Assembly: GCA_018064525.1 (NCBI GenBank)
Contig: JAGHVB010000006.1
Location: 53,254 to 117,253 of the forward strand
DNA length: 64,000 bases
Direction of reading: 5' to 3'
Source of the DNA: Candidatus Treponema merdequi
GTDB taxonomy: Bacteria; Spirochaetota; Spirochaetia; Treponematales; Treponemataceae
This document shows positions 1-64,000 of the stretch, in pieces. Position 1 is the stretch's first letter. Each line of letters starts with the position of its first letter. A model generated the notes under the pieces. That model did no database searches and was not told the DNA's origin. It saw only the letters and a program-made list of their open reading frames with translations. The position numbers and the translations under genes were made by a program.

Positions 1-2
1 GC

Positions 3-92
3 GATAATCTGCTAGACTGCCGTGTTCCGTTTTATGACAATTATTACCTGCCGTCGCGAAAAGTGACAGTTGGTGTAAAATTTGAAAGATAA
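3..92 (+). CDS. C-terminal end of an outer-membrane protein (partial)
   Basis: An open frame enters from the window edge and ends at the TAA at 90-92, giving 29 residues. The last residues (RKVTVGVKFER) have the alternating hydrophobic pattern of a final beta-strand of an outer-membrane barrel, and a similar ending is common in TonB-dependent receptors. Only this tail is visible, so the family is an inference. The next gene (cheX) starts 77 bp further on with its own ribosome binding site. Confidence 0.4.
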   Translation, partial: DNLLDCRVPFYDNYYLPSRKVTVGVKFER

Positions 93-169
93 TTTGAAAA
101 AAGTATAAGTTTTTTGTGGCGGCTTCTTAAAACCTGGTATATAATTTTTAAAACAAGAGAGGTACTACT

Positions 170-637
170 ATGGGAATGGATGTAAAAGTTATCAATCCTT
201 TTTTAAATGCTACACTTCAGACTTTTCATGAAATGTTTCAGGTGGAATCTAAAAACAATGAGCCTTTTGTAGTTGATATTACTACAGGTCATCAGTGGGA
301 AGTTTCAGGACTTCTTGGAATTACAGGCGATTACAGCGGCGTTGTTGCAGTCCGTCTGCATAAGACACTTGCTTTTAAACTTCTGGAATTGTCTGGTTTG
401 ACAGATATTCATCCGGATGAAAAGCTTGAACTTTCACAGGAACTTGTCAGTGAATTTACAAATATTATTTCGGGTCACGCAGTTTCTTCGATTCCTGGAA
501 TTAATCTTACGGTTTCGCCTCCGGTAACGATTACCGGTAAAGACCATGTTATTTCCTGGCCAAAAAATTATCCGGTCGTAGGAATTCCATTTATTACAAA
601 CTTCGGTCCTTACGAAGTTGATGTCTGTTTTAAATAA
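170..637 (+). CDS. cheX: CheX-type CheY-phosphate phosphatase
   Basis: A 155-residue protein of the CheC/CheX/FliY phosphatase family, which dephosphorylates CheY-P in the cytoplasm and so resets the flagellar switch in spirochaetes. The family signature E-x2-N is visible as ELVSEFTNIISG around residues 90-103 (one of the usual two copies, as expected for CheX), and the length fits CheX. The start at 170 has GAGAGG at 157-162 with 7-nt spacing; a second ATG at 176 is less well placed. TATAAT at 140-145 is a possible -10. No other chemotaxis gene is adjacent, so it appears to be a single-gene unit. It could be a CheC/CheX-like protein of different specificity, but CheX is the best fit. Confidence 0.85.
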   Translation: MGMDVKVINPFLNATLQTFHEMFQVESKNNEPFVVDITTGHQWEVSGLLGITGDYSGVVAVRLHKTLAFKLLELSGLTDIHPDEKLELSQELVSEFTNIISGHAVSSIPGINLTVSPPVTITGKDHVISWPKNYPVVGIPFITNFGPYEVDVCFK

Positions 638-738
638 ACGGGTTATAGTTTTAAGTTGATTATAATATTTTATCGGGTGGGGAAGCATGAATAATTTTTT
701 TTGTGTTTCTTCATCCGAAATCTTTTTGGGGGTTTATT

Positions 739-2241
739 ATGAAAAAAAATTTCGTAAAATCAATTGTAAAAAAAACAGCAGTTCTTTTTGCAGCAATCTG
801 TTTCTGCGGAACATCTTTGTTTGCCGCAGAAGGAAAAAAAGCTAAGACAGTAAAAGGTGCAACTTACGATTGGAAAATAACAGGTAAGAAGTATGCGCAG
901 TTTACTGATCTTGGAAATTATGTAATTGACTGTGTTCCACACACAGCATTTAATTTTGACAGTGCACTTGCTTTTGCAAATGCCCGTTATGACAAAGTAA
1001 CACCTTCGACTGGTGGCGGATGTTCTGCTCTTGCAACAAAAACAGACAGCGGTGATATTTTAATAGGACGAAACCTTGACCTTACTGTATCGCAGCTTCC
1101 ATGTTACATTACACATGTAAAATACGGAAAATACGAAACAATAAATTTTACTTATGACGAACTTGGACCACAGGATTTGACTTATGCAAATGTACTTGCA
1201 AAAGGAAAAATTGATGACGAATATTTTAACGCGCTTCCGCTTCTTGCCGCAGATTCAATGAACTCAGAAGGCCTTTACATCGAATACAATATGCGTGCAT
1301 ACGAAAGCGATTTAATCTGCTATGGAACAAATCCAGATGCAAAAAAACGAATCTGCACAATCAGTCTTCCGTTTGTAATTACTTCAAATTGTGCAACAGT
1401 CGAAGAAGCAATCAAATACATGAAAGAAGAACTCGACATTTACACACTTATCGATAAAACAGAAGCAAGCGGCTGGAATCTCTGCTTTATGATTGGAGAC
1501 GCAACAGGTAAATATGGATTAATCGAAATTGCAAATGAAGAAATTAAATTTTTACCGCAGCAGCACGGTCAGGGAAATTATTACATTTATCCTGCATTCA
1601 ACGCAATTTCAAGAGAACAGTCTGGTTACGGAAGACTTCAGTTTGGACTTGAACGCATTGATCAGATTCAGACAGAAGAAGATATGGCCAAAATGATGGA
1701 AGCAATAATGTGGAGAAACGAAATTTTAAATATTCCATATGCATGCAGAGATAAAAACGGAAACATTAAATTTTATGCAAATGCAGAACATACAATTCCG
1801 TCTTTGGACTGGAGAAGCGACAATGTTCATTTGATTCCGGTAAATAAATTTGGCCGCTATGTTGATGTTAACGACAATACTGACGAAGCAAGACTTGTCC
1901 GTAATCTCAAGAAATGTTACCAGAAATATATGGCTGGAATTGATGTAGAAGTGAATGCGGCCGGCGCAGAAGGATATAAAGAATATCTTGACAGATGTGA
2001 TCTTGTATGGGCACACAGCGACTGCAATTTTGAAGATCTTCAGAAAGGTTTAATTGAATATTACAACGAAACAGGCATTTTTGATCTGTTGAATAAATAT
2101 TATGCCGGCGATGAAAAACCGCTCAGAGATAATTCGTTTGTATGGACAACATCACTCAGTTTTTCTGTCAACTGTACACAAAAGCGTTTAAACTTAAAAT
2201 TCTGGGAAAACGAAAAAACAGTAATGCACTACCAGTGGTAG
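739..2241 (+). CDS. Exported Ntn-hydrolase (choloylglycine hydrolase / linear amide C-N hydrolase type)
   Basis: A 500-residue protein beginning with a signal peptide (MKKNF..., hydrophobic core, FAAEG cleavage region). The likely nucleophile is the Cys in GGGCSALATK about residue 95, followed by GRNLDL, the arrangement of Ntn hydrolases that cleave linear amide bonds (bile-salt hydrolase, penicillin V acylase, acid ceramidase relatives). The Cys lies internally, so autocatalytic or signal-linked processing would be needed to expose it. The substrate cannot be read from sequence; periplasmic or surface amidase is an inference. The start at 739 follows GGGGG at 726-732; an upstream in-frame GTG at 703 would disrupt the signal peptide. 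A strong terminator follows, so this is a single-gene transcript. Confidence 0.72.
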   Translation: MKKNFVKSIVKKTAVLFAAICFCGTSLFAAEGKKAKTVKGATYDWKITGKKYAQFTDLGNYVIDCVPHTAFNFDSALAFANARYDKVTPSTGGGCSALATKTDSGDILIGRNLDLTVSQLPCYITHVKYGKYETINFTYDELGPQDLTYANVLAKGKIDDEYFNALPLLAADSMNSEGLYIEYNMRAYESDLICYGTNPDAKKRICTISLPFVITSNCATVEEAIKYMKEELDIYTLIDKTEASGWNLCFMIGDATGKYGLIEIANEEIKFLPQQHGQGNYYIYPAFNAISREQSGYGRLQFGLERIDQIQTEEDMAKMMEAIMWRNEILNIPYACRDKNGNIKFYANAEHTIPSLDWRSDNVHLIPVNKFGRYVDVNDNTDEARLVRNLKKCYQKYMAGIDVEVNAAGAEGYKEYLDRCDLVWAHSDCNFEDLQKGLIEYYNETGIFDLLNKYYAGDEKPLRDNSFVWTTSLSFSVNCTQKRLNLKFWENEKTVMHYQW

Positions 2242-2264
2242 AAAAATTATAAACCTGTTATCTT

Positions 2265-2318
2265 AAAAAAAGTGTATCTTCAGTATCAGTAAAAAATTCT
2301 GAAGATACACTTTTTTAT
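2265..2318 (+). terminator. Rho-independent terminator after the Ntn-hydrolase gene
   Basis: A perfect stem of AAGTGTATCTTCAG against CTGAAGATACACTT with a 15-nt loop is followed by a T-run. The 5' arm is preceded by an A-run, so it may work in both directions. Confidence 0.85.
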
Positions 2319-2359
2319 TTTTTAAATCTCCAATAAATCCATTATCTATATTTAATTTG

Positions 2360-2389
2360 TTGACTCATTATACTTTTTAAAAGTATACT
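2360..2389 (+). promoter_or_regulatory. Promoter with a 19-bp palindrome in the spacer
   Basis: TTGACT (2360-2365) and TATACT (2384-2389) are separated by 18 bp. The palindrome TATACTTTTTAAAAGTATA occupies 2369-2387, so a bound dimer would cover both the spacer and the -10. This places the DUF285 lipoprotein gene at 2425 under a probable repressor; the regulator is unknown. Confidence 0.5.
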
Positions 2390-2424
2390 CGAAAAATATT
2401 ATTTTATTTGAGAGAGGGTATTTT

Positions 2425-3945
2425 ATGAAAAAAATTTCTTTTTTGATTCTGTCATTATTATTAATATTTGCAGGATGTACACAGCCGGGTAATTCTGGAA
2501 ATCCACCTGTAATATTTCCAAAATTTACTGTGACATATTCAACTGAATTTGGAACAACACCTGCTGCAATCTATGTTGAACCAGGTCACATTTTAACAGA
2601 TAAAGACCTTCCATCTTTACCAGAAACAGAAGACCGTTATTTTACTGGCTGGGATGTAAAACCAGGAACTAAAATTACCGAAAACATAACAATCACAGCA
2701 AGCTGGAAAAAATTTGCCTGCATTAAACCTTTTACTGCAGCAAATGCAAATGATTTATTGCTGACATTTTTTGAAGTTACAAAAGTTGAAGATTTACCAT
2801 TTTATTCTGATTTAGGCAGCGGAAAAATCAATGAGATTTACTTTACAAAAGAAGCAGTGCCTTCAACTTCAACATACAAGCATGATTATAAAACAAGTGA
2901 TGAAAACATTACTTTTACTGTAAGTTTTGAACAAAGCAACGGAAAAAATAGAATATACGTTTCTGGAAACGGAGATCGAATTTATATCAAAAACTGCCGC
3001 AAGTTATTTTACTGCTTTGATAACACTATTTGTAATTATGAATGGATTGATTTAGAAAACTTATATACTGCAAAAGTAATAGATATGAACTATTTATTTG
3101 GAGGCTGTTCTTCTCTTACTACTTTAAATATTTCAAACTTCGATACTTCAAATGTTACAGATATGAGCTATATGTTCAGTGGATGTACAAAGCTTAAATC
3201 TATAGATTTGAGTAATTTTAATACTTCTAATGTTACAGATATGAGCTTTATGTTTAGTTGTTGTGAAAAATTAAGTTCATTAGATTTAAGCAGTTTTAAT
3301 ACATCAAAAGTTACTGATATGAAGGAAATGTTTCTAATATGTAAATCACTTACATCTGTAAATCTTACAAGTTTTGATACTTCAAACGTTACAGATATGT
3401 CTTATATGTTTAGTAATTGTACTTCTCTTACTGCTTTAGATTTTTCAAGCTTTAATACTTCAAATGTTTCTGATATGCAATATATGTTTAATTACTGTCA
3501 GAAACTGGAGACATTGGATTTAAGTAAATTTAATACTTCTAACGTAAAGACAATGAACGATATGATATATGAATGTGAAGGTTTAAAATCTATAAACATC
3601 AGTTCATTCAATACTGAAAAAGTAAAGTCTATGGCACGTATGTTATATACTTGTAAAAACCTTGAAACTGTGGATATAAGCAGTTTTAATTTTGTTAATG
3701 TAATGGATTTAACAAATTTCTTTACCGGTTGTGAGAAATTAAAAACAATTTACGCATCTCCTGATTTGGCTATACCTGATTCTTGTAAAACTTCGGCTAT
3801 GTTTGTTATTTGCAAAAATCTAACAGGCGGCGCAGGAACAAAATATTCTGATGCCGAAATATCAGATCCAGAAAACTATAATACTGCCGTTTACGCCCGC
3901 ATCGACGGCGGTCCGTCAAAACCGGGATATTTTACAGCAAAGTAA
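2425..3945 (+). CDS. Surface lipoprotein with InlB-type repeat and DUF285 (BspA-like) repeats
   Basis: A 506-residue lipoprotein; the lipobox is LIFAGC with Cys at about residue 18. After a short linker comes an InlB B-repeat-like domain (roughly residues 33-93; FTVTYSTEFG...GWDV...ITASW), then at least seven units of about 23 residues with the pattern NVTDMSYMFSGCxxLxxLDLSxFNTS, the DUF285 (PF03382) form of leucine-rich surface repeat. Such proteins are common in host-associated spirochaetes, Mycoplasma and gut Firmicutes and are thought to mediate adhesion; that role is inferred here. GAGAGAGGG precedes the start. The repeats are near identical at the protein level but diverged in DNA. Confidence 0.85.
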   Translation: MKKISFLILSLLLIFAGCTQPGNSGNPPVIFPKFTVTYSTEFGTTPAAIYVEPGHILTDKDLPSLPETEDRYFTGWDVKPGTKITENITITASWKKFACIKPFTAANANDLLLTFFEVTKVEDLPFYSDLGSGKINEIYFTKEAVPSTSTYKHDYKTSDENITFTVSFEQSNGKNRIYVSGNGDRIYIKNCRKLFYCFDNTICNYEWIDLENLYTAKVIDMNYLFGGCSSLTTLNISNFDTSNVTDMSYMFSGCTKLKSIDLSNFNTSNVTDMSFMFSCCEKLSSLDLSSFNTSKVTDMKEMFLICKSLTSVNLTSFDTSNVTDMSYMFSNCTSLTALDFSSFNTSNVSDMQYMFNYCQKLETLDLSKFNTSNVKTMNDMIYECEGLKSINISSFNTEKVKSMARMLYTCKNLETVDISSFNFVNVMDLTNFFTGCEKLKTIYASPDLAIPDSCKTSAMFVICKNLTGGAGTKYSDAEISDPENYNTAVYARIDGGPSKPGYFTAK

Positions 3946-4007
3946 TATTATAAAAAAAAGTACTTAAATACTTCTACATTTTTTTACTTTTTGTTAAAAT
4001 ACGATAT

Positions 4008-4056
4008 CGCCTGCAGAAACATTGAGAAATTCCCGATGTTCCAATTTTTGCAGGCG
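4008..4056 (+). promoter_or_regulatory. Structured leader immediately upstream of gdhA
   Basis: CGCCTGCA (4008-4015) pairs perfectly with TGCAGGCG (4049-4056). Inside it AACAT and ATGTT can form a second stem. The outer arm ends a few bases before the Shine-Dalgarno AGAGGT, so opening or closing it could control translation. It resembles no riboswitch class that I recognise. Confidence 0.45.
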
Positions 4057-4071
4057 GATAGAGGTAACATA

Positions 4072-5418
4072 ATGAAAAATGAATACGTAAAACGTATATG
4101 GGCTGACGTTCAGCAGAAGAATGCGAACGAGCCTGAATTCCTGCAGGCAGTACAGGAAGTTCTCACAACTCTCGAACCAGTAGTGGATCAGATGCCGGAA
4201 CTTGAAGCTAATGCTGTTTTGGAACGCTTTGTCGAACCAGAACGTGTTATTATGTTCCGTGTTCCTTGGATGGACGATGCCGGTAAATATCATGTAAACC
4301 GCGGATATCGCGTTCAGTTTAACAGCGCAATCGGTCCTTATAAAGGTGGAATCCGTTTCAGTCCGGAAGTAACTCTCGGTGGATTGAAATTCCTCGGATT
4401 CGAACAGACTTTGAAAAATTCTTTGACAACTCTTCCAATGGGTGGCGGTAAGGGTGGTTCAGACTTTGATCCACATGGAAAGTCAGATAACGAAGTAATG
4501 CGTTTCTGCCAGTCATTCATGACAGAATTGTATCGCCATATCGGTTCAGATACTGACGTTCCAGCCGGAGACAAAGGTGTAGGTGCTCGCGAAGTTGCTT
4601 ACATGTTTGGTCAGTACAAGAGAATCGCAAACAACTTTACTGGAGTTTTGACAGGTAAAGGAATTCCATTCGGTGGATCACTCTTCAGAACAGAAGCTAC
4701 TGGTTACGGACTCATCTACTTTGCAGAATGTATGCTCGCAAAAGTAGGCGACAGCTTCAAAGGTAAAGTTTGTGCAGTTTCTGGAAAAGGAAATGTTGCA
4801 GAATATGCTGTAGAAAAATTGATCCAGCTTGGTGCAAAAGTTGTAACAATGTCTGACTCATCTGGATATGTTTATGATCCTGATGGAATTACACAGGAAA
4901 AACTTGACTGGGTTAAAGAACTCAACTATGTAAAACGCGGACGCATTTCTGAATACGCAAAACAGTTCCCTAACGCAAAATTCTTCGAAGGCAAACGCCC
5001 TTGGGAACAGAAAGTTGACTGTGCTTTCCCATGTGCAACTCAGAACGAATTGAACGAAGACGATGCAAAAGCACTCGTAGCAAACGGAGTTAAACTTGTT
5101 GCAGAAGGTGCTAACATGCCTTCAACTCTCGAAGCAACAGAAGTATTCCAGAAAGCCGGAGTTCTCTTCGCTCCTGGAAAAGCATCTAATGCAGGTGGTG
5201 TATCAGTTTCAGGTCTCGAAATGAGCCAGAACGCAGGACACATCTCTTGGTCAGGTGCCGAAGTTGACAAAAAACTCAAAGAAATCATGACAAACATCCA
5301 CGACAACGCCTACGACACAGCCGAAAAATTCGGCATGAAAGGCAACTACGTAGCCGGCGCCAATATCGCCGGTTTCATTAAAGTAGCCAAAGCGATGATT
5401 GCTCAGGGATTGGTATAA
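4072..5418 (+). CDS. gdhA: NADP-type glutamate dehydrogenase
   Basis: A 448-residue protein, the usual length of hexameric NADP-dependent glutamate dehydrogenases. It interconverts 2-oxoglutarate plus ammonia and L-glutamate in the cytoplasm, the main ammonia-assimilation route in many gut bacteria. Diagnostic segments are seen: PMGGGKGGSDFDP with the catalytic lysine, DVPAGDKGVGAREVAYMFGQ, the GGSLFRTEATGYG hinge and a Rossmann-like CAVSGKGNVAEYA. The start at 4072 has AGAGGT 7 nt upstream; in-frame codons back to 3991 lie within the leader hairpin and add no conserved sequence. It is monocistronic, bounded by the leader and a strong terminator. Confidence 0.95.
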   Translation: MKNEYVKRIWADVQQKNANEPEFLQAVQEVLTTLEPVVDQMPELEANAVLERFVEPERVIMFRVPWMDDAGKYHVNRGYRVQFNSAIGPYKGGIRFSPEVTLGGLKFLGFEQTLKNSLTTLPMGGGKGGSDFDPHGKSDNEVMRFCQSFMTELYRHIGSDTDVPAGDKGVGAREVAYMFGQYKRIANNFTGVLTGKGIPFGGSLFRTEATGYGLIYFAECMLAKVGDSFKGKVCAVSGKGNVAEYAVEKLIQLGAKVVTMSDSSGYVYDPDGITQEKLDWVKELNYVKRGRISEYAKQFPNAKFFEGKRPWEQKVDCAFPCATQNELNEDDAKALVANGVKLVAEGANMPSTLEATEVFQKAGVLFAPGKASNAGGVSVSGLEMSQNAGHISWSGAEVDKKLKEIMTNIHDNAYDTAEKFGMKGNYVAGANIAGFIKVAKAMIAQGLV

Positions 5419-5458
5419 GTTAGGAAAGGCTATGACTCTCATGCGCCGAAGGCGCAAA

Positions 5459-5510
5459 CAAAAAAACTTTCCAAAATTGATTTTATTCATTTTGGAAAGT
5501 TTTTTTATTT
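5459..5510 (+). terminator. Rho-independent terminator after gdhA
   Basis: AAAAAACTTTCCAAAAT pairs with ATTTTGGAAAGTTTTTT around an 11-nt loop, followed by more T residues. A smaller GCGCC-GAA-GGCGC hairpin precedes it at about 5443-5455. Confidence 0.85.
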
Positions 5511-5573
5511 TAAAGTAACATATTTTTTAAATTCAACTGTTAAATTTATAAACAACTTAATATGAGGTTAAAA

Positions 5574-6053
5574 ATGAAAAAATTATTTCTTATTATTGCA
5601 GGTATTTGTTTACTTAGTTTAACAGGATGTGCAGTTTGTGTTGAGACTGACGGACATTATAATTCTGAAAAATATACTTCAAAGACAGTGAGTGTTGCGG
5701 CAGAAATTGAAAACATAATTGTTGACTGGGATTATGGTTCTGTTATTGTTCTTGAACATTCAGGTGATGATGTAACATTCTATGAAACATCATCAAAAAA
5801 AATTACTGACAGTAATAAATTGACTTACACTTATAACGAAGGAACAAAAACTCTTACTGTAGATTATTATAATTCAAATCAGAGTCACAGTGAAATTGTT
5901 TCGAATAAGGTTCTTGTAATTTCTGTTCCAAAGGATAAAGAGTTTAATAAGTTTAAAATTAATTCAAATAAAGCAGGTTCAAAAATTTCTGAATCAGTAA
6001 AAGTAAGAATACATACACTTTTCTTTTGCGGAGACATTGAAGTAAATAAATAA
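5574..6053 (+). CDS. Small lipoprotein, DUF4097-like
   Basis: A 159-residue lipoprotein with lipobox LTGC at about residues 15-18. The mature part is a series of short beta-strands with patterns such as VDWDYGSVIVLEHSGDDVTF and a later VLVISVPKD, resembling the putative adhesin/anti-sigma DUF4097 fold. The function is unknown. The start at 5574 has GAGGTT just upstream; an in-frame ATG-like start at 5562 overlaps this site. The end of the protein is short for the DUF4097 family, which usually carries more strand repeats, so this may be a shortened member. Confidence 0.55.
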   Translation: MKKLFLIIAGICLLSLTGCAVCVETDGHYNSEKYTSKTVSVAAEIENIIVDWDYGSVIVLEHSGDDVTFYETSSKKITDSNKLTYTYNEGTKTLTVDYYNSNQSHSEIVSNKVLVISVPKDKEFNKFKINSNKAGSKISESVKVRIHTLFFCGDIEVNK

Positions 6054-6083
6054 TTGTCTGATTTTGTAAAAGGAAAAAAGGAT

Positions 6084-6282
6084 AAAAAAAAGCCGCCTTG
6101 TTCGGCGGCCTGATTAATGCGAGGTTCAAACAAAGTGACCTGCATTGTAAATGTTTTTTCAGCTTGACTGCTGATAGTCTTGTTTAGCGTTTAGCCACGT
6201 CCTGGCTTGATAATTCTGTTGGTAACATTTGTTGCCTCCTTATCAAGTAACCGGTATGCGTCCTCATCTCGCTCCTGACTAC
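6084..6282 (-). ncRNA. Candidate minus-strand small RNA of about 200 nt
   Basis: A minus-strand promoter (-35 TTGCTT at 6311-6316, 16-bp spacer, -10 TAATAT at 6289-6294) leads into about 200 nt ending in a strong terminator: GCCGCC, loop GAACAA, GGCGGC, then eight T (6084-6110). Internal hairpins include CTTGATAA/TTATCAAG, GCCA/TGGC and CAGC/GCTG. No known RNA class was recognised; the tRNA-like ends of tmRNA, the SRP core and a 6S-like closing stem are all absent. It lies between two plus-strand genes, so it is not the tail of a gene. Confidence 0.5.
6184..6228 (-). CDS. 14-codon ORF inside the small RNA
   Basis: The minus strand reads MLPTELSSQDVAKR and stops. It has the strongest Shine-Dalgarno in the region, AAGGAGG (6235-6241) with 6-nt spacing. 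The site and start codon lie in the loop of a hairpin formed by CTTGATAA and TTATCAAG. It could be a leader peptide, a dual-function RNA peptide or chance; no homologue is known to me. Confidence 0.35.
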   Translation of the reverse strand: MLPTELSSQDVAKR

Positions 6283-6310
6283 ATCTTTATATTAACATAC
6301 ATTGAACATA

Positions 6311-6360
6311 AAGCAAGAAAAAAAGTTTAAATTTAAAAAACTTTTTTTCTTGCTTTTTTT
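6311..6360 (+). terminator. Long perfect hairpin with T-tail
   Basis: AAGCAAGAAAAAAAGTTT (6311-6328) is perfectly complementary to the sequence ending at 6354, followed by T residues. The T-tail is on the plus strand, so it terminates plus-strand transcription ahead of the diguanylate cyclase gene. Its left arm also contains the -35 of the minus-strand RNA promoter. Confidence 0.65.
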
Positions 6361-6447
6361 GTGATTATGTTATTTTACTTAGGAAACTTTTTCTAGTAAA
6401 TTTGGTTGTTATGGTATAGAATATAATTGGAAGGAAATATTCAGCTA

Positions 6448-7983
6448 ATGAACCAGATGCTTTTTTTAAGAATTAATATTTTTAATATAGTAATTCTTTT
6501 ATATTTAATAACATACAGCTTTTACTGTTTAAAATATTATTTATCTAAAAACAACTTTATCGTCTTTGCTTTATTCAGCCTGTTGCATGTAATTTTTGGA
6601 CTTGTTACAGAAGTAACAGTCAATATGCCTGATTGCCCCGTTTTTATAAATGATATTTGTCATATTCTTTTCTTTGTTTTCGCACTTGCATTCTGTCTTG
6701 AACTTTTTAAATATTCTGTAAATATTGTTTATCCAAAAAATAAAACTGAAATTCCGACTGTTGTTGCTTATCTAATTTCTGGAATTGCAATATTAATAAC
6801 TTCACTTTCGAATATTGAGTATCGTCATGGTAATGGAACAATGTACAGCGCCGGAGTTGGTCCTACAATCTGTTATGGTGCTGCATGTTCAATGTTTATT
6901 GTGTCTGTTTTTCTTCTTGTATTCAATCATAAAAAAATTCAGCGTCATATTGTATTTGCACTTTTGCCGATGACGCTTGTATCATTTGTTTTCCTTATTG
7001 TTCAGATTTTTGTTCCAGAATTTTTATTTACCGGAGCAGATATAACTTTAGTTTTAATCGGAGCATTTTTTGCAATTGAAAATCCGATTGGAAAATTTGA
7101 AGATCGTGCGAATATCGATATGGATACTCATGCACGAAACAGAAACTGTTATGAAAAGGATTTTGAAAAATTAAAAGCCCGCATTAGAGAAGATAAAATT
7201 GAATATCCGTTAATCTATGTTATCTGCGATTTAAATGGATTAAAAACCGTCAATGATAATTACGGACATCTTGAAGGCGATAAACTGATTACTACTGCAG
7301 CAGAAATTTTAATGGAACAGTTAAAAGATGCGCAGAATGTTTATCGAATCGGTGGTGATGAATTTGTTGCTCTTTTTGAAGGTGTTAAGATTTCGGTTGT
7401 AGAAGAACAGATTGCGCTTGTTAATGTTGAATGTGAAAAGGCAAGCAAGAATCTTGTAACGCCTTTGACAATTTCGATTGGATATGCAGTTTATACTCAG
7501 GGTGATGATATTGAAGATGTCGTACGAAGTGCAGATGAAACGATGTATGCAAATAAAGATGCATATTACAAAAACAAAGGTCTTAACAGAAGAAAGATAA
7601 AAGATTCATTTAATGTTATTCGCGATGCCTGCACAAAAATGGTTCGTGTAAATCTTACCAAAGATAATTTTAAAATCATAAACATTAATCTTGAAGAAAA
7701 GAAAAAAGAAACAGGATTTTCTGAAGTATTTTCTGAATGGGTAAAAGGATTTGCAGATGCCGGTTATGTTTATCAGGATGATCTTGAACTTTTTAATGAT
7801 AATATGAATATCGATTACCTCCGTAACTGCTTTACTTCTAAGAAAGAAAATGTTAGTTTTATCTACAGAAGAAAGTATTCAGGTGATTTCTTTAAAACGT
7901 TTGTTGAGTTTATTCCTGCAGATGAGTATCGTGATGATAATCAGATAGTATTCTGCTATGTAAAAAACTTGCACCAGAAATAG
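6448..7983 (+). CDS. Membrane diguanylate cyclase (GGDEF)
   Basis: A 511-residue protein with about six or seven transmembrane segments in residues 1-210, a GGDEF domain around residues 225-375 and a C-terminal domain of about 130 residues that resembles no family I recognise. The active-site motif is intact (YRIGGDEFVALF) and the metal/substrate segment CDLNGLKTVNDNYGH is present, so synthesis of c-di-GMP from two GTP is expected. At the inhibitory I-site position, where PleD has RxxD, this protein has KDAQ, so product inhibition is probably absent. The start at 6448 follows GGAAGG with long spacing; an in-frame TTG at 6427 overlaps that site. The FGE-like lipoprotein begins 8 nt after its stop, so the two are probably co-transcribed. 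Confidence 0.85.
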   Translation: MNQMLFLRINIFNIVILLYLITYSFYCLKYYLSKNNFIVFALFSLLHVIFGLVTEVTVNMPDCPVFINDICHILFFVFALAFCLELFKYSVNIVYPKNKTEIPTVVAYLISGIAILITSLSNIEYRHGNGTMYSAGVGPTICYGAACSMFIVSVFLLVFNHKKIQRHIVFALLPMTLVSFVFLIVQIFVPEFLFTGADITLVLIGAFFAIENPIGKFEDRANIDMDTHARNRNCYEKDFEKLKARIREDKIEYPLIYVICDLNGLKTVNDNYGHLEGDKLITTAAEILMEQLKDAQNVYRIGGDEFVALFEGVKISVVEEQIALVNVECEKASKNLVTPLTISIGYAVYTQGDDIEDVVRSADETMYANKDAYYKNKGLNRRKIKDSFNVIRDACTKMVRVNLTKDNFKIININLEEKKKETGFSEVFSEWVKGFADAGYVYQDDLELFNDNMNIDYLRNCFTSKKENVSFIYRRKYSGDFFKTFVEFIPADEYRDDNQIVFCYVKNLHQK

Positions 7984-7991
7984 GAAAAATT

Positions 7992-10900
7992 ATGAAAAAA
8001 GCTATTAATGCCTCATTTGCAGTTCTCTGCGGATTTATTTTATTCAGCTGCAATAAAAAAATCGATTATAAAAAAGCAGAAATTTCGAGTTTGTATCCGG
8101 ACACAGCTGAAGAAGACGATAAGCTCCCGCTTCCAGCCGGTTTAGAATTTATTACTGAAGAACCGCAGAAAGAAGCAGAAAGGCAAAAATCAAAACCGCT
8201 GAACAATAAGAATTTTATTTTTGTAGAAGGCGGAAGTTTTATTAATAAAGTTCATAATGAAATGAATCTTTTATATAAGGACACTGAGATTTATGTTTCT
8301 GATTTTTATATTTCAGAAACTGAAGTTACTCAGAAATTATTTAAAGAAGTGATGGGATACAATCCTTCTTCTGATATCAGTCCTGATAAACCTGTGGACA
8401 GCATTTCTTTTTATGATGCTGTCAGATTCTGCAATAAATACAGTATTCGTGAAGGACGAACTCCATGTTATTCCATTCTTGGTGAAACCAATCCTGATAA
8501 GTGGAAAACTTTAAGCTATGAAAATAATTCTGCTGAATATAAAGAATACTTGAAAGAATTAAAATTCAATTACTATTGTGATGGTTTTCGTCTTCCGTTG
8601 AACACAGAATTTGTCTATGCATATAAAGGCGGAAACAGGTCAAAAAACTATAAGTATCCTGGTTCTGATATTCTGGAAGAAGTTGGCAGAGAATTTTATA
8701 CAGAGCCTGTAAAAACGTATAAACCTAATGAACTTGGAATATATGATATGCTGGGAAATGTCGGAGAACATATCATCTGTTGTAAAGAAAATCCCTGTTT
8801 GATAGAACCAGCTGTATTGAATCCGTTACCGGAAGAAAACATTATAGAAAGTTCTGCAGTGTTTGGAAAATACTATTTTTCAAATTATGAAAATTCAAAA
8901 ATGAACAGCAGAATTTTTGATTCTGAAACTATGGATTCTGATAATCATAATGAGTTTGGAATAAGATTGTGTTCCACTGTAACTTCTGATGAGTCCTTAA
9001 AGCGTGATGAAAAATTCAAAAAAGAAATTCATGAAAAGAATGTTGCAGCATTAAAACAGAAACTTGATTATACAATGATTCCACTCAAAGGATTAAAAAA
9101 TTCAAATAATGAATATAAACCATTTTTACTTTGTAAATATAAAGTTACAGAAGATTTACGGACATTTGCTTATTACGAAAACATCAGGTCTTTAAATCCA
9201 AGAGCGAATTTCTGCAGATTCAGTTATGAAGAAGCTATAAATTTCTGTAATGAATTAAGTAAATTAATGGGATATGAACCATGTTTTTACAAAACAAGAG
9301 ACGGAGAATATGTCTGTGATTTTACAAAGAATGGATTCCGCTTTCCTACAAAGTCTGAATGGGAATATGCAGCAGACGATGCGTACATTGAAAATGAACA
9401 TGTAAAAGAAGATTTGTATAATTATGGTCTGACAAATGAAAAAGGTCTGTGCGGTATGAACTTTCGTGGTGAGGAAATATGCTGGTATAAAAATACCAGC
9501 GAGCTTACTTATATAAAACCAGATGGCTATAATTTTTATAATGACTGTTATCACAAAATTAAGGATTATGATGATTTTAGTGTAAGATTGTGCCGTTCTC
9601 TTGCCTCTGAAAAAGAATATGAAGATGCATGTGTTAAACAGGAAAAAGCTGACGAGGAAGCAAAAAAGCTTGCGTGCAAAGTAATTTACGAAGAATTTGA
9701 AAAATACAAAAATGAAAAGTTAGCAAAACTGGCTGCTTCAAATGCTGATGAAAAAACTTTACACGAAGCCGCTGAAAGAATTGAATGCGAAATTGGAAGA
9801 AAACTGGTACCTGTACAAGGCGGTGAATTTGAGCATGGTAAACCATTTGTAGATGAAACGCCTTCTGATTTTACCGGTAAAGTAAAAGTTGGCTCTTTTG
9901 AAATGTCACCTGTGATGATGTCCACCGGTATCTATTATACTTTACTGTCTTTGATGCAATACGGCAGTTATTATGGTGTGAAGAAATTTAATCCACAGAT
10001 GAAGACTTATTCAGAACTTAATTGGATTGATGCTGTAAAATTCTGTAATTTTTTGAGTGATATTTATGGATATGAAAAATGTTATTCATTTTCAGATGGA
10101 AAAATAAAATGCGATTTTACAAAGAATGGATATAGACTTCCTACAGAAATTGAATGGGAATATGCTGCCCGCGGTGGTAGAAATAAAACTGATAGACAAT
10201 GGAGTTCAATTGATAAGATTTCATTCGAAAGTCATGAAGCATATGGTGAATGGGAAGAATATACATTTTATGATTATATGTATCCTTATTTTGATTATTA
10301 TAGAACGGAAGAAAAATATGCCAGTTTGAACAGCGATTATGCCTTTATCACACATAATGAAGATTTGCCTTACAGTAGAACACAGAGTTATGGCAGAGTT
10401 GTTATAAAATATGAAGATATTACTTTCCCGGAAGAAGGAAAGAATGTTCTTGGTATTTATAATATGTGCGGTATGTGCAATGAGTGGTGCTGGGATTATT
10501 ATAATGAACAGCTTCCTGATTATGTTTACAGTATGCCGACTGGTGATGAATATTGCTTTACGAAAAGACATGTTTCCCGTGGCGGAGTTCTTGAATTGAA
10601 TGCCGCAGAGTGTTCTGTAAACTGGAGAAGCGGTGCGTATGATAAAGCGGCACTCAGAGTTGTAAGAACAACAGATACTGCAGAGATGAAAAAACTGATG
10701 GCAGACCATGATGCAGAAGTCAAAAAGATAAAAGATGAATATGTAAAATTATTCCAGTCAGAAATACAGATGAAAAAAGTACCTGGTGGAAATCTGCTTC
10801 ATGGTGATCCGAAAGCTGCGGAAGAAGAAAGAGCAAACCAGAAATTATATCCTGTAAAAACATTTTATATGGCAGATTCTGAAGTGACAAGAAATCTGTG

Positions 10901-11510
10901 GCAGACAATATATAAAATGACAATTAGAGATGAAATTTCAATTTACGAAAATGAAAAAGATCCAGAGAAGTTCCCGGTAAATGAAGAAGCAGCAAAGCTG
11001 GCTGAGTTTATTAATGTGTTGAGTGAGCTCATGGGCTATGAAAAATGTCTGAGAATAACAGAAAATAATATTTATGTTAATCCTGAAAAAAACGGTTTCA
11101 GATTTCCTTCCAATTATGAATTTGAATTTGCGGCAAAAGAAGCTGTGACTGATTATAGTATGAGGTTCAGCGGTTCAAATAATTATAAGAAGGTTGCTCA
11201 TTTTGACAAGCGGTCTCCTGTAAAAACATTACAGCCTAATGCACTTGGAATATATGATCTTTCTGGAAATATTGGAAAAATCTGTTTTTGTGAAAGGAAT
11301 TATGTATATCTTCCTGAAAGTGGCCGTTATCAATCCTGTAGTTTTGAAGAGCCTTTACGTGAAGATAGAACATACAGAAAATTTATAGAAGTCGGTTCTA
11401 TGGGTTTTGATTATTATACTGATACTCCGGAAAAAAATGCTGTAAATTCCATCTGGTATGTGAATTTTAATAATTACGGCGGTTTAAGACTTGTTCGATC
11501 AGCAAATTAA
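7992..11510 (+). CDS. Giant lipoprotein with four tandem FGE/SUMF1-like domains
   Basis: A 1172-residue lipoprotein; the lipobox is LFSC within the first 20 residues. Four consecutive formylglycine-generating-enzyme-like (SUMF1, PF03781) domains can be traced: about 74-327 (FVEGGSF ... ETEVTQ ... FRLPLNTEF ... GIYDMLGNVGE ... RLCST), 358-536 (FRFPTKSEWEYA), 603-890 (VPVQGGEF ... YRLPTEIEWEYAARGG ... GIYNMCGMCNEW) and 926-1172 (VPGGNLL ... FRFPSNYEFEFAA ... LRLVRS). Linkers are Lys/Glu-rich and probably helical. Domains 2 and 4 are shortened and have lost parts of the usual motifs. Most bacterial FGE-like lipoproteins have a single domain and no proven sulfatase-activating role, so a binding or surface role is as likely as catalysis. 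It follows the diguanylate cyclase by 8 nt, with the AGGA of its ribosome site overlapping that gene's stop. Confidence 0.8.
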   Translation: MKKAINASFAVLCGFILFSCNKKIDYKKAEISSLYPDTAEEDDKLPLPAGLEFITEEPQKEAERQKSKPLNNKNFIFVEGGSFINKVHNEMNLLYKDTEIYVSDFYISETEVTQKLFKEVMGYNPSSDISPDKPVDSISFYDAVRFCNKYSIREGRTPCYSILGETNPDKWKTLSYENNSAEYKEYLKELKFNYYCDGFRLPLNTEFVYAYKGGNRSKNYKYPGSDILEEVGREFYTEPVKTYKPNELGIYDMLGNVGEHIICCKENPCLIEPAVLNPLPEENIIESSAVFGKYYFSNYENSKMNSRIFDSETMDSDNHNEFGIRLCSTVTSDESLKRDEKFKKEIHEKNVAALKQKLDYTMIPLKGLKNSNNEYKPFLLCKYKVTEDLRTFAYYENIRSLNPRANFCRFSYEEAINFCNELSKLMGYEPCFYKTRDGEYVCDFTKNGFRFPTKSEWEYAADDAYIENEHVKEDLYNYGLTNEKGLCGMNFRGEEICWYKNTSELTYIKPDGYNFYNDCYHKIKDYDDFSVRLCRSLASEKEYEDACVKQEKADEEAKKLACKVIYEEFEKYKNEKLAKLAASNADEKTLHEAAERIECEIGRKLVPVQGGEFEHGKPFVDETPSDFTGKVKVGSFEMSPVMMSTGIYYTLLSLMQYGSYYGVKKFNPQMKTYSELNWIDAVKFCNFLSDIYGYEKCYSFSDGKIKCDFTKNGYRLPTEIEWEYAARGGRNKTDRQWSSIDKISFESHEAYGEWEEYTFYDYMYPYFDYYRTEEKYASLNSDYAFITHNEDLPYSRTQSYGRVVIKYEDITFPEEGKNVLGIYNMCGMCNEWCWDYYNEQLPDYVYSMPTGDEYCFTKRHVSRGGVLELNAAECSVNWRSGAYDKAALRVVRTTDTAEMKKLMADHDAEVKKIKDEYVKLFQSEIQMKKVPGGNLLHGDPKAAEEERANQKLYPVKTFYMADSEVTRNLWQTIYKMTIRDEISIYENEKDPEKFPVNEEAAKLAEFINVLSELMGYEKCLRITENNIYVNPEKNGFRFPSNYEFEFAAKEAVTDYSMRFSGSNNYKKVAHFDKRSPVKTLQPNALGIYDLSGNIGKICFCERNYVYLPESGRYQSCSFEEPLREDRTYRKFIEVGSMGFDYYTDTPEKNAVNSIWYVNFNNYGGLRLVRSAN

Positions 11511-11523
11511 AACTTCAATCTGA

Positions 11524-11552
11524 TTGAAATTTTCGTTACTATTCACTACTAT
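11524..11552 (+). promoter_or_regulatory. Promoter predicting a leaderless purH mRNA
   Basis: TTGAAA (11524-11529), 17-bp spacer, TACTAT (11547-11552), then 7 nt to the ATG at 11560. There is no Shine-Dalgarno. The -35 overlaps the dyad TTCAAT-CTG-ATTGAA (11514-11528), and ACTATTCA is directly repeated at 11538 and 11548, so a regulator site is plausible. Confidence 0.5.
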
Positions 11553-11559
11553 TCAAAGT

Positions 11560-12732
11560 ATGAAAGAACTTGAACTAAAGTATGGATGCAATCCGAACCA
11601 AAAACCTGCAAAGGTTTTTATGGAAAATGGCGATCTTCCAATTACCGTTGTAAATGGAAGACCTGGATTTATCAACCTTTTGGACGCTCTTAATGGCTGG
11701 CAGCTTGTAAAAGAATTAAAAGAAGCTACTGGTCTTGCTGCAGCAACTTCATTCAAACATGTAAGCCCTGCCGGCGCTGCAGTTGGACTCCCTTTGTCAG
11801 ATACTTTAAAGAAGATTTATTTCACAGATGATGTGGAACTCACTCCACTTGCATGTGCTTATGCTCGTGCGCGCGGTGCTGACCGTATGTCTTCTTTTGG
11901 TGACTTCATTTCGTTAAGTGATGTTTGTGACAAAGCAACAGCTCTTCTTATCAAGAAGGAAGTTTCTGATGGTGTTATCGCACCTGGTTTCTCTCCTGAA
12001 GCTTTAGAGATCCTTAAAGCAAAGAAAGGTGGAAACTACTGTGTAATTCAGATTGACCCGAATTATGTTCCGGCCGATCTCGAAAGAAAGCAGGTTTTCG
12101 GTGTTACATTTGAACAGGGACACAACTTTTTGAAAATCGACAATTCTGTTCTCAACAACATTGTTACAAAGAACAAGAACTTGTCTGAAGATGACAAAAG
12201 AAACCTTGTAATCTCTTTGATTACTCTCAAATATACACAGTCAAACTCAGTATGTTTCGTAAAAGACGGACAGGCAATCGGTATCGGTGCTGGTCAGCAG
12301 TCACGCGTACATTGTACACGCCTTGCCGGTCAGAAAGCCGACAACTGGTGGCTCAGACAGTCTCCAAAAGTACTCGGACTTCAGTTCGTAGACGGAATCA
12401 AACGTGCTGACCGTGACAATGCAATCGATGTTTACATCGGAAGCGAATACATGGATGTTCTCGCAGAAGGAAAATGGCAGAACATCTTTAAAGTAAAACC
12501 AGAAGTATTCACTGCAGAAGAAAAAGCAGAATGGATCAAACAGAACAACAATGTTGCAGTTGGATCTGATGCATTCTTCCCATTCGGTGACAACATTGAA
12601 CGTGCAAGAAAATCTGGTGTTACAGTTGTAGTTCAGCCGGGCGGATCTGTTCGTGATGATCTCGTAATTAAAGCAGCTGATGATTACAACATGGTAATGT
12701 GCTTTAATGGAATTCGTCTGTTCCATCACTAA
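11560..12732 (+). CDS. purH: Stand-alone AICAR formyltransferase
   Basis: A 390-residue protein matching only the formyltransferase half of PurH. It transfers a formyl group from 10-formyl-tetrahydrofolate to AICAR, the penultimate step of IMP synthesis. Recognisable segments are KYGCNPNQKPA near the start, ATSFKHVSPAGAAVG, IGAGQQSRVHCTRLAGQKAD, SDAFFPFGDNIERA and VVVQPGGSVRDD. The IMP cyclohydrolase domain found at the N-terminus of most PurH proteins is absent, so cyclisation must be done by another gene elsewhere. The start at 11560 is the conserved N-terminus (MKELELKYG) and is leaderless by promoter position. There are no other purine genes nearby. Confidence 0.9.
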   Translation: MKELELKYGCNPNQKPAKVFMENGDLPITVVNGRPGFINLLDALNGWQLVKELKEATGLAAATSFKHVSPAGAAVGLPLSDTLKKIYFTDDVELTPLACAYARARGADRMSSFGDFISLSDVCDKATALLIKKEVSDGVIAPGFSPEALEILKAKKGGNYCVIQIDPNYVPADLERKQVFGVTFEQGHNFLKIDNSVLNNIVTKNKNLSEDDKRNLVISLITLKYTQSNSVCFVKDGQAIGIGAGQQSRVHCTRLAGQKADNWWLRQSPKVLGLQFVDGIKRADRDNAIDVYIGSEYMDVLAEGKWQNIFKVKPEVFTAEEKAEWIKQNNNVAVGSDAFFPFGDNIERARKSGVTVVVQPGGSVRDDLVIKAADDYNMVMCFNGIRLFHH

Positions 12733-12740
12733 GATTATTA

Positions 12741-12862
12741 AAGGGGAGTGCCCCTAAAACCCCCGATATTTCTGTGAGGGAGAGAAACCGCTACTTCGAA
12801 GAGTGGTTTCTCTCCCTCACAGACCCTCCCTCTTTTCCTGTACGACCAAAGCTCCCGCTTTG
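12741..12862. repeat. Cluster of GC-rich palindromes between genes
   Basis: Three hairpins lie together: AGGGG-AGTG-CCCCT (about 12741-12755), a perfect 19-bp stem at 12771-12789 and 12805-12823 (TCTGTGAGGGAGAGAAACC and its complement, with a 15-nt loop), and CAAAGC-TCCC-GCTTTG near 12848-12863. The GC content is much higher than the flanks. The long stem has no T-tail, so it is not a simple terminator; it has the look of a dispersed intergenic repeat. Confidence 0.6.
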
Positions 12863-12928
12863 TAAATGGAAGTGTAACAAGTAGCAAAAAATAGAACTTG
12901 AAGTGTTTAATTGTCCAAGAGGTTTTAT

Positions 12929-13603
12929 ATGAAAAAATTTTTTTCACTGTTATTTATTTCTATTTTGACAATAGCTGCTTTTGCAGACGGATATACAATC
13001 CGAAACAAAAATGAAGTTAATTCCTTTGACCAGATTTTTATGACAAAGTACAGTAAGACTCAGGATTATATTTCCACTGGGCTTGAGATTACGGGGCTTG
13101 TTTTTCCGGCTGTGTGTCTTATGGCTCCAAAAGAAGACTGGCTGGAAATCGGAGTTACTTACGCAGAAACAATGGCTGTTGCTTTTGGACTGAGATGTTT
13201 GTTTAAGTCAACGGAACAGCGTGCACGTCCTTATCTGTATTGTGAAGGTGCTCCGCAGAAAGAAATAGATAAGGGAGATGCATATAAATCATTTATGTCA
13301 GGACACAGCATAATGACTTTTGCAGCAGCAGGTTTTACAACATTCACTTTTTTACGCTACTGTTCTGATTCAGAATGGACAGCGCCTGTTATTGCCGCAA
13401 CCTGGACAATTGCACTTGCAACTGCAACACTCAGAATTACAAGCGGCTGCCACTTTATGTCAGATGTTCTTTCTGGCGCAGCAGTCGGAACTGCAGTCGG
13501 TTTTTTAATTCCGTTGATGAACTCTTTATGGTTTGAACCTGCATTGAAAAATTCTCCGATAGAATTAAAGGGGAATGGTGTTGCACTGAAATTTAAGTGG
13601 TAA
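12929..13603 (+). CDS. Exported PAP2-family phosphatase
   Basis: A 224-residue protein with a signal peptide (MKKFF...AFADG) and several hydrophobic segments. The three-part PAP2 active-site signature is present: KSTEQRARP (K-x6-RP), SFMSGH (PSGH with Met for Pro) and RITSGCHFMSD (R-x5-H-x3-D). Such enzymes dephosphorylate lipid or isoprenoid phosphates (phosphatidate, PGP, undecaprenyl pyrophosphate) at the periplasmic face of the membrane; the substrate here is not determinable. The start at 12929 has AGAGGT 5 nt upstream. It stands alone between a palindrome cluster and an LRR lipoprotein gene. Confidence 0.85.
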   Translation: MKKFFSLLFISILTIAAFADGYTIRNKNEVNSFDQIFMTKYSKTQDYISTGLEITGLVFPAVCLMAPKEDWLEIGVTYAETMAVAFGLRCLFKSTEQRARPYLYCEGAPQKEIDKGDAYKSFMSGHSIMTFAAAGFTTFTFLRYCSDSEWTAPVIAATWTIALATATLRITSGCHFMSDVLSGAAVGTAVGFLIPLMNSLWFEPALKNSPIELKGNGVALKFKW

Positions 13604-13764
13604 AAATTTAAGTCATTGTGAGTTCATCTAATTAAATCATTAAATTATTAAAACTGTAGTTTTGTATAGTAAATGGCATTAAAAAATATATAAAACTACC
13701 CGTGTAGGTAAGGAAATATTTTCATTTTTTCTATATATTGACTTCTAATTTTAGAGGCAAATGT

Positions 13765-16560
13765 ATGAGAAAACGACTTTCTTTATTTATTTCAATATGT
13801 ATTTTAATTGTATGTTGTTTCGGATGTCAGAATTTACTTTCTGATGATTTTAGGGAAAGCAGCGAAATTTCACAAAATAAAACTCCTTTTTTAACATTAA
13901 GCTTTAATGAGTTAGAATCAAAAACAGTAAATCCTCAGACAGAATTTTCTAACCTGACTGACATCGAATTGAAGGGAACTTTGTCAGGTGAAAATGAGGC
14001 AACTTTATTTTCTGGAAAAACTTATGCAGAAATAACAGCGCCGGACTTTTCAGTTCCACTTGAAAAAACAGGAACATATTCTTTTGTAATGACTGCAAAA
14101 TTAAATGAGAGAAATTACAGCTGTTCACTTGCTGATGTAGAAATTAAAAATGGAAATAATTCTTTAATTTTTGCACTTTCGTTTATTAATCAGGATGAAA
14201 CATTTGTTGCAGGAAATGGAAATTTGAATGTCGATTTAAAAATCAAAAATCATTCAGAAATAAAATATGCAGCAGTATGTCTTTTGAAAAATGATAACAC
14301 TGCTGCATTTGATGAAGAAAGAATAAATAAAACAGAAGATGGAATTTTCACATATTCAAAGAAAAATATTCCAGCTGGAAATTATACTGTAAAATATTCT
14401 CTTTATGACAGTGATGCTCTTCTCGGATATTACATGGAAAGTGTAAATATCTCGAAAGATTTGAGCAGTACTGCAGTAAGGGAAGTAGAGTCTGTTGCAG
14501 AATACAGCAAAATTACTTTTGAATTGAATGGTGCAAAGTGGATTGACGGTTATGAGGGCGCAAGAGTATATAGCAAATTCAGTACAAACTTATTTCCTTC
14601 AAGAGATAAAGTTGATGTTGGAGTTAACTTTCTTGAAGGATGGTATTATGATTCAAACTTTTCTGAAAAAGCTACCGTTGAAAATATTAAAAACAAAACA
14701 GGTGATATAACTCTTTATGCAAAATATGGATTTAGTGTACCTTCTATTTATGCTTCGGAATTAATAGCAAAAATTAAAAAAGCAGAAAATTTTGATTCAA
14801 CAAGAAAAATTATTATTACAGATGAAAATCCTGATTTATCTAAAATTGCAGAATGTCTTAAAAATGAAAATGTAAAAGTTGGAATTGACTTAAGTAACTG
14901 TACAGGATTAACAGAAATCGGAATGGATGCGTTTAGAGATTGTATTTCATTGACTGGAATTGTTCTGCCTGATTCTGTAAAAAAAATTGAAACATACGCA
15001 TTTTGTAATTGTTCTTCAATGGAGAGTGTTAAACTTTCAGATAATATTACAGAATTCTGTAATGCCGCATTTTATGGTTGTACGAAACTTTCAGAAAAAT
15101 TCATTTTACCTGAGAGTTTAGTAATAATTGGTACAAATGCATTTCAAGGCTGTTCTTCAATACCTGAGTTTGTTTTTTCTTCAGGTCTGACAGAAATTGG
15201 AATTGGTGCTTTTAGTAGCTGTAAGGGGCTTTCCGGCGAATTAATATTACCTGCTTCTCTAAAAACAATTGGATTTTATGCTTTTTATAGTTGCAGTAAG
15301 CTTTCTGGAGTAATTATTCCGGAAGGTGTAACAGAAATTCAGTATAATACATTTGATAACTGTACTAATCTGTCAAAGGTTGTAATTCCAAACAGCGTAA
15401 GTATTATAGGCGAGAATGTCTTTAATGAATGCAGTTCTTTACAGAATATAACTTGTCCCTGCAGATTTAAAAATTCCAATGTATTCGGAAAAAATCAGAG
15501 TAGTCTTAATTTTACATGGACTCATTCTTATTCTGAAGGTAAAGATATTTGTGATTGCGGCGAAGAAGCTCAGGGTATAAAAGAAGGGAAATGTGGAGAA
15601 AATGCAACTTATAAATACGGCTCATCTTCAAAAATACTTCTTATAGAAGGAAGTGGAACAGTTACTTCTGCTGATTTTTCTGAGTTTGCTTTTGAAATAG
15701 AAACTGTAAAAATTTCAAATGACATTCAGGATATTTCTGTAGATATTTTTGCAGGCAGCAGTTCGTTAAAAACTGTGGAAGCTCCGTGTGGACTTAAAAA
15801 ATTAAGTTACTTTACAGGAAAAAACTGTAAGTGGCAGCATCTTTTTGCTGACCATGGAGAATACTGTGAATGCCACGAAAAACATCAGAAAGTAACAACT
15901 GGTAAGTGCGGAGAAAATGCTCAATTCAAGTATTGTGAAGAAGAAAAAGTTTTAGTAATCAGTGGTACTGGTGATATGTATGACAAGCCTTTTACCGCTC
16001 CAGAAGAGATGGGTGTAGATGATCCGTCGTTTATGGCAAGAATGTATGCAGAAAAAGTTGAAATCTGTGATGGAATTACTAAAATTGGCGTTTCTGCTTT
16101 TTTTGATTTTTTAAAGTTGAAAGAAGTCGTAATGGCTGATTCTGTAATAGAAATTGCCCGATCTGCATTTGCTGGGGGCGTATCTTTTTGGTATGATCCT
16201 TTCCCTTTAGAAAAAATTACATTGTCTAAAAATCTTAAAACAATTGGTAGTACTGCTTTTTTTAGATGCGAATCATTAAAAGAAATAACAATTCCAGAAA
16301 GTGTCGAAACTATTGGCGCTGAGGCATTTGAAAAATGTGTATTATTGGAAAATATTGTAATTCCAGATAGTGTAAAAAATATTAACACCAGTGTTTTTAA
16401 TGGATGTGATAAATTAAAAACAATAAAAATTGGAACAGGCATAAAGAGCATTGATACTTATGCTTTTTTTGGGTGTCCTGAAAATGTTCAAATAACTGCA
16501 CCAGAAAGCTTAAAAGGAAACGATTGTTTTGAAGATTTTTCTAATATCATATGGTATTAA
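13765..16560 (+). CDS. Large BspA-like lipoprotein with LRR_5 repeats
   Basis: A 931-residue lipoprotein (lipobox VCCFGC, Cys about residue 21). Residues about 40-250 form beta-rich domains; about 260-330 resembles an InlB B-repeat (GWYYDSNF...ITLYAKYG); about 375-570 is a first block of LRR_5 units (IGMDAFRDCISLTGIVLPDSVKKIETYAF), about 590-750 holds two Cys-rich modules with CGENATYKY / CGENAQFKY, and about 760-925 is a second LRR_5 block. This is the BspA surface-protein type (PF13306) associated with adhesion in oral and gut anaerobes; adhesion here is inferred. The start at 13765 has AGAGGC upstream; another ATG at 13761 is out of frame. A small lipoprotein gene follows 22 nt after the stop. 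Confidence 0.85.
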   Translation: MRKRLSLFISICILIVCCFGCQNLLSDDFRESSEISQNKTPFLTLSFNELESKTVNPQTEFSNLTDIELKGTLSGENEATLFSGKTYAEITAPDFSVPLEKTGTYSFVMTAKLNERNYSCSLADVEIKNGNNSLIFALSFINQDETFVAGNGNLNVDLKIKNHSEIKYAAVCLLKNDNTAAFDEERINKTEDGIFTYSKKNIPAGNYTVKYSLYDSDALLGYYMESVNISKDLSSTAVREVESVAEYSKITFELNGAKWIDGYEGARVYSKFSTNLFPSRDKVDVGVNFLEGWYYDSNFSEKATVENIKNKTGDITLYAKYGFSVPSIYASELIAKIKKAENFDSTRKIIITDENPDLSKIAECLKNENVKVGIDLSNCTGLTEIGMDAFRDCISLTGIVLPDSVKKIETYAFCNCSSMESVKLSDNITEFCNAAFYGCTKLSEKFILPESLVIIGTNAFQGCSSIPEFVFSSGLTEIGIGAFSSCKGLSGELILPASLKTIGFYAFYSCSKLSGVIIPEGVTEIQYNTFDNCTNLSKVVIPNSVSIIGENVFNECSSLQNITCPCRFKNSNVFGKNQSSLNFTWTHSYSEGKDICDCGEEAQGIKEGKCGENATYKYGSSSKILLIEGSGTVTSADFSEFAFEIETVKISNDIQDISVDIFAGSSSLKTVEAPCGLKKLSYFTGKNCKWQHLFADHGEYCECHEKHQKVTTGKCGENAQFKYCEEEKVLVISGTGDMYDKPFTAPEEMGVDDPSFMARMYAEKVEICDGITKIGVSAFFDFLKLKEVVMADSVIEIARSAFAGGVSFWYDPFPLEKITLSKNLKTIGSTAFFRCESLKEITIPESVETIGAEAFEKCVLLENIVIPDSVKNINTSVFNGCDKLKTIKIGTGIKSIDTYAFFGCPENVQITAPESLKGNDCFEDFSNIIWY

Positions 16561-16582
16561 TTTATATAGCGGGGAAAATAAA

Positions 16583-16966
16583 ATGATGAAAAATAAAATT
16601 TTAATTGCTGTTTTATCAGCAGGTATTCTTGCAGTTTGCGGATGTTCAAGTCCATCAGGTTCTTCAGGAAATTCTCTTTCACCTGCTCCCATATTACCGC
16701 CGTCACTTGAAAAAAAGAATAAGATAACTGTTACTGTACAGGAAGGAAGTGATATTGCAATTACAAAATCAGAAAATGGAGAAGCAGTGACACTGACTGC
16801 CGAAGAAGGTTATTCTGATTTTAACTGGTATCTTGATGCAGAACAGAAAGCAGTGGCTGAAGAAAGTTCATATACTTTTGTTCCGTCAAAAGGTGTGACT
16901 ATGATTTTTCTTACAGCAAAAAAAGACGGCGTAAAATGTTCTGCGACATATTACATTAAAAAATAA
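16583..16966 (+). CDS. Small lipoprotein with an Ig-like fold
   Basis: A 127-residue lipoprotein; lipobox AVCGC followed by a Ser/Pro/Gly-rich linker. The remaining 85 residues form one beta-sandwich-like unit (ITVTVQEGSDIAITKS ... FNWYLDAEQKAV ... YTFVPSKG) of the kind seen in many Treponema lipoproteins. No specific function is recognised. The two consecutive ATG codons at 16583 and 16586 follow GGGGAAAA. It is 22 nt after the LRR_5 lipoprotein and is probably co-transcribed with it. Confidence 0.7.
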   Translation: MMKNKILIAVLSAGILAVCGCSSPSGSSGNSLSPAPILPPSLEKKNKITVTVQEGSDIAITKSENGEAVTLTAEEGYSDFNWYLDAEQKAVAEESSYTFVPSKGVTMIFLTAKKDGVKCSATYYIKK

Positions 16967-17030
16967 AAATCATTTTTTATTTTGAGATTTATCATTTCTG
17001 GTTTATCATAGTATCGGAAGGAAAAAAACT

Positions 17031-18776
17031 ATGAAAAAATCAGAATGGTATAAGAACGCGGTTGTTTATCAGATTTATCCTTTTAGTTTTATGGATGCGA
17101 ATAATGACGGCTGGGGTGATATTGAAGGTATTATTTCTAAACTTGATTATTTAGTGGAACTTGGTATTACCGCCATCTGGTTTTCGCCTTTGTACAAATC
17201 TCCTGACTGCGACTTTGGCTACGACATTTCTGATTACCGTGATATTGATCCGAAGTTTGGAACACTTTCTGATTTTAAAAAACTTCTTAAAGCATGTCAT
17301 TCAAGAAAAATAAAAGTCATTATGGATATGGTTTTAAATCATTCATCAACCGAACATGAATGGTTTAAAACTGCGTTAAAAGATAAAGAAAGTCCTTACA
17401 GAAATTATTACATTATTCGTGAAGGAAATAAAAAAGGTTCAAAAGTTTATCCGCCGACAAACTGGGATTCAACTTTTACTGGTTCTGCATGGGAACGCAT
17501 CAATGGAACTGATGATTTTTATCTTCATCTCTTCTGCAAAGAACAGGCTGATTTTAACTGGGAAAATGACGGACTGAGAAATGAGATAGCAGAAATTTTT
17601 AACTTCTGGCTAAAGATGGGAGTTGATGGTTTCAGGCTTGATGTATTTAATATGTTTTCTAAAGTTTATCCGCTTCGAGATGGTAAAAAGAAAATAGCAG
17701 GAACTGGTGAAGAGTTTTATGTAGACGGGCCGAGAATGCATGAGTTTCTGCATGAGATGAATGTAAAAGCTTTTTCAAAGTATGACTGTTTTACAGTCGG
17801 CGAATCTTATCATCCGCACGAAGAAGATGCAAAAAAATATGTCGCAAAAGAAAGTCACGAACTTGATACGATTTTTAATTTTGCACATCTTGAAAGCGAT
17901 AATATCGGCGGATTAAAATTCCTGAAAAAGCCTTTTGACATTAAAAAATTTAAAGAAGGACTATTTAATCCGCAGACAGAAAATTTTAAAACAGGATGGA
18001 ATACTCTTGTTTTAGAAAATCATGATAATCCACGAAGTGTTTCGCGTTTTGGAATTGATACAAAACATTATCGTTATGAAGCAGCGTCTTTTTTAGCAGC
18101 TGTTACATTTTTAGGTTTTGGAACTCCGTTTATTTTTCAGGGCGAAGAAATCGGTATGACAAATTCAGATTTTAAATCAATTGATGAATTGAAAGATCCT
18201 GTAAGTCATTTTGTTTACGGTATGATGCGAAAGTTTGCTTTTCCAGAAAAAATTGCATTTAACTGCATTAAATACGGTGCCCGCGATAATTCCAGAACTC
18301 CAATGCAGTGGAATTCAAAAATCAATGCCGGATTCAATAAAGGCAAAGCTCCGTGGCAGTGCATGAATGAAAATTATAAAGAGATAAATGTTGAAAATGA
18401 TTTGAAAAACAGAAAATCAATTTTCAGATTTTATCAGAATGTTTTGAAAATAAAGAAAGGACTTAAGTCTGCAGTTTATGGCGAGCCGAAACTGTACGAT
18501 ACAGAAAATAAAAAAGTTATCTGCTACACACGAATGATGAAAGATGAAGGTTTTGCTGTAATTGGAAATTTCAGCAAAAGGAATGTTAAGTTCAAAGGGA
18601 GCCAGGATTTTTCTGATACTGTGAAAAAGTGTCTTGGTTTTAAAAATATCCGGAATGAAGAAGTGGCTGCCACAATAAAAGCCGGAAAGCTTCTGTCAAA
18701 TTACGGCCAGATTGTCGAAGATGGTGGAGCAATAAAACTTCGTCCGTATGAAGTGATTGTGTCGCTTTTGAAGTAA
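17031..18776 (+). CDS. GH13 alpha-glucosidase (oligo-1,6-glucosidase type)
   Basis: A 581-residue cytoplasmic enzyme without a signal peptide. GH13 regions are clear: MDMVLNHSS (region I), GFRLDVFN with the nucleophile Asp near residue 204 (II), FTVGES with the acid/base Glu near 258 (III) and LENHDNPR with the transition-state Asp near 330 (IV). Val follows the nucleophile and region V reads QADFN; both fit enzymes acting on alpha-1,6-linked isomalto-oligosaccharides or dextran, although trehalose-6-phosphate hydrolase or alpha-1,4 activity cannot be excluded. GGAAGG precedes the start. No sugar transporter is adjacent. Confidence 0.85.
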   Translation: MKKSEWYKNAVVYQIYPFSFMDANNDGWGDIEGIISKLDYLVELGITAIWFSPLYKSPDCDFGYDISDYRDIDPKFGTLSDFKKLLKACHSRKIKVIMDMVLNHSSTEHEWFKTALKDKESPYRNYYIIREGNKKGSKVYPPTNWDSTFTGSAWERINGTDDFYLHLFCKEQADFNWENDGLRNEIAEIFNFWLKMGVDGFRLDVFNMFSKVYPLRDGKKKIAGTGEEFYVDGPRMHEFLHEMNVKAFSKYDCFTVGESYHPHEEDAKKYVAKESHELDTIFNFAHLESDNIGGLKFLKKPFDIKKFKEGLFNPQTENFKTGWNTLVLENHDNPRSVSRFGIDTKHYRYEAASFLAAVTFLGFGTPFIFQGEEIGMTNSDFKSIDELKDPVSHFVYGMMRKFAFPEKIAFNCIKYGARDNSRTPMQWNSKINAGFNKGKAPWQCMNENYKEINVENDLKNRKSIFRFYQNVLKIKKGLKSAVYGEPKLYDTENKKVICYTRMMKDEGFAVIGNFSKRNVKFKGSQDFSDTVKKCLGFKNIRNEEVAATIKAGKLLSNYGQIVEDGGAIKLRPYEVIVSLLK

Positions 18777-18779
18777 GAG

Positions 18780-19541
18780 CTAACAGGAAATCTGGTTTTC
18801 TTTTTTTGAAGTGAGTTTTATAAAGAACAGTCCCTGTGTCATCATGTATGCAAAAATGACTGCACCAGTATAAAAAAAGTTGTGCGGTTCAAGAATATGT
18901 CGTATTTTTAACGGACTGAGCATATCGGATAAATCAGATTTAAAAAAGCTTATAATCAAATAAGAAATGAGCGAAAAAAGGAAAATGAAAACAGGGTAAA
19001 CGTACAGTAAAACTGTATCTTTTTTGCTGTAAGAAAAATGCAGCTCTTTTTTTAAGAAAAGATTTTCAAAAATAAAAAAAAGATAAAGCAGTCCAATAAG
19101 AATAATGAAATGAAACACAATTAAAATATTTATAAATAAATCATTTAAAGGTAAATGTAAGACATCATCTAAAAGATTAATAAATAAAACAAAAAGTAAT
19201 TCAAAAAATCCTGAAAAAAAAGCTCCGTATATGAGTCCTGTTAAACTTTCCCAAAGCTGATAGGAAACAAGAAACCAGATTGAATAACTGAATAAAACTA
19301 TAAATAGTGTTTTCCATGAAAATTCCAGACGGCAGATTAAAAAAAGCCAGGTAAAAAACAAGACAGGAACTGCAATAAGAAGTGACCATCTGATTTCAAG
19401 AGGCCACATAAATTTTGAAGAATTGGGAATGACAGATTGTGCTTCAATCTGAAAGAATATTACGGATATTATTGAAATTGAAAGCAATGACAGAATCTTA
19501 CAGATTAACAATGTCTTTGATTCGAGTTTCTTAATATCCAT
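18780..19541 (-). CDS. Integral membrane protein of unknown function
   Basis: A 253-residue protein with about seven hydrophobic segments spread over its length and a short cytoplasmic N-terminus (MDIKKLESK). No conserved catalytic motif or known family was recognised. The ATG at 19541 has GAAAGAG 6 nt upstream; the in-frame TTG at 19556 begins within that site. Its stop lies 3 bp from the stop of the convergent glucosidase gene, with no visible terminator between them. The upstream minus-strand gene begins 47 bp away. Confidence 0.55.
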   Translation of the reverse strand: MDIKKLESKTLLICKILSLLSISIISVIFFQIEAQSVIPNSSKFMWPLEIRWSLLIAVPVLFFTWLFLICRLEFSWKTLFIVLFSYSIWFLVSYQLWESLTGLIYGAFFSGFFELLFVLFINLLDDVLHLPLNDLFINILIVFHFIILIGLLYLFFIFENLFLKKELHFSYSKKDTVLLYVYPVFIFLFSLISYLIISFFKSDLSDMLSPLKIRHILEPHNFFYTGAVIFAYMMTQGLFFIKLTSKKENQISC

Positions 19542-19587
19542 ATAATACTCTTTCAATATTTGACGATAAGTTTATATTTGCAAAATA

Positions 19588-19992
19588 TTATGCTTTTTTG
19601 CTTTTTTCTTTGTCAGATTTTTTCTTTGAATCTGAGCTGTCTTCTTCGAGAGCTTCACCGATAGCGTCTGCGGCTTTTTTTGTTCCTTTTGTTGCACCGA
19701 GTGCTCCGATTGCAACTCCGTATCTTGTATTGAGACCTGCAATTCTGAAACTCTGCTTTACAGTAAAGTCTCCTTCTGATTCCTGAACTCTGTCTTTTTC
19801 ATTCATGAGTTTTTCGTGCTGTTTTTTGAATTCTTCGATTTTTGAATACTGTTTGTCTTTTACAGCCTGTTCCATTTTGTCGATGAATGCTTCGTATTTA
19901 TCAAGAAATTTATCAATTCCGTCTGCGAAAACTGACTGTGAAGCGAGTGCAATGCCTGCGATTAAAGTTAAGATTTTAAATGTCTTTTTCAT
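19588..19992 (-). CDS. Small exported protein with charged helical repeat
   Basis: A 134-residue protein with a clean signal peptide (MKKTFKILTL...SVFADG). The mature part begins with an amphipathic, Lys/Glu-rich helical stretch (about residues 25-75) and ends in a low-complexity Ser/Asp/Lys tail. No lipobox and no known domain. It is probably a soluble periplasmic or surface-associated protein. The start at 19992 is set by GGCAGGAG upstream; the frame extends to 20022 without a second ribosome site. It reads away from the phosphohexomutase gene. Confidence 0.6.
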   Translation of the reverse strand: MKKTFKILTLIAGIALASQSVFADGIDKFLDKYEAFIDKMEQAVKDKQYSKIEEFKKQHEKLMNEKDRVQESEGDFTVKQSFRIAGLNTRYGVAIGALGATKGTKKAADAIGEALEEDSSDSKKKSDKEKSKKA

Positions 19993-20160
19993 AATTTCTC
20001 CTGCCGGTGTGGAAAATTCCACTCACATATTTAAACATGTAAGTTTAGCAAATCTGTTAAAAACACCTATATAATATAATAACAAAAAATGTTACAATGT
20101 TACAATATTTAGTAATTTCTTATTTGCACTTACAGAAGTTACATTTTACTGGAGAATTAT

Positions 20161-21666
20161 ATGTCAGAAAATTTGATGAAGCTGCAGAACGGCAGTGATG
20201 TTCGTGGAATTGCGCTTGAAGGCGTTGAAGGTGAAAATGTTAATTTGACAGCTAGAGCAAGCAATGTGATTGGTCAGGCTTTTGTAAAATGGCTTTCTAA
20301 AAAAACTGGAAAAGCTACAGAAGATTTAAAGATTGGAATCGGACGAGACTCTCGTATGTCAGGTCCTGTTCTTGAAAATGCGTGCGTAAAGGGAATGGTA
20401 AGCGAAGGCGCTTCTGTTGTTCTCTGCGGACTTGCGACAACTCCATCAATGTTCATGTCTATTGTTTTTGATGAAACAAAATTTGACGGTTCAATTGAAA
20501 TTACTGCAAGCCATCTTCCATTCAACAGAAACGGATTAAAATTTTTTGATAAAGACGGCGGACTTGAACACGACGACATCACAGATATCTTAACAATTGC
20601 ATCCGGCCTCGAAGTAAAGGATGCAGACGTTTCAGGATGTGCAATTTTTGATCTTCTTTCACTTTATGCAGCACATTTAAAAAATTCCATCGTAAAGCAG
20701 ATTGGTGGAACAAAAGAAAAACCGCTTTCCGGATTAAAAATCGTAGTCGATTCAGGAAACGGCGCATCTGGATTTTTCGTTGATAAGATTCTCGAACCGC
20801 TCGGAGCAGACACAACTGGTTCACAGTTTCTTGAGCCTGATGGAATGTTCCCGAACCATATTCCAAACCCGGAAAACAAACAGGCAATGGAAGCAATCAG
20901 AAGCGCAGTGTTAAACAACAAAGCAGACCTCGGTTTGATTTTTGACACAGACGTTGACCGTATGTCAGCAGTTCTTTCTGATGGAAGCGAAGTAAACCGC
21001 GACGCAATCATCGCAATGGCAGCTGCAATCCTCGCACCAGAAAATCCTGGTTCAACAATCATCACTGACTCAGTAACATCTGACCGCCTTACATACTTTC
21101 TCGAAGATGTTCTCGGCCTTAAACACTTGTGCTATATGCGCGGTTATAAAAATGTAATCAACAAGCAGAAAGAATTGAATGCACAGGGAATTAATTCTCC
21201 GCTCGCAATGGAAACAAGCGGCCACGGTGCATTAAAAGAAAACTACTTCCTCGATGACGGCGCATACCTTGCAGTAAAATTAATCGTTGCTCTTGTAAAA
21301 GCCCGTTCAGAAAACAAAAAACTCGACAGCCTTATAGAAAAACTTCCACCGCTTGTAGAAGAAGGCGAATACCGCTTTAAAATCCTTTCAGAAGATTTTA
21401 AAGACTACGGAAAATCAGTTCTCGCAGAATTTAAATCTCGCGCAGAAAAAGCCGGCTACAAACTTCCACAGAGTTTTGAAGGCGTCCGCATTTCTTTCAA
21501 AGAAGGAGATGCTCAGGGCTGGATGCTTTTGAGATTGTCACTTCACGATCCAGTAATGCCTTTGAATATCGAAGGAGCAAGAAAAGGCGATGTTGCAAAG
21601 ATTAAAGAAATTGCAAAAGAACTTTTGAAAGGATTTGATAAGCTCGATATGAGTGCGCTGAAGTAG
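20161..21666 (+). CDS. Alpha-D-phosphohexomutase (phosphomannomutase/phosphoglucomutase)
   Basis: A 501-residue cytoplasmic enzyme that moves phosphate between C1 and C6 of hexose phosphates. The active-site landmarks are present: GIGRDSRMSGP, the phosphoserine loop ITASHLPFNRNGLKF (Ser in TASH, with LP where most members have NP), the metal-binding loop FDTDVDRMS, and the sugar-binding segment ETSGHGALKENY. The TASHLP variant is seen in a distinct branch that includes plant-type and spirochaete members, so phosphomannomutase versus phosphoglucomutase cannot be decided. GGAG precedes the ATG. Two direct ATGTTACA repeats near 20090-20105 upstream may be regulatory. A strong terminator follows. 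Confidence 0.88.
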   Translation: MSENLMKLQNGSDVRGIALEGVEGENVNLTARASNVIGQAFVKWLSKKTGKATEDLKIGIGRDSRMSGPVLENACVKGMVSEGASVVLCGLATTPSMFMSIVFDETKFDGSIEITASHLPFNRNGLKFFDKDGGLEHDDITDILTIASGLEVKDADVSGCAIFDLLSLYAAHLKNSIVKQIGGTKEKPLSGLKIVVDSGNGASGFFVDKILEPLGADTTGSQFLEPDGMFPNHIPNPENKQAMEAIRSAVLNNKADLGLIFDTDVDRMSAVLSDGSEVNRDAIIAMAAAILAPENPGSTIITDSVTSDRLTYFLEDVLGLKHLCYMRGYKNVINKQKELNAQGINSPLAMETSGHGALKENYFLDDGAYLAVKLIVALVKARSENKKLDSLIEKLPPLVEEGEYRFKILSEDFKDYGKSVLAEFKSRAEKAGYKLPQSFEGVRISFKEGDAQGWMLLRLSLHDPVMPLNIEGARKGDVAKIKEIAKELLKGFDKLDMSALK

Positions 21667-21681
21667 AGGGGGAAATTTTAG

Positions 21682-21723
21682 AATCACAATTAATAGTAAT
21701 TAAATCAACTATTAATTGTGATT
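21682..21723 (+). terminator. Perfect inverted repeat after the phosphohexomutase gene
   Basis: AATCACAATTAATAGT (21682-21697) and its exact complement (21708-21723) form a 16-bp stem with a 10-nt loop, followed by an A/T-rich tail with few consecutive T. It is a likely terminator and marks the left edge of the restriction island. Confidence 0.6.
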
Positions 21724-21855
21724 TATTTATTAAAATATTATTTAATCTTGAACGAGAAAAAAAGTTTGAAAATTTAAGGGCAGTCTACTAATTAGAAATT
21801 ATAAATTTAAAACAAACTGTTTTTGTGTTATAATATAATTTGAGGTTATAGTTAT

Positions 21856-24800
21856 ATGTCAGGATTAAACCCAAATGAAGATACTCGTGTAAAATTACCA
21901 GCCTTATTTCATTGTGTACGATTGGGTTATAACTATATTTCATTAAAAAATTATCTTAAAGAAGGAAAGCTGGTAGATTCAGAAACAAATATATTTCTGG
22001 ATATTTTTAAAGAGTCTATTTCTCAAATAAATAATACTTCCTATGACAAAGATTCTGCAGTTCTTCTTTTGGAATTCCTTTCCCAATCACTTGGAACACA
22101 AACAGTTGTAAATAAACTTTCAGATTCCCTCGACAATGAAGACCTTGGCCGTAAGTTTTACAACTTCCTCATAAATGGAATTGAAGTTGACGGCTATCCA
22201 AATAAAATCAAACTTATTGATTTTGAGAATCCAGATAATAACACTTACAATGTTGTTACCGAACTCACTTATCAAAAACATGATTGCGAAGATAACTTCC
22301 GTCCAGACATTACACTTTTGATAAATGGTATTCCTCTTGTTTTTATAGAAGTAAAAAAGCCAAATAATAAAGAAGGTATGATTGCTGAGTATAATCGTAT
22401 GATTAAACGTCAGCAGAACAAGACCTTCCGAAAGTTCATCAACATTACTCAGCTGATGATTTTCTCAAATAACATGGAATACGAAGACGATGATTTAGAT
22501 AATCTCTTTGGTGCATTCTATGCAACTGCCAGTTATTCAAAGCCATTCTTCAATCACTTCCGTGAAGAAGATGAAGATTTCAAACATGAATCATCTCCTG
22601 CTTTTGCAGCTCTTAGTACGGACTTTGGTCCAACAGAAGATTTAATACTTAAAGACAACAATCATCCTGAAATTAAGACACAAGGATATTATCTTAAAGA
22701 CCGTGAACCTTTCACTCCAACAAACAGAATCTTAACTTCACTTTGTAATCGTGAAAGACTTCTGTTCCTTCTTCAATATGGCTTAGCCTATGTAGAACGA
22801 ACAGATAAAAACGGAATCAAACATCTGGAAAAACACATCATGCGTTATCCTCAGATGTTTGCTACAAAAGCAATTCATAAACGAATTGAAGATGCCCGTA
22901 TTCAGCAGATTCCACAGGTAAAAGGAATTATCTGGCACACACAGGGCTCTGGGAAAACAGCCCTTGCTTACTTCGTAACCAAGTTCTTAAAAGATTACTA
23001 TGCGAAACTTCACAAGCCTGTTCGTTTCTTTTTCATTGTAGACCGCCTCGACCTTATGACACAGGCAAAGAATGAATTCATTGCCCGTGGACTTTCTGTT
23101 GACCTTGTAAACTCTAAAAACGAATTTGTTTCCAACATTTCAAAAGTATCTAAATCCGTAAACGGACAAGACACCATTACTGTTGTAAACATCCAGAAGT
23201 TCAGTGAAGAATCGGTTGCAACGGCAAATGATTACGATATCGATGTTCAGCGAGTTTACTTTATGGACGAAGCTCACCGAAGCTATAATCCAACAGGTTC
23301 ATTCTTAGCAAATCTTTTTAATTCAGATAAGAATGCAGTTTTGATTGCTCTTACAGGAACACCGCTTCTTAATGCAAAAACAACAGATGCAACAGCTTCA
23401 AAGAAAACTGTACATTTTAATTCAAAAGACATTTTCGGCGGTTACATCCACAAATACTGGTATAACAATTCCATCAAAGACGGCTACACAGTCCGACTTA
23501 TTCGTGAAGCAATTGAAACTTCCTACAAAACAAAACTCCGTTCCGTACTTGATGAACTTGAAACCATAAAAGGCAGCATTCAGAAAAAAGACCTTTTTGC
23601 ACATCCAAAATATGTTGCTCCACTTACAGAATACATTGTGGGAGATTTCTTAAAATCAAAAATTGCTTTAGGCGATGACACAATCGGAGCAATGATTGTT
23701 GCAGATTCCAGCGAACAGGCAAAGGCAATTTATGAAGAACTGCAGAATTATAAGACAATCACAAAAGCACTTATCCTTCACGATGTTGATGATAAAGAAA
23801 CCCGTGAACAGGAACGTGATGACTTTAAGGCTGGAAAGATAGATTTCCTTGTAGTCTACAATATGCTTCTTACAGGTTTTGATGCTCCACGCTTAAAGAA
23901 AATGTATCTTGGCCGTGTAGTAAAAGACCACAGTTTGCTTCAGACACTTACCCGAGTAAACAGACCTTACAAAACATTCCATTACGGTTACATTGTAGAC
24001 TTTGCAGATATCCGTAAAGAATTTGATAAGGCGAATCAGGAATACTACAACGAACTTAAAGAAGAACTTGGCGATGAGTTTGAAAACTACAGCCAGCTTT
24101 TCTATGATGCAGAAGAGATTGAAAAACGTCTTATAGAAATTAAAGACATTCTTTTTGATTACGATACAAGCGATATAGAAGCCTTTTCTCAGAGTATTGG
24201 AGTTTTGGATAAACCAGAACTTACAAAAATCCGACAGGCTTTGGAAGATTATAAAGTCCTCTACAATGTAGCCCGCCTGCAGGGTTTTGATGAAATTACG
24301 CAGAAGATTGATATAAATACAGTAAAGTCTCTGGCAAGCGAAGTTGAACGCACAATATTCAACAAGAATTTCAGTTCAAGCCTTGTAGATTCAGCAGATA
24401 CACAAGCACTGTTAAATACCGCATTGGATGAAATAAAATTCTCCTTCACAAAAATTGGCGAAGAAGAACTTACCATTGCCGACAAATGGCAGGAAACTGC
24501 AGAAAAAACAAGAAAAGCCTTTACCAGAAACCTAGACCCAAAAGATCCTGAATACATTTCGTTATTCGAGGAACTTAAACGGGTCATGGCAAAAAAGAAT
24601 ATTGAAGAACTTACTGCCGATGACATGCAGCAGTCAATCAAAGAACTGGAAGAACTCAAAAAGAAAATCGACCAGAAAAATCAGAAAGACCAGACACTTT
24701 GCAATAAGTACAACGGAGATGCCAAATTCATGCGAATCCACAAGCGAATGAAAGAAACACCACCGCCACTTATTCCAAGCGACACATTGCTTCAGCAGGT

Positions 24801-25002
24801 TCTGTTAAACTTAAAATACAAAACCGACAATCTGCTTTTGACCAATTCAAATGTTATAAACAACGAAGCTTACTTTGACGGCCAGCTAAAAGCCTTTGTA
24901 ATACCAGAATTGCAGCAGCAGAAAGTCACCTTTACTTTGCCACAGGTAGTAAACATGACTAAATTGATTGAGAATGAATATTTTGCAGAGATGGTGATTT
25001 AG
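21856..25002 (+). CDS. hsdR: Type I restriction endonuclease subunit R
   Basis: A 1048-residue subunit. The N-terminal PD-(D/E)XK nuclease is visible as RPDITLL...FIEVKKP around residues 148-165. The SF2 translocase follows: Walker A TQGSGKT near 362, DEAH box MDEAHRS near 472, ALTGTPLL near 498 and arginine-finger motif QTLTRVNRP near 700. The C-terminal helical part contacts the methylase core. The enzyme cuts unmodified DNA after ATP-driven translocation together with HsdM and HsdS. An extended -10 (TGTTATAAT) and TGAGG lie upstream of the ATG. All motifs are intact, so it should be active. It is the first gene of the island. Confidence 0.95.
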   Translation: MSGLNPNEDTRVKLPALFHCVRLGYNYISLKNYLKEGKLVDSETNIFLDIFKESISQINNTSYDKDSAVLLLEFLSQSLGTQTVVNKLSDSLDNEDLGRKFYNFLINGIEVDGYPNKIKLIDFENPDNNTYNVVTELTYQKHDCEDNFRPDITLLINGIPLVFIEVKKPNNKEGMIAEYNRMIKRQQNKTFRKFINITQLMIFSNNMEYEDDDLDNLFGAFYATASYSKPFFNHFREEDEDFKHESSPAFAALSTDFGPTEDLILKDNNHPEIKTQGYYLKDREPFTPTNRILTSLCNRERLLFLLQYGLAYVERTDKNGIKHLEKHIMRYPQMFATKAIHKRIEDARIQQIPQVKGIIWHTQGSGKTALAYFVTKFLKDYYAKLHKPVRFFFIVDRLDLMTQAKNEFIARGLSVDLVNSKNEFVSNISKVSKSVNGQDTITVVNIQKFSEESVATANDYDIDVQRVYFMDEAHRSYNPTGSFLANLFNSDKNAVLIALTGTPLLNAKTTDATASKKTVHFNSKDIFGGYIHKYWYNNSIKDGYTVRLIREAIETSYKTKLRSVLDELETIKGSIQKKDLFAHPKYVAPLTEYIVGDFLKSKIALGDDTIGAMIVADSSEQAKAIYEELQNYKTITKALILHDVDDKETREQERDDFKAGKIDFLVVYNMLLTGFDAPRLKKMYLGRVVKDHSLLQTLTRVNRPYKTFHYGYIVDFADIRKEFDKANQEYYNELKEELGDEFENYSQLFYDAEEIEKRLIEIKDILFDYDTSDIEAFSQSIGVLDKPELTKIRQALEDYKVLYNVARLQGFDEITQKIDINTVKSLASEVERTIFNKNFSSSLVDSADTQALLNTALDEIKFSFTKIGEEELTIADKWQETAEKTRKAFTRNLDPKDPEYISLFEELKRVMAKKNIEELTADDMQQSIKELEELKKKIDQKNQKDQTLCNKYNGDAKFMRIHKRMKETPPPLIPSDTLLQQVLLNLKYKTDNLLLTNSNVINNEAYFDGQLKAFVIPELQQQKVTFTLPQVVNMTKLIENEYFAEMVI

Positions 25003-25100
25003 GGCGTTCCCACCGCAAGCGGTGGTCGGGCTTTCCGTGGTTCCGCTATCGCTTCATTGCCTTCGGCAACGCTTCGCGCCACTACAATCCCTAACGCGGA
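25003..25100. repeat. GC-rich palindromic intergenic element between hsdR and hsdS
   Basis: About 95 bp of GC-rich sequence starting directly at the hsdR stop. It contains CCACCGC-AA-GCGGTGG and TTGCC-TTC-GGCAA hairpins, begins with GGGCGTTCCC and ends with ATCCCTAACGC. The composition differs sharply from the AT-rich genes on either side. It resembles small dispersed repeats that I associate with Bacteroidetes and Treponema genomes; that recollection cannot be checked here. Confidence 0.55.
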
Positions 25101-25131
25101 TAATGCAGAATTAAGAATGAGGAATTAAGAA

Positions 25132-26316
25132 TTGAATACTATAAAACTTGGTAATGTAAGTAAATTAATTACAAAAGGAACAACTCCTACAACATTAGGT
25201 TCTGATTTTGTTTCTGAAGGCGTAAATTTCGTAAAATCAGAAAGCATTACAGATTCAAAATATCTTGATTCTACAATTTTTGAACATATTACTCCTGAAA
25301 CGAATGAGAAAATGAAACGTTCTCAATTAAAGGAAAATGATTTACTTTTTTCAATTGCTGGTGCTTATTTAGGTAAAGTTGGAATAGTACGGAATGTTGA
25401 TTTACCTCTCAATACAAATCAAGCTGTTGGAATTGTTCGGTTAGATACAGAAAAAGTAAATATAGATTATGCTTATTATTATTTTACACAAAAATCAATG
25501 AATTCATATATGAATAAGTTGTCAGCCCAATCAGCCCAACCTAATCTCAATTTGGAAATGTTAGGAAATCTACCAATCTATCTTCCTGACCTTCCAACTC
25601 AAAAGAAAATTGCTGATGTGCTTTCTTGCATTGATGACAAAATTGCCTTGAACAATAAAACAAACAGCGAACTGGAAAACATGGCAAAAACAGTTTACGA
25701 CTATTGGTTTACCCAGTTTGACTTCCCAGATGCCAACGGCAAACCCTACAAAACATCTGGCGGTAAAATGGAATATAACGAAGTCCTCAAAAGAGAAATC
25801 CCAGCGGGATGGGAAGTTGGTTGTTTTGGCGATTTAATTGAAATTGGTAATGGCAAAGACCATAGTAAATTGGCTGAAGGTGATATACCTGTTTATGGCT
25901 CTGGTGGTCTTATGAGAACAGTAGAAAAATCATTGTATGAAGGTGAATCTGTTCTTTTTCCAAGGAAAGGAACATTGAACAATGTCATGTATGTAAATGA
26001 AAGTTTCTGGACTGTTGATACAATGTTTTATTCAATACCCAAAATTGAAAATGTTCCTCTTTATGTTTTTTATAATGCTAAGCATTTTGATTTTGAAAAA
26101 ATGAATACTGGAACAGGTGTTCCTAGTATGACTTCTTCAATAATAAAAGAATTACCGATTGTAATTCCGGATTCTAATGTTTTAAAAAAATTTAATGATA
26201 AAATTCAACCTATATATCATCAGATTTTTCGAAAGCAAAAAGAAAACGAAGAACTCACAAAACTTCGTGACTATCTTCTTCCACTCTTAATGAATGGCCA
26301 GATTGAGGTAAAGTAA
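25132..26316 (+). CDS. hsdS: Type I restriction-modification specificity subunit
   Basis: A 394-residue DNA-recognition subunit with two target-recognition domains (about 1-155 and 215-340), each followed by a conserved helical spacer (PTQKKIADVLSCIDDKIALN and KLRDYLLPLLMNGQIEV). It directs HsdM and HsdR to a bipartite DNA site. The start is a TTG at 25132 placed 7 nt after GAGGAA. A short repeat (GAATTAAGAAT ... GAATTAAGAATT) lies over the ribosome site. The last 60 bp of the gene is found again downstream at 26677-26737, which suggests past recombination at this locus. Confidence 0.93.
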   Translation: MNTIKLGNVSKLITKGTTPTTLGSDFVSEGVNFVKSESITDSKYLDSTIFEHITPETNEKMKRSQLKENDLLFSIAGAYLGKVGIVRNVDLPLNTNQAVGIVRLDTEKVNIDYAYYYFTQKSMNSYMNKLSAQSAQPNLNLEMLGNLPIYLPDLPTQKKIADVLSCIDDKIALNNKTNSELENMAKTVYDYWFTQFDFPDANGKPYKTSGGKMEYNEVLKREIPAGWEVGCFGDLIEIGNGKDHSKLAEGDIPVYGSGGLMRTVEKSLYEGESVLFPRKGTLNNVMYVNESFWTVDTMFYSIPKIENVPLYVFYNAKHFDFEKMNTGTGVPSMTSSIIKELPIVIPDSNVLKKFNDKIQPIYHQIFRKQKENEELTKLRDYLLPLLMNGQIEVK

Positions 26317-26321
26317 AACTA

Positions 26322-26663
26322 ATGGAAGAACCTGTCGAACATAGTTTTTTGGATTTTATTCGTGAATTCGGAATGGGAATGCAATATGCATTCTTTGAAC
26401 TTCCAGAACAGCGAGCCCAAATTGGGAGACGAGGTTCAATAATTTTTGAGGTTCGTCCAAAAGAAAACGGACATAATGAACCTCATATACATGCAGAATA
26501 TCAGGGAAAGAATATTTCAATTTCCTTGAATACATTTGAAGTTTTAGCTGGAAATCTTCCACCGAAACTTCAGAAAACTGCAATAGAATGGACAAAACAA
26601 CATTTTGAACAATGCAAGTCAAAATGGAATGAATATCATAGATATGAAGTTATGGTAATGTAA
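26322..26663 (+). CDS. DUF4160-family protein
   Basis: A 113-residue protein whose central part matches DUF4160: a strand FEVRPKENGHNEPHIHAEYQG, a short strand with ISISLNTFEVLAGNLP and a final helix with IEWTKQH...W. Proteins of this family are small, cytoplasmic, of unknown function and often lie next to toxin-antitoxin or DUF2442 genes. It begins 5 nt after the hsdS stop and sits between the intact hsdS end and a duplicate of that end, so it was probably carried in by the event that made the duplication. There is no DUF2442 partner. Confidence 0.75.
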   Translation: MEEPVEHSFLDFIREFGMGMQYAFFELPEQRAQIGRRGSIIFEVRPKENGHNEPHIHAEYQGKNISISLNTFEVLAGNLPPKLQKTAIEWTKQHFEQCKSKWNEYHRYEVMVM

Positions 26664-26676
26664 AATTAAGGTTACT

Positions 26677-26737
26677 CTCAAAACTTCGTGATTATCTTCT
26701 TCCACTCTTAATGAATGGTCAGATTGAGGTAAAGTAA
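26677..26737 (+). pseudogene. Duplicate of the hsdS 3' end
   Basis: The 61 bp from CTCAAAACTTCGTGATTATC to the TAA repeat 26257-26316 with two substitutions and a 2-bp deletion near the left end. In frame it reads KLRDYLLPLLMNGQIEVK-stop, the exact C-terminus of HsdS. Both substitutions are silent. It is the relic of a second hsdS or of a tandem duplication around the DUF4160 gene. Confidence 0.85.
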
Positions 26738-26871
26738 GTGGCAACTGTAGTTGAGATAGAAAATGCATTAAAAAATCTCACAGAAGATGGAAGAATCCTA
26801 GAGAATATTGTATAGAATCGATTGAAGAAAGAATTACCTACGCATTATATGAAAAGTTAAATACAAAGTAA
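26738..26871 (+). pseudogene. Small frameshifted gene after the hsdS fragment
   Basis: A GTG directly after the duplicated hsdS stop, with GAGGTAAA just upstream, opens MATVVEIENALKNLTEDGR and then stops early. One frame over, the sequence continues NPREYCIESIEERITYALYEKLNTK to the TAA at 26869-26871. One missing base would join these into a protein of about 44 residues. No family was recognised; it is probably a decayed accessory gene or gene end of the restriction locus. Confidence 0.45.
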
Positions 26872-26945
26872 TCAATCATAAATGATCATTTAAAAACAGA
26901 TTAATTCTTTAAAAAATGAAAATAACTAATAGATTATGTCAAAAC

Positions 26946-26974
26946 TTGACAAAATAATTAACTTAGGTTAATTT
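26946..26974 (+). promoter_or_regulatory. Internal promoter before the AAA ATPase gene
   Basis: A consensus TTGACA (26946-26951), 17-bp spacer and TAATTT (26969-26974), then AGAGGT and the ATG at 26991. The second half of the island (ATPase, RelE-like, hsdM, HEPN-like) can therefore be transcribed independently of hsdR and hsdS. Confidence 0.6.
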
Positions 26975-26990
26975 CTATATAGAGGTAAAT

Positions 26991-28160
26991 ATGCTTTTAG
27001 GATTTGGTGGTAGAAACTGTTGGTGTTTTAAGGATTGGATGCAAATTGACATGTCTCTTGGGGATGGTGTTCCTTCTGATGTTTCTATGGGGCTTCCTGC
27101 ATGTACTGCAATGTGTTTTAAAGGAGCAAATGCTTCTGGTAAAACTAATGCACTAAAAGTTTATTCATTTATTAATGATTTTGCTACTTTTAGCTTTTCA
27201 GACAGAGCTGATAAAAACATTATGTTTTCTTCATTCTTTCATAATGATGAACCGGCAGAGTTTTACGCTGAATTTATTACAAATGATATTTATTATCGTT
27301 ATGAATTAACAGTTTCAAAAAAAGCAGTGATCAAAGAACAATTATTCAGAAAAAAAAATGAAGATGGTTCTCGAGAAACAGAAATCTTTGTTCGAGAAAA
27401 TAATGAAATCACAAAAAATTCTTTATACAGAGGTCATAAAGACATTCTATTTAGAGATAATGCTTCATTTATCAGTACTTTAAAACAATATAATCTACCT
27501 GAAATTTCTGATATTTATGATTTCTTTTTTAGAACTGTTGCAAATGTAGGTTATTACGGAATAAATGACCGTGGAGAAGAAGATCCAGAAGGGTTAACTG
27601 AATATTATTATAAGCATCCAGAAGATTTAAATTTTGCTATTCAAAAGATAAAATACTTTGATACAGGAATTGAAAATATCGAAATAAAAACTCGTGTTGA
27701 TGAAAAAGGTGTTATTAGAGTATATCCAGTTTTTTTCCACTCAGTTTCAGACAAAAATACAAAGCCAATGGCTTTTGGAGAAGAATCACGAGGAACACAA
27801 GCTTTATATTGCAAACTTGTAAACTATTACGAAGTTCTTAGCAAAGGCGGAGTTCTTGTTCTAGATGAATTTGACGTCAATCTCCATCCAGATATTTTGC
27901 CATATCTTTTAGATTGGTTCATAAAAAAAGAAAATAATCCAAAACATGCACAGATACTTTTTACAACACATAATTCAGATATTATGGATATTCTTGGTAG
28001 ATATCGTACCTATCTTTTTGAAAAAGAAGAAGGAGAAAGTTTTTGCTATAGACTTGATGAACCAAAATCACCAAGTTTACGCAACGATCGTCCACTTTCT
28101 GTTCCTTATAAAAAGCACCTGATTGGAGGATTCCCTAAAATTGCCACCAAAGAAGAGTAA
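26991..28160 (+). CDS. AAA-family ATPase, RloA/COG1106-like
   Basis: A 389-residue ATPase of the ABC/SMC-like AAA_15/AAA_21 type. The N-terminus reads MLLGFGGRNCWCFKDW, then Walker A GANASGKTN near residue 44, a signature-like FGEESRGTQAL near 262, Walker B GVLVLDEFDVNLHP near 285 and the H-loop FTTHNSD near 326. Proteins of this class occur as R-linked ORFs (RloA) inside type I hsd loci and as sensor ATPases of defence systems, usually with a nuclease or TOPRIM partner. Here the partner RloB is absent and a RelE-like gene overlaps its 3' end. Sensor or regulator of that partner is the working inference. Confidence 0.85.
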   Translation: MLLGFGGRNCWCFKDWMQIDMSLGDGVPSDVSMGLPACTAMCFKGANASGKTNALKVYSFINDFATFSFSDRADKNIMFSSFFHNDEPAEFYAEFITNDIYYRYELTVSKKAVIKEQLFRKKNEDGSRETEIFVRENNEITKNSLYRGHKDILFRDNASFISTLKQYNLPEISDIYDFFFRTVANVGYYGINDRGEEDPEGLTEYYYKHPEDLNFAIQKIKYFDTGIENIEIKTRVDEKGVIRVYPVFFHSVSDKNTKPMAFGEESRGTQALYCKLVNYYEVLSKGGVLVLDEFDVNLHPDILPYLLDWFIKKENNPKHAQILFTTHNSDIMDILGRYRTYLFEKEEGESFCYRLDEPKSPSLRNDRPLSVPYKKHLIGGFPKIATKEE

Positions 28161-28626
28161 TCCTAAAAAAGAAAAATTTCTCTCAAGTCTACCTCAGCAT
28201 GATTTTATTTCCGATATTGCAGATGTAAAAGGAAAGTTGTCTTTTAATTTAAAGTATTTTGATAGTAATCAAGAAGCCGGACAGGATTTTAAAGATTGGA
28301 ATGATAAACAGAAACAAGAACTTTTGGAGAAATTGCGTGATTATTCACGAGAAAGTAAAACTTATTGGCTTAATCAACGAATTGGCTCTGGTGGATTAAA
28401 AGTCCTTGAAATCTACGGAGATTTTCCTCGAAATACTGATTTTGAATATCCTCTCCATGTACCTAATGATGTACGCTGGGCAAGATTCAGAATGGAAAGT
28501 GCTATGAGACTTGTAGGATTTTTTGTATCAGAGGAATCAGCAAAAAGCAAACAATTATCAGTCGATGTCTTTTATGTAGTATTTTTAGATAAAGATCATC
28601 GCTTTTATAAGATGGAGAAACAATAG
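28141..28626 (+). CDS. RelE/ParE-like partner of the AAA ATPase
   Basis: A protein of about 161 residues overlapping the ATPase gene by 20 bp. The layout recalls RelE/ParE toxins: a helix with FDSNQEAGQDFKDWNDKQKQ (the Fxxxx...W pattern of the first helices), then WARFRMESAMRLVGFFV, FYVVFLD and a final KDHRFYKME. The start is uncertain: the TTG at 28141 lies 11 nt after GGAGG (28125-28129), while a TTG at 28123 would overlap that site. No antitoxin gene is next to it; the ATPase may take that role. Family membership is an inference from pattern, not an alignment. It ends 1 nt before hsdM. Confidence 0.55.
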   Translation: MPPKKSNPKKEKFLSSLPQHDFISDIADVKGKLSFNLKYFDSNQEAGQDFKDWNDKQKQELLEKLRDYSRESKTYWLNQRIGSGGLKVLEIYGDFPRNTDFEYPLHVPNDVRWARFRMESAMRLVGFFVSEESAKSKQLSVDVFYVVFLDKDHRFYKMEKQ

Positions 28627-28627
28627 A

Positions 28628-30229
28628 ATGAATATTACAGAACTTTCAACAAATACAAAACGCATGATTGATGATATCAAGACAGTATGTGCAAACTACG
28701 GACTTGGTAACGCAGCAAGTGAATCCAAAATCATTACACAGATTTTCTTGTATAAATTCTTAAATGATAAATTCCTCTACGAAGCAAAAAAGCTTAATCC
28801 TGATTTCTTAAAGCTCAGCGATGATGAATATCAGATTATGCTTTTCAGCATGAATCCTAATGTTGCAAAGTTTAATAAGAATCAGCTTCTTTCTGACCTT
28901 TATACACATAAAGACGAAAAGGATTTCCATACAACTTTTGATAAAACAATTACTTCCATTGCAGAAGATAATGCTTCAATCTTTAGTGTAAGTGCTGGTA
29001 GTGAAGATAAAATAAAACTTTTTGAAAACTTAAGTCAGTATGTAATTGAATCTGAAAAGAAAGATGCTTTCTGCCGTGCAATGATGGACAAAATTGTAGA
29101 CTTTAGTTTTGAAGATGTATTTGAACAGAAGTACGATTTCTTTGCACAGATTTTTGAATATCTCATTAAAGACTATAACAAAGATTTTGGTAAATATGCT
29201 GAATACTACACACCAAATGTTATTGCTAGAATTATTGCCCGTATTCTTGTAAAAAAATCTGTAAGAAATGTTAAAATCTATGATCCAGCCGCAGGTTCTG
29301 GTACATTACTTTTGGCATTGGCACATCAGATTGGTGAAGATAACTGTTCAATTTATAGTCAGGACATTTCTCAGAAATCAAATGAATTTCTTCGCTTGAA
29401 TCTTATTTTGAATAACCTTGTTCATTCATTACAAAACATTGTCCATGATGATACACTGGTAACTCCTCGTCATTTAAATGCTGCAAAGAATGATATTGCC
29501 CATTTTGATTACATTGTAAGTAATCCTCCTTTCAAAACAGACTTCAGCGAAACTCGTGATACTCTTGCAAGTGAAAATTATAAAAAACGATTCTGGGCTG
29601 GTGTTCCAAATATTCCTGCAACAAAAAAAGAAAGCATGGCAATCTATCTTATGTTCATGCAGCATATTATTGCTTCTTTGAACGAAAAGGGAAAAGCCGC
29701 AATCGTTGTTCCTACAGGATTCCTTACAGCTCAGTCAAAAATCGAAAAAACAATCCGCGAAGAATTATGTGTAAAAAATCATTGGCTTCGTGGTGTTGTT
29801 TCAATGCCTTCTAACATCTTTGCTACAACAGGTACAAATGTTTCAATCATCATTATTGATAAACAGAACACATCTGACAAAGTAATGCTGATGGATGCTT
29901 CAAAACTCGGTGAAAAAGTAAAAGAAGACGGAAAGAACCAGAAAACAGTTCTTAAACCAGAAGAAATTGAGAAGATTGTAAACACTTTCAACAATGAAGA
30001 AGTTGTAGATGATTTCAGTATTCTTGTTTCTTATGAAGATCTTGCAAAGAAAAATTGCAGCTTTAGTGCCGGTCAGTATTTTGAAGTAAAGATTGACTAT
30101 GTCGAACTCACCCCTGAACAGTTCAAAGAAAAAATGTATGGATTTAAAAGTAATCTTAATTCTTTCTTTGAAGAGGGTCATAAGCTGGAAGATGAGATTA
30201 AGAATCAGTTAGGGAAACTAGGGATATAA
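28628..30229 (+). CDS. hsdM: Type I restriction-modification N6-adenine methyltransferase
   Basis: A 533-residue methylase subunit. The SAM-binding motif I is DPAAGSGTLL near residue 220 and the catalytic motif IV is SNPPFKTDF near 298, the form for N6-adenine. An N-terminal helical domain (about 1-150) and a C-terminal tail that contacts HsdS complete the family layout. With HsdS it modifies the host site; with HsdR it forms the nuclease. Its ATG is 1 nt after the previous stop, with GGAG in the end of that gene, so translation is probably coupled. The usual order hsdM-hsdS is broken: hsdM is here separated from hsdS by four to five genes or gene fragments. Confidence 0.95.
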   Translation: MNITELSTNTKRMIDDIKTVCANYGLGNAASESKIITQIFLYKFLNDKFLYEAKKLNPDFLKLSDDEYQIMLFSMNPNVAKFNKNQLLSDLYTHKDEKDFHTTFDKTITSIAEDNASIFSVSAGSEDKIKLFENLSQYVIESEKKDAFCRAMMDKIVDFSFEDVFEQKYDFFAQIFEYLIKDYNKDFGKYAEYYTPNVIARIIARILVKKSVRNVKIYDPAAGSGTLLLALAHQIGEDNCSIYSQDISQKSNEFLRLNLILNNLVHSLQNIVHDDTLVTPRHLNAAKNDIAHFDYIVSNPPFKTDFSETRDTLASENYKKRFWAGVPNIPATKKESMAIYLMFMQHIIASLNEKGKAAIVVPTGFLTAQSKIEKTIREELCVKNHWLRGVVSMPSNIFATTGTNVSIIIIDKQNTSDKVMLMDASKLGEKVKEDGKNQKTVLKPEEIEKIVNTFNNEEVVDDFSILVSYEDLAKKNCSFSAGQYFEVKIDYVELTPEQFKEKMYGFKSNLNSFFEEGHKLEDEIKNQLGKLGI

Positions 30230-30233
30230 GGTT

Positions 30234-31112
30234 ATGGGTAATACAATTGATTTCATAAAAACTTTAATAGCAGCAGAACGTTATAAAGATTATGAAAAAG
30301 ACTACTGGGGAGAATGTGATTTAGTTATTGTTTCAAAAAATGAATATAAGAAAAGAAAAGATGCAATAGAGCAATGGAAAAATACAAATTTAAATAGACA
30401 TTTGATAAAAACAGAGATAGCTACTGCTATTATTTGGTTAATAGAAACTTTAAAGTCATATATTAATTATGATTATCTAAGCAAATATGATTATTATATA
30501 AAAATTGCAAATGTTATAGAAAAAAATATAAATTGCAGCGATAAAGAGTTACTTTTATTAATACTCAAAGAATTAGAAAGTGATAATTGGATAAAAGATA
30601 GTATTTCTGGATTTACTGTAATTGAGTCAAATCTTAAAACCTGGCTTGACTTCGGAATGGAACATAATGATCCTTTTTTTGTAAAATTCATGGCATTGTG
30701 GTTTGCTTTTAACCAAGAGTATAATAGATTTCCCGGCAATGATGAAAATGGAAATTCTGATATAGAATATGCTAAAATCAAAGAGTTTTGTGAAAATTAT
30801 ATGGATAAACTTTTATCGATATATGATTTAGTTTTTAAGTCTCCATTTATTGATATTTTTACAGAAAAACCTGTAAAAGACATGAAAAAGGGATTTACAT
30901 CTAAACATCAGAAGAAATATTGTAGAGATTTAATTTATGGCACACATGAGGAAAAGACTATAGCCATTTTTCAAATAATGTATCAAGTTCGTTGCAATTT
31001 ATTTCATGGAGGGAAATCACCTAATATAGATCGAGATCTAGATTTAGTACGTTATTCTGGAGAAATATTAGAAATATATCTCAGCGTTGTTATGAAAAAA
31101 GATATATGGTAA
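30234..31112 (+). CDS. HEPN-like protein at the end of the restriction island
   Basis: A 292-residue, Lys/Glu/Asn/Tyr-rich protein starting 4 nt after hsdM. Near the C-terminus (about 253-258) it has RCNLFH, the R-x4-H signature of HEPN ribonucleases, in the context YQVRCNLFHGGK; the segment FMALWFAFNQEYNRF near 158 matches the LWxAFNxxY pattern of Apea-like HEPN proteins. HEPN domains of this type cleave RNA in toxin and abortive-infection systems. The remaining N-terminal part has no recognised domain. Base composition is more AT-rich than hsdM, which fits accessory cargo. HEPN assignment is inferred from these two motifs. Confidence 0.6.
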   Translation: MGNTIDFIKTLIAAERYKDYEKDYWGECDLVIVSKNEYKKRKDAIEQWKNTNLNRHLIKTEIATAIIWLIETLKSYINYDYLSKYDYYIKIANVIEKNINCSDKELLLLILKELESDNWIKDSISGFTVIESNLKTWLDFGMEHNDPFFVKFMALWFAFNQEYNRFPGNDENGNSDIEYAKIKEFCENYMDKLLSIYDLVFKSPFIDIFTEKPVKDMKKGFTSKHQKKYCRDLIYGTHEEKTIAIFQIMYQVRCNLFHGGKSPNIDRDLDLVRYSGEILEIYLSVVMKKDIW

Positions 31113-31119
31113 TTACTAA

Positions 31120-32247
31120 TTATTCCACTTTCACACATCCAAAGCAATTTTCATCGAAGGACAAAAGCTCGTCAATCATAGCTTTTGTCTTTTGTGACAC
31201 AGCGGTGACACGTGCAGCAGTGTACAGGTCGCCGCTTTTTTTATCTCCTGTCACAACGAGCGGGTTGATGTAACGCTGCTTTACTTTGAGGTTTACGCAG
31301 TAGTGATTTTTAAGTGGAATTTTTGAACGCGTGATTTTTGTAAACGAGCGGTATGTTCTGTAGAGGACACAGAATTTTTCGATTGATAAAGGCCAGCACG
31401 AGATGTCTGTATTTTCCGTAATTTTTACGTCCGGGTTCTGTTCAATTATTTTATCAAGTCTTTCTATAATTTCTCGTTCGGACATTTCAAAGAAATCTTT
31501 TTCCTGCAAAAGACCAAGTTCCACTGCAATATTTAAAATCTCTGCCGGAAACTGCATTGCCATTTTGTCTTCGTTTTTCTGTAAGAAAAGACCGATGTCG
31601 GTCGTGCGTTTTGTGTAGAGTTCAGCGGTTGAAAGTGTTTTAAAGCCGGGTTCTGGAAGTCCGTCTTCGTTTGTGCAGAGAACAAGATCGTCGTACATCA
31701 TTTTGATTTCGTCGAGCGAAAAAGATTCGGTTAAGGACCATGTTCCACTTAACGCAGCGCCGGAAGGAAACATGTATTCGAGGCGGTCTGCAGAGAGCTG
31801 TGGTACTTCGTTGTCGCAGACTGGATATTTGTGATAGTCGTTTACTTGGTCGAGTGTGAGCCCGTCTTGTTTGAGGCAGGCAAGGAGTTCTTTAGAATGA
31901 GCGAGCATTGAGCTGTTGTCTTCTTCGGTTGATGTCTGTGTAAGTGAATCGCCTTTTCTAAAATCCGAAACATGGCTGAATGCAGGAGTTGAAACATCGT
32001 GCAGAAGGCCTGCGATTGTCTGTGCTTTGTCGTGGGTAAAGTGCCATGCAATCAGCGCAACGCCGACTGAGTGATCAAAGCGTGAATAGTAAAAGTTGTT
32101 TGAAAAAAATGGAGTCCAGTCAGTTCCGCAGAGAAGGCCGACACCTTTTAAGCGTGTGAAAATCGGAATGGACAGATATTTGCTCAAAAAGTCGGGTTTG
32201 TCGCCTGAGAGAATGTTATGATAAAGCTCAGTAAAGTTTTCGTACAT
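31120..32247 (-). CDS. HD-domain phosphohydrolase
   Basis: A 375-residue protein. The HD metal motif is visible: FDHSVGVALIAWHF, then LLHDVSTPAFSHVSDF (His-Asp pair with the downstream His and Asp), as in dGTPase/SAMHD1-like and broader HD phosphohydrolases. A nucleotide or nucleotide-second-messenger substrate is usual; which one cannot be told. The start at 32247 (MYENFTELY) is chosen because a -35/-10 pair ends 7 nt before it and there is no ribosome site; the frame could begin at 32283 but that codon overlaps the -35. It reads towards the restriction island and ends 7 bp from it without a clear terminator. Confidence 0.78.
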   Translation of the reverse strand: MYENFTELYHNILSGDKPDFLSKYLSIPIFTRLKGVGLLCGTDWTPFFSNNFYYSRFDHSVGVALIAWHFTHDKAQTIAGLLHDVSTPAFSHVSDFRKGDSLTQTSTEEDNSSMLAHSKELLACLKQDGLTLDQVNDYHKYPVCDNEVPQLSADRLEYMFPSGAALSGTWSLTESFSLDEIKMMYDDLVLCTNEDGLPEPGFKTLSTAELYTKRTTDIGLFLQKNEDKMAMQFPAEILNIAVELGLLQEKDFFEMSEREIIERLDKIIEQNPDVKITENTDISCWPLSIEKFCVLYRTYRSFTKITRSKIPLKNHYCVNLKVKQRYINPLVVTGDKKSGDLYTAARVTAVSQKTKAMIDELLSFDENCFGCVKVE

Positions 32248-32254
32248 TGAAATT

Positions 32255-32283
32255 ATTTTATATGGAATTTGAAAAGTTGTCAT
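32255..32283 (-). promoter_or_regulatory. Promoter predicting a leaderless HD-hydrolase mRNA
   Basis: Minus strand: ATGACA (32278-32283), 17-bp spacer, TAAAAT (32255-32260), then 7 nt to the ATG at 32247. No Shine-Dalgarno is present. Confidence 0.5.
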
Positions 32284-32425
32284 TAAGGCGCGGGTATTGA
32301 AGTGATGAGTTCTGTTAGACGTCTGCGGGTTTTGAATTGAGTTATGTCATTTTTGATATAAAGTCATTCTTTAATATCAAAAAATTCCGTATTCAAAAAA
32401 ATTATTTTTCTGTAAAATGGAGGTT

Positions 32426-33778
32426 ATGTTTACTTTGATTAAATCAAAATTTTCAGGCATGTCGGATTATAAGAAAAGACTTTTGAAAATATTTGTTCCG
32501 ATTATGCTCAGTAATTTAATTGCTCAGCTTCAGATGATGATTGACCGAATATTTTTAGGTCGTCTTGGTATTCTCTATATGAGTGCAGTTGGAAACGCAA
32601 TGAATCCAATCTGGACTACAATGTCATTTTGTTTTTCACTTTCTGTCGGAGCTTCGATTCTGGTAAGTCAGTCTGTCGGTGAAAAAGACATCGATAAAGC
32701 AAAAGAATATACTGCATCACTTGTAAAATTTCATAACATAATTCCAATTGCATTATTTTTCTTCTGGCTGTTTGGAAGCAGAATTATTTTTAATCTTCTG
32801 GGTGTAACAGATCCAGTCGTAATGAAATACTGCATCACTTATGCAAGAATTTATTCACCTGTATTTTTGCTTATCGGTCTTGGAAATTCGTATACTGCGA
32901 TTTTACAGAGTTCAAATTATACAAAGCCGCTTGCGATTTACAGTTTGATAAGAAGTTTAACAAACATTGTTTTGGACTGGCTTTTGATTTTCGGAAACTG
33001 CGGTTTTCCGCGAATGGAAATTGCAGGTGCTGCACTTGGAACTACAATAGCAGAATATGTCGGTGCAGGTTACCTTTGTTATTATGTTATTTCAAGAAGA
33101 AAGAAATTTCTTACAGGTCCTGGAATAAGACAGATAATCAGTGCAAAGATAAGGCCTTATTTAAAATCATGTCTGCTTGGACTTCCGACAGCGATGGAAG
33201 ATTTTCTCTGGAACTTTGGAAATCTCTGCATCATGCGAATTTTAAATTCGATTAACAGTCAGGCTGCGGGAATCTATTCAATGGTATTTACCGTAGAAAT
33301 AATTTTCGTCGTTATTTTCTGTGCAATCGGAAGCGGAACATTAACTCTCACGGGAGAAGCTACTGGTTCAAAAGATCTTGGTCTTTATCGCCGCGTCGTC
33401 GGAATTTCAATCAGGTGGTCATGCTATGTTGCACTTGTCGCACTTGCCATATGTTCCATCTGGCCAAAGCCTGTACTCGGACTTTTTACAACTGACCAGG
33501 CAGTTATCGATGAATCAGTCATCTACATCATTCTCGTTTGTGTAAACATGTTCGGTAAACTCGGCAATATCATCATCGGCAACGGAATCCGCGGTTACGG
33601 CGACACAATTTGGATGCTCATCACCCAGATAATCGGAACTGTCCAGGTCATTGCTCTTGCGGCACTTTTTGTTTTCGTCTTCAAGTTTGGAATGCTCGGC
33701 GTATTCTTTGCAGTTATCGCAGACGAACTTATCAGGGCGGCAATCAACGCAATCCGATTCTTCAGAATTAAGTTTTAG
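32426..33778 (+). CDS. MATE-family multidrug/cation efflux pump
   Basis: A 450-residue inner-membrane protein with about 12 hydrophobic segments and the MATE signature in the first helix pair (IFVPIMLSNLIAQLQMMIDRIFLG) and its counterpart in the second half. It exports organic cations or drugs in exchange for Na+ or H+. The start is uncertain: the ATG at 32426 is 7 nt after TAAAAT (leaderless type); the upstream ATG at 32417 lies inside that -10 region, and a TTG at 32435 would be 10 nt after GGAGG. A terminator follows and a regulator of the AraC family is next. Confidence 0.85.
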   Translation: MFTLIKSKFSGMSDYKKRLLKIFVPIMLSNLIAQLQMMIDRIFLGRLGILYMSAVGNAMNPIWTTMSFCFSLSVGASILVSQSVGEKDIDKAKEYTASLVKFHNIIPIALFFFWLFGSRIIFNLLGVTDPVVMKYCITYARIYSPVFLLIGLGNSYTAILQSSNYTKPLAIYSLIRSLTNIVLDWLLIFGNCGFPRMEIAGAALGTTIAEYVGAGYLCYYVISRRKKFLTGPGIRQIISAKIRPYLKSCLLGLPTAMEDFLWNFGNLCIMRILNSINSQAAGIYSMVFTVEIIFVVIFCAIGSGTLTLTGEATGSKDLGLYRRVVGISIRWSCYVALVALAICSIWPKPVLGLFTTDQAVIDESVIYIILVCVNMFGKLGNIIIGNGIRGYGDTIWMLITQIIGTVQVIALAALFVFVFKFGMLGVFFAVIADELIRAAINAIRFFRIKF

Positions 33779-33790
33779 TGGAATTTATAG

Positions 33791-33820
33791 GGCAGCTGGT
33801 CTAAACTGGCTGCCTTTTTT
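33791..33820 (+). terminator. Terminator after the MATE gene
   Basis: GGCAGC and GCTGCC pair around an internal loop, followed by six T residues. Confidence 0.75.
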
Positions 33821-33822
33821 AC

Positions 33823-33878
33823 TTATTTTGATGTTAGTGTCAAAATAAGTTGTGAATTTGATACTTTTCGTGTATTAT
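33823..33878 (+). promoter_or_regulatory. Promoter and operator of the AraC-family gene
   Basis: TTGTGA (33850-33855), 17-bp spacer and TATTAT (33873-33878) end 6 nt before the ATG at 33885, predicting a leaderless mRNA. Immediately upstream is the perfect inverted repeat TTATTTTGA - 8 nt - TCAAAATAA (33823-33848), a candidate activator or autoregulatory site abutting the -35. Confidence 0.5.
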
Positions 33879-33884
33879 TTTGAT

Positions 33885-34721
33885 ATGCAGACATATACGC
33901 ACGAAAACATTCTGCATAAAAAGCAGTTTGACCTTCAGTTTACTATTCGCTTTGACCTCATAATCGACAATAATTTTTATTCTCCGTTCCACTGGCATAA
34001 TCATATCGAAGTAATTTACATGCTCGAAGGAAAAGTTGAGCTCACGATTGAAAACAAATCACGCATTCTTGAGCCCGGAGAAATTGCAATCGTCAATTCA
34101 GAAAAGATTCACTCGTCAAAGCTCCACGGAAAAGCAAAATACATTCTTCTGCAGGTTCCACTTAGCGCTTTAAGTACAGTGGATGGCGACGCTGATAATT
34201 ATGTTTATCTTGATTACATTCCAAAAGAAAATACTGCAAAAATGGCGAATGTCCTCATGCAGATGCTCGATGTTTCAAACGGCACTGCACCTGGAATTAA
34301 ATTAAAATTTGTTTCGCTTTTATATGAGCTTCTGTTTGTGATGATTTCTTCGTATCGTGCGAAAACAATTTTAAGTGAGATTTCTGTTTTTTCAAAAAGT
34401 GGAATTAACCGCATATCGCCTGTCATTTCATATATCGAAAAAAATTTTCGAAAAGAGATTTCACTTTCAGATGCTGCTTCGATAATTAATGTCACTCCCG
34501 AGCACCTCTGCCGAATTTTTAAAGCTTACACAAAGCAGACACTTACCGAGTACATCACATCGCTCCGCATTGCGTCGTTCTATCAGTCGCTTCAGAATTC
34601 CACAGAAAAAATTTCAACTCTTCTTGAAGAAAACGGAATAAAAAATTATAAAGTTTTCATCAGAGAGTTTAAAAAAACATACGGAAAAACTCCGCAGCAG
34701 ATCAGACAGGGGAAAAATTAA
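33885..34721 (+). CDS. AraC-family transcriptional regulator with cupin sensor domain
   Basis: A 278-residue regulator. Residues about 20-90 form a cupin-like sugar-sensing domain (FHWHNHIEVIYMLEGKVELTI ... LEPGEIAIVNSEKIHS). The C-terminal 100 residues hold two helix-turn-helix units of the AraC type (ISLSDAASIINVTPEHLCRIFKAYT and an EENGIKNYKVFIREFKKTYGKTPQQIR tail). The effector and targets are unknown; the neighbouring MATE pump is a candidate. The start at 33885 (MQTYTHE) is favoured over an upstream codon at 33852 because the promoter overlaps the latter. Its TAA overlaps the next ATG by one base. Confidence 0.88.
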   Translation: MQTYTHENILHKKQFDLQFTIRFDLIIDNNFYSPFHWHNHIEVIYMLEGKVELTIENKSRILEPGEIAIVNSEKIHSSKLHGKAKYILLQVPLSALSTVDGDADNYVYLDYIPKENTAKMANVLMQMLDVSNGTAPGIKLKFVSLLYELLFVMISSYRAKTILSEISVFSKSGINRISPVISYIEKNFRKEISLSDAASIINVTPEHLCRIFKAYTKQTLTEYITSLRIASFYQSLQNSTEKISTLLEENGIKNYKVFIREFKKTYGKTPQQIRQGKN

Positions 34722-36028
34722 TGGTTTTAAATTTTTCAAATATTTTTGTTATTATTTTTTTAGCAGGAACGTGTGTAACTTTTGTTCTTCATCAGGTTCT
34801 GGAATATATTGATTATTCTGCGAGAAAGAAAAATGGCGGAGTAGTTCCGCAGGAACTTCGTGATATTAAAGCCGCAGAATGTTTTGATAAAGAAAAATTG
34901 AAAAAAATTACTGAATATGAAAATGAAAAATATTTTTTGTATATTCCAAGTTCGATATTAGGTTTTGTTCTTTCAATTTCTCTTGTGCTTTTTGGATTTT
35001 TTCCGTGGATTTTTAAATGGGTCTGCAGTTTTTCTTTTATAATTGAAAATTCTTTTTTACATATTTTTCTTGTTTCGATTTTAATTGGAATTCCGGAAAT
35101 GATTTTATCAATTCCATTTGATATTTACAGAAATTTTAAACTTGAAAAGAAATACGGCTTTTCAAATATGACAGTCAAAATCTGGTTTATTGATCAGCTT
35201 AAAGGAATTATTCTTGGACTGATAATTAATGCAGTTCTTGTTTTTGCAGTTACTTTTATTCTGAATCGTTTTACAGATAACTGGTGGATTTTAGTCAGCG
35301 CAGTAATGATTGGCTTCAGTCTGATAATAATGATTATTTATCCGAAATTTATTGCTCCGCTTTTCAATAAATTTTCTCCGCTTGAAGAAGGAGAATTAAA
35401 AACAAAACTTGAAGAACTTCTTTCAAAAACAGGATTTGTAAGTGACGGACTTTTTGTAATGGACGCATCAAAAAGAAGCAATCATTCAAACGCTTATTTT
35501 TCTGGATTTGGAAAAACAAAACGGATTGTTCTTTACGATACATTGATTAAGCAGCTTACTCCAGATGAACTTGTTGCGGTTCTTGGCCATGAACTTGGTC
35601 ATTATAAACTTAAACACATCGTAAAAAGAATGTGTGTGCTTTTACCGCTTGAGTTTGTAATGATGTTTGTTCTTTATCTTCTTTCACAGAATGTTTCACT
35701 TTATACATCGTTTGGTTTTAATTTTGTAAATGGAACTAATATTGCAGGTTATCAGATCATCGGACTTTATCTTGCTTCAATGCTTTATGAAGCTGTAAGC
35801 ATAATTATAACTCCGTTAAGCGGAATGTCGAGCCGTCGTGATGAATATCAGGCAGATCATTTTGCAAAAGAAATCTGCGGAACACCTGATAATTTAATCA
35901 GCGGTCTTGTAAAACTTAACAGCGAAAATCTTTCAGAGCTTCTTCCGCCGAAAATTTATTCGTTCTTTATGTACAGCCATCCGACATTGGTTGAGAGAGT
36001 GAAAGCGTTGAAGGAAATTAAGAAATAA
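34721..36028 (+). CDS. Ste24-like M48 metalloprotease
   Basis: A 435-residue integral membrane zinc protease. The catalytic HExxH motif is GHELGHYKLKH near residue 288 and a downstream EYQAD near 378 provides the third ligand. Several transmembrane segments precede and follow it, and the N-terminal layout matches CAAX-prenyl protease 1/Ste24 homologues, which in bacteria take part in membrane protein quality control. The ATG overlaps the TAA of the AraC gene (TAATG), so the two are translationally coupled. Heptamer repeats begin at its 3' end. Confidence 0.88.
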   Translation: MVLNFSNIFVIIFLAGTCVTFVLHQVLEYIDYSARKKNGGVVPQELRDIKAAECFDKEKLKKITEYENEKYFLYIPSSILGFVLSISLVLFGFFPWIFKWVCSFSFIIENSFLHIFLVSILIGIPEMILSIPFDIYRNFKLEKKYGFSNMTVKIWFIDQLKGIILGLIINAVLVFAVTFILNRFTDNWWILVSAVMIGFSLIIMIIYPKFIAPLFNKFSPLEEGELKTKLEELLSKTGFVSDGLFVMDASKRSNHSNAYFSGFGKTKRIVLYDTLIKQLTPDELVAVLGHELGHYKLKHIVKRMCVLLPLEFVMMFVLYLLSQNVSLYTSFGFNFVNGTNIAGYQIIGLYLASMLYEAVSIIITPLSGMSSRRDEYQADHFAKEICGTPDNLISGLVKLNSENLSELLPPKIYSFFMYSHPTLVERVKALKEIKK

Positions 36029-36076
36029 GAAATAAGAATTAAGAATTAAGAATTAGGAATTAGGAATTAGGAATTG
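36019..36076 (+). repeat. Tandem heptamer tract (AAGAATT/AGGAATT)
   Basis: About seven imperfect copies of a 7-bp unit (AAGAATT then AGGAATT) run from the last codons of the protease gene to the ribosome site of the next gene. Length change by slippage could alter the spacing of the promoter region of the OmpA-like gene. A shorter version occurs before hsdS at about 25108-25133. Confidence 0.8.
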
Positions 36077-36089
36077 CGGGGGGCGTAAA

Positions 36090-37568
36090 ATGAAAAAGGG
36101 GTTTGTATTTTTTTGGGCGTTGTTGTTTTATAGGATGGTGTTTGCAGATGTTCAGATTAAATATAATGGTGGAAGTAATTATTCTTTAATCGAGAGAACT
36201 GATCTCAGGCGATATGACAATGGAAAATATACAGGTCTTGTAAGCCGCGAGGTCAGATCGTTTATTGCTGAAACTGAAAATGATGACGGTTCTGTTTTAT
36301 ATGACGGAAACTTTTTTGTTGATGAAGCGACAAAAAGAAATATGGTTTCTGTAAATGACGGACTTAACGAAGCAATTCCATCTGAGTTTAAAATTCTAAA
36401 GGACGGCTCACTCATAATGATCACAGACAACGGTTATCCGTCGTTCCGAAGTTTTCCAACTTACACAGATAAAAAAATTTCTTCTGGTGATAAATGGCAG
36501 GCAAAAGCAACCCGTGCAGTTGATCCTCTCAACAAAGGAATCGTTACAAAAATGCCGATTTATGTTGAATACTGTTATCAGAGTGACTCAACAGTTGAAG
36601 GTGAAGAAGTTTTTGTTTTAACTGCACAATGGGCAACAAGATACGGCGCAAAGTTTTATCTTGACTTTGGCGGTGACAGTGATCTTCTCGAAGCACAAGG
36701 TTCACACAAAGCAACAATTTATGTCAGCAAAAAAACAGGACAGGCACTTGTAATCCGCGATGTGGTTGATGAATATTTTGTTTATTCTGATGGAAATAAA
36801 ATTGCATTCAAAGGTTCTATTGCGCTCTTCACAAAGTTTCCACCGGCTGTGGACAGAGAAAAACTTCTTCCCTCGCTTCAAAGAGTTGCAAGTTTAAATG
36901 GAACTGTTGCGGGCAGCGGAATGGATGATGGTTATGGAACTGTTGCGGGCAGTGGAATGGATGATGGTTACGGAACTGGCGCAGGCAGCGGAATGGATGA
37001 CGGTTACGGAACTGACATGGGCAGTGGAATGGATGATGGTTACGGAACTGTTACGGATACTGGAATTGATGGCAGTTACGGAACTGGTGTTTCTGAAGGC
37101 CAGAGTTCGGGTTCTGACAGACATAATTCACTTGAAGAAAAAATTCCGGCTGCGGATCTTGCAGCTCTTACTTTGCCTGATAATAATTCTGATGTACTTC
37201 CGCCTGTTACAGTTGAAGAAACTAGTGCTGGAATCAAGCTGTCACTCAGACTTCAGTTTAAGTCTGATTCTGCGGAACTTTTGAATGATGAAAAGTCACG
37301 GCTTGATGCGATTGCGGACTGTATGAAAGCTTCTGGTGCGGCAATGTTTTTAGTAGAAGGACATACTGCGTCTACAGGAAATGAAAAAGGAGAAATGGAA
37401 CTTTCGAAAGACCGTGCCCATGCGATAGCTTTTGAGCTTTCAAAACGTGGAATTGATTCGGGCTGTTTTGTCGTAAAAGGCAGCGGAAGTCATAAACCGG
37501 TAGCAGAAAATTCCACAAAAGCCGGAATGGCAAAAAACCGCCGCGTAGAAATCACGATTCTCGAATAA
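36090..37568 (+). CDS. Exported OmpA-family protein with glycine-rich repeat linker
   Basis: A 492-residue protein with a signal peptide (ending FADVQ). Residues about 22-265 form a beta-rich domain of unknown family; 271-330 are five 12-residue repeats (GTVAGSGMDDGY type); about 375-492 is an OmpA C-terminal peptidoglycan-binding domain (LQFKSDSAELL ... VEGHTASTG ... LSKDRAHAIAFELSKRGI ... KNRRVEITI). It should anchor in peptidoglycan with the N-terminal part in the periplasm or outer membrane. GGGGGG precedes the start. The linker is encoded by near-identical 36-bp repeats and could vary in length between strains. Confidence 0.85.
   Translation: MKKGFVFFWALLFYRMVFADVQIKYNGGSNYSLIERTDLRRYDNGKYTGLVSREVRSFIAETENDDGSVLYDGNFFVDEATKRNMVSVNDGLNEAIPSEFKILKDGSLIMITDNGYPSFRSFPTYTDKKISSGDKWQAKATRAVDPLNKGIVTKMPIYVEYCYQSDSTVEGEEVFVLTAQWATRYGAKFYLDFGGDSDLLEAQGSHKATIYVSKKTGQALVIRDVVDEYFVYSDGNKIAFKGSIALFTKFPPAVDREKLLPSLQRVASLNGTVAGSGMDDGYGTVAGSGMDDGYGTGAGSGMDDGYGTDMGSGMDDGYGTVTDTGIDGSYGTGVSEGQSSGSDRHNSLEEKIPAADLAALTLPDNNSDVLPPVTVEETSAGIKLSLRLQFKSDSAELLNDEKSRLDAIADCMKASGAAMFLVEGHTASTGNEKGEMELSKDRAHAIAFELSKRGIDSGCFVVKGSGSHKPVAENSTKAGMAKNRRVEITILE
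36900..37079 (+). repeat. Five tandem 36-bp units inside the OmpA-like gene
   Basis: Units start at 36900, 36936, 36972, 37008 and 37044; the first four are nearly identical, the fifth diverged (GTVTDTGIDGSY), and a partial sixth follows. The unit length keeps the frame, so copy-number change would lengthen or shorten the linker only. Confidence 0.9.
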
Positions 37569-37639
37569 CAGACCCGGTTTGCAAAAATTCAACTTAAATA
37601 TCAAATTTCTCTATATAAAAGCGTCAAAAATCTCAAACC

Positions 37640-37668
37640 TTGCATAATTTTGACAAATTTCTTAAAAT
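37640..37668 (+). promoter_or_regulatory. Promoter predicting a leaderless FN3-lipoprotein mRNA
   Basis: TTGCAT (37640-37645), 17-bp spacer, TAAAAT (37663-37668), then 7 nt to the ATG at 37676. No ribosome binding site is visible. Confidence 0.5.
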
Positions 37669-37675
37669 TGTTAGT

Positions 37676-40600
37676 ATGAAGTACTCTATTAAAATTAAAA
37701 TGGGCTTGTTATTATCACTTGCTCTGTTGTTTGGAATTTCTTCGTGTGAGAATGTTTTACCTGTGCCATCTGTTACAAATGGTTCAGGAATTTCATCGTT
37801 ATCAGGAAAATTGATAGCGTCACCTGAGAATGTTAAAGCAACTCATGGAGTAAAAGGTGCAATTATAATTTCCTGGACTCCGATTGCTAATGCAAAATTC
37901 TATTATATCTATAAATCAAATTCTCCGCATGATAAATATGTCCAGATTGATGAAGCAAAATCAGATGCTTCTTCAATTGATTTAAAAGTTCCTGCCGGAA
38001 CAAGCGGTTATTTTAAGGTTGCTGCAGTTGATGCGTTTGGAAATATTTCTGATTTGAGTCTTGCAGTTTATGGAACTTCACTTGCCGTTCCACTTATAAC
38101 TTCTATTGAAGAATCTCTTGATACTGCAACGGTATACTGGTACATGTTGAATGTAAATTCAGAGTCATATTTAAATTTAGTAAGATATAATATCAATTGT
38201 TATAATTCTGATGGTTCATTAAATCAGACAAAAACACTTTCTGCGACAACAGAGACATTATGTACTTTTGAAAATTTAAATTCTGCTACAAAATATTTAT
38301 ATGAAGTAGAAGCTTATATTGCAAATGCTCAGGATAGCGTAGAAAAAAGTTTAAAGCTTGACAGTGAAACTGCTGTAAATCTTATTCCAAAAATTGCTGA
38401 ATTTACAGTTTCTGAAGGTGATTTTACAGATGGTGTTGAATTAAAAATAAAACTTCCTGAAATTGGAAAAATTCTTGCAGAAAATGGAAAAGGTGGTGCT
38501 GATACATCAAGTTATGAAAACAGACCTCTTTATTTTAAAATTCAGCGACAGGAAAAAATTGAAGGAAATAAAAATGACAGATTTGTTACGGTTTGTGATT
38601 ATTTGAATTTCAAAGGTGGGCAGACTCAGTTAATTGCAGACAATACTAAAAAAGAAGATTATGAAGATGGAAGTATCTGGAACGATTACACAGAAGGAAC
38701 TGAAATCATTTATAAAGATACAACAGCTGTGCGCGGCATTCAGTATGAATACAGAGTTTTGAGTTTTATTGACTGCTATTGCAGAGGAGCTTTGTATTCA
38801 TCAGCTGATAAAATTATTGTAACACATGATGTAAAAAAGGCTGTTACAAAAACAGGATGGGCAGCTGCTGTTCCAAGAATGATTGTTTCAAGAGGTGAAT
38901 CTGCTTATGTTTATGAAGATGAAACAGCAGAAAATCCTGTTGTAAAATATAAAAGATCAGATTCAGTAGAATTTTCTGCAAGCTGGAATGATTTTAACAA
39001 GTCATCAAATTATTCATATCTTCTTTATGAAAATCACAGAAAGTTAAAAGGAGATAATAATGGTAACATTGATTCTACAGGAACAAACAGTTTTGTTGTA
39101 AGTGGAAATACATGTTATTTTAATTCTCTTGAGGAAATAAATAACTTTATCAGAAATTTTGATTATACAGAACCTGATCCGCAAGATACATCGGATTCTG
39201 CAAATGCTGCAAGCCGTGGATATTACAGATATACACTCTGTATTATTTCAAAAAAAGTTGCTGAGCAGAATCCTTCGCCTAATACTGATGATACAACTGT
39301 TCAGAAAGTGTATGATGCGTCATTTATCAAAGTAGAAGACCTCAGTAATATTGCAATAACTAATGGTCAGGGTCAGGCAAAATCAAATATTATTTCTGTT
39401 GTAAACGGATATAAAGATAAAGCAGAAATCAGTTTTGATTTTGAAGAAAATGGAAAATATAAATTAAAGAGAAATGTGCTTATTGATAACAGTGATGAAA
39501 TTGATATTTCAGCTGACAGTAAAGTAATTGAACTTGTTGTATCAGGTACTCCTGTTCCAGAAAACGGAAAAAGTTTTACTGTAACAGATAATGTTGCTGT
39601 TGTTACAGATACAGATCTTGTTTCAGGAAAGAGATATTCATATTCACTTTTTGCATCTAATGATGATTTTGAAGATAATGAATCGATGGCAAAAATAATT
39701 GAAACTCTTGGAACACCTTCGCTTGTTTTTGAAAAAGAAAAAGCAGATTACAATACAATTACCGTAAAGTGGAATAAGGTTTTACAGGCTTCAAAATATA
39801 TTGTTAAACATAATAATAAAGAATGGGTAGTAAAAGCTTCTGATTTAGAACGGACAGGAGAAGAAGTTAAGTTTACTGATCCAAACGGAGAATATGAAGT
39901 TATTTGTACAAATGGAATTAATTATTCATTTATAATCAAAGCAATTGCCATTAAGGATTTTGATACATCAGAACCAAAAACAATTATGGCAAATAAAGCC
40001 GGAGAAAATCTTGAAGTTTCGGTTGAAGCAGAAAGCTGTGTAAATGGAGAAACAAAATTAGACAGCACTACATGTGTTTTGAATGATGTTCATGTTCTGG
40101 GGCCGGCATTGATTGGATTAAATGCTTCTGAAGCATCGATGAATGATAGAATTACAGTTGAATGGAATGCAATCGAAGGCGTTTCAACTTATGCTTTGAG
40201 AAGGCAATGTCCGAATGTTAATGATCCAGAAAACCCTCGTGTTGATATTTTCTACGTTTCAAATGTAAAGAATGGAAAATATGAAGTTTCTTCGAATGGT
40301 GAGCCAGTCAGTCCTTTACGAATGATTGTGTCAGAAGAAAATTCAAAAATTAAACTTGTGGATTTACATTGTGCAGCAGATGATTCTACAAAAGGATATC
40401 AGATAAGTCAGGAACAGATTGCATGGGGACACGAATATATTTATTCTGTAACGCCAGTAAATGATATGGAACATAATCCATTTGATTCTTCGTTCATTGT
40501 AAATTATCAGAACATTACAGGAACAGCTGCAGGAGGAACTTCTAAAAAAGGTTTCGCGTCTGGTTATGGACTTAATGTAGTTGCTTCGAAAAGTGAATAT

Positions 40601-42025
40601 CCTGACAGCATTCATATAACATGGGAGTCGCCGAACAGCAAATCAACTTTAAAGTCTCATGTGTGGGCAAGACCAGTTGGTGAAACAGAATGGAAAAGTC
40701 TTGGTATTTATTCTTCAGGAACTACTGCGATTGATGTAACTCTTGGTAAAGAAGATTGCAGTAATTTTGACAGATGTGCAAGAATTGAATTTGCAGTTAA
40801 CTATGAACAGAATACAACAGTAAACTTTAAAGAGTCGTATACAAAATATCTTTCTGAAAAGGGATACGTAAATTCAAGAGGTGAACTAACAGGAAATGAG
40901 CCTGACAATGTTGGTTATGAATTTACACTTCCATATTTTGTTGCAGAGAAACCTGTCGCAGGTGCTGAAACATTTACAGAAACTGTAAACTGGGCTTTGT
41001 GGAATTCTTCAAACGATCCTCGCAAGAATGCACCTGGTGATGGAATTGAAGGTGACTGCTATGAAATTCAAATTAAAAATAAAAACTGTTCTGATAAGTG
41101 GTACACAATTGCAACAGTTTCAAAGGAAGGAAAAGTAACTTCAAAAGCATCGTCAATTTCTTGGGCTGATGTTACAGTGAGTGGCGATATAAATTATCTT
41201 ACAGTTACTCCAAATAATATGAACAGCGAAGATAAAGTTCATGATGGAATTTTAAAAGTACAGAGAGATTATAAACATTATTATAAAATTGTTGCAAAGA
41301 GAAAAAATTCTTCGGGTGATGTTGTTAATGCAACTCTAGGTGCTTTTGATTCAACAGAAGGTGTCGATGAAACTGCAAAGAATGAGATTTTTAGTTATAG
41401 GAAGATTACAGATAAAGAGTTTGTACTTGGGGTATGTTTGATTATTGCTGATGCAAGTTACAAGAGTGGGGTTTATGAAGCAGCAAATGGTGAGAAACTT
41501 CCTGTAGATGAAAGTAAATTCGGATGTTCTGGAGCTTCTGGAAAATTCGGGCTTTATCATCAAAGTGGTACTAAAACAGCTTATTGGGGTACTAAAGGTG
41601 ATTATCAGCATATTTTTTATGCTATGCCATCAAACCAGACAGAAACCCTTACAAGCGGATGGTCAATTAATGTACCTGGAACAGGTACAAGATCTTCAGC
41701 AGATGGAAAAAAATTCTATTATTTTAATCCAGGGAATGTTTCTGTAAAACATGAAACAAATATGCCTTCATATCAAGGATCAATGACATTTACTGCAGGC
41801 GAGCATGGCTCACAAGCTGTATATATTTTTGACGGTGTTTCTCTTGCATGGAAGCTTTCAATTACAAGTTCTTCACATGGCAGTTATTCATATTCTGCAA
41901 ATAATGAAACTGATTTTAAGAAAATATTCCCGTTCCATCTTTCTTGTGATAATGGTTCTGGATATTCATCTTTTGATGCATCACTTCCGGTATTTAAGAA
42001 TTTATGGTGGGAGGTTCGTGACTAA
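37676..42025 (+). CDS. Very large lipoprotein with fibronectin type III domains
   Basis: A 1449-residue lipoprotein (lipobox FGISSC). Several FN3-like domains can be followed by their ISWTP / VKWNK / VEWNA / ITWES strands, starting near residues 45, 690, 825 and 970; other regions are beta-rich and diverged. The final 200 residues (FGCSGASGKFGLYHQSG ... FKNLWWEVRD) look like a separate C-terminal globular domain. A role as a surface scaffold is inferred. The start at 37676 is preceded by a promoter rather than a ribosome site; a TTG at 37640 coincides with the -35. It overlaps the next gene by one base, opening a four-gene operon of envelope proteins. Confidence 0.8.
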   Translation: MKYSIKIKMGLLLSLALLFGISSCENVLPVPSVTNGSGISSLSGKLIASPENVKATHGVKGAIIISWTPIANAKFYYIYKSNSPHDKYVQIDEAKSDASSIDLKVPAGTSGYFKVAAVDAFGNISDLSLAVYGTSLAVPLITSIEESLDTATVYWYMLNVNSESYLNLVRYNINCYNSDGSLNQTKTLSATTETLCTFENLNSATKYLYEVEAYIANAQDSVEKSLKLDSETAVNLIPKIAEFTVSEGDFTDGVELKIKLPEIGKILAENGKGGADTSSYENRPLYFKIQRQEKIEGNKNDRFVTVCDYLNFKGGQTQLIADNTKKEDYEDGSIWNDYTEGTEIIYKDTTAVRGIQYEYRVLSFIDCYCRGALYSSADKIIVTHDVKKAVTKTGWAAAVPRMIVSRGESAYVYEDETAENPVVKYKRSDSVEFSASWNDFNKSSNYSYLLYENHRKLKGDNNGNIDSTGTNSFVVSGNTCYFNSLEEINNFIRNFDYTEPDPQDTSDSANAASRGYYRYTLCIISKKVAEQNPSPNTDDTTVQKVYDASFIKVEDLSNIAITNGQGQAKSNIISVVNGYKDKAEISFDFEENGKYKLKRNVLIDNSDEIDISADSKVIELVVSGTPVPENGKSFTVTDNVAVVTDTDLVSGKRYSYSLFASNDDFEDNESMAKIIETLGTPSLVFEKEKADYNTITVKWNKVLQASKYIVKHNNKEWVVKASDLERTGEEVKFTDPNGEYEVICTNGINYSFIIKAIAIKDFDTSEPKTIMANKAGENLEVSVEAESCVNGETKLDSTTCVLNDVHVLGPALIGLNASEASMNDRITVEWNAIEGVSTYALRRQCPNVNDPENPRVDIFYVSNVKNGKYEVSSNGEPVSPLRMIVSEENSKIKLVDLHCAADDSTKGYQISQEQIAWGHEYIYSVTPVNDMEHNPFDSSFIVNYQNITGTAAGGTSKKGFASGYGLNVVASKSEYPDSIHITWESPNSKSTLKSHVWARPVGETEWKSLGIYSSGTTAIDVTLGKEDCSNFDRCARIEFAVNYEQNTTVNFKESYTKYLSEKGYVNSRGELTGNEPDNVGYEFTLPYFVAEKPVAGAETFTETVNWALWNSSNDPRKNAPGDGIEGDCYEIQIKNKNCSDKWYTIATVSKEGKVTSKASSISWADVTVSGDINYLTVTPNNMNSEDKVHDGILKVQRDYKHYYKIVAKRKNSSGDVVNATLGAFDSTEGVDETAKNEIFSYRKITDKEFVLGVCLIIADASYKSGVYEAANGEKLPVDESKFGCSGASGKFGLYHQSGTKTAYWGTKGDYQHIFYAMPSNQTETLTSGWSINVPGTGTRSSADGKKFYYFNPGNVSVKHETNMPSYQGSMTFTAGEHGSQAVYIFDGVSLAWKLSITSSSHGSYSYSANNETDFKKIFPFHLSCDNGSGYSSFDASLPVFKNLWWEVRD

Positions 42026-44286
42026 TGAAAAAAATTACTGGAAAAATTATAGCTGCGTTTTCGTTGGCTTTGGTTCTGGCTTCATGTTCGGAAATGTTTG
42101 AAAACAGAATTTCAAAATCTAATGATGTTAATCTGATGAGTCTTGCAAATCTTGTTGTTCCACCTGTAACAATTGAAAAGCTTGAAGCACCAAAACAGAT
42201 TTTCGTTTCTAAAGCAGAATATCCTGATAAAATCAGAATTACATGGAGTCCTGTTGAATATACAACTTCATATTGTATTGAAAGGGCAATTTCAAAAGAA
42301 AAAGATGCAAATGGAAATTTCATTGTTCCAGATGAATCTGAGTTTGAAGTAATTCCACTTGCTTCAAAAGTTTATTCAACAACTTATGAAGATGTAATTT
42401 TAACTGATCCGAATTACTTAAACGAGGAATATGAGTATCAGTATTTTTATCGTGTTTGTGCAGAAAATACGCGTTTAAAATATGAAACAAGTGAATATAC
42501 TGTTTCTGACGGAGGTTATCTTCTTGCGCCTCCAACGCAGGTTACAGCCAGCCTTGGAGAATATTCAGATAAAATTGTCGTAAACTGGGTAAAATCAAAA
42601 AATGCAAAATCTTATGATATTTATCGTTCAAGAAACAGTGATGGAAGTTCTGCGGTAAAAATCGGGAATGTCAGTGGTAATCTTTCAAGTTATTCCAATG
42701 TAATTTCTTCTGGTGATCAGGGAGTTGATTATTACTATACAATACAAACTGTAACGGCAACTTCTTCAAGTGTTTCAAGTTCAATTGCTCTTGGATATGG
42801 ACTTCAGGAAGGTGCGCCTCCAAAAGTTAATGGTGTTGCTGTAAGTGATGGACGTGGAACAAGTGTCGACAGTATTACAATTTCATGGACGGCTGCTGCA
42901 GGAAATGATATTCATTATGCTGTATACAGAACGAGTTCAAAAGATTCATCATTTACATTGTTGACTAAAGATATTCAGACAACAACTTATAAAGATACAA
43001 AATCATTAAAGCCAAATGTTTATTATTATTATTCTGTTCAAGCTTTTACAGGTTCTGGTGATAATATATTAAAAGGACCATTTTCTTCTTCTGGTTCAGA
43101 TGCTGGTGTTGATAAGGCAGCAGAAGGATTTATTCTTGGAGCACCTCAGGATATAAAAGTTGTAAAAAATGCCAGAGGATGTAATATTCTGTTTACTCCG
43201 GCACTTGGTTCAAGTGATAATATTAATGATTCTCATTTAAGTACATCATATAATAATTATTTTTATAGAATTACATGGTCTGATAATCAAAACGGGCCTT
43301 TTACGGAATATCCGGATGAAGCAGATTCATCTTTATCTGTAAATTCAGAAGGTTATTATACAGTTGTTTTATCAGAGCAGCATAAATTCTATAAATTGAT
43401 TACAGTAAACAGCGCCGGTATTACAAGTGCTGAAAGTAATCTCTGCGCTCCGGTTCCATTTGCTCCAAAAAATCTTGTTGTTTCAAAAGGTGCTTATATT
43501 ACAGGAATAACTCTTGATGGTTCAAGTGGAAATGATCCGGATGCAAAAGGTTATGCAAATGAAAATGGAATTTTCCCTGTTCAGTTAAAGTGGGATGCTC
43601 CTTCTGAAAATGATGCGGACGGCGGATATTTCATTTACCGTTCAACAAAAAAAGATTCTGGTTTTAAGAAAATCAATGAAGAACCTGTAATGACAACTTC
43701 GTATGTTTTTGCTGATGAAACTGCAAAAGCAGGAATTTATTATTATTATCGTATTCTTTCATTGAACAGCTTAAAACAGGGAGCCAACTATTCAAATACA
43801 GATTATGGTTATGGAGCATTAACAGCAAATCAGTATATGCGTGAATATAATAAAACAGTTATTAATTCACAGAAGGGTCTCAAACTTATGCATATGGCTG
43901 ATGATATGAAAAAACTTGGTTCTGAAACTACATCTGGAAAGTTAAGTGGAACTTTGTCTTATGATGCAAATGAGATAATTATTCCACCTGGTGCAAGAAT
44001 CCTGATGCATTATACAAACTATGCAGATTATTATGCAAATAACGGTGCAGACACAGATACTTATTATTTCTTCCTCAATGGAGATACTAATACAAAGGCA
44101 TCGATGGATGCGAGTGGAACAATGGATGGTACTGTTATCTGTACGGGAATGTATCCGGGATCTGTTGGGTATGATGGATTAAAAATTAAAGGTGGTGCTG
44201 CTGGTGGCGGTACTTATGCAATTAAACGAGAAGGTTTTAGTAATACAATTAATATAGACTGGAAAATTGGTGAGGAAGGTAAATAG
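42025..44286 (+). CDS. Second FN3-domain lipoprotein
   Basis: A 753-residue lipoprotein (lipobox VLASC). At least four FN3 modules are visible by repeats such as ITWSPVEYTTSYCIERA, VNWVKSKNAKSYDIYRS, ISWTAAAGNDIHYAVYRT and LKWDAPSENDADGGYFIYRS. The last 140 residues form another unit (GLKLMHMADDMKKLGS ... NTINIDWKIGEEG). It resembles the previous protein in plan (signal, FN3 array, C-terminal unit), which suggests duplication and divergence. Its ATG overlaps the preceding TAA (TAATG). Confidence 0.82.
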   Translation: MKKITGKIIAAFSLALVLASCSEMFENRISKSNDVNLMSLANLVVPPVTIEKLEAPKQIFVSKAEYPDKIRITWSPVEYTTSYCIERAISKEKDANGNFIVPDESEFEVIPLASKVYSTTYEDVILTDPNYLNEEYEYQYFYRVCAENTRLKYETSEYTVSDGGYLLAPPTQVTASLGEYSDKIVVNWVKSKNAKSYDIYRSRNSDGSSAVKIGNVSGNLSSYSNVISSGDQGVDYYYTIQTVTATSSSVSSSIALGYGLQEGAPPKVNGVAVSDGRGTSVDSITISWTAAAGNDIHYAVYRTSSKDSSFTLLTKDIQTTTYKDTKSLKPNVYYYYSVQAFTGSGDNILKGPFSSSGSDAGVDKAAEGFILGAPQDIKVVKNARGCNILFTPALGSSDNINDSHLSTSYNNYFYRITWSDNQNGPFTEYPDEADSSLSVNSEGYYTVVLSEQHKFYKLITVNSAGITSAESNLCAPVPFAPKNLVVSKGAYITGITLDGSSGNDPDAKGYANENGIFPVQLKWDAPSENDADGGYFIYRSTKKDSGFKKINEEPVMTTSYVFADETAKAGIYYYYRILSLNSLKQGANYSNTDYGYGALTANQYMREYNKTVINSQKGLKLMHMADDMKKLGSETTSGKLSGTLSYDANEIIIPPGARILMHYTNYADYYANNGADTDTYYFFLNGDTNTKASMDASGTMDGTVICTGMYPGSVGYDGLKIKGGAAGGGTYAIKREGFSNTINIDWKIGEEGK

Positions 44287-44288
44287 TT

Positions 44289-44639
44289 ATGAAAAAGAAT
44301 TTAGTGTTGAAATCGTTTATAGTTTTAGTTTTATGTTTTGCGGGAATTTGTTCATGTTATTCTCCAAATCCATTGTATGGAAAATGGTCCGATAATGCAG
44401 GAAATACAATTACATTTAATCCTGACTTAACTTATTCTGCAAAGGTTTTAGATTTTTCAAATACACCACAGAATTACGACGGACAGTTTAATATAATAGA
44501 AAATGTAATTTCATTTACAAGAGGCGATGGAACTGCATTAAATACAGAATGGGATTTACGAGGTTCAATTCTGTATCTTGACTGGACAGACAATTCCGGA
44601 AATACAAAGTCACTTGTTTTGTATCATATTTCAAAATAG
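44289..44639 (+). CDS. Small lipoprotein, lipocalin-like
   Basis: A 116-residue lipoprotein (hydrophobic core then GICSC). The mature 95 residues have the short beta pattern of small extracellular lipocalin-like domains (LYGKWSDNAGNTITFNPDL ... YDGQFNIIENVISFT ... YLDWTDNSGN). A ligand is unknown. GAGGAAGG precedes the ATG, 2 nt after the previous stop. Third gene of the operon. Confidence 0.65.
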   Translation: MKKNLVLKSFIVLVLCFAGICSCYSPNPLYGKWSDNAGNTITFNPDLTYSAKVLDFSNTPQNYDGQFNIIENVISFTRGDGTALNTEWDLRGSILYLDWTDNSGNTKSLVLYHISK

Positions 44640-44648
44640 GAATTACAG

Positions 44649-45512
44649 ATGATAAAGATAAAACAGATATTTGCAGCAGCAGTTATTTCTCTTTTTGCAT
44701 TGAGTGGAATTTATGCAGAAGGTGAAAAACTCGTAAAACCTCAAAAGCCATTTGATCCGGAAGCTCCATATGCAATGCATAACTGGGGTTTTTCATTTCA
44801 GCGTGTAACAAGAATTCAAAAAAATACAACTCGAAGTAATTTCGTATGGAAGGATGATCTTGTCGGAGCATTTTATTCTTGTCAGACAGGAAATCTTCCT
44901 GTAGATTTTCTTGCAAGACTTGCTGTTTTCTATCCGTTACATTGTGAATTTAACAAGGTAGAACAGAAAGCAAAGCAGGTAATTCTGTATGCATTTGATG
45001 TGAATATCGGACCGATATGGTCTATTGATATATTTGAAGCATTTAAACTTGATCTGTCTCCGGGGATTCATTATAAGTATCAGATTTCAGATAAATTTCA
45101 TCATAATGATCTGGGACTTTGTGCAGTTGTTACCGCGGAATTTCCTGTTACTAAAACTTTTTCTGTTCTCCTGAACGGAGAATTTGCATATGATTTTTTT
45201 AATCTCGGAACAAATGCCCGTATGCAGAAATATGATAATATGTTTACTTACGGTGTTGATTTAGGATTTAGAATTTCAAAACGCGGTGCTAATAAGTTCT
45301 ATTATGTAAAAAATAAAACTGAAAGGGCAGAAGCAAAAGAAAAAGCTAAAGAAAGAAAAGAGATTGCAGCAGAAAAGAAAAAAGAAAGAAAAGCTGCAGC
45401 TATTGAGAAAAGAGAACAGAACAGACAGCAGAAAGCAGAGTATAAAAAAGCTCTCAAAGAATATAAAGAAGCCAAGAAAGCTCAGCGTGAAGCTAAAAAA
45501 GTAAAATCTTAG
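44649..45512 (+). CDS. Outer-membrane-type protein with a long charged C-terminal helix
   Basis: A 287-residue protein with a signal peptide (ending GIYAEG). Residues about 35-215 have the alternating strands of a small beta-barrel (NWGFSFQRVTRIQ ... VNIGPIWSIDIF ... YGVDLGFRIS). The last 70 residues are almost entirely Lys/Glu/Ala/Arg, a predicted single helix or coiled coil, unusual after a barrel and probably periplasmic. The function is unknown; as the last gene of the FN3 lipoprotein operon it may help to anchor or export them. A bidirectional terminator follows. Confidence 0.65.
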   Translation: MIKIKQIFAAAVISLFALSGIYAEGEKLVKPQKPFDPEAPYAMHNWGFSFQRVTRIQKNTTRSNFVWKDDLVGAFYSCQTGNLPVDFLARLAVFYPLHCEFNKVEQKAKQVILYAFDVNIGPIWSIDIFEAFKLDLSPGIHYKYQISDKFHHNDLGLCAVVTAEFPVTKTFSVLLNGEFAYDFFNLGTNARMQKYDNMFTYGVDLGFRISKRGANKFYYVKNKTERAEAKEKAKERKEIAAEKKKERKAAAIEKREQNRQQKAEYKKALKEYKEAKKAQREAKKVKS

Positions 45513-45516
45513 AAAT

Positions 45517-45552
45517 AAAAAAAATGCCGGTTATAAAACCGGCATTTTTTTT
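45517..45552. terminator. Bidirectional terminator between convergent genes
   Basis: ATGCCGGTT and AACCGGCAT pair around ATAA (45524-45545), flanked by A-run and T-run. It serves the FN3 operon on the plus strand and the phosphodiesterase on the minus strand, whose stop lies within it. Confidence 0.9.
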
Positions 45553-46090
45553 ACAGCGACATCGTTTTAAGCTTTGTGCCTTCGATGTCGTACAGCATTA
45601 CGCTGTGATTTTCGTAAACTGCAAATCCAGCGCTTGATGAAGCTTTTGGAAGTGATGTTGAGCCCGGGTTGCAGATTATGGAATTGTGGTCGCCGCGTTC
45701 GAGAACCTGAATGTGTGTGTGACCTGAAAAATAAACGTCGTATTGAATTTTTGTATTGTCCGGTGAATAGAGATGACCGTGTGTTGCAAAGATTCTTGTT
45801 CCGTCATCTAAAATCATTGAATAGTCCTGAGTGACTGGAAAATTTAGAAGAAGCTGATCAACTTCTGAATCGCAGTTTCCGCGACATGCGATTATTTTAT
45901 CAGAATATTTATTTAAAAAATCCGCAACCGCCTGCGGATCATGTCCTTCCGGAATCGGATTTCTTGGTCCGTGATATAAAATATCTCCGAGAAGAATAAT
46001 AAAATCACATTTTAAAAGATGAAACTGATCAATAACTTTTTTACAAGTCGTATAAGATCCGTGGATGTCTGAACAGATTAAATATTTCAT
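45551..46090 (-). CDS. YfcE-type metallophosphoesterase
   Basis: A 179-residue phosphodiesterase with the full calcineurin-like metal set: SDIHGS, LLGDILYHG, GNCD, THGH and SGHTH. Members hydrolyse phosphodiester bonds with Mn2+; the natural substrate of YfcE is not settled. The start at 46090 (MKYLICSD) follows GGTGGG; an ATG at 46102 overlaps the stop of the methyltransferase gene but adds only four residues. Probably co-transcribed with the methyltransferase upstream. Confidence 0.88.
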   Translation of the reverse strand: MKYLICSDIHGSYTTCKKVIDQFHLLKCDFIILLGDILYHGPRNPIPEGHDPQAVADFLNKYSDKIIACRGNCDSEVDQLLLNFPVTQDYSMILDDGTRIFATHGHLYSPDNTKIQYDVYFSGHTHIQVLERGDHNSIICNPGSTSLPKASSSAGFAVYENHSVMLYDIEGTKLKTMSL

Positions 46091-46101
46091 TTTTCCCACC
46101 A

Positions 46102-46872
46102 TTACTTATTTAAAAGTTCATATAGAATAATTGAAGCAGCCTGAGCTACATTCAAACTGTCGACAGGAGAAGTTTTTCCCTGCTTCATTCCGTAGAAAGG
46201 AATGATTACAAGTTCATCACAGTTTTTTCTTACTGATTCTGAAATTCCGTTTTCTTCATTGCCGAGAATAATAAGCGCTGGTTTTGTTTTACAGAAGTTG
46301 TGAATTGCGCTGACGTTTTGTTTTGCGCTTAAGTCAGTTCCGATGCGGACCATTTTTCCTTCGACTGATTTTAAGAGGCGCATTATTGAATCGACACAAT
46401 ATATGTTTACAAATTCCATTCCGCCTTCGGCAACTCTGTAAGAGCTTGTTGTGATGGAACTTTGAGCTTCGTCATCAGGTATGATGATGTTTTTTATTCC
46501 AAAGAAAGCTGCACTTCGAACGATGGCGCCGAGGTTGTTTGCGTTTCCGACGCGGTCGCAGAGAATTGTATGTTCTTTGTTTCTGATGATTTTTTCGATT
46601 ATGGAATTATCGATCTCGCGGATTTCTGGTTCTTCAACCATTGCAACGACACCCTGATGATGAATGCTTCCGCAGAGTTTTTCGAGTTCCTTTGGTTCTA
46701 CGACATTGTAAGGAGCTTTTCGTTTTGAAAGGGCTTTGCAAAGACCGCCGAAAAGTGGAGCGCGTTCCTGAGTAAAGTAAAGTCTTCGTATTTTTTCGGG
46801 ATTATTTTTTTCGAGAGTTTTTACTGCAGAAAAACCGCACACGGCAAGTTCTTTGTTCAACTTATTTTTCAT
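46102..46872 (-). CDS. SpoU/TrmH-family RNA 2'-O-methyltransferase
   Basis: A 256-residue enzyme of the SPOUT class. Residues 1-90 form the substrate-binding domain; the methylase has motif 1 NANNLGAIVRSAAFFG, motif 2 ILGNEENGIS and motif 3 DSLNVAQAASI that form the knotted SAM site. It is closest in plan to RlmB-like rRNA methyltransferases; the target nucleotide cannot be read. A minus-strand TATAAT (46880-46885) ends 7 nt before the ATG, so it may also have its own leaderless transcript in addition to read-through from the LacI gene 25 bp upstream. Confidence 0.88.
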   Translation of the reverse strand: MKNKLNKELAVCGFSAVKTLEKNNPEKIRRLYFTQERAPLFGGLCKALSKRKAPYNVVEPKELEKLCGSIHHQGVVAMVEEPEIREIDNSIIEKIIRNKEHTILCDRVGNANNLGAIVRSAAFFGIKNIIIPDDEAQSSITTSSYRVAEGGMEFVNIYCVDSIMRLLKSVEGKMVRIGTDLSAKQNVSAIHNFCKTKPALIILGNEENGISESVRKNCDELVIIPFYGMKQGKTSPVDSLNVAQAASIILYELLNK

Positions 46873-46897
46873 AAAAATTATTATACAGGAAAATGAG

Positions 46898-47926
46898 CTA
46901 TTCTGCTATATTTTCTTTAATCTTTATGCTTGTCTGTGTAATGTAATCGCTTGAAGAACGCTTTCCTTCTTCCATAAGCCATGAAAAAAGACGCATGATT
47001 CCCATATAACCCTGCATTTCTGGTTCCTGTCCGATTGTAAATTTAAGTATTCCGGATTTGATAAAGTTGATTGTTTCTTTTGCTTCATCAAATGCGACAA
47101 CATTTATATCTTCACGCTTTAATTTTTTGAGAGCCTGGCAGACACCAGTTCCACCTGAAGCAGCAATAAAAATACAGTTGATGTGAGAATTTTCTTTTAA
47201 GTAATTATAGGTCTTTTCGAATGCAGTCGTATCGTCATCTTCTGATTCGATTGTATCAGATACTGTGTATTTGATTTTGTGTTCGTCGAGACCTTCTGTA
47301 AAGCCTTTGATTCTTTCTTTGTGTCCGCGGATGTTGTAAGAACCTGTGATGATGAGAATGTTAAGTTCTGTATCTGTTGTGAGTGAAAGCATTCCTGCGG
47401 CTGTTTTTCCGGAACGGGTGTAATCTGTTCCGACATAGCAGATTCGGCCTGAATCTGGAATGTCTGTGTTTACGCTGACAACCGGTGTTCCGTTTTCGAT
47501 TATGTTATGGACTGTAAGCTGTACTTCCGGTGTATCGATTGTTGTAAGGCAAAGTCCTGAATAATTTGCTTCTGAAAGTTTTTTGATTGCTTTGATGTGA
47601 CTTTCTGTTTTGAAGTCTTTTACAAATGCGATGTCGACTGTGACACCGTAATCTGATAATTCTTTTTCTGCTCTTTTAAAACCCTTGATAACTTCTTCAA
47701 AAAATGATTTTGCGCGGTTTGGTAAAAGACATGCAAATCTGGTCGGCTGTTTTCGTGCTGCAAGAATTTTTCCTGCTTTATTTGGAACAAATCCCATTTC
47801 ATCTGCAATCTGTTTGACTTTTTTTGCAACGTCAGGATTAACGCCGCTTCTGTTATGTAAAACGCGGTCTACGGTTCCGCGGGAAACGCCTGCTTTTAAT
47901 GCAATGTCTTTAATTGTAACTGACAT
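46898..47926 (-). CDS. LacI-family transcriptional regulator
   Basis: A 342-residue repressor. The N-terminal helix-turn-helix is canonical (TIKDIALKAGVSRGTVDRVLHNRSGVNPD) and the rest is a periplasmic-binding-protein-like sugar-sensing domain (FACLLPNRAKSFFEEVIKGF ... NCIFIAASGGTGVCQALKK). It lies just downstream of the isomerase operon on the same strand, separated by a terminator, and that operon has a LacI-type palindrome over its transcription start, so it probably represses those genes. Confidence 0.9.
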   Translation of the reverse strand: MSVTIKDIALKAGVSRGTVDRVLHNRSGVNPDVAKKVKQIADEMGFVPNKAGKILAARKQPTRFACLLPNRAKSFFEEVIKGFKRAEKELSDYGVTVDIAFVKDFKTESHIKAIKKLSEANYSGLCLTTIDTPEVQLTVHNIIENGTPVVSVNTDIPDSGRICYVGTDYTRSGKTAAGMLSLTTDTELNILIITGSYNIRGHKERIKGFTEGLDEHKIKYTVSDTIESEDDDTTAFEKTYNYLKENSHINCIFIAASGGTGVCQALKKLKREDINVVAFDEAKETINFIKSGILKFTIGQEPEMQGYMGIMRLFSWLMEEGKRSSSDYITQTSIKIKENIAE

Positions 47927-47970
47927 AACTCTTTATAAATTCCACTTAAAAAACAATTTTAATATTAGTT

Positions 47971-48012
47971 CAAAAAAAAGAAAAACCCGGTTACAGGAGG
48001 AGCAACCGGGTT
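47971..48012 (-). terminator. Terminator of the isomerase operon
   Basis: On the minus strand AACCCGGTT pairs with AACCGGGTT (48004-48012 and 47984-47992) and runs into TTTTTCTTTTTTTT. Confidence 0.85.
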
Positions 48013-48132
48013 AAGAAAATCCTTTCATTCACAAAAAGGTGATGTCCGGATTACGCAAGACAGGAATTGCACTATTTCGCTGTCTTTTGCTTTATAGATA
48101 ACTTTAATTACAAACTGAAACCGTCTGCGCTC

Positions 48133-48163
48133 TGTGTCTCACGGGCCATAATCGTGAGACACA
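48133..48163. repeat. Extra inverted repeat downstream of the isomerase gene
   Basis: TGTGTCTCACG (48133-48143) and its complement (48153-48163) form an 11-bp stem with a 9-nt loop, 8 bp beyond the isomerase stop. There is no T-tail on the minus strand, so it may protect the mRNA 3' end or act as a processing site before the real terminator. AAGACAG/CTGTCTT near 48057-48087 forms another weaker hairpin. Confidence 0.55.
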
Positions 48164-48170
48164 AAACTTT

Positions 48171-49658
48171 TTATGCAAATGGATTTTCAGTTGTATAAAG
48201 TGTACCTGCCGGTTTGTTGTAAGCAACGTCTTCGATTCCAAGATACTGGAAGATTGTCCACAATGCTTTTCCAACGTGACCAAATGCTACAGCTCCGTGA
48301 TGTGGATACTGTTTTTCTACCAATACATGGCGGTAGAAACGTCCCATTTCTGGAATTGCGAAAATACCGATTCCACCAAATGAGCGTGTTGCAACTGGGA
48401 GAACTTCACCCTGAGCGATGTAAGCCTGGAGTTTAGTATCTGCACGAGTCTGGAGTCTGAAGAATGTAATATCTCCTGGTGCGATGTCTCCTTCGAGTGT
48501 ACCACGTGTAAAGTCTGGGTTAGAGCCTTTTGGTTCGAGGAGGCGGTGCTGGATGAGCTGGTATTTAACAGCTGGTTTTGAATCTTTGTTGAGACGGCAG
48601 AATGGAGTGTTTCCACAGTGGAATCCCATGAATGTATCGTTGAGTTTGTAGTTGTAAGCAAACTTTCCTTTGATGTCTTTTTCGTACATGTCAGCTGGAA
48701 CTGTGTTGTTGATGTCGAGGAGTGTTACAGGAGCTCCTGTTACACATGTTCCGATGTATTCAGAAAGAGCACCGAAGATATCTACTTCACAAGCTACTGG
48801 AATACCTTTTGCAGCGAGACGGCTGTTTACATAGCAAGGTTCAAATCCGAATGCTTCTGGGAATGCAGGCCAGCATTTGTCAGCAAATACAACGTAGTCG
48901 CGTGCACCCTTGTGTTTTTCTGCCCAGTCGAGAAGTGTAACTTCAAACTGTGCCATTCTTTCGAGCATTTCTGGGAATGCGTTTCCGCCTTCAGCTTCCA
49001 TTTCTTTGATGATGTCTTTAATGCGTGCATCACCTGCGTGTGCTTTGTAAGAAACGAGAAGATCGAGTTCTGAGTTTTCTTCGATTTCTACACCGATGTC
49101 ATAAAGACCTTTGATAGGTGCGTTACAAGCGAAGAAGTCCTGTGGACGTGGTCCGAATGTAATGATCTTGAGGTGTGAAAGTCCGATGAGTGTGCGTGCA
49201 ACTGGAACGAAGTCTTTCATCATCTGAGCAACTTCTTCTGCTGTTCCTACTGGATATTCAGGCATTACAGCTTTGAGGTGGCGGAGGCCGAGGTTATATG
49301 AACAGTTGAGGACACCACAGTAAGCGTCTCCACGACCGTCGATAAGGTTGTCACCTGTTTCTTCTGCAGCAGCAGCGTACATTACAGGACCGTCAAAGTT
49401 CTTTGCAATCAATGTTTCTGGTGTTTCTGGACCGAAGTTTCCGAGGAATACACAGAGAGCGTTACAGCCTGCTTTTTTAACGTCTTCAACAGCTTTGAGC
49501 ATGTCTTTTTCGTTTTCTACTGTAACCTTGCATTCATAAAGGTCAGATCCATAAGCTTTTGCAATAGCAGCGCGGCGGCTTTCTGAAAGTGAAATGATAA
49601 AGCAGTCGCGGCTAACAGCGATAATTCCAAGTTTTACGTTAGGAATGTTTGTCATCAT
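48171..49658 (-). CDS. L-fucose/L-arabinose isomerase family protein
   Basis: A 495-residue protein of the FucI/AraA-like sugar isomerase group, which converts aldoses to ketoses with Mn2+. Family-like segments include VFLGNFGPETPE, AAAEETGDNL, KCWPAFPEAFGFEPCYVNSRLAAKGIPVACEVDI and HHGAVAFGHVGKAL. It is shorter than E. coli FucI and the substrate is not determinable. AAGGAGAA lies 7 nt before the ATG. It follows the DUF4867 gene by 20 bp, a pairing seen in other gut anaerobes, and is probably controlled by the LacI protein downstream. Confidence 0.82.
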   Translation of the reverse strand: MMTNIPNVKLGIIAVSRDCFIISLSESRRAAIAKAYGSDLYECKVTVENEKDMLKAVEDVKKAGCNALCVFLGNFGPETPETLIAKNFDGPVMYAAAAEETGDNLIDGRGDAYCGVLNCSYNLGLRHLKAVMPEYPVGTAEEVAQMMKDFVPVARTLIGLSHLKIITFGPRPQDFFACNAPIKGLYDIGVEIEENSELDLLVSYKAHAGDARIKDIIKEMEAEGGNAFPEMLERMAQFEVTLLDWAEKHKGARDYVVFADKCWPAFPEAFGFEPCYVNSRLAAKGIPVACEVDIFGALSEYIGTCVTGAPVTLLDINNTVPADMYEKDIKGKFAYNYKLNDTFMGFHCGNTPFCRLNKDSKPAVKYQLIQHRLLEPKGSNPDFTRGTLEGDIAPGDITFFRLQTRADTKLQAYIAQGEVLPVATRSFGGIGIFAIPEMGRFYRHVLVEKQYPHHGAVAFGHVGKALWTIFQYLGIEDVAYNKPAGTLYTTENPFA

Positions 49659-49678
49659 AATTATATTCTCCTTATAAA

Positions 49679-50326
49679 TTATTTACTGATATCAATATTT
49701 GTACCGATCAAGCCGACAAATGCGCCTGATTTTGCTTCCGGTGCATCTGCATGAGCAATGAGCCATTTGTTGCGGGCCCAGAGGAGCTTGTCTTCGAAAT
49801 CGATTTCTTTAATAGCTGGTTTTTCAGTGTTTGTGTTTTTTGGAAGAACGATGATTACACGGAATCCATCCTTTGAAACTTCACCTGCTTTAACTCCGTT
49901 ACAAGGAGCATAGTGCAATGTTGTTTCATAAACCTGAACTACAGTTCCAGCTGGAACAGAGAAAGCTTCTACACAGTTTGTGTTAAGTTTTCCATTCTTA
50001 ACTGAAGAAAGTGGAGCAAGCAGAAGAACAATGTCACTAGAAGGAATGTTCAATTCTGAACCACGATGCCATTCGAGGCAGTTGAGTTTTGTGTTATTAC
50101 CATTACAGTAACCAACCTGAACTGGCATTCCACCATAAGCGTTGTCACTGAACTGTTTAGCAATTGCAAGACTTTCAAGACCTGCATCACCCGGTTCATA
50201 AATTACAGCGTTGTCAGGTTTTTTAGTTGTTTCGTCAAGTTTTTTCAAAAGTTCTGTTGTGTCATAACCTGTGAGAACTTTTCCGTACTTAGCGAAAGAA
50301 TGTGAAAATACTGATTTGATTTTCAT
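49679..50326 (-). CDS. DUF4867-family protein, partner of the sugar isomerase
   Basis: A 215-residue protein with a cupin-like centre (VQVGYCNGNNTKLNCLEWHRGSELNIPSSDIVLLL ... FSVPAGTVVQVYETTLHYAPC). This matches the DUF4867 type found beside fucose/arabinose-isomerase-like genes; a role in mutarotation or lyxose/fucose-like sugar handling is a guess. Its ATG follows AAAGGAG with 9-nt spacing. First gene of the two-gene operon. Confidence 0.72.
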   Translation of the reverse strand: MKIKSVFSHSFAKYGKVLTGYDTTELLKKLDETTKKPDNAVIYEPGDAGLESLAIAKQFSDNAYGGMPVQVGYCNGNNTKLNCLEWHRGSELNIPSSDIVLLLAPLSSVKNGKLNTNCVEAFSVPAGTVVQVYETTLHYAPCNGVKAGEVSKDGFRVIIVLPKNTNTEKPAIKEIDFEDKLLWARNKWLIAHADAPEAKSGAFVGLIGTNIDISK

Positions 50327-50368
50327 GAGGGGCCGCTCCTTTATTAAAAGAGAGAAATATTTCCGTGC

Positions 50369-50415
50369 TCGTGCACGATATAATTAAATATACTCCGTGA
50401 AGTGTTCTGCGTCAA
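50369..50415 (-). promoter_or_regulatory. Promoter and LacI-type operator of the isomerase operon
   Basis: Minus strand: TTGACG (50410-50415), 17-bp spacer, TATATT (50387-50392). The perfect 10-bp palindrome TCGTGCACGA (50369-50378) begins about 8 nt after the -10, so it covers the first transcribed bases, the usual place for a LacI-family repressor. Confidence 0.65.
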
Positions 50416-50518
50416 GGGAATTTTGGTTGAATTTCTTTGGAATTTTAGGTGGAATTTTTACGGGAATGTTATCATACTGTCATGTGTGTCAGTGACAGTA
50501 TGGTAATTTTGTTTTGAT

Positions 50519-52000
50519 TTAATAACTGTTATACAAAGCTTCAAGACTGGCACGGCATTTTATAAATTCCGCACCAAGCTCCGGATCAAAATGTGTGCCT
50601 AAATCATTCTGAATAATTTCAAAAGCCTTGTCGTAAGAAAAACTGTCTTTGTAGCAGCGCTTACTTACAAGTGCATCAAAAACATCGGCAAGTGCCATAA
50701 TGCGCGCTTCAAATGGAATCTGCTCAGCGGAAATTTTTTCCGGATACCCGGTTCCGTTCCACTTTTCGTGATGATAATGTGCTACGTTTACGGCAATCTT
50801 CTTAAAATCTTCATCTTCAGTTGCAGAAAGAACTTCGTTTACAATTCGTGCACCTTCTTTTGAATGCGCTTTCATTTTTTCGTATTCTTCGTCGGTAAAT
50901 TTTCCAGGCTTTCGTAAAATTGCATCATCAACTGCGATTTTTCCAAGGTCGTGCATAGGAGCGGCTTTAATTACATTTTCAAAAAATTTTTCACTGACAT
51001 TTTTGTATGCAGGAAGAGTCTGCAGATACTGAGCAAAAACACGGACACAATCGCTTGTACGTTTAATGTGACCGCCGGTACTGTTATCGCGACTTTCAAC
51101 CATTGTTGCCATACCGGTGATAATAGAATTTTGGATCTCAATAATTTTCTGAGTTTTCTGCTCAATTGAATCGGTCATTTCGTTCATTGTGTCAGAAAGT
51201 TCACCAAAATCATCATTCGAAGCAACGTTTATATGAGTCGAATAATCTCCATCCTTAATTTTTTCAATATGCTTTTTAATCTGTTTAAGAGGTTTTTCAA
51301 AAGTCAAAGTAATGCCAAGTGTGATGATAAGACCAATCAGCATTACAGAAGCTAAAAGTAACAGACTTTGATTTTTACTTTCGTCATTTGAATCATAATA
51401 AAAAATGAGAAGTAAAATCGGAAACAGCGTTACAGAAATATAATTGATTACAAAAAGAAATTTAATTGAAGGCTGCCATATTCCTTTTATTTTTGAAATT
51501 TTTCCGTCGGGATACAGTTTTGGTAAAACAAATCGTTTATGAATTGTAGAAGAAATAAAATAAGAAAGTGTAAAAGTTACAATCGCTTCTAAAATTATAT
51601 TCATGAGTGAAGAAAGAAACACAGGTTTGTAATTGATGTGATAACCCATGTTTCTGGCTACAACAAAAAGAATAATTTCAATTAAAAGATAGATAATCCA
51701 TCCGGAAGTTCCGATTGCCGAATAAGCTACAGGAAGATTTACAAAATGATTTTCAAAATTCTTACCTGCAAAACTGATATAGCAGAAACACCAGATAATC
51801 GGAAAAACAAAAGTTAAATATTGAACAGGAGTTGTAAATGGATTTTCATTTAGGAATCTCATCCATTCATTTATGTCGTAAGAAACCATATCTGCTGCAT
51901 TAAAAAAATTAGGAAGTACTGCGCCGGCAAAATTTGCAAGAACCGCAATTACACCATAAAGAGCAGGTATTAAATAGTATTTATATTTTGGAAAGCCCAT
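50519..52000 (-). CDS. Membrane HD-GYP c-di-GMP phosphodiesterase with HAMP
   Basis: A 493-residue protein. Six or more transmembrane segments occupy residues 1-235, a HAMP-like segment follows at about 235-290 (FEKPLKQIKKHIEKIKDGDYS), a short coiled coil, then the HD-GYP domain: GGHIKRTSDCVRVFAQ, PMHDLGKIAVDDAILRKPG, HYHHEKWNGTGYPE and ADVFDALVSKRCYK. The metal and GYP residues are complete, so hydrolysis of c-di-GMP is expected, opposing the GGDEF protein at 6.4 kb. The start at 52000 has no ribosome site; a promoter ends 6 nt before it. Confidence 0.9.
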   Translation of the reverse strand: MGFPKYKYYLIPALYGVIAVLANFAGAVLPNFFNAADMVSYDINEWMRFLNENPFTTPVQYLTFVFPIIWCFCYISFAGKNFENHFVNLPVAYSAIGTSGWIIYLLIEIILFVVARNMGYHINYKPVFLSSLMNIILEAIVTFTLSYFISSTIHKRFVLPKLYPDGKISKIKGIWQPSIKFLFVINYISVTLFPILLLIFYYDSNDESKNQSLLLLASVMLIGLIITLGITLTFEKPLKQIKKHIEKIKDGDYSTHINVASNDDFGELSDTMNEMTDSIEQKTQKIIEIQNSIITGMATMVESRDNSTGGHIKRTSDCVRVFAQYLQTLPAYKNVSEKFFENVIKAAPMHDLGKIAVDDAILRKPGKFTDEEYEKMKAHSKEGARIVNEVLSATEDEDFKKIAVNVAHYHHEKWNGTGYPEKISAEQIPFEARIMALADVFDALVSKRCYKDSFSYDKAFEIIQNDLGTHFDPELGAEFIKCRASLEALYNSY

Positions 52001-52006
52001 TCTTTA

Positions 52007-52035
52007 ATTTTAACCGCAAATGCTTTGTATTTCAA
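52007..52035 (-). promoter_or_regulatory. Promoter predicting a leaderless HD-GYP mRNA
   Basis: Minus strand: TTGAAA (52030-52035), 17-bp spacer, TAAAAT (52007-52012), then 6 nt to the ATG at 52000. The rest of the gap to 52291 shows only a TGAAAT-C-ATTTCA dyad near 52271 and no ORF. Confidence 0.6.
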
Positions 52036-52291
52036 CTTAAGAAATATTAATAAAATATTGTTAGTGTTTTCCTGAGAATGATGAAATTACAAAATATGAT
52101 TTTTGGATTGATAATACACACACCGCGCTGGAATCATGGAAAAGTTTTTGCTTTTTGAACAAGTTCAACTGTGAGATGTTTTAAATGCAAAGCAGCGCAA
52201 AAAAAAGAAAACAACAAGGCCTTCCATCATCAGAACAGAAGGGGTCATAGAATCATTGTACCAGCCCTGTGAAATCATTTCATTTACCAAA

Positions 52292-52936
52292 TTATTTAAT
52301 GTTTACAATTGCTTTAATTGCCTTTTTTTCAATTTGTCTTATGGTTTCCTGCGACAGCGAAAGTTCTTTTGCGATTTCCTGATAACTTTTTGGTTTTTCG
52401 GTAAAATATCTTTTGTGTAAAACAGTTTGTTCTTTTCCTGATAATTGTTTGATTTTGTTTTTAAGTTTTTCCATTTCAATTTTATTAATTATTGTATCTT
52501 CTATCGAGTTTGTGTCTTGAGTTTGTAAAGAATCAAAGTCGCAGGAATTGAATATATCGCTTTTAAGTAAATCTTTTCGACCATAGGGAATACGAACCGG
52601 TTTTGACGATTTGTAAATTGAATTTTGAATGTAAAATTTAATCCAGAAAGCAGCATAAGTTGAAAATTTGTTTTGATGGTTTGCATCAACTTTTTCTGCT
52701 GCGTGAATTAATCCAAGATTACCTTCAAAAACTAAATCTTCCAGCATAATATTAGAGTTTCTAAATTGAGCAGCAATTTTCATAACAAGTCGAAGATTGC
52801 TGGAAACAAGTTTATTTCTGGCAGAAATATTGCCATTGCTTGCGGCAATAATAAGCGAGTGTTCTGTGGCAGAATCTAATAAAGCAATTTTACTAATTTC
52901 CTTTGAGTAAAAGTCCAAAGTTTCTGAGTTATTCAT
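52292..52936 (-). CDS. Small sigma-70-family factor lacking region 3
   Basis: A 214-residue sigma factor. Region 1.2 (LDFYSKEISKIALLD), region 2 (NLRLVMKIAAQF ... LIHAAEKVDANHQNKFSTYAAFWIKFYIQNSIYKSSKPVRIP) and region 4 (LSGKEQTVLHKRYFTEKPKSYQEIAKELSLSQETIRQIEKKAIKAI) are present; between them only about 35 residues remain, too few for a full region 3. It is RpoD/RpoS-like in region 2.4 but the size of an alternative factor. The start at 52936 is set by GGAGGAAA; the frame extends six codons further without a ribosome site. No anti-sigma gene is adjacent. Confidence 0.85.
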   Translation of the reverse strand: MNNSETLDFYSKEISKIALLDSATEHSLIIAASNGNISARNKLVSSNLRLVMKIAAQFRNSNIMLEDLVFEGNLGLIHAAEKVDANHQNKFSTYAAFWIKFYIQNSIYKSSKPVRIPYGRKDLLKSDIFNSCDFDSLQTQDTNSIEDTIINKIEMEKLKNKIKQLSGKEQTVLHKRYFTEKPKSYQEIAKELSLSQETIRQIEKKAIKAIVNIK

Positions 52937-53060
52937 AGATTTCCTCCATTTCAAAATCTGAGAATTTCTTAAGGAAATTTCAGGTGTATGAACCTAAAAA
53001 AGGTACAAGTATATATATAAAGAGGAAAAATGGGGGAGTTCAAAAAAAAATTGGAAAAAA

Positions 53061-54248
53061 TTAGATTTTTACTTTTACGATTATTTCAGTACCAATATCG
53101 TTGGATTTTATCTGAAAAAATGCATTAAGGATTTGAGCACGGGTTTTCATTCCTTTAATTCCAAAACCTGTACCATCTATCGAAGTAAAATCAATGGAAT
53201 TAATTTTGTTGATATCAAAACCTTTTCCATCATCAGAGATAAGAAGAACAAGATTTTTGTTTTCTTTCCTGAAAAGAATAGAACATTCCTGTGCATTACT
53301 GTGTTTTTGAATGTTGTTCAACGCTTCCTGAATTATTCTGAACAGGTGAAGTTTTTTTTCGGATGAAAGCTCTGAAAAAGAAATTGAATCTTCTGCGAAA
53401 AATGTACAGTTGATTTTTGTATTTAAAGTAAACTGGTTGCAGTATTCACGAAGAAAGAGTTTAAAATCACCGTGTTCAATTTGCGGAGGAGTTAAGTTTT
53501 TTATGATGGAACGGATGTCAGAAAGATTCTGCGTTTGAACTGTGGATATTTTATTTGTGAGATCTTTTTGTTCATTGCTGACATTGTCCTGTTCCTGTTT
53601 TTTTGAAAGTTCTTCAATAAAAAATAAAACTGAACGGATATCCTGAGTTACGGTGTCATGCAAATCACGGCTGATTCTGTTTCGTTCATTTTCCTGTACC
53701 TGAATAATTGTATTAAGAAGCTTTGTATTATCTTCGGCTTTAGATTTATAATTAATAAAAAGAATTCCAAGTACAATACTTAGTATAACAAGTATAACCA
53801 GAACGATAAGTGTTGCAGAGAATAATTTGTTTGAATATGTCAAAAAAGAAATTTCGCTTTGAGAAAATTCAACCATGTACATACAGATCTTTGCATATTC
53901 ACTTTTCAAGACAAGAAGTTTTTGATTATCATTTTGCGAATTATCATTAAGAAGGGTTCTGCATTTTGTAATGCTTTCAAAAATATTGCTTATTAACTTT
54001 TCTTTTTGAACACCCTGTGTTATATCAAATTTGTAAACATCAGAAAAAGAATACTGCTTAATGCAATATTCAAAATCATCAAGAGATTTAAGAACGTTTT
54101 GTGTTGTTTCAATTCCATTTTTATAATTTACTGCGGTGTTTTTGAGGTTGTCAAAAGAATTGAGAATTTCATTTCTATAATTTTTTGCAAAAACGAATGT
54201 TGTAAAGAGAAATAAAAAGAATATTAAAAATTTTTTTTTGTTTTTCAT
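53061..54248 (-). CDS. NarL-type sensor histidine kinase
   Basis: A 395-residue membrane kinase: N-terminal signal/transmembrane helix, periplasmic helical sensor (about 25-145), second transmembrane helix (about 147-170), HisKA_3 dimerisation domain with the phospho-acceptor His in RISRDLHDTVTQDIRS near 200, and an HATPase domain (NNIQKHSNAQEC ... ISDDGKGFDI ... GTGFGIKGMKTRAQIL). Its cognate LuxR-type response regulator is not in the window. The divergent gene at 54286 shares the short promoter region; a TATAAT lies 9 nt before its own ATG. Confidence 0.88.
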   Translation of the reverse strand: MKNKKKFLIFFLFLFTTFVFAKNYRNEILNSFDNLKNTAVNYKNGIETTQNVLKSLDDFEYCIKQYSFSDVYKFDITQGVQKEKLISNIFESITKCRTLLNDNSQNDNQKLLVLKSEYAKICMYMVEFSQSEISFLTYSNKLFSATLIVLVILVILSIVLGILFINYKSKAEDNTKLLNTIIQVQENERNRISRDLHDTVTQDIRSVLFFIEELSKKQEQDNVSNEQKDLTNKISTVQTQNLSDIRSIIKNLTPPQIEHGDFKLFLREYCNQFTLNTKINCTFFAEDSISFSELSSEKKLHLFRIIQEALNNIQKHSNAQECSILFRKENKNLVLLISDDGKGFDINKINSIDFTSIDGTGFGIKGMKTRAQILNAFFQIKSNDIGTEIIVKVKI

Positions 54249-54250
54249 AC

Positions 54251-54279
54251 TTACTTAATTATATAAGTTGTTTTATAAT
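54251..54279 (+). promoter_or_regulatory. Promoter predicting a leaderless membrane-protein mRNA
   Basis: TTACTT (54251-54256), 17-bp spacer, TATAAT (54274-54279), then 6 nt to the ATG at 54286. The minus-strand histidine kinase promoter overlaps it. Confidence 0.5.
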
Positions 54280-54285
54280 AATTCT

Positions 54286-54723
54286 ATGAGTAATTTACAG
54301 ACATCAAAAAAAGATAACATTGTAAAAATTGTAACCATTGCTTTTTGGAAACAGCTGGTAATTGGATTTTTTTTTGGTTTAATAAACTTTGGTCTTGAAA
54401 CATTATCTAATCCTGTTAAAAACATAACCTCTCTTTTTTTTGATACAATTGGAATTGTTGCAGCAAGTTTTTTTGGCTGGGTAAGTGGAATTGTATCTGT
54501 AATTGTTGAACACGCCTGCGTAATGATTTTCTGGAATGGCGACTGGATTGGAAGATTGTTTGCTTTGTGCAGTTTTACAGTTGTTGTTGTAATTCAACTT
54601 TTTTACCGCAATCGTGAAAAAATTACTTTTATAAGTGTTGTTATTGTCTATTTAATTCTGATGCTTGTGATAAGTCTTGAGGGAGCAATTCTTTCGACGC
54701 ACTACAGTCAAATAAACCCGTAA
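54286..54723 (+). CDS. Small polytopic membrane protein, possibly a truncated sensor
   Basis: A 145-residue protein with four or five transmembrane segments. The stretch FDTIGIVAASFFGWVSGIVSVIVEH resembles ECF-transporter S-component and the 5TM sensor domains found at the N-terminus of signalling proteins (LDTIGT...G..GAL.G pattern). No output domain follows: the frame ends in ILSTHYSQINP at a CCGTAA repeat unit, so the 3' part may have been replaced. Whether it is functional as it stands is unclear. Confidence 0.5.
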   Translation: MSNLQTSKKDNIVKIVTIAFWKQLVIGFFFGLINFGLETLSNPVKNITSLFFDTIGIVAASFFGWVSGIVSVIVEHACVMIFWNGDWIGRLFALCSFTVVVVIQLFYRNREKITFISVVIVYLILMLVISLEGAILSTHYSQINP

Positions 54724-54810
54724 TATCCAAATTTCACCCTAAAAAATACTCCGGTTTCCAGAAAATTTACCGTTTCCCGACGCACTCCCACCTAATTAAC
54801 CCGTAAAATC
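54695..54810. repeat. 83-bp direct repeat with CCGTAA units
   Basis: CGACGCACT occurs at 54695-54703 and 54778-54786 and AACCCGTAA ends the units at 54718-54723 and 54801-54806, both pairs exactly 83 bp apart. In the second unit TTACCG at 54767 is 34 bp before CCGTAA, the same geometry as the large array at 61.9-62.4 kb. The first unit contains the stop codon of the membrane-protein gene. Confidence 0.7.
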
Positions 54811-54833
54811 CCCTTATCACCGCCGAAAAATCC

Positions 54834-55409
54834 TCACACTTCACACTTCTTCAAATAATTTTCCGCTTTTTCCACCAGCTTTTCATCTAGCTTAGCGAGC
54901 AGTTCATCAAAACTTACAGTTGAAAGCGATTTTATTTTCTTTAACAAGGCAGTATCACGGCGCTTACGTTCCGCATCTTTTTCAGGATAGCCAGAACCAA
55001 ATTCTCCGTCAAAAAGCGCCGCAATTGTATTCTGCAAATTAAGTTCACCGCACCAGCCAAAATTCAAACCAAGCGGCAACGAAACAGCATTTCCATCATT
55101 TATCCGGGCAAACAAAAATGCATCTTCTGGAGAAGGCGCGTAACCACAAATAACACCAGGCAAATTGTTACAGGCAAGCATCATTCCCTGACCGGAAGAA
55201 CAGCCGGTAACAACAAAATCCACAATTCCACGATTCAAAAGCATGCCAATAACAAGCGAAATTTCCACATAAGAAAAATTTTCTCCATCATCAAAAACAC
55301 CAAAGTTGATAACAGAATGCCCTTTTGGCTCGGCAACTTTGCGAACCGCTTCAAAAACCAGCTGATTTTTATCTTTATTTGAACTTGCAACAATTACGCC
55401 TATTTTCAT
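54834..55409 (-). CDS. RpiB/LacAB-family sugar-phosphate isomerase
   Basis: A 191-residue protein. The first 140 residues follow the RpiB/LacA/LacB plan: KIGVIVASSNKDKNQLV, then VTGCSSGQGMMLACNNLPGVICGYAPSPEDA, the family's substrate loop with a Cys. The last 50 residues are a charged helical extension. It should isomerise pentose or galactose 6-phosphates; the exact substrate is unknown. The start at 55409 (MKIGVIV) is the conserved N-terminus; its upstream ribosome site is weak. It is the most downstream gene of the minus-strand run and ends beside the CCGTAA repeat. Confidence 0.8.
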   Translation of the reverse strand: MKIGVIVASSNKDKNQLVFEAVRKVAEPKGHSVINFGVFDDGENFSYVEISLVIGMLLNRGIVDFVVTGCSSGQGMMLACNNLPGVICGYAPSPEDAFLFARINDGNAVSLPLGLNFGWCGELNLQNTIAALFDGEFGSGYPEKDAERKRRDTALLKKIKSLSTVSFDELLAKLDEKLVEKAENYLKKCEV

Positions 55410-55450
55410 TTTTCTATTCTCAATATAAGTATACACTAAGTTTCTTGTAT

Positions 55451-55867
55451 TTACTCATTTATCCTCATTACCATACCGTATCCGTTGGCTTCTTCTCTTT
55501 TTGTAAATCCCAGTTTTTCGTAAAAGCCTGATTTTCCTGGAGCCGCCATAAGACTGAAATTCAAAAAATCAGTCACAGCGACATTTTCTTTTACAAGTTG
55601 AATCAAACGTTCGACAATCTTTTTACCAATTCCTTTTCCCTGAGCTTCCGGCGCCACAATAATATCCGCAAGATAAGCAGTATATCCAAAATCAAAAAGC
55701 ACACGCCCCATTCCCACAGTTTTTCCATTGATTTTTGCACGGACTTTAAATGCGGAATTCTTAATCAAATTTTCAATCTGAGTATCCGTAAGTTTTGTCC
55801 ATGAAGTTGTGTTGCGTAAATCTTTGTATTCTTCAAAAGTCAAATTATCTTCTATTATGATATCCAT
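55451..55867 (-). CDS. GNAT acetyltransferase 1
   Basis: A 138-residue GNAT with the acetyl-CoA loop VAPEAQGKGIGKKIVERL (motif A, R/Q-x2-G-x-G/A) near residue 80 and the closing MAAPGKSGFYEKLGFTKR. The start at 55867 is set by GGAGAAA; the open frame upstream runs into the next gene in another frame. The substrate is unknown. First of a series of GNATs in this run. Confidence 0.82.
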   Translation of the reverse strand: MDIIIEDNLTFEEYKDLRNTTSWTKLTDTQIENLIKNSAFKVRAKINGKTVGMGRVLFDFGYTAYLADIIVAPEAQGKGIGKKIVERLIQLVKENVAVTDFLNFSLMAAPGKSGFYEKLGFTKREEANGYGMVMRINE

Positions 55868-55899
55868 TTTATTTCTCCGTTCAAGATTCAAACTTTTTA

Positions 55900-56544
55900 T
55901 TAAGATACAACCTGCACTACAATAATCACTGCATAATAAATCACAGAAATCAAATTTGTCCAACCGCCAGAAATAAACTTTCCAGCCATTCCAGGAATCT
56001 TTGCAACAATCGGTTTTAAAAGCATTAAAACGCCGGGAGTTACTATTGCACACCATCTTGGAAAAACAGTTGCTCCAGAGGCAATCATTATGAGCATAAG
56101 ACCAAAGCCGATTCCTTCACCAATGTATGTAAAAATCATCAGCTTTGAAAAATATTTTACAATAACATCACGATTTTCTTTCTGTTCAGTTTTTCCGAAC
56201 AATCCTAAATATGGAAAATGAGTGTGAAATGCGCCGCCATAAATAATTCCAAAACAATTCATAAGAAATGCCACAAGAGCAACATTTTTCCATACCACCA
56301 TCTCTTGATTTACTGCCAGCACAAGATGATAAAATCCCACACAATAAACAAAAGCTGCAAAAGGACCAATCAATCCGCCGGCGCAAAATCGCTTTACCGG
56401 CAATCCGCTCATAACTTCTGCAATATAATCCATAGCATCAGTATCCTTTTCTCTTTTAGCTGCTGATTTTGATAAATATAAAAGCTGATCCCCCAACAAC
56501 ATTAAAAGTGAACCAACAAAACCGATTAAACAAAAGTAAAACAT
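55900..56544 (-). CDS. Integral membrane protein (DUF6796-like)
   Basis: A 214-residue protein with about six transmembrane segments. Conserved-looking features are LGDQLLYLSK near the N-terminus, GPFAAFVYCVGFYHL, GGAFHTHFPYLG and WTNLISVIYYAVI. It recalls the DUF6796 family by memory only. The function is unknown. AGGAG precedes the ATG. It lies between GNAT genes in one probable operon, 10 bp after GNAT 2. Confidence 0.5.
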   Translation of the reverse strand: MFYFCLIGFVGSLLMLLGDQLLYLSKSAAKREKDTDAMDYIAEVMSGLPVKRFCAGGLIGPFAAFVYCVGFYHLVLAVNQEMVVWKNVALVAFLMNCFGIIYGGAFHTHFPYLGLFGKTEQKENRDVIVKYFSKLMIFTYIGEGIGFGLMLIMIASGATVFPRWCAIVTPGVLMLLKPIVAKIPGMAGKFISGGWTNLISVIYYAVIIVVQVVS

Positions 56545-56554
56545 GTATACACTC

Positions 56555-57019
56555 CTAAAACTTCATCACCATTTCTTTATAATCACTTTCCGAATCTACA
56601 AAACCTGCCTTTTTGTAAACAGGATATCCGTCTTCGGTGGCTTTCAGCTGAATTTTATCAAGGCCTTTTTCTTTTGCACCTTCAATCAGAAGCTTCATAA
56701 GATTCAGGCACAATCCCTGGCGGCGATATTCCGGGCGAGTATAAACACTCAAAACTTCACCAACCAATCCATTAATAAAATGAGGATTTGCCGGTTTTTC
56801 TATAATCTGAAGAAGAACTACTGCAGCAACAGTTTTTCCATCCCGAGCCACAAATCCAAAACAATCCTGATTCAGATGTTTTTCAAAATAAAGCGGCAGG
56901 GATTTTTTCATACTCTGCACATCTTCATCTGAAACTGTTTTCTGATCTTCCAGAATATAATAAATCCGTAATTCTGTCAGTTGATTTATATCATTTTTTG
57001 TTGTGTATCCAAATTCCAT
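56555..57019 (-). CDS. GNAT acetyltransferase 2
   Basis: A 154-residue GNAT; motif A is VYTRPEYRRQGLCLNLMKLLIEGA near residue 92 and the C-terminal strand is YKKAGFVDSESDYKEM. AAAGGAA lies before the ATG, overlapping the stop region of GNAT 3, so the two are co-translated. Substrate unknown. Confidence 0.85.
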   Translation of the reverse strand: MEFGYTTKNDINQLTELRIYYILEDQKTVSDEDVQSMKKSLPLYFEKHLNQDCFGFVARDGKTVAAVVLLQIIEKPANPHFINGLVGEVLSVYTRPEYRRQGLCLNLMKLLIEGAKEKGLDKIQLKATEDGYPVYKKAGFVDSESDYKEMVMKF

Positions 57020-57020
57020 T

Positions 57021-57422
57021 TTATAATTCCTTTATCAGATGAAACTTTTTATTACCCGTTGGGATATTTTCCAGTTTACCAATTTCTCGATACCCATGCT
57101 TTTTATAAAACTCAGGTGCCTGCCAGCTCATAGTGTCGACATGAACTGAATGACAACCGCGCCGAACCGCTTCTTCTTCTGCGGCTTTCAACAACTTTGA
57201 ACCAATTCCTGTACGACGATAATTTTCATCCACCCAGAGAATATCCAAGTGCATCCATCCCCAGTATGTACCGCCCAAAATCCCTGCAATCACATTTCCA
57301 TTATTATCATATTCCACAATATTCAAAAGTTCATGATTATCCGGACCAACTGCCTTATCGTTAAATTCTTTGAGCGCATTATTTACAAAATTTATCTCAT
57401 CATCAGTTGGATTAAAATTCAT
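57021..57422 (-). CDS. GNAT acetyltransferase 3
   Basis: A 133-residue GNAT; motif A is WVDENYRRTGIGSKLLKAAEEEA and the end is WQAPEFYKKHGYREIGKLEN. AGAGGAAG precedes the ATG. It ends 1 bp before GNAT 2 and starts 39 bp after GNAT 4. The pattern is of the small-molecule GNAT type; substrate unknown. Confidence 0.87.
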   Translation of the reverse strand: MNFNPTDDEINFVNNALKEFNDKAVGPDNHELLNIVEYDNNGNVIAGILGGTYWGWMHLDILWVDENYRRTGIGSKLLKAAEEEAVRRGCHSVHVDTMSWQAPEFYKKHGYREIGKLENIPTGNKKFHLIKEL

Positions 57423-57461
57423 ATTCTTCCTCTTAAATCACCGCGGTATCGGCGAACATCG

Positions 57462-58229
57462 TTATTTATTCATTTCATCAACAACATCTGCAGGTTTGAT
57501 TGTCATTTCTACCCACGAAGGAATAAATCCTGCTTTAATTGCATTTCGTGCCGAACGGATATTTGACCACGCACAGCAATAAAAAGGCACTTTTCCGCGT
57601 TCAAGAATTTCTACTGCAAGATTACTTGTAACACTTGCGGCAATTCCCTGACGGCGATATTCAGGCAGAACATCAACACCAATCTGCCACATATTCTGAG
57701 CATCGGCAGAGCAGGCTGCAAAACCAACAAGTTTTTCGCCATCATAAGCACCAACTCCAAGACAGTCAAGTTCCTTCCGTTTTTCGCAAAGAGCATTGCT
57801 CCATTCTGGCAGGTACAAATCAGCAAAATCTTCCTTACCTAAAACCCGCAGTTCGTAATTGCATTCCAGCCGCTTAAGTTTATTTACATCAGGCAAAAAA
57901 TATTCTGCCATAAAACAAACTTTCTGTCCCAAAGGAGCAAGCCGTTCGCCAAGCCAGTTCATATTCGGCGTTTCAAAACAATGATACCATTCAAACTTCC
58001 CAAGATATTCCCGAATAATTTCCCGATTTTCAGCAGAAGTTCCCGCAACAATATTGTTTCCATAAGAAATAAGATTTGCATTTATTGGAAGCGAAAGATA
58101 TTTGCACGCATTCGGACAAAGTTTGAAATCTACAAAAACGTTAGCGGCTTTTTCAAAATCGTCCGCCGTCGCACCAAGATTCCACGCCGACTGCTGCATT
58201 GCAATCTGTAAAATTTCCTTATTTGTCAT
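57462..58229 (-). CDS. GNAT acetyltransferase 4
   Basis: A 255-residue protein with an N-terminal partner domain (about 1-130) and a C-terminal GNAT domain with VLPEYRRQGIAASVTSNLAVEIL near residue 200 and WSNIRSARNAIKAGFIPSW. The start at 58229 follows GGGGAAAAG and overlaps the end of GNAT 5 by 11 bp, so translation is coupled. Substrate unknown. Confidence 0.85.
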   Translation of the reverse strand: MTNKEILQIAMQQSAWNLGATADDFEKAANVFVDFKLCPNACKYLSLPINANLISYGNNIVAGTSAENREIIREYLGKFEWYHCFETPNMNWLGERLAPLGQKVCFMAEYFLPDVNKLKRLECNYELRVLGKEDFADLYLPEWSNALCEKRKELDCLGVGAYDGEKLVGFAACSADAQNMWQIGVDVLPEYRRQGIAASVTSNLAVEILERGKVPFYCCAWSNIRSARNAIKAGFIPSWVEMTIKPADVVDEMNK

Positions 58230-58674
58230 CTTTTCCCCACGCCCATGCAAACGCAACCGTATCAGTATATTCGTAAAATCCGTTTTTCTTGTAAAAATTA
58301 TATGCCGGCACAGTTCGTTCAGTAAGAAGATAAATTGCCTTTAAATCATTTGCTTTAAGATAATCTTCAATCTGATGTAAAAACTCGGTTCCAATTCCCT
58401 GATGCTGCTTTTCAGTTTTTACGCACAATTCGTTGATAATATATTCAGTTCCGCGGTACCAGTGCTTGATGTAACCCATTGAAAGCGCAACCATTTGCTC
58501 CCCGTCAAAAAGCGCAAGTGTAAGTGAGTTAACGTTTCCGCATAAATCGGTGATGTAAGCATCAAGCTGAGCCGCATCGCTCCAGTCATCGTTCCAAGGT
58601 TCTTTTGTAAAAACATCCGCAAAAAACGGTTTGATAATTTTTTTGTCAGCGATTGTAAGTTTTTTGAGTTTCAT
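58219..58674 (-). CDS. GNAT acetyltransferase 5
   Basis: A 151-residue GNAT (CVKTEKQHQGIGTEFLHQIEDYL; PAYNFYKKNGFYEYTD). It is the first gene of the GNAT run, behind a promoter that ends 6 nt before its ATG and has no ribosome site, so a leaderless start is likely. The fold with INELCVKTEKQHQG recalls GNATs acting on aminoglycosides or polyamines, but no specific match is claimed. Confidence 0.85.
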   Translation of the reverse strand: MKLKKLTIADKKIIKPFFADVFTKEPWNDDWSDAAQLDAYITDLCGNVNSLTLALFDGEQMVALSMGYIKHWYRGTEYIINELCVKTEKQHQGIGTEFLHQIEDYLKANDLKAIYLLTERTVPAYNFYKKNGFYEYTDTVAFAWAWGKDDK

Positions 58675-58680
58675 AATTTA

Positions 58681-58725
58681 TTTATACACGAAAAATTTTC
58701 AAAGGAAATAAAGTTATAGTTTATT
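58681..58725 (-). promoter_or_regulatory. Activator-type promoter of the GNAT run
   Basis: Minus-strand TATAAA (58681-58686) with no good -35; instead the dyad AATAAAGTTATAGTTTATT (58707-58725, read on the plus strand) is centred 35 bp upstream of the -10 end, about -41.5 from a start at the ATG. The same dyad and spacing occur before the racemase gene. Confidence 0.6.
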
Positions 58726-59206
58726 TCTTATACCAGCACCTGATTCTACCTTCTTGTAAAACATGACCTTCAAGCGCTTTATTAAAATCCTTAAATCTCG
58801 CTGATGATGGTAAATCCAATTCTGAATCCAATGCATAAACTATAAAATGGTAATAATGCTTTGAACGGAAAGGTGGCTTTGGTCCACGGTATTTATGGCG
58901 TCCGTAACCAACACCCTGAACTGCATTAAATGGTGCCGTAATTTTTTCACCAGCAGGAATACCTTGTGGAATAACATTTGTCGCAGGAATATTCCAGCAA
59001 ATCCAGTGGCAGTATTCTTTTGAAAGTGGCATATCTTCATCACAAAATGCAATTGCAAGGTATTTTGCATCCGGAGAAAGATTTTCAATCCTAAGTTCCG
59101 GGGAAAAATCTTCGGCAAAACCTGTAAACTGAACCGGTAATTCTCCGTCATTTGTAAAACTTGGACTAGTGATAATTAAAGCCAATGATAATAAAGCCTG
59201 TACCAT
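58721..59206 (-). CDS. PEBP / YbhB-like protein
   Basis: A 161-residue protein of the phosphatidylethanolamine-binding (Raf kinase inhibitor-like) family: ITSPSFTNDGELPVQFT, CDEDMP, YCHWICWNIPA, GYGRHKYRGPKPPF and HYYHFIVYALD carry the ligand-pocket residues. The bacterial role is unclear. The N-terminus is short and hydrophobic (MVQALLSLALII) but has no clear cleavage site. AAAGGAG lies before the ATG. Its last codons overlap the dyad of the GNAT promoter. Confidence 0.88.
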   Translation of the reverse strand: MVQALLSLALIITSPSFTNDGELPVQFTGFAEDFSPELRIENLSPDAKYLAIAFCDEDMPLSKEYCHWICWNIPATNVIPQGIPAGEKITAPFNAVQGVGYGRHKYRGPKPPFRSKHYYHFIVYALDSELDLPSSARFKDFNKALEGHVLQEGRIRCWYKK

Positions 59207-59250
59207 AAAAACTCCTTTTGGGTAATTTGACCAAATTTTATCATCATTTT

Positions 59251-59276
59251 TTTATAGAGTAATTGTCATATGACAA
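59251..59276 (-). promoter_or_regulatory. Palindrome at the PEBP promoter
   Basis: The perfect 14-bp palindrome TTGTCATATGACAA (59263-59276) lies 6 bp upstream of TATAAA (59251-59256, minus strand). It has the architecture of an FNR/CRP-type half-site pair (TTGTC-N4-GACAA) but sits in the -35 region rather than at -41.5. Confidence 0.45.
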
Positions 59277-59288
59277 GAAATGAGTTTT

Positions 59289-59861
59289 CTATAATTCACG
59301 CTTAATTCTGCTTAATGAGCTTGGAGTAATTCCAAGATACGAAGCAATATGTTCCTGTTTTGCCCGTCGGACAATTTCCGGGTTTTCTTGTGCAAATTCC
59401 AAATATCGATCTTTAGCTTCTTTATTTGCAAAGTCGTAGGATTTTTTATCTACACTTAAAAATGCCTTGTTTACAAGTTCAGAAACCTTTTCCTGCACTG
59501 CGGTAGAAGAGGAAGCCAAAATTTTGATATCAGAAGTTTTAATTTTGGCAGTTACAGTTGGCTCTAAAGTTTCAACAAAAAATGGTGAAGGCTTTTCCGA
59601 AAGATAACTGTAAAATCCGCACCATTCATTTTCTTTTGCAAAACACTTTGTAATTTCAGTGCCATTTTCATCGATGTAATAAGCACGGACAAGTCCTTGT
59701 AAAACAAGTTGCATTGAATCAGCCACATCGCCCATCCGAATTATCTGTGCGCCAGCTTTATATTCACAAAATGAAAATAAAGACGCACATTGTAAAGCAG
59801 TTTCCTTATCAAGAGAAAGTTTTGATTGAAGATAAGTTTGCAAAGAAGTCTGACTATTCAC
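59289..59861 (-). CDS. Crp/Fnr-family transcriptional regulator
   Basis: A 190-residue regulator: cyclic-nucleotide-binding-type domain (about 20-120; GAQIIRMGDVADSMQLVLQGLVRAYYIDENGTE) and a C-terminal helix-turn-helix (KQEHIASYLGITPSSLSRIKREL). There are no Fnr-type cysteine cluster and no obvious cAMP arginine-serine pair, so the signal is unknown. It overlaps the racemase gene by 8 bp and so shares the promoter at 60.6 kb, which carries the same dyad as the GNAT promoter: an autoregulatory loop is plausible. Confidence 0.88.
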   Translation of the reverse strand: MNSQTSLQTYLQSKLSLDKETALQCASLFSFCEYKAGAQIIRMGDVADSMQLVLQGLVRAYYIDENGTEITKCFAKENEWCGFYSYLSEKPSPFFVETLEPTVTAKIKTSDIKILASSSTAVQEKVSELVNKAFLSVDKKSYDFANKEAKDRYLEFAQENPEIVRRAKQEHIASYLGITPSSLSRIKREL

Positions 59862-60546
59862 TAATTATTTCCACGAGTTTATCAATATGAATATCCATAA
59901 TGTCCAAAGGTTCAACCGGGCAGTTATTTTTATTCAACGCCAACGGCAATTCTGTACAACCCAAAACTACCGCTTCAATTCCGTTTTCAGCCTTCATTTT
60001 GTTGATAACATTTACTAAATCGGCAACGGATTCAGGTTTTACAACGCCATATTCAAGTTCATTCGCAATATGATTATTTACAATTTCGCGATCAGGTTTT
60101 GAAGGAACAACAACTTCAATTCCTTTTTCAACAAAAGCTTTGCTAAGATAATCTTTTTCCATTGTAAAAATTGTTCCCAAAAGCCCGACTTTTTTATAGC
60201 CTTTTTTCTGTGCATATTCACTTGCCGCTTCTGGAATGCTGATAAAAGGCACATTTACAAACGGCTTAAGTTTTTCAAAAACAACATGCATAGTTGCCGC
60301 AGTAAGAGCAACAATTTCTGCACCATTTTTTTCAAGATTTTTCAGCCGTTCACCTAAATATTCAGAAAGCTCGTCGTATTTTTCATTTTTTACTAAATCA
60401 AGAGCTGTGAATAAATTAACACTTTCAATTGCCAGTTCTGGAAACGATTTTCCGCCAGATTTTTCGTTATAGCGACGATTAATTTCCTTATAATAAACCA
60501 AAGTCGATTCTGGACCAGTGCCGCCAATCAATCCAAGTTTTTTCAT
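59854..60546 (-). CDS. Aspartate/glutamate racemase family protein
   Basis: A 230-residue PLP-independent racemase. GLIGGTGPEST opens the fold, and the second catalytic Cys is present in VVLGCTELPL near residue 193. At the first catalytic position the sequence is ALTAATMHVVF: where the classical enzyme has Cys and YgeA has Thr, this protein has Ala, so two-base racemisation may be replaced by an isomerase or another activity. AAGGTGG precedes the ATG. First gene of the racemase-regulator operon. Confidence 0.82.
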   Translation of the reverse strand: MKKLGLIGGTGPESTLVYYKEINRRYNEKSGGKSFPELAIESVNLFTALDLVKNEKYDELSEYLGERLKNLEKNGAEIVALTAATMHVVFEKLKPFVNVPFISIPEAASEYAQKKGYKKVGLLGTIFTMEKDYLSKAFVEKGIEVVVPSKPDREIVNNHIANELEYGVVKPESVADLVNVINKMKAENGIEAVVLGCTELPLALNKNNCPVEPLDIMDIHIDKLVEIISE

Positions 60547-60565
60547 TTGTCCACCTTATCAGTCA

Positions 60566-60610
60566 ATTATACACGAAAAACCGGAAATCAGAATAAAGTT
60601 GTAGTTTATT
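60566..60610 (-). promoter_or_regulatory. Activator-type promoter of the racemase-regulator operon
   Basis: Minus-strand TATAAT (60566-60571) with the dyad AATAAAGTTGTAGTTTATT (60592-60610) centred exactly 35 bp upstream of its end, as at the GNAT promoter; the two dyads differ in one base. TTTTTCGTG before the -10 is also shared. Confidence 0.6.
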
Positions 60611-60633
60611 GCTGGTGACGTAATTTTTTCCCG

Positions 60634-61062
60634 CTAGTACATCTTCAAAAATCGGATTTGAGTTTTTTCGTTGTCGTAACCTTGCGAACGGTAAAATTCA
60701 TGAGCACCGTGACGAGTTCCGCCGGAGTTTAAACGCATTCCAATGCAGCCTTTTTCTTTGGACCAATTTTCTGCCGCACGTAAAAGTTCGCTGGCAAATC
60801 CCTGACGACGAAATTCTTCTTTTACTGCAAGGCCAAGAATATTTCCAACGGGACCAAAATACAGATTTGAATAAACTTCAACGTGAATAAATCCTGCGGT
60901 AACGCCATCTACATCGGCAACAAAAACTGCTTCTCGTTCCGGCGGCAATTTTGAAAGATTCGCGCTAACAAAATCTTCCTGTGCATCTTCATAGCCTAAG
61001 CCTTTTCGAATAAGTTCGAGTAAATCTGATAAATCATTTTCGGTTGCGTGTCTAATTTGCAT
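60634..61062 (-). CDS. GNAT acetyltransferase 6
   Basis: A 142-residue GNAT; motif A is AVKEEFRRQGFASELLRAAENW near residue 78 and the C-terminal end is GAHEFYRSQGYDNEKTQIRF. GAGG precedes the ATG and TATAAT is found about 30 bp upstream. It is probably transcribed on its own. Substrate unknown. Confidence 0.85.
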   Translation of the reverse strand: MQIRHATENDLSDLLELIRKGLGYEDAQEDFVSANLSKLPPEREAVFVADVDGVTAGFIHVEVYSNLYFGPVGNILGLAVKEEFRRQGFASELLRAAENWSKEKGCIGMRLNSGGTRHGAHEFYRSQGYDNEKTQIRFLKMY

Positions 61063-61094
61063 TTTTTACCTCATCGCTAACACAATTATACAAA

Positions 61095-61913
61095 TTAAAT
61101 TAAATAATTTCTTGCGATTTTTTCTACTTTTTTTGAACTTAATGGGGAGGCGCTGGTTTCCATTGAAATAATTAAATTATCGCCGGGGAAAAATCCGGCA
61201 TTTTCGTAGGCGGCCATTTTTTCTACGGCGGAAGTTGCATATTCTTGGGCGTCCATCATTCCTAAATGTTCCCAGGCATATTCTTTATGGGTGCGCAAAT
61301 TCAGGCAGTAAAAATCCGGATGAACGGTAAACTTTTGTAATTTTACGGGAAACTCATAGCGGTACGGAATGCCCATGCGAAACAATGTGTCGGCAATTAT
61401 TACTTCTGATTTTGAGCGGACGCGTTCTCCTTTTGCTGTAGAAAGTGTTGGTGCATTTTCGTTGAAACTTTTGTGCGGATATTCTAAGGCCAGCCAATTT
61501 TCTGCGAATTGTTTATCTGGCATGGTAATTGGGTTTACGAGCTGGCGGCGGCTGGCGGAAAGTTCTTGGTAAACTTTGTCAATTTGATTTTTCTGTAAAT
61601 AATTAAGCGTTGTATTCAGGTGATAAAGCTCCAGCTCCAGATTCGGCAGGATTTTTTCATCGTAATCTTTTTGTGCAAGCGACTTTATTAATTTTTGATT
61701 TGTTTTGGGGATGTATTTTCTTGAGTTTTCAGTTTCGTCGCTCTTTTGGTAATATTGCACAGTGTGATTACAGGTGCTTGTCCACAGTTTTCCTAGTGGA
61801 GCCTTTGAAAGCTCTTGTTTTATGCAGGAAATTGCGTGCTCCAGGCTTTGTTTACGGGTTAACAGCTCGGGGATGAGTAAATTAGGCGGTAATTTTTCGA
61901 AGTTATTTTCCAT
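61095..61913 (-). CDS. PD-(D/E)XK-like nuclease-fold protein
   Basis: A 272-residue protein. The N-terminal 130 residues are helical, with Leu/Lys/Gln-rich coiled-coil character. The C-terminal part has RSKSEVIIADTLFRMGIPYRYEFPVKL, FTVHPDFYCLNL and EYAWEHLGMMD: Glu, HPD-F and E-x-x with Gly where active enzymes have Lys (EHLG), the order of a PD-(D/E)XK fold with a changed last residue. It may be a diverged nuclease or an inactive DNA-binding relative. GAGGTT precedes the ATG. It is the gene next to the hairpin array. Confidence 0.55.
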   Translation of the reverse strand: MENNFEKLPPNLLIPELLTRKQSLEHAISCIKQELSKAPLGKLWTSTCNHTVQYYQKSDETENSRKYIPKTNQKLIKSLAQKDYDEKILPNLELELYHLNTTLNYLQKNQIDKVYQELSASRRQLVNPITMPDKQFAENWLALEYPHKSFNENAPTLSTAKGERVRSKSEVIIADTLFRMGIPYRYEFPVKLQKFTVHPDFYCLNLRTHKEYAWEHLGMMDAQEYATSAVEKMAAYENAGFFPGDNLIISMETSASPLSSKKVEKIARNYLI

Positions 61914-61933
61914 TTTGGAACCTCATTTTTTGG

Positions 61934-62378
61934 ATTTACGGGTTTAAACATTGACCGTATGGTTTTGAGCCGTAATTTTTCAGGTTTTTCAATGAAAATA
62001 AAGTGCGCATTTTGAAAATTACGGGTTTGGCTGGCGGATGGGGGCGTGTTAACCCGTAATTTTCAGATTTTTTTACAAAAAAGTTTCAGGTTTTCAGAAT
62101 AATTACGGGTGGAGCGTGCAGGGTGCAGTAAAAATCCCGTAATCAGTCAAAAAGATTAAATAAACAGATAAAAAATTACGGTACAAAGAAAAATAACCTC
62201 TCCGTTAAACCGTAATCGTCATAAACACAAAAAAGAATTACGGGTTTAAAAACAGGGGGGGGCAGTCCTAACCCGTAATCGTCAAAAATACAAAAATAAA
62301 AAATAACAAATTACGGCTTACAAATGCAGGGATCAGCTGTAAAACCGTAACAAAACCAAGATTCTCAAAAAATTACGA
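61934..62378. repeat. Array of six hairpin units with helical-turn spacing
   Basis: TTACGG starts at 61936, 62019, 62103, 62176, 62238 and 62311 (a weaker TTACGA at 62373). Each is followed by CCGTAA at 61970, 62054, 62137, 62210, 62273 and 62345, a distance of 34 or 35 bp. Starts are 83, 84, 73, 62, 73 and 62 bp apart, close to 8, 7 and 6 turns of the helix. The arms extend variably and remain complementary (for example ACGGGTTT/TAACCCGT, ACGGT/ACCGT), while loop sequences differ. Spacers are A/T-rich with A-tracts. This is most of the 600 bp gene-free stretch 61914-62513; the remainder shows no ORF. Confidence 0.85.
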
Positions 62379-62439
62379 CTATAAATAAAAAATAATAAAA
62401 AATCTCTCGAACCGTCAAGAAAAAATCACCGGCGCGACC

Positions 62440-62545
62440 CCAGTAAAACGCCGCAACCATCGCAACTGTTGCCACCGCAGTAACAGCCGCAACTTCTGTA
62501 AACCGCCACAACATCAGTAAACTGCCGCAACCGTTGCCACCGCAC
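62440..62545 (-). repeat. 65-bp duplication at the 3' end of the phosphatidyltransferase gene
   Basis: GTTGCCACCGCA occurs at 62468-62479 and 62533-62544, 65 bp apart, with further similarity around both. Read on the minus strand, the upstream copy encodes AVATVAAVY then TGA, and the second, in another frame, encodes AVATVAMVAAFYWGR. The normal C-terminus of the protein may have been displaced by this duplication. Confidence 0.65.
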
Positions 62546-62975
62546 AAACAATTCCCGCGCTCACCCGCAAATCAACAAAAGGAATCGTAAGCGGAAAAAT
62601 AAAAAGCAGAAATCCCGTAATTTTATTCGCAATCGAATGAGGAATTACAAACTGTTTTTCCCGGACACAACCAGTCACAATTCTGGCAATTTTTACAACG
62701 GCAATAATTCCAGTCCAGATCCAGATGAACATTGGCAAACTTATTTCCGGAAAAATTTTTACCGCAGCCGCCGCAACAAAAAATAAATCTGCAGCAGAAT
62801 CAAACCTGGCACCAAACTCGCTCGAACTTCCAGTTTTTCTTGCAACTGTTCCGTCAATCATGTCGGAAATGCCGGCCGCGATGTAAAAGCTGAAAAACTG
62901 CGGCGAAAAAACCGGGCAAAAAATCATCGCCCCCGCAAAAACAATTCGTAGAGCTGTAATAATATTCGCAATCAA
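62514..62975 (-). CDS. CDP-alcohol phosphatidyltransferase, short C-terminus
   Basis: A 153-residue integral membrane enzyme. The signature D-x2-D-G-x2-A-R...G-x3-D-x3-D is visible as SDMIDGTVARKTGSSSEFGARFDSAADL. It makes phospholipid head-group transfers from CDP-diacylglycerol. It stops after CAVATVAAVY, where homologues that I recall continue for 10-20 residues, and the DNA beyond holds a duplicate of this end in another frame. The start is TTG, overlapping the TGA of the tautomerase gene by 4 bp. Confidence 0.85.
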   Translation of the reverse strand: MIANIITALRIVFAGAMIFCPVFSPQFFSFYIAAGISDMIDGTVARKTGSSSEFGARFDSAADLFFVAAAAVKIFPEISLPMFIWIWTGIIAVVKIARIVTGCVREKQFVIPHSIANKITGFLLFIFPLTIPFVDLRVSAGIVCAVATVAAVY

Positions 62976-63331
62976 CTTTTCTGCTTCCCGCCCATTCCCC
63001 AGTTTTCCAGAGGCGGCTCATTTATAATTATAAAAACGTCCGTTGCCGCAATTCCAAGTTTTTCTCCGAGCAATGAAGTTATAATTTCAATCGCAGCTTT
63101 TTTTTGATCTTTTGTGCGACCGGGAAAAACAGTCATCTCAATAATCATAAAGTTTTCGGTTTTCCCTTCTGGAACTTCCCAGCAAGATTTATCATATTCT
63201 GTAATCCGCTGAAATCTGTCCCAGTCTTCAATTCCAAAAGCCTGAATTAATCCGCTGTGAACACAGTCAAAAACCGCTTTTTTATATTCAAGAGATTTTC
63301 CTTTTAACATTTCAATTTTTACTAATGGCAA
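62972..63331 (-). CDS. Tautomerase-family protein
   Basis: A 119-residue protein beginning (M)PLVKIEMLKGKS, so the catalytic Pro-1 of 4-oxalocrotonate-tautomerase-like enzymes becomes N-terminal after Met removal. The body has the double-length tautomerase_2 layout (FMIIEMTVFPGRTKDQKKAAIEIITSLLGEKLGI ... VFIIINEPPLENWGMGG). Natural substrates are usually unknown. The start is a TTG behind GAGGAG. It is translationally coupled to the phosphatidyltransferase. Confidence 0.85.
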   Translation of the reverse strand: MPLVKIEMLKGKSLEYKKAVFDCVHSGLIQAFGIEDWDRFQRITEYDKSCWEVPEGKTENFMIIEMTVFPGRTKDQKKAAIEIITSLLGEKLGIAATDVFIIINEPPLENWGMGGKQKS

Positions 63332-63370
63332 TTATTTTTCTCCTCACTAAAAACTCAATTCTGGAAATAT

Positions 63371-64000
63371 TTATTCTTTTACCGCCTTATATATCCATTC
63401 GGTAAGACCATTTGGCAAACGCTCATCCATGTAAGTTCCGTCATCAAACAAAAGATTGCACGCCATAGGATTTACAAGACAATGCTGACCCATTTCTGTA
63501 CCAAAGTTGATAGAAGCAATTCCTTTATCGCCATTGTAAACCCAGTCTGGTGTAAAAATAAAACTGTGCTTCATTTTTTCAAGACGAGGTAGGCGCGGAA
63601 CAATTGAACCGTTATAATCATTAAACTCATCGCGCTTACCCATCGCCAAAAACAAATGAATATTATTTTCATCCCACTTATCAATTACAGAATCCGCTGG
63701 CAATTCATTGGCGCCAATTGGGATTAAAATATTGAAGAACGAAGGATATTTTTCGCCCATTAAATAAACCATTCTACCGCCCGCAGAATTTCCCCACAAA
63801 AGTTCTTTGCCAGCACCACCATTTTTATCAGCATGCTTTTTTATAAACTGATTGATTAAATCATAAAGCGGTTCAATATATTCTTCGCTCCAGGAATCGA
63901 CTACTTTGCCTTCAGAATTACGTTTTTCGTTTGCAAGCGGAACAAGAATATAAGCACCGCCAAAACTTTTCTGATATTTTTCAGTCGCAAAAAATTCAGC
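63371..64000 (-). CDS. Alpha/beta hydrolase, partial
   Basis: The C-terminal 209 residues of an alpha/beta-fold esterase or peptidase, running off the window edge. The nucleophile elbow is LWGNSAGGRM, later FLAMGKRDEFNDYNG suggests the catalytic Asp region and QHCLVNPMACNLLFDD the His region. The arrangement is like PHB-depolymerase or prolyl-oligopeptidase-type esterases. The start lies beyond the window. Substrate unknown. Confidence 0.75.
   Translation of the reverse strand, partial: AEFFATEKYQKSFGGAYILVPLANEKRNSEGKVVDSWSEEYIEPLYDLINQFIKKHADKNGGAGKELLWGNSAGGRMVYLMGEKYPSFFNILIPIGANELPADSVIDKWDENNIHLFLAMGKRDEFNDYNGSIVPRLPRLEKMKHSFIFTPDWVYNGDKGIASINFGTEMGQHCLVNPMACNLLFDDGTYMDERLPNGLTEWIYKAVKE

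What the first reader, a model, noticed from the sequence alone, without database searches (positions are those of the whole stretch)
61934..62378. Hairpin array phased by whole helical turns
Six TTACGG/CCGTAA inverted pairs have near-constant inner size (34-35 bp), changing loop sequence and arms that stay complementary. Distances between successive units are 83, 84, 73, 62, 73 and 62 bp, i.e. about 8, 8, 7, 6, 7 and 6 turns at 10.4-10.5 bp. Phasing means each unit faces the same side of the helix, as expected for a protein that binds cooperatively (centromere, silencer, replication or segregation site). Spacers carry A-tracts, which would add to bending. No known element of this design comes to mind.
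Basis: seen in the sequence. Interest (0 to 1): 0.82.

Follow-up and report, generated by a model that had tools for sequence, protein, structure and literature searches.

The report
Nuclease gene with helix-phased site arrays
In gut and rumen bacteria, genes for a nuclease-like protein sit beside short mirrored DNA sites repeated at whole turns of the double helix, which the protein likely grips all on one side, and copies of these arrays elsewhere in the same genomes suggest a likely new kind of self-maintaining genetic element.

Summary
Six TTACGG…CCGTAA dyads at 61936-62350 are spaced 83, 84, 73, 62, 73 bp, 22 bp upstream of a 272-aa gene (61095-61913, minus) of an unnamed protein family (3,697 relatives at E<=0.001) whose C-terminal half has a nearly invariant Vsr/PD-(D/E)XK-type active site. 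Relatives in Lachnospiraceae, Fibrobacter and Treponema carry their own arrays with different half-sites. Over 90 arrays the spacings fit a 10.50-bp period, offset 0.27 bp, R 0.86 against a null maximum of 0.36. Half-sites lie about 28 bp apart around an unconserved core. They are not hairpins: compensatory changes do not exceed independence. Half-site similarity follows protein similarity. Solo arrays without the gene recur in the same genomes, phased too. A gene-plus-array module and a solo array are each present or absent at conserved intergenic sites. Best reading: a site-specific nuclease with its own helix-phased binding arrays, likely a self-maintaining mobile module, nearest in function to REPIN-RAYT. 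Binding, cleavage and spreading are inferred.

The parts
61095..61913 (-). 272-aa gene of the nuclease family: N-terminal helices and beta-sheet, C-terminal Vsr/PD-(D/E)XK-type domain
61852..61892 (.). additional dyad with one mismatch in the right hexamer, inside the gene's 5' coding end, 84 bp before dyad 1
   Evidence: sequence; scan (4 of 71 arrays have such a dyad in the first 250 bp of the gene, 3 of them in phase; control 1 of 142 windows)
61936..61975 (.). dyad 1, TTACGG-N28-CCGTAA
62019..62059 (.). dyad 2 (83 bp on)
62103..62142 (.). dyad 3 (84 bp on)
62176..62215 (.). dyad 4 (73 bp on)
62238..62278 (.). dyad 5 (62 bp on)
62311..62350 (.). dyad 6 (73 bp on)
62373..62378 (.). degenerate seventh left half-site TTACGA (62 bp on); no good partner

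Best explanation
A stand-alone gene for a protein with a conserved Vsr/PD-(D/E)XK-type nuclease active site sits next to an array of inverted ~10-bp half-sites repeated at whole helical turns, and its product likely binds these as dimers lined up on one face of the DNA and is predicted to maintain and spread such arrays in the genome. Shown from sequence: phasing, dyad geometry (half-site centres about 28 bp apart, unconserved core), match between protein and half-site, solo arrays in trans, conservation of half-sites in solo arrays, and presence or absence of a module and of a solo array at conserved sites. Inferred: that the protein reads the half-sites, probably with its more variable N-terminal half; that two nuclease domains meet over the core, as in other dimeric nucleases with flanking recognition sites; that cutting or nicking there, held back most of the time by the array and by autorepression at the promoter-proximal array, leads to copying of the array or of array plus gene into new intergenic sites. 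Rough odds: cognate binding 0.85, nuclease activity 0.75, role in spreading or maintaining arrays 0.45.
For: Phasing in 90 arrays and in 13 solo arrays, 25 of 25 distinct spacings within 2 bp of a multiple of 10.5. Arrays beside the gene in 43 of 80 named loci, or 38 without five doubtful ones, and in 57 of 70 Treponema-genus loci, i.e. 46 of 57 distinct proteins, against 0 arrays in the shuffled flanks. Half-site similarity rises with protein identity, Mantel rho 0.28, largest of 500 permutations 0.18. Half-sites 98.7% identical between orthologous arrays against 82% core, 85% spacer, 81% flank. Same half-sites in solo arrays of the same genome; of 196 genomes the six with 3 or more TACGGATAA-type dyads are the six with the cognate gene-linked array. 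Gene plus array (1,374 bp) absent at a conserved site in G152; solo array (403 bp) absent in G015. Active-site residues nearly invariant. Gene-linked and solo arrays of G154 are homologous over 335 bp, 74%.
Against: No transposase or recombinase partner, no target-site duplication recognised, and no movement seen within a species. In several orthologous pairs the module sits at the same place with shared flanks, so it is often just inherited; one moved block (L139/L144) also carries the upstream gene. Core length is constant, which repeated cutting and repair would not favour. 37 of 80 named loci and 13 of 70 Treponema loci show no array of 3 or more units within 900-1,200 bp, some for lack of flank; the second copy in this genome (L123) is one. 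Which domain reads the half-site is not resolved: N-terminal residues 1-60 correlate only slightly better than the nuclease (0.27 against 0.22-0.24). Intact target arrays beside an active nuclease gene need a restraint that is not identified.
Confidence: 0.5

Rival explanations
1. Nuclease held in reserve: the array is a sink and operator that keeps a defence or stress nuclease bound, inactive and autorepressed until a trigger, such as phage infection, frees it.
For: Upstream arrays end a median of 81 bp before the start codon; in this window the array begins 22 bp before the start and one dyad lies inside the gene. The nuclease domain is related to the C-terminal part of PADLOC candidate defence proteins PDC-S68, E 7e-28, and to helicase-linked proteins on plasmids.
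Against: Does not explain conserved solo arrays at distant loci, arrays on both sides of the gene (5 loci), or the number of paralogues with different half-sites in one genome. Four members had no full-length PADLOC match.
Confidence: 0.2
2. Chromosome-organising or segregation sites: the protein is a DNA-bridging factor with a nuclease fold, and the arrays are its few chromosomal anchor points, like ParB/parS or MatP/matS.
For: One-faced phased dyads in a few loci per genome; half-sites under purifying selection; in two genomes whole arrays are two-fold symmetric with a fixed spacer motif.
Against: Nearly invariant active site; patchy presence, 47 of 196 genomes of the genus with a hit below 1e-30; no partner ATPase or other recurrent neighbour in 120 loci; several unrelated specificities per genome.
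Confidence: 0.12
3. Only an autoregulatory operator: the array limits expression of its own gene and solo arrays are debris.
For: Most detected arrays lie upstream of the gene, 89 of 105 array rows.
Against: Solo arrays keep half-sites (argB site 91% against 46% core) and phase; arrays downstream of the gene (16 rows); 4-10 units are more than an operator needs. The consensus scan found no promoter-like site between array and gene.
Confidence: 0.12
4. RNA-encoding array: units are transcribed hairpins or guides, as in CRISPR or TIGR arrays.
For: Tandem units with a variable middle; each of the six units folds as RNA somewhat better than shuffles, z -1.5 to -2.3.
Against: No compensatory excess; core evolves like spacer; spacing quantised at 10.5 bp; no Rfam match in the window; no recurrent partner gene.
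Confidence: 0.03

Closest known systems
REPIN-RAYT (REP doublets with a dedicated Y1 transposase; PMC3116915, abstract read)
   Same: Inverted doublets in intergenic space, a dedicated single-gene nuclease-type partner near some of them, copies elsewhere in the genome, type-specific pairing of protein and repeat.
   Different: Enzyme fold is Vsr/PD-(D/E)XK-like, not a tyrosine HUH transposase; units form arrays at whole helical turns; no hairpin pairing; a handful of arrays rather than many scattered doublets.
EDxHD homing endonucleases, I-Bth0305I (Vsr-like; PMC3943268, passages read)
   Different: Not in an intron or target gene; recognition sites lie intact beside the gene in arrays; N-terminal part had only generic helical matches.
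[not shown]
   Same: Restriction-type nuclease fold; repeated protein-binding sites near the gene.
   Different: No TnsB/TnsC or other recurrent partner; no defined element ends.
Partition and iteron arrays (ParB/parS, RepA iterons, handcuffing; recalled)
   Same: Phased repeated sites on one helical face, high-order nucleoprotein complex.
   Different: Inverted dyads rather than direct iterons; nuclease active site; no ATPase partner found; spacing varies by whole turns inside one array.
PDC-S68 candidate defence proteins (PADLOC)
   Same: Homologous C-terminal ~120 residues.
   Different: PDC-S68 models are about 1,200 residues; here the domain is alone with a different N-terminal half.

Membership tests
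REPIN-RAYT | partner is a Y1 HUH tyrosine transposase | tested here: not met
   Conserved E/D/E-H/D residues and a restriction-type fold; no Pfam or NCBIfam model at its cut-off
REPIN-RAYT | repeat doublet predicted to form a hairpin | tested here: not met
   Double same-base changes 6, 15 and 16 against 27.1, 23.5 and 17.6 expected if the sides are independent
REPIN-RAYT | copies in extragenic space away from the gene | tested here: met
EDxHD homing endonuclease | Vsr-like catalytic domain with E, D, H, D residues | tested here: inconclusive
   [not shown]
EDxHD homing endonuclease | gene lies within its own interrupted target (intron or gene) | tested here: not met
   Module lies between genes; empty site in G152 holds no dyad and the arrays stand intact beside the gene
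Tn7-type transposon | TnsB-type transposase partner | tested here: not met
   No recurrent neighbour within 3.5 kb in 120 loci; largest shared family is ABC transporters, 12 loci
CRISPR or TIGR array | array partner is a Cas or Tas protein | tested here: not met
   No recurrent neighbour; the adjacent protein has no Pfam or NCBIfam match at cut-off
ParABS partition | ParA-type ATPase next to the site-binding protein | tested here: not met
   No recurrent neighbour
PDC-S68 defence candidate | full-length ~1,200-residue protein | tested here: not met
   Only profile positions 1091-1218 of 1221 match
this array-nuclease family | protein binds its array and cuts DNA | not testable with these tools
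   needs experiment

The most novel reading that the evidence does not exclude
A new class of mobile genetic element or chromosomal system: a one-gene nuclease that recognises dyads set on a single face of the helix, builds a large symmetric one-sided complex on its own array, seeds further arrays in trans, and has radiated into very many lineages, each with its own half-site code, so that one genome can hold several mutually independent systems.
Probability: 0.5. Interest if true: 0.88.

Novelty: categorically new. Interest (0 to 1): 0.82.

Why it matters
A protein family with thousands of relatives and no name or Pfam domain is tied to a DNA element whose design is read directly from sequence: half-site, dyad width and whole-turn spacing. 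This gives a natural, evolving test of helical phasing, since arrays change length by one turn at a time. If the protein cuts between half-sites, each paralogue is a ready-made dimeric nuclease with its own recognition site, and the protein and half-site pairs already listed would let the recognition code be worked out. If it spreads arrays, it is a bacterial counterpart of REPIN-RAYT with a different enzyme.

Tried and rejected
Chance or tandem duplication: rejected, because spacing inside arrays changes by whole turns (59 of 66 within-array differences within 2 bp of a multiple of 10.5, about 43% expected). Array detection never used the phase.

Hairpin, cruciform or RNA reading: rejected; against this, the six units fold with z -1.5 to -2.3.

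CRISPR or TIGR array, integron: no partner genes; a TIGR paper was seen only as a search listing. Rfam had no match in the window.

Cargo of GNAT/NUDIX genes carried by the element: suggested by the window, not borne out by a recurrent family in 120 loci.

Phage or plasmid vehicle: 0 of 72,556 plasmid records cover 80% of the protein (7 partial matches); 3 phage records, best 76% cover at 31% identity in a 4.2-kb unannotated record; 8 viral contigs, at most residues 118-271.

Domain that reads the half-site: correlation by segment did not separate. Foldseek against PDB gave nothing at E<=0.001; two uncharacterised viral proteins below that in BFVD. In the VIA list the N-terminal half had only generic helical rows.

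Relaxed array search (up to two mismatches) on loci without arrays: shuffles give up to 5 units, so its hits were not counted. Genus-wide scan with 6-bp arms: uninformative. Evidence from a copy with lost active-site residues (L133) and an interrupted copy (L151), both without array, is weak because other copies without array look intact.

Dropped rows: 16 of 106 arrays before (12 repeat fetches of the same place, 4 doubtful: L013, L047, L053, L054); spacings over 120 bp were left out there; related orthologous arrays were kept, so the 90 are not fully independent. In one search half-sites were located by exact match in the first genome of each pair, which favours them slightly, and three of the ten pairs share genomes.

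Literature: searches (0 papers; 0 papers) found no description of such arrays; only open-licence papers are held.

Full report
What is there. The window lies in an assembly of 2.70 Mb in 87 contigs. Its closest named relative for the gene in question is Candidatus Treponema caballi (67% identity), so it is Treponema-like by inference. Six exact TTACGG-N28/29-CCGTAA dyads lie at 61936-62350 with start-to-start spacings 83, 84, 73, 62 and 73 bp; shuffles of the window give none. A half-site 62 bp further is degenerate, and one more dyad with a mismatch lies 84 bp the other way, inside the 5' end of the neighbouring gene. The same genome has a second array of eight such dyads at C2:55656-56269, spacings 83, 83, 83, 83, 84, 84 and 74, without the gene; two isolated matches occur elsewhere.

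The design is general. The genome scan gave 135 relatives, of which 80 loci were kept. De novo search for inverted pairs, without using spacing phase, finds arrays of three or more units in 43 of 80 (38 without five doubtful ones) and in 57 of 70 Treponema-genus loci (46 of 57 distinct proteins); shuffled flanks gave 0. The arms differ from case to case, for example TACGGATAAA, GTCATATAAT, GGCTTATAA, GGCATAGGA, TTCCGTACC. In the genus, 65 of 196 genomes have a hit, 47 of them below 1e-30, and several have many.

Phasing. Of 106 arrays 90 were kept, and their spacings below 120 bp peak at a period of 10.50 bp with an offset of 0.27 bp, so they are whole turns; R is 0.857, while 1,000 rounds with a random shift per array reach 0.36 at most. 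Classes are 52-55, 61-65, 72-76, 82-86, 92-96 and 104-107 bp, with a few at 111-115. In 39 arrays classes are mixed, and 59 of 66 differences lie within 2 bp of a multiple of 10.5, against about 43% expected. The 13 solo arrays give 25 of 25.

Dyad geometry. Information content is about 1.4-1.7 bits at 11-18 bp from the dyad axis and about 0.3-0.5 inside 7 bp and beyond 22 bp; half-site centres are 28 bp apart (median of 72 arrays). Variable arm positions change on one side only: double changes to the same base number 6, 15 and 16 against 27.1, 23.5 and 17.6 expected for independent sides. This is what two protein half-sites on duplex DNA predict, not a paired hairpin, even though the six units fold somewhat better than shuffles as RNA.

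Protein and half-site belong together. In 57 proteins half-site similarity rises from 1.4-1.6 at under 35% protein identity to 12-16 above 60%; Mantel rho is 0.28, and the largest of 500 permutations is 0.18. Which domain reads the site is not resolved.

Arrays in trans. For the GGCTTATAA type, G154 has the gene-linked array plus solo arrays on C4, C22, C39 and C41 and a single dyad; G149 has three solo arrays. Three other genomes without this type have none. For the TACGGATAA type, solo sets occur in G048, G105, G111 and G168. Genus-wide, 14 of 196 genomes have any exact match; the six with 3-9 matches are those with the cognate gene-linked array, the other eight have 1-2. Solo arrays lie between ordinary genes in divergent, convergent and codirectional gaps. 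A solo array in G154 is homologous to the gene-linked one over 335 bp at 74%, so arrays are copies. Between orthologous arrays half-sites are 98.7% identical, cores 82%, spacers 85% and flanks 81%; at the argB solo site it is 91% against 46% for cores. Solo arrays are therefore kept, not decaying. In G154 and G149 the short spacers carry TYGTTTT in 15 of 17, mirrored about the long central gap in five of the six arrays with short spacers on both sides, so whole arrays are two-fold symmetric there.

Gain and loss. At the site of the G048 module the flanks are 14 bp apart in G152, against 1,374 bp of gene plus array in G048. At the pyrE site the G154 solo array (403 bp) is replaced by 11 bp in G015; in five other species the same gap holds other small genes. 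Comparison of 14 locus pairs shows blocks of gene, sometimes with array, shared without flanks (for example L149 against L142, L134, L100 and L111, and L132 against L105), but also pairs with shared flanks that are simply inherited (L142/L134, L149/L095, L136/L122, L153/L099), and one block that includes the upstream gene. No full-length member was found on plasmids, on annotated phages or in the viral contigs.

How it likely works. The protein is inferred to bind each dyad as a dimer, with the half-sites read by one part and two nuclease domains facing each other over the core. Whole-turn spacing puts the dimers on one face, so neighbours can touch or be bridged with the DNA between them looped, and a change of one turn is tolerated. 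The promoter-proximal array likely limits expression. Solo arrays and the presence or absence of modules are best explained if the nuclease helps arrays to be copied and kept, as RAYTs are thought to do for REPINs (PMC3116915, abstract). That step is inferred; a reserve-nuclease role and a chromosome-organising role remain possible.

Novelty. Searches for phased inverted repeats or palindromes (0 papers), for the PADLOC names (0 papers) and for combinations of terms gave no description; only open-licence papers are held. No known system examined has all of these features together: a one-gene nuclease, helix-phased dyad arrays, array copies in trans, and per-paralogue site codes.

Noticed in passing
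L268, L269, L270, L271, L275 against L213 and L272: The gap next to pyrE is an insertion hot spot in the genus: solo array in two species, antitoxin/PIN-like pairs, ORF6N-like, AAA-ATPase-like and other small genes in five others, nearly nothing in two (gene names by eye).
   Followed up: partly
G154 and G149 arrays (L211, L212, L213, L214, L216, L217, L218, L139, L144): Spacers of the 74-bp steps carry TYGTTTT at a fixed place, oriented as mirror images about the long central gap.
   Followed up: partly
L078, L124, L021, L030: Where arrays lie on both sides of the gene in one orientation, the interval across the gene is within about 2 bp of a whole number of turns (for example 1,071 bp in L078); only four cases, worked out by hand.
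   Followed up: no
L133 (G150:C17:87499-88278): A full-length copy that has lost catalytic residues (E170Q, D200Q, H216N) and has no array found by the strict search.
   Followed up: partly
window 55451-61062: A run of several small acetyltransferase-like genes on the minus strand downstream of the nuclease gene (by eye; only 60634-61062 tested).
   Followed up: no
window 3106-3490 and 36900-37086: Tandem repeats of 78/156 bp and 36 bp, probably repeat-containing proteins.
   Followed up: no
window 62428-62540: CCGCAAC-rich imperfect repeats just beyond the array.
   Followed up: no
L266 (G093:C57) 1164-1331: At the place where G048 has the module, G093 has two dyads of another type (TCCGATAA…TTATCGGA, 74 bp apart) and a worn dyad of the G048 type.
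   Followed up: partly
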